From Halobacteriales archaeon SW_5_68_122 (GTDB taxonomy: Archaea; Halobacteriota; Halobacteria; Halobacteriales; Haloarculaceae), in contig PXSL01000023.1 of assembly GCA_003022815.1 (NCBI GenBank), positions 1-7,132 of the forward strand: DNA of 7,132 bases, in the 5' to 3' direction. Under the pieces are notes generated by a model. It did not search any database, was not told the DNA's origin, and saw only the letters and a program-made list of their open reading frames with translations. Of the stretch, positions 1 through 7,132 are shown piece after piece (position 1 is the stretch's first letter; every line of letters begins with the position of its first letter). Position numbers and translations under genes: made by a program.

Positions 1-1
1 C

Positions 2-286
2 GAGTACGTGTTCCACGACGCCGACGTCCAGCGGATGGACGCCCAGGGCCAGCAGACCTACCAAGTGGTCGGCGAACCCGACGAGCGGCCGCGAGGCAAG
101 GCCATCGAGGCCGGTGAGGCCGACCAGGCCGACGAGACCGACTCCGGCGGCGACGTGCCCGACGTCGCCGAGCAAGACGTCGAGATCGTCGCCCAGCGGG
201 CCGGCGTCCCCGAGTCAACGGCTCGGGAGGCCCTCGAGGAGACCGGCGACCTGGCGGCGGCGGTCCAGCGGCTCGAGGACGAGTGA
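2..286 (+). CDS. nac: Nascent polypeptide-associated complex protein (archaeal NAC), 3' part
   Basis: Archaeal NAC is a homodimeric, ribosome-associated cytoplasmic factor that binds nascent chains as they leave the exit tunnel. The gene is cut by the left edge of the window: the frame is open from base 2 (Glu-Tyr-Val-Phe-His) to TGA at 284-286, backed by a second stop, TAG, at 287-289. About 94 codons are visible. The first part is the end of the NAC beta-barrel domain, with the typical [13 protein letters not shown] stretch. An acidic Asp/Glu-rich linker follows, and then a C-terminal UBA domain ([28 protein letters not shown] region) ending in the usual AAVQRLE helix. Gene end and domain order match the family. 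trmI follows 79 bases downstream on the same strand, so co-transcription is possible. The start and N-terminal half lie outside the window. The identification is firm. Confidence 0.93.
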
Positions 287-365
287 TAGTGCCCGCCGTT
301 CGCCGGTTCGGTATCCATCACGCGAGCGCGTCCCGCTCCGCTGGCACGCCGACACGGCAGTCGCT

Positions 366-1112
366 ATGAGGGACCGCCGGGTGCTGGTCGTTCGGGAGGG
401 CCGGGAGTTCCTGCTCGAACCGGGCGAAACCCTGGAGACCGACCTCGGGGTTCTCGAACTGCCGGAGGACGTCCGGCCGGGGACGACCGTCGAGACCCAC
501 CTCGGCGAACCGTTCGAGGTGCGCCGCCTGCGCGGGCCGGAGCTGTTCGACCACCTCGAGCGGACCGGCGCGCCGATGATGCCCCGTGATATCGGTCTCG
601 TCGTCGGCCACACCGGCGTCGCCTCGGGCGACCGGGTGCTGGACGCCGGCACCGGGACCGGCGTACTGGCGGCGTACCTCGGCCGCCTCGGCCTCGGGGT
701 GACCACCTACGAGCGGGACCCCGAGTTCGCCGAGGTCGCCCGGGAGAACATGGACCTCGCGGGCGTCGCCGACCGGGTGGAGGTCCGGACTGGCGACCTG
801 CTGGCGGCGCTGGACGACATCGAGGGGTCGTTCGACCTGCTGACGCTGGACACCGCCGACGCCGCGGCGGCAATCGAGCGGGCGCCGGAAGTGCTCGCGC
901 TCGGCGGGTTCGTCGCCGCCTACACGCCGTTCGTCGAGTCGGCCCGCGAGTGCGTGGCCGCGGCCCACGAGGCCGGCCTCTCGGACGTCGAGTGCCTCGA
1001 GACCATCCAGCGGGAGATGGACTTCGACGAGCGCGGCTCCCGCCCCTCGACGGCCGGCGTCGGCCACACCGGCTACCTGACGTTCGCCCGGCTCACGCCA
1101 CGGCTCGGATGA
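366..1112 (+). CDS. trmI: tRNA (adenine-N1)-methyltransferase, TrmI family (positions 57/58)
   Basis: Transfers a methyl group from S-adenosylmethionine to N1 of adenine in the T-loop of tRNA. Archaeal TrmI acts on A58 and often A57, the latter leading to 1-methylinosine. The protein is 248 residues, normal for the archaeal enzyme. The N-terminal beta domain (about 1-65, with the ETDLGVLELPED stretch) is followed by a Rossmann methyltransferase fold. Visible motifs are the SAM loop DAGTGTG at 93-99, the ribose-binding acidic residue E116 in YERDP, D162 at the end of the active-site strand, and the C-terminal RGSRPSTAGVGHTGYLTFAR signature. ATG 366 was chosen because the protein then begins right at the conserved domain. 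The same frame is open back to 114 but there it overlaps nac and encodes an Arg/Ser/Pro-rich non-conserved tail. Unusually, the active-site motif after D162 reads T-A-D-A rather than the Pro-Trp type of other TrmI proteins. The 3' end overlaps the convergent gene by 20 bases. Confidence 0.9.
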   Translation: MRDRRVLVVREGREFLLEPGETLETDLGVLELPEDVRPGTTVETHLGEPFEVRRLRGPELFDHLERTGAPMMPRDIGLVVGHTGVASGDRVLDAGTGTGVLAAYLGRLGLGVTTYERDPEFAEVARENMDLAGVADRVEVRTGDLLAALDDIEGSFDLLTLDTADAAAAIERAPEVLALGGFVAAYTPFVESARECVAAAHEAGLSDVECLETIQREMDFDERGSRPSTAGVGHTGYLTFARLTPRLG

Positions 1113-1530
1113 GTTCGAGCAGTTCCGTCTCGTAGGCGTCGGCGTCGACATCGACCAGCGCCTCCAGCCCCGAGGCCGGGTAGGCGCCGCCGGCGACGTG
1201 GAACTCGCCGTCGCGCCACACCACGACCGCACCGAGCACCCCCACGTCGCCGCCGGCCGTCGAGAGCCGCGCCCGGTGGGGCGTCATACGGCCCCGGCGG
1301 CCGCCAAGCTCGACGGTCTCGGTGTCGCCGTCGGTGATGTCCTCGAAGCCGCGCTCGCGGAGCTCCTCGGCGAACGTCTTCTTCGACTCCCGGACCACGT
1401 ACGGCCGGGCGGCCGACGCCATCCCGAACCCCGGCGACGGCGTGATGTCGAGCCGCGAGGCGAAGAAGAACCGCCAGACGCGGTCCTCGCCGCCCGCCTG
1501 CCGGATGGGGTCGGGCGTCGGCGGGTCCAT
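1093..1530 (-). CDS. Conserved haloarchaeal protein of unknown function
   Basis: A 145-residue protein that I can assign only to an uncharacterised haloarchaeal family resembling proteins I recall from other halophilic archaea; I know of no function. It has no signal peptide, no transmembrane segment and no metal-binding cysteine cluster. Visible features are an aromatic N-terminal patch (V18-W-R-F-F-F-A24), a Lys/Arg/Glu-rich helix around 47-62 ending in RGFED, a basic GGRRGRM turn at 76-82, and a hydrophobic strand pair, VLGAVVVWRDGEFHVAGGAYP at 98-118. The C-terminus is an acidic helix. The ATG at 1530 is preferred because a TATA-like box sits about 25 bases upstream, giving a leaderless transcript; GTG at 1536 is an alternative. 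Longer in-frame extensions to 1689 are Arg/Pro-rich and not conserved in style. The gene converges on trmI and their 3' ends overlap. Confidence 0.75.
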   Translation of the reverse strand: MDPPTPDPIRQAGGEDRVWRFFFASRLDITPSPGFGMASAARPYVVRESKKTFAEELRERGFEDITDGDTETVELGGRRGRMTPHRARLSTAGGDVGVLGAVVVWRDGEFHVAGGAYPASGLEALVDVDADAYETELLELIRAVA

Positions 1531-1547
1531 ACCCACGAGTCCGGCGC

Positions 1548-1562
1548 GAGGGTATTCAAACC
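1548..1562 (-). promoter_or_regulatory. TATA-like promoter box of the 1093-1530 gene
   Basis: Read on the minus strand, TTTGAATACC lies about 21-30 bases before the ATG at 1530. It is the only A+T-rich patch in an otherwise G+C-rich stretch. Position and composition fit a haloarchaeal TATA box for a leaderless transcript. This is inference from spacing only. Confidence 0.5.
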
Positions 1563-1736
1563 CCGCGAGGCGGAATCCCGTCGCTGGACGGTCCGGTCGC
1601 ACCGGACGGCCGATGTCGAACCGAGTTACGACTGGACGGGGGCGAGGCGAATCCCACGTCGCTCGTAACCCCATCAGCCCGGATGCCATCGGCCGGTGTG
1701 GTTGGTAAGCATTGGGCCTGCGAACTTCACGTGCTA
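1563..1736. other. Intergenic spacer with no recognisable gene
   Basis: This stretch lies between the promoter of the 1093-1530 gene and the stop codon of the DUF6176-like gene. I see no tRNA, no conserved reading frame and no strong hairpin. Its right-hand part, from about 1690, is the transition from typical G+C-rich DNA to the A+T-richer island. It may hold the left boundary of an insertion, but I could not find a matching repeat at the other side. Confidence 0.4.
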
Positions 1737-2081
1737 CTACGAGTGCTCGGGATTATCCAAGTGATAGAGGAGTTCGTAATCACCGACATTTTCTCCGCTT
1801 TCAAGTACATTGTCCATCATCCGCTTATGTTCTTCATCTATCTCATGGGATGAGTCCGCAAACGATTCGGACACCTGCTTCATGTCGTCCGCTTTCATGT
1901 AATAAACCAGGAAATCGCCCTCGTCTGTATGTTCGATAAACGTTGTTTCCGAGTGCATTCCTTCGCTCTTCAGTGTTTCAATCGCCTCCTCCTCCCTCTC
2001 ACTAACTTCATCCATCCACTCCCTGAGTTGTTGCGTCTCCCCGTTCTCTATTTTCTGCTTCGTCAACACTATGTCGGTCAT
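1737..2081 (-). CDS. DUF6176-like small conserved protein
   Basis: A 114-residue acidic soluble protein that I recognise as resembling the DUF6176 family of haloarchaea and some bacteria; its function is unknown. It begins MTDIVLTKQKIENGE and has a helix LREWMDEV (19-26). A charged helix follows (28-39), then a predicted strand pair (TTFIEHTDEGDFLVYYMKADD, 46-66), a second helix with SHEIDEEHKRMM (78-89), and a short strand ending in YELLYHLDNPEHS. This alternation suggests a ferredoxin-like alpha/beta fold, which is inference. ATG 2081 is chosen because it starts the conserved part. The frame is open to 2273, but that extension runs through the hairpin array and reads as Arg/Ser-rich noise. 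The gene has no cysteine and no membrane segment. Base composition is far from its neighbours: three hand-counted 60-base rows give about 43-45% G+C. This points to acquisition from elsewhere. Confidence 0.82.
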   Translation of the reverse strand: MTDIVLTKQKIENGETQQLREWMDEVSEREEEAIETLKSEGMHSETTFIEHTDEGDFLVYYMKADDMKQVSESFADSSHEIDEEHKRMMDNVLESGENVGDYELLYHLDNPEHS

Positions 2082-2114
2082 ATTGCCGAAGTCGAACGTT
2101 GGAGGATTAGTTCT

Positions 2115-2130
2115 ATTGCTTATATTGAAC
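2115..2130 (-). promoter_or_regulatory. TATA-like promoter box of the DUF6176-like gene
   Basis: On the minus strand the sequence reads GTTCAATATAAGC, about 38-49 bases before the ATG at 2081. That predicts a transcript start near 2097 with a leader of roughly 15 bases. No Shine-Dalgarno sequence precedes the ATG. The same A+T-rich patch reads CTTATATTG on the plus strand and could equally serve a plus-strand transcript into the hairpin array. Confidence 0.5.
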
Positions 2131-2225
2131 GATTCATCAACTGGAACCCAGCATCCGCCGAGCGGGGCGTTCGAAGAACGCCTCCGAGACTGTTCCCGGC
2201 GACGAGGCCGGAAGCCGAGTCGCCG

Positions 2226-2279
2226 TAGCGCGCGCGGACTGGAGGCGACCTGAAGGGTCGCCGGAAGGAGCACGCGCTA
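2226..2279. repeat. Compound (nested) inverted repeat inside the array
   Basis: The outer arms TAGCGCG (2226-2232) and CGCGCTA (2273-2279) are perfect complements and enclose 40 bases. Inside them lies a second perfect hairpin, GGCGACC (2244-2250) with GGTCGCC (2256-2262) around a five-base loop. The result is a stem, internal loop, stem structure. It directly abuts the preceding hairpin, whose right arm ends at 2225. It can form in either strand's RNA or in single-stranded DNA. Confidence 0.6.
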
Positions 2280-2510
2280 TGTTTCACGGCGCCTCCGGCG
2301 CCGTCTGCTCGCGGGCGTACCCGCTCGCATGGTCCGCGGGACCGCCGGTCCCGCTCTATCCAACGTACCGAGGCGGCTTCGCCGTGATCCGAGAGACGCG
2401 GGACGCGTCTCTCGTCATTGCGGGAAATCAAAGATTTCCTGCTTGCAGTCAGAACGCTTCGCGTTCTGACGACATCACGAGGGAGCAAAGCTCTCTTGAA
2501 CGACCTCGCA

Positions 2511-2528
2511 ATTTTTCCCCACGTTTTT
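2511..2528 (+). terminator. Possible T-tract terminator for plus-strand transcription of the array
   Basis: Two runs of five T (2512-2516 and 2524-2528), separated by CCCCACG, follow the last three-base-loop hairpin on the plus strand. Oligo-T tracts are typical archaeal terminators, and T5 runs are rare in this G+C-rich window. The call is inference and depends on the array being transcribed rightward. Confidence 0.35.
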
Positions 2529-2550
2529 GCCGGGGCGCCGCGGACGCCCC

Positions 2551-2570
2551 GTATAAAAAGTGAGTTTTTA
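2551..2570 (-). terminator. Likely terminator of tfs
   Basis: On the minus strand the tfs stop (TAA, 2570-2568) is followed within ten bases by CTTTTTATAC, a T5 run at 2559-2555. The region also forms a small perfect hairpin: A5 at 2555-2559 against T5 at 2565-2569, with a five-base loop. Position just past the stop codon and the T-run fit an archaeal intrinsic terminator. Some transcripts could still read on into the hairpin array. Confidence 0.45.
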
Positions 2571-2894
2571 GTGGTCGTCCTCGCGCCACTTGTGCTCGCA
2601 CTCGGTGCACGTAAAGAAGCGAGTCTCGGACTCGTCGGCCGCCCGAATCTGTTTCATCTCGTAGCGGGCGCGGTCGTGGCCGCACTCGGGGCAGTGGACC
2701 TCCGTCGTCGGGCCGATGTCCTTGTCGTCGACCTCGGACATGTCGACGGGGCCGCTGTCGGTGTCCTGTCCCTGGGTGGTCGTCATCGCCGCCTCCGCCT
2801 CGGCGTCGCGGGCCTTCTCGTAGCCGCAGGAGTCACAGAGCCAGGCCCCGTCGTCCCCGTGCATCATCGAGCCACACTCGTCGCAGAACTCCAT
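2568..2894 (-). CDS. tfs: Transcription factor S (archaeal TFIIS-like RNA cleavage factor)
   Basis: TFS rescues backtracked RNA polymerase by stimulating cleavage of the nascent RNA in the polymerase active site. The 108-residue length is typical. The N-terminal zinc ribbon has C4-x2-C7 and C20-x2-C23, as in RPB9/TFIIS. A poorly conserved acidic linker (about 30-62) leads to the C-terminal zinc ribbon, with C68-x2-C71 and C96-x2-C99. Between the latter two pairs is the catalytic acidic hairpin A-A-D87-E88-S, followed by T-R-F-F-T-C, exactly the TFIIS type. All eight zinc ligands and both catalytic acids are present, so the protein should be active. ATG 2894 gives the complete first zinc ribbon, and a TATA-like box lies about 28 bases upstream. 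The gene is divergent from the transporter at 2963, and its 3' end points into the hairpin array. Confidence 0.95.
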   Translation of the reverse strand: MEFCDECGSMMHGDDGAWLCDSCGYEKARDAEAEAAMTTTQGQDTDSGPVDMSEVDDKDIGPTTEVHCPECGHDRARYEMKQIRAADESETRFFTCTECEHKWREDDH

Positions 2895-2915
2895 GTTGGT
2901 GTTGCAGGCCCTGGC

Positions 2916-2928
2916 GCGTACTTAAGCG
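2916..2928. promoter_or_regulatory. TATA-like element between tfs and the transporter, possibly bidirectional
   Basis: The sequence GTACTTAAGC contains the near-palindrome CTTAAG (2921-2926). On the minus strand its centre is about 28-30 bases before the tfs ATG, ideal for leaderless transcription. On the plus strand it is about 38 bases before ATG 2963, which would give a leader of around a dozen bases. No other A+T-rich patch exists in the 68-base gap, so both genes may rely on it. Confidence 0.45.
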
Positions 2929-2962
2929 GTCGGGTTCGGCGCCCGCCGGCTTCGGAAGCGTG

Positions 2963-4279
2963 ATGACGGAGGCGGCCCTTCGGCCGACAATGTTCGGGAC
3001 GGACCGCCGGGTGGTCTTCTTGGCGCTGGCGCGGATGGCCGACGCCGTTGCGAACTCCTTTCTCATCATCGTCCTGCCGCTGTACATCGCCAGCGGCGAG
3101 CTTACAGTGCCGACGCTGGAGGGGGCGACCGTCGCCGGCTACCCGCTGACCGTCGAATTGCTCATCGGCTTTGCGCTGTCGCTTTTCGGCTTCCTCAACA
3201 GCTCCTTCCAGCCGGTGACCGGCCGGCTCTCGGACCGGACTGGCCGCCGGAAAGTGTTCATTCTGCTCGGACTGGTCGTGCTGGCGGTAACCTCCGTCGG
3301 CTACGCGCTGGTCGACAGCTACGAGGCGCTGGTCGTCGTCCGGGCAATCCAGGGGCTCGGCGGGGCGCTTGTCATTCCGACCACCATCGCGCTGGTGGAC
3401 GACCTCGCCCGCGGCGACGCCGAGCGCGGGGGCAACTTCGGCGTGTTCAACACGTTCCGACTGGTCGGCTTCGGGTTCGGCCCCATCGTCGCCGGCCTGG
3501 TGGTGAAGGGCGGCCCCTACCCGCTCGCGGAGGGCCTCTCACTCTCGGGGTTCGACGCCGCCTTCGGCGTCGCGGTGCTCGGAGCGCTGATCAGTTTCAC
3601 GCTCGTGTTGGTGCGCATCGAGGAGCCGGACGTCACCGCCGCCGACGCCGGCGACGACCTCTCGATTGCGGTCCGCGGCGAGAAAGCGGGCCGCCTGCTG
3701 GACCCCGTCTTCGTCCTCGGGCTCGGCACCTTCTTCATGGCGGTCAGCATCGCGCTGTACGCCACCCTCCAGGAGCCCGTCAACGCGCGCCTGGACCAGG
3801 GCCCGCTGTGGTTCGGCGTCCAGTTCGCCGCCGTCGTCGTCGCCAACGTCGTCCTGCAGGTGCCCATCGGCCGGGCCGCGGACCGGGTCGGCCGCAAGCC
3901 GTTCCTCGTCGGCGGGCTGGTGCTTCTCGCGCCCGCGGTGCTGGCGCAGGGACTCGTCACCTCGCCGTGGACGATGCTCGTCGCGCGGCTGTTCCACGGC
4001 GTCTCCGTGGCGATGGTGTTCGCACCGGCACTGGCGGTGGCGGGCGACCTCGCCGAGGAGGGCACGTCCGGCACGACGCTTTCGGTTCTGACGATGGCGT
4101 TCGGCTTCGGTACCGCCGTCGGCCCGCTGGCCTCGGGACTGCTGTTCGGCTTCGGCTTCGTCGTCCCGTTCGCTTTCGGGGCGGCGCTGGCGCTCGCGGC
4201 GCTCGTGCTCGTCGTCACGCAGGTCGACGAGACCCTCGAGGGCGCCCACCTGCCGAGTTTCGTGCCGGGCGGGGACTGA
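2963..4279 (+). CDS. Major facilitator superfamily transporter, probable drug/metabolite exporter
   Basis: A 438-residue integral membrane protein with the hydrophobic pattern of a 12-helix MFS carrier. Motif A appears after TM2 as GRLSDRTGRRK (87-97), and its partner in the second half is GRAADRVGRK (303-312). G169-F-G-F-G-P-I-V-A-G178 in TM5 resembles motif C, the proton-antiporter signature of drug:H+ exporters, so export by antiport is inferred. The helix-1 region contains ARMADAVANSFLIIVLPLY. The central loop between the two halves (about 213-240) is acidic and presumably cytoplasmic. The C-terminus is a short acidic tail. The substrate cannot be told. The start is uncertain among GTG 2960, ATG 2963 and ATG 2990; ATG 2963 is preferred for codon and promoter spacing. 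The gene stands alone, divergent from tfs; the peptidase downstream has its own promoter. Confidence 0.88.
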   Translation: MTEAALRPTMFGTDRRVVFLALARMADAVANSFLIIVLPLYIASGELTVPTLEGATVAGYPLTVELLIGFALSLFGFLNSSFQPVTGRLSDRTGRRKVFILLGLVVLAVTSVGYALVDSYEALVVVRAIQGLGGALVIPTTIALVDDLARGDAERGGNFGVFNTFRLVGFGFGPIVAGLVVKGGPYPLAEGLSLSGFDAAFGVAVLGALISFTLVLVRIEEPDVTAADAGDDLSIAVRGEKAGRLLDPVFVLGLGTFFMAVSIALYATLQEPVNARLDQGPLWFGVQFAAVVVANVVLQVPIGRAADRVGRKPFLVGGLVLLAPAVLAQGLVTSPWTMLVARLFHGVSVAMVFAPALAVAGDLAEEGTSGTTLSVLTMAFGFGTAVGPLASGLLFGFGFVVPFAFGAALALAALVLVVTQVDETLEGAHLPSFVPGGD

Positions 4280-4317
4280 CCGCAAACCGGAGGACTGCTA
4301 CCGCGCTCGGTCCGCGA

Positions 4318-4334
4318 CCGCCCCCTCCGGGCGG
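4318..4334 (+). terminator. G+C-rich hairpin downstream of the transporter
   Basis: CCGCCC (4318-4323) and GGGCGG (4329-4334) form a perfect 6-bp stem with a five-base loop, 39 bases after the transporter stop and just before the peptidase promoter. No T-run follows, so it is a weak terminator candidate and may be chance in G+C-rich DNA. Confidence 0.25.
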
Positions 4335-4351
4335 GGACGGCGCCCCCAGAA

Positions 4352-4362
4352 CCGATTTAGGC
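4352..4362 (+). promoter_or_regulatory. TATA-like promoter box of the S9 peptidase
   Basis: CCGATTTAGG is the only A+T-rich patch between the transporter and the peptidase. Its core (4355-4360) ends 23 bases before the GTG at 4383, the spacing expected for a leaderless haloarchaeal transcript. This supports the GTG start and an independent transcription unit. Confidence 0.5.
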
Positions 4363-4382
4363 CGTCCGTCCGTGTTCGGGGT

Positions 4383-6239
4383 GTGTACGACATCGAGCGC
4401 TACCTGAACATCCGGAGCGCGTTCGGGGCGTCGTTCGGCCCCGAGGGGACGCTCGCGTTCCGCACCGACACCACCGGGACGCCGCAGGTGTGGACGCTGG
4501 AGGAGCCGGGCGCCTGGCCCGAGCAGCGGACCTTCTACGACGAGCGGGTGACGTTCGCCTCCTGGTCGCCGGAACGGCGCGAGTTGGCCTTCGGGATGGA
4601 CGAGGGCGGCGACGAGCGACAGAAACTGTTCCGACTGGACCCCGATGGAACGGTCCGGACGCTGACGCCGGCCGACGCCAAACACCGGTGGGGCGGCTGG
4701 AGCCACGACGGCGACCGGTTCGCCTTCGCCTCGAACCGCCGCGACGAGTCCGTGTTCGACGTGTACGTCCAGGGCCGCGACGACGAGGACGCCGAGATGC
4801 TGCTCGAGGGGGACGGCTGGCTCTCGCTGGGCGGGTGGAGCCCGAGCGACGACCGACTGCTCGTCCACGAGGCCCGCTCCAGTTTCGACCACGATGTGTA
4901 CGTCCTCGACATCGAAACGGAGACGACGACCCACCTGACCGACCACGACGCGAGCGAGGTCCGGTACAGCAGCCTCTCGTGGGGGCCGGACGGCGAGGGC
5001 GTCTACTGCTGTACGGACCTGGATGCCGACACGCTGTATCTGGCCCGACTTGACGCCGAGGACGGCGCGGCGACGACCGTCGAGGAGGGCGGCGGTGAGC
5101 GCGAGGGAGCGCGAACGTCGTCGGGCGCGTCAGCGTCCGACGGACAGTGGAACCTCGACGGCATCGCGCTAGACGACGGGACGGGCCGGCTGGTCTACTC
5201 GCGGAACGTCGGCGGCTACACCGACCTAACGGTCGGCGAGCTGGCCGGTCCCGAGACCGTCGAGACCTACCCGGACCCGGACTTGCCGGACGGCGTCGCC
5301 GACGGCGTGAGCTTCGACGACGACGCCGAGCGGTTCGCGCTGACGGTCACCGCCGACACCGAGAACACGAACGTGTACGTCGTCGACGTCGAGACGGGCG
5401 CCGCCGAGCGGTGGACCCACGCCGCCACCGCCGGCATTCCGCCGGAGACGTTCGTCGAATCCGAGTCCGTGGCCTACGAGAGCTTCGACGGTCGGGAGAT
5501 ACCCGGCTTCCTCTCGGTGCCCCGCGAAGTGCCCGACGGCGGCGCGCCCGTCGTCGTCGACATCCACGGCGGTCCCGAGAGCCAGCGGCGGCCCTCCTTC
5601 TCGCCGGTCAAGCAGTACCTGCTCGCGCACGGCTACGCCGTCTTCGAGCCGAACGTCCGGGGGTCGACCGGCTACGGGCGGGCGTACACCCACCTCGACG
5701 ACGTGGAGAAGCGGACCGACGCCGTCGCCGACATACGGGCCGCCGTCGAGTGGCTGGCCGACCACGACGCGGTCGACGGCGACCGGGTCGTCGCCAAGGG
5801 CGGCTCCTACGGCGGGTTCATGGTACTTGCGGCGCTCACCGAGTATCCCGAGCTATGGGCGGCCGGCGTCGACATCGTCGGCATCGCCAACTTCGTGACG
5901 TTCCTCGAAAACACCGGCTCGTGGCGCCGCGAGTTGCGCGAGGCCGAGTACGGCTCCCTCGAGGCGGACCGCGAGCTGCTGGAGGACATCTCGCCCATCA
6001 ACGACATCGAGGCCATCGAGGCGCCGCTGTTCGTCCTCCACGGCGCCAACGACCCCCGCGTGCCGGTCGGCGAGGCCGAACAGATAGCCGACCGCGCGGC
6101 CGAGCAGGGCGTCCCCGTCCGCAAGCGAATCTTCGAGGACGAGGGCCACGGCATCACGAAACTGGAGAACCGCATCGAGGCCTACGCCGGGGTCGTCGAG
6201 TTCCTCGACGAGCACGTCCGGGGCGAATCGGACAATTGA
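4383..6239 (+). CDS. S9 family serine peptidase (prolyl oligopeptidase / acylaminoacyl-peptidase type)
   Basis: A 618-residue cytoplasmic serine peptidase; family members cleave short peptides or release N-acylated amino acids. The N-terminal part (about 1-345) is a beta-propeller with repeated S-W-S-x-D/E-blade motifs (for example SWSPE at 60-64, GWSHDGDRF, GWSPSDDRL, SWGPDGEGVY) and the family's DEGGDE segment (73-78). The C-terminal part (about 360-618) is an alpha/beta hydrolase. It has D393-I-H-G-G-P398 before the oxyanion region, EPNVRGSTGYGR, the nucleophile elbow GGS475YGG, D557 in HGANDPRVP and H589 in EDEGHG. The triad is complete. There is no signal peptide. GTG 4383 is chosen for the TATA box about 25 bases upstream and because the protein begins directly with family-like YDIERYLNI. 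An odd low-complexity Gly/Ser/Arg stretch sits at 236-254. Exact substrate specificity cannot be read. Confidence 0.92.
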   Translation: MYDIERYLNIRSAFGASFGPEGTLAFRTDTTGTPQVWTLEEPGAWPEQRTFYDERVTFASWSPERRELAFGMDEGGDERQKLFRLDPDGTVRTLTPADAKHRWGGWSHDGDRFAFASNRRDESVFDVYVQGRDDEDAEMLLEGDGWLSLGGWSPSDDRLLVHEARSSFDHDVYVLDIETETTTHLTDHDASEVRYSSLSWGPDGEGVYCCTDLDADTLYLARLDAEDGAATTVEEGGGEREGARTSSGASASDGQWNLDGIALDDGTGRLVYSRNVGGYTDLTVGELAGPETVETYPDPDLPDGVADGVSFDDDAERFALTVTADTENTNVYVVDVETGAAERWTHAATAGIPPETFVESESVAYESFDGREIPGFLSVPREVPDGGAPVVVDIHGGPESQRRPSFSPVKQYLLAHGYAVFEPNVRGSTGYGRAYTHLDDVEKRTDAVADIRAAVEWLADHDAVDGDRVVAKGGSYGGFMVLAALTEYPELWAAGVDIVGIANFVTFLENTGSWRRELREAEYGSLEADRELLEDISPINDIEAIEAPLFVLHGANDPRVPVGEAEQIADRAAEQGVPVRKRIFEDEGHGITKLENRIEAYAGVVEFLDEHVRGESDN

Positions 6240-6396
6240 AACGGCCACAAGATTCTTGTCATGTGAATTCATACCACAGTCCGTTGGAGGTGGTGACCTA
6301 CGTACTCGAACGCCACACGCCCGAGTCGAACCGTCCCGCAACCGTAACCTGTCCCGTGTAAGCCGGTAACCTGTCACGTCGGAGTTCAGTCTGCTT
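6240..6396. other. Convergent intergenic region with small hairpin and short direct repeat
   Basis: This 157-base gap lies between the ends of the peptidase and the acyl-CoA synthetase gene. A small perfect hairpin, ACAAG (6247-6251) with CTTGT (6255-6259) around ATT, starts eight bases after the peptidase stop; it may mark the end of that transcript, but no T-run follows. A 14-base direct repeat (6344-6357 and 6366-6379) with one mismatch lies further right. I see no gene here. Confidence 0.45.
6344..6379. repeat. Imperfect 14-base direct repeat, two copies
   Basis: GTAACCTGTCCCGT (6344-6357) and GTAACCTGTCACGT (6366-6379) differ at one base and are spaced 22 bases start to start, two helical turns. 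The pair lies just beyond the acyl-CoA synthetase stop codon. It could be a protein-binding site or a remnant of a duplication; with only two short copies chance cannot be excluded. Confidence 0.5.
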
Positions 6397-7132
6397 TCAG
6401 CGGGCGTCCTCGAGTTCCTCGAGCGCGCCCGGGTTCTCTATGGAGGACATGTCGCCCAGGTCCTCGCCCGTGTACGTCGCCCCGATTGCCCGTCGGATAA
6501 TCTTGCCCGACTGGGTCTTGGGGAACTCGTCGACGAACAGCACCTCCCGCGGCCGGAACGGCTTGCCGTGCTCCTCGCCGACCTTCACGCGCAACCCCTC
6601 GCGCAGGTCGTCGGTCTCCTCGTACCCCGGCTCCAGAACGACGTACGTGACGACGGCTGTGCCGGTGGTGTCGTCGGGGACGCCCACGGCGGCGGCCTGG
6701 TTGACGGCCTCGTGCTCGATGAGGGCGCCCTCTATCTCGGCGGGACCGACCTTCCGGCCCGCGACGTTCAGCGCGTCGTCGGCCCGGCCGTGGAGGTACC
6801 AGAAGCCCTCGGCGTCGACCTGCGCCCAGTCGCCGTGGTCCCACATCGGCGGCTCGGTGAACGACGACCAGTACTCGTGGAGGTAGCGGTCGTCGCCGCT
6901 CCACAGCGACTTCGTCATCGAGGGACACGAATCGCGCGCGACGAGGTAGCCGCGTTCGTTGTCCTCCTCGACCGAGACACCCGTCTCGTCGACGATGTCG
7001 ATGTCCATGCCGAGGCCCGGGCTACCGAGCGTGCACGGCTTCAGCGGCTGGCCGGGCAGCGGCATCAGGAAGCAGCCGAATATCTCGGTGCCGCCGGAGA
7101 TGTTGATGATGGGCGCCTCGCCGCCGCCGACC
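6397..7132 (-). CDS. AMP-forming acyl-CoA synthetase (acetyl-CoA synthetase-like), C-terminal part
   Basis: A member of the ANL adenylating superfamily. It activates a carboxylic acid with ATP to an acyl-adenylate and then transfers the acyl group to coenzyme A. The right edge of the window cuts the gene: 244 codons are visible, from a Val codon at 7131 to TGA at 6397. Core motif A5 reads ISGGTEIFGCF. Then come GSPGLGMDIDIVDE, the W-D-H-G-D-W-A motif with the ribose-binding Asp, the hinge and A8 motif GRADDALNVAGRKVGPAEIE, and near the C-terminus the catalytic-lysine motif A10, PKTQSGKIIRRA. The SGGTE form and the missing Trp of canonical acetyl-CoA synthetase (Y-W-x-T-E-T/S) suggest a substrate other than, or broader than, acetate; it recalls acetoacetyl- or propionyl-type enzymes. 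The N-terminal half and promoter lie outside. It converges on the peptidase gene. Confidence 0.88.
   Translation of the reverse strand, partial: VGGGEAPIINISGGTEIFGCFLMPLPGQPLKPCTLGSPGLGMDIDIVDETGVSVEEDNERGYLVARDSCPSMTKSLWSGDDRYLHEYWSSFTEPPMWDHGDWAQVDAEGFWYLHGRADDALNVAGRKVGPAEIEGALIEHEAVNQAAAVGVPDDTTGTAVVTYVVLEPGYEETDDLREGLRVKVGEEHGKPFRPREVLFVDEFPKTQSGKIIRRAIGATYTGEDLGDMSSIENPGALEELEDAR

Follow-up and report, generated by a model that had tools for sequence, protein, structure and literature searches.

Nested two-hairpin repeats downstream of a haloarchaeal transcription factor S gene, probably small non-coding mobile DNA

The window, i.e., the whole stretch of 7,132 nucleotides that was analysed, is haloarchaeal DNA, and its best relatives are Halobacteriales MAGs. 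The hairpin stretch examined here is intergenic. It lies between the 3' end of the gene for transcription factor S (TFS) and a low-GC gene coding for a DUF6176 protein:

1737..2081, minus strand: DUF6176 protein gene of low GC (Pfam PF19673; GC)
2568..2894, minus strand: TFS gene, TFIIS-type zinc ribbon (Pfam PF01096 and PF02150); its stop codon adjoins the array

The hairpins are real. Folding of 2140-2567 yielded z = -7.0 for the plus strand and -6.8 for the minus strand, and none of 100 dinucleotide shuffles was as good. In 2166-2551 six hairpins have a perfect stem of 7 or more and a triloop. Shuffling 500 times gave 0.07 such hairpins on average and never more than 2, and outside 2101-2570 the window (6.66 kb) contains two. 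The initial impression that perfect stems in such density exceed chance is borne out. The preliminary description had counted about a dozen perfect triloop hairpins. This is correct for six, with stems of 7-11; the other five or six hairpins of the fold have loops of 4-7 bases, internal loops or G-T pairs. The six perfect hairpins and examples of the imperfect ones are:

2166-2182: perfect triloop hairpin
2197-2225: imperfect hairpin
2244-2262: imperfect hairpin
2286-2304: perfect triloop hairpin
2336-2354: perfect triloop hairpin
2390-2414: perfect triloop hairpin
2423-2439: perfect triloop hairpin
2448-2470: perfect triloop hairpin
2478-2498: imperfect hairpin
2530-2551: imperfect hairpin

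Further, the array is not homogeneous. Structure is strong in 2278-2506, referred to as the insert, where DNA folding gave z = -6.9 (0 of 200 shuffles as good), with z = -6.3 for the four-hairpin cassette by itself. It is much weaker in the older left part, 2150-2277 (z = -2.5; 2 of 200 shuffles as good).

The array is a mosaic. L007 and L009, the two closest syntenic relatives, carry at the same place beside the TFS gene sequences which are 84-87% identical to window 2121-2277 and 2507 onward, and there the two pieces abut:

2121..2277, unstranded: older host sequence, left; intergenic hairpin region downstream of TFS, about 157 bp, matching the corresponding place at 87% identity in L009 and 85% in L007
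2278..2506, unstranded: 229-bp insert, made up of nested hairpin units; lacking in L007 and L009, where the flanking pieces abut
2286..2304, unstranded: hairpin ACGGCGCC-TCC-GGCGCCGT, common to the paralogous copy L132, the loop being different there
2304..2359, plus strand, boundaries good to a few bases: two-hairpin 'class II' unit ctgctc[CGGGC..]tcgcatggtcc[GCGGGACC..], absent from L132 at this place
2384..2504, plus strand: four-hairpin cassette GTGATC..AACGAC, 121 bp; match of covariance model R1 at 2383-2508 with 138.7 bits, the window itself being among the sequences used to build R1; 14-copy alignment A1
2390..2414, plus strand: cassette hairpin S1, core, 11 bp, loop GGA
2419..2472, plus strand: nested 'class I' unit of two hairpins, S2 and S3, which is situated within the core linker TCAT^CA and does not occur in the core of L132 with its two hairpins; S2/S3 pairing and covariation
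2478..2498, plus strand: cassette hairpin S4, core, loop AAA, with G-T pairs
2507..2567, unstranded: older host sequence, right; T-rich tract and hairpin 3' of TFS, 61 bp, aligned with L007, L009 and L132

Judged from these alignments, an insertion in the lineage of the window appears to be a simpler reading of 2278-2506 than a precise loss in the relatives. The host element of the window has a paralogous copy, L132, beside another gene of the genome G007, and this copy bears a two-hairpin core cassette. Compared to L132 the window has two additional units. One, located between GGCGCCG and TCCAACG, is the class II pair of about 2304-2359; the other is the class I pair of 2419-2472, with CAT on both sides (2416-2418 and 2473-2475). 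Thus, three states are seen in real loci: a host without core (L007, L009), a host with core (L132), and a core with additional units (the window).

Two side observations concern the host sequence. The right part reads CACTTTTTA..hairpin..AAAAACGTGGGG on the minus strand, and a recurring 3'-end element, CCCACTTTTT-hairpin-AAAAACGTGGGG, is located at window 2507-2567 and in L119, L124 and L132, often after the stop codon of a gene; it is perhaps a two-way terminator. Window 1723-2120 and the corresponding flanks of L007 and L009 beside TFS are mutually unalignable despite the conserved older part of the array; this flank is a spot of gene turnover.

The alignment A1 consists of the window and 13 BLAST-found copies which were chosen for the four-hairpin form, five-hairpin copies and partial matches having been left out. 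In these 14 dispersed copies 99.5% of the cells pair, and 7 pairs with 23 cells display two-sided changes; when the structures were slid by 1-3 columns the number of two-sided changes was zero. This agrees with the earlier supposition that it is the pairing which is maintained rather than the sequence. Among 500 shuffles, which related sequences can exceed even without structure, two-sided cells and the covariation score were reached by 0, two-sided pairs by 4 and the measure of further pair types by 347. Better evidence for pairing than these shuffle counts comes from the slid control and from compensatory swaps, e.g., GTCAGAACGC/GCGTTCTGAC to GTCAGATTCC/GGAATCTGAC. The stem of S4 is nearly invariant across the 14 copies and its loop is represented by 8 different triplets. 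It was misleading, in turn, to designate the arms as unrelated to each other: the hairpins are drawn from a recurring vocabulary of units.

The vocabulary has a grammar. More copies were brought in with R1, and the hairpins were marked in 40 loci picked from its listed matches. Most of these follow the plan GTSGTT-[hairpin]-TCAT..-[hairpins]-..TCA-[hairpin]-AACGAC; exceptions are degenerate or have other plans (e.g., L187, L205, L213). In the simplest cassette TCATCA or TGATCA connects one hairpin to the other, as in L207-L209 and in several loci of the type-B host repeat introduced below. Longer cassettes have extra, usually paired, hairpins within this linker. The extra linker units, with class names coined here, are:

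class I: [GCGGGAAATC][GTCAGAACGC]
class II: ctgctc[ACGGGCGGC]..[CGTGGGACC]
class III: [CGAGGGAAC][GCGGGACC]
others

Units similar to the class II unit of the window reside in the cassette linkers of L193, L196, L200 and L215, as well as in IS605-type right ends (L082, L083). Of 67 cassettes delimited automatically, 36 have both strict ends, GTSGTYCG and CGRRCGAY; the others are truncated, degenerate or spurious. In L085 (Haloarcula rara) a long run of hairpin units is seen at about 1100-1630 inside an inverted repeat, CCAGCTAAAC..GTTTAGCTGG.

Such elements are widespread. A DNA search with 2272-2512 produced matches in 35 of 48 genomes or records (E <= 1e-3), and the left and right halves were found independently of each other. 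A draw of 59 genomes from the class of G009 contains 43 with R1 matches at E <= 1e-6. In a draw of 60 genomes from the phylum 7 match, each of them already among the 59. The remaining 53 lack matches and constitute a loose control because their base composition probably differs; which of them belong to the class was not given. Stricter filters applied to the class search and the phylum search alike. R1 matches at E <= 0.01 occur in 26 of 27 genomes or records, with 89 in G007, 79 in G009 and 68 in G017. These numbers are not copy counts because a palindromic hit is counted once on each strand; moreover, E-values are approximate, just some of the first-look candidates were scored, and many low-scoring hits are looser arrays. 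The Haloquadratum genomes G037 and G043 have weak R1 matches only; L250, from G043, is a clear two-hairpin core cassette. A plasmid search returned 3 records at E <= 1e-5. The 100 plasmid records at E <= 10, 35 of them from Rhizobium, were discarded as mostly short chance matches. No match to the array was obtained in a phage search, and a 17-base pattern searched in viral_contigs was located at 2 places, both in cassette-free sequence.

Empty and filled sites can be compared directly. The locus L115 of G009 contains a four-hairpin cassette and other hairpins which are missing from the orthologous place in G007, with flanks that are 94-95% identical. In the second of the two G007/G009 ortholog pairs examined, L124 (G007) and its G009 ortholog, the flanks are 97% identical and the whole intergenic array is replaced by unrelated sequence; by its alignment this pair is to be read as turnover, not as clean insertion. 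The host of the cassette in L115 is a MITE-like repeat, termed type B, with inverted ends TGTTCAGATAAGC..CTTATCTGAACA and many copies in G007. Twenty further type-B loci were fetched by match to the host repeat, 19 from G007 and 1 from G001. At one internal site, slot 2, some of these are empty and others have two-hairpin cassettes; in other type-B loci slot 2 has four or five hairpins. A script run over 84 loci, which missed some slot-2 loci visible by eye, reported 27 sites, 11 empty (..GCG|CAGCGAG) and 16 filled by 58-170 bp. The empty GCG|CAGCGAG compared to the filled G|TSGTT..RACGA|C reveals no target duplication there. By eye, the type-B repeat (L228-L247, L114-L127) has three internal places with variable hairpin units.

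Type B is not the sole host; host repeats of several kinds carry cassettes. An IS605-type right-end motif, AAAGCCCC..GTAGTTTAC, is matched by 4 sequences among the loci examined. A class II unit sits in two of these ends (L082, L083) and a class I-like unit in a third (L095), and the same position is empty in L184. Three unit-bearing ends out of four is not a rate because L082, L083 and L095 were fetched for matching the window. The end in L082 follows a gene annotated as TnpB; the other three were named from the motif alone. As a side observation, two-hairpin units are visible by eye at the 3' end of a TnpB-like coding region in L248 (G099) and L251 (G037, Haloquadratum J07HQW2). The 3' end of a TnpB gene is the expected location of the TnpB guide RNA. 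The idea that insertion always takes place inside host palindromes was dropped: in this weak test a flank stem of at least 8 was present in 13 of 66 flank pairs (66 of the 67 cassettes, one dropped for short flanks) compared to 11.3% of mismatched pairs.

Is the element active as DNA or as RNA? RNA usually prefers tetraloops, and in GNA DNA minihairpins a C-G closing pair matters for stability. Among the 67 automatically delimited cassettes, which include some spurious or truncated ones (e.g., L010, L045, L069), 196 of 211 perfect hairpins have triloops although loops of 2-5 were allowed; 195 of the 196 triloops are closed by C-G, and 106 are GNA or TNC. The control hairpins (stem at least 7, elsewhere in 80 TFS loci) have C-G closure in 118 of 236 and GNA or TNC in 33 of 236. 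The 36 strict-end cassettes have triloops in 121 of 125 hairpins, all 121 closed by C-G and 68 of them GNA or TNC. A linker-anchored sample, for which 140 of 919 pattern matches were kept (at least 75% Watson-Crick pairs) and the loop was set to 3 or 4 by length, comprises 138 hairpins of odd length (loop 3) and 2 of even length, with GNA or TNC in 78 of 138. Due to shared ancestry the loop and closure counts are not independent. C-G-closed triloops, over half of them GNA or TNC, suggest folded DNA rather than RNA. GNA triloops form unusually stable DNA minihairpins (Yoshizawa et al., 1997, in the form in which PMC6479982 cites it). The loop counts thus favour the view that the cassettes function as folded single-stranded DNA.

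A structured multi-hairpin non-coding RNA or 3' UTR element, conserved for its RNA fold, would be in line with the compensatory changes and with the consistent four-hairpin fold and its GTC/GAC closing helix. Features read from the sequence near the host element, namely oligo-T tracts and a TATA-like stretch, might point in the same direction. The 1344 pairs of the linker-anchored sample (1300 Watson-Crick, 21 G-T, 13 A-C, 10 other) contain more G-T pairs than A-C mismatches, although not clearly so: as a measure of strand-specific RNA selection, 21 versus 13 gives no clear signal and has little power. On the other hand, an Rfam scan of the whole window left the array without a match (a single sub-threshold match, at 5846-6022, is outside the array), triloops dominate in spite of the tetraloop preference of RNA, and cassettes are present or absent at comparable sites of related genomes and in several kinds of host repeat. 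In sum, there is little positive evidence here for a multi-hairpin RNA, and we consider it an unlikely explanation.

Which enzyme might move such DNA? The Y1 transposase domain PF01797 was searched in 28 genomes and detected in 19; no mobilising enzyme emerged from this search. The domain was undetected in G001, G002, G006, G009, G019, G026, G033, G038 and G045; each of these nine genomes has between 2 and 79 R1 matches at E <= 0.01. G026 is the genome of L037, the chromosome of Salinarchaeum laminariae R26, an isolate. Because PF01797 is undetected in nine cassette-bearing genomes, a TnpA of the IS200/IS605 type seems not to be required now; some of the negative genomes are MAGs and may be incomplete, and movement by it may have occurred in the past. 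As mobiliser the Y1 transposase was accordingly set aside, the genomes in which it is undetected including cassette-rich ones. An IS605 end or a PATE as the whole answer was also rejected: the left unit resembled a TnpB right end, but it appears as a unit within such ends.

These data bear on the possibility that the cassettes are PATE-like non-autonomous relatives of IS200/IS605 moved on single-stranded DNA by a Y1 (HUH) enzyme, or REP/BIME sequences moved by a RAYT. The hairpins and the single-strand logic would fit, units do reside in IS605-type right ends, in one case next to a gene annotated as TnpB, a Y1 transposase is present in the 19 genomes, and PATEs are on record in haloarchaea in the available text of PMC3119063. 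However, Y1_Tnp went undetected in the cassette-rich G009 and in the isolate chromosome G026, the cassettes end in inverted repeats, the absence of which is part of the definition of PATEs, and the units sit within IS605-type right ends and are not those ends. This explanation, too, has a low probability in our judgement.

A further proposal had been template switching during replication at short imperfect palindromes, which would perfect stems locally without any mobile unit. The stems are indeed far more perfect than a fold needs (99.5% of the cells paired) and the loops vary, as in the 8 triplets among 14 copies of S4. Yet unrelated loci and genomes share the same units and linkers, and at defined sites these are missing. 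Local template switching alone is insufficient because a local foldback cannot create shared linkers, and as the entire explanation it is very improbable. It may act on top of mobility and keep the stems perfect.

Taken together, the array is probably a nest of small non-coding mobile repeats in a hairpin-bearing intergenic region downstream of TFS. Of the three options originally offered, a mobile palindromic element, perhaps proceeding via single-stranded DNA, fits best, on the basis of dispersed copies, empty sites, nesting and DNA-type triloops; template switching alone does not hold up, and neither does RNA find much in its favour. Presence and absence would then reflect insertion rather than precise loss, events which are indistinguishable at any single locus. 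The basic unit would measure about 58-70 bp: a cassette in which a TCATCA or TGATCA linker connects two hairpins and whose ends, GTSGTT..RACGAC, are nearly inverted repeats of each other. Particular sites within host repeats would receive cassettes, and the linker between existing hairpins would receive further two-hairpin units, so that arrays would grow from inside. When a cassette becomes single-stranded during replication, repair or transfer, its hairpins would fold; a hairpin-reading enzyme would cut at the hairpin base and join the unit at the junction of two hairpins or at a host site. Cutting of hairpin tips followed by repair, or template switching, may keep the stems perfect while the loops vary.

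Probably, then, the units act as folded single-stranded DNA, are recognised by their hairpins and are moved in trans by a putative enzyme. We infer that the cassettes are active as DNA and that there is an enzyme dedicated to them. More tentatively, and with less than even confidence, we propose that this is an undescribed kind of mobile DNA: two-hairpin units recognised as folded single-stranded DNA, inserted precisely between adjacent hairpins, forming Russian-doll arrays across Halobacteria and served in trans by a non-Y1 enzyme. Many natural cassettes are available for a comparison of stems, loops and insertion sites, and cassettes may explain part of the puzzling intergenic hairpin DNA in haloarchaeal genomes.

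How do the cassettes relate to known systems? Bacterial REP/BIME sequences with their RAYT are dispersed intergenic hairpins combined with linkers. The cassettes are likewise dispersed intergenic hairpins with linkers; they differ by their nested growth, and several cassette-rich genomes are without a detected Y1 (a Y1-type RAYT in the same genomes was undetected in 9 of 28, G009 and G026 included, some of the nine being MAGs). A likeness to MITEs is confined to the type-B host repeat with its inverted ends; the cassettes are much shorter, multi-hairpin and have other ends. The cassette ends GTT..AAC alone brought integron attC arrays, with their IntI integrase and attC core sites, into consideration. 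Within the accessible portions of the openly licensed literature, no other paper found names the multi-hairpin grammar, which is no proof of absence; in the main text of a survey of REPs (PMC12306157), words that start with 'Halo' are absent.

PATEs and small mobile repeats were defined in Haloquadratum by Dyall-Smith et al. (2011; PMC3119063, on the text of which, as far as available, the following comparison is based). PATEs, like the cassettes, are small, transposase-free and palindrome-rich haloarchaeal repeats. They lack terminal inverted repeats and share their ends with IS605-type transposons (PMC3119063), whereas the cassettes have inverted ends and lie within the ends of IS605-type transposons.

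The nearest known kind is SMR-A (HqIRS42, HqIRS43 and HqIRS55 of Haloquadratum walsbyi), a comparison made by description only, not by sequence. SMR-A repeats measure about 110 bp, which is too short for a transposase gene, have inverted ends unrelated to those of known transposons, lack a target duplication and prefer as insertion sites the near-terminal palindromes of PATEs and IS605-type transposons (PMC3119063). The cassettes similarly are short and non-coding (121 bp in the window, 58-170 bp in slot 2). They, too, have many copies, inverted ends, units within IS605-type right ends and an unexplained mobiliser. There is no obvious target duplication at slot 2; the class I unit of the window, however, is flanked by CAT/CAT. 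Further, a Haloquadratum genome (G043, L250) carries a two-hairpin core cassette. The multi-hairpin architecture, the triloop rule and the nesting in linkers are features of the cassettes which the available description of SMR-A does not contain. It is plausible that the cassettes represent a wider family of the SMR-A sort. The mobilisation of SMR-A was called 'enigmatic' in 2011 (PMC3119063); the cassettes add a clear grammar, defined empty sites and a sharp loop rule, and thereby it becomes testable which enzyme reads the hairpins and whether it acts on single-stranded DNA.
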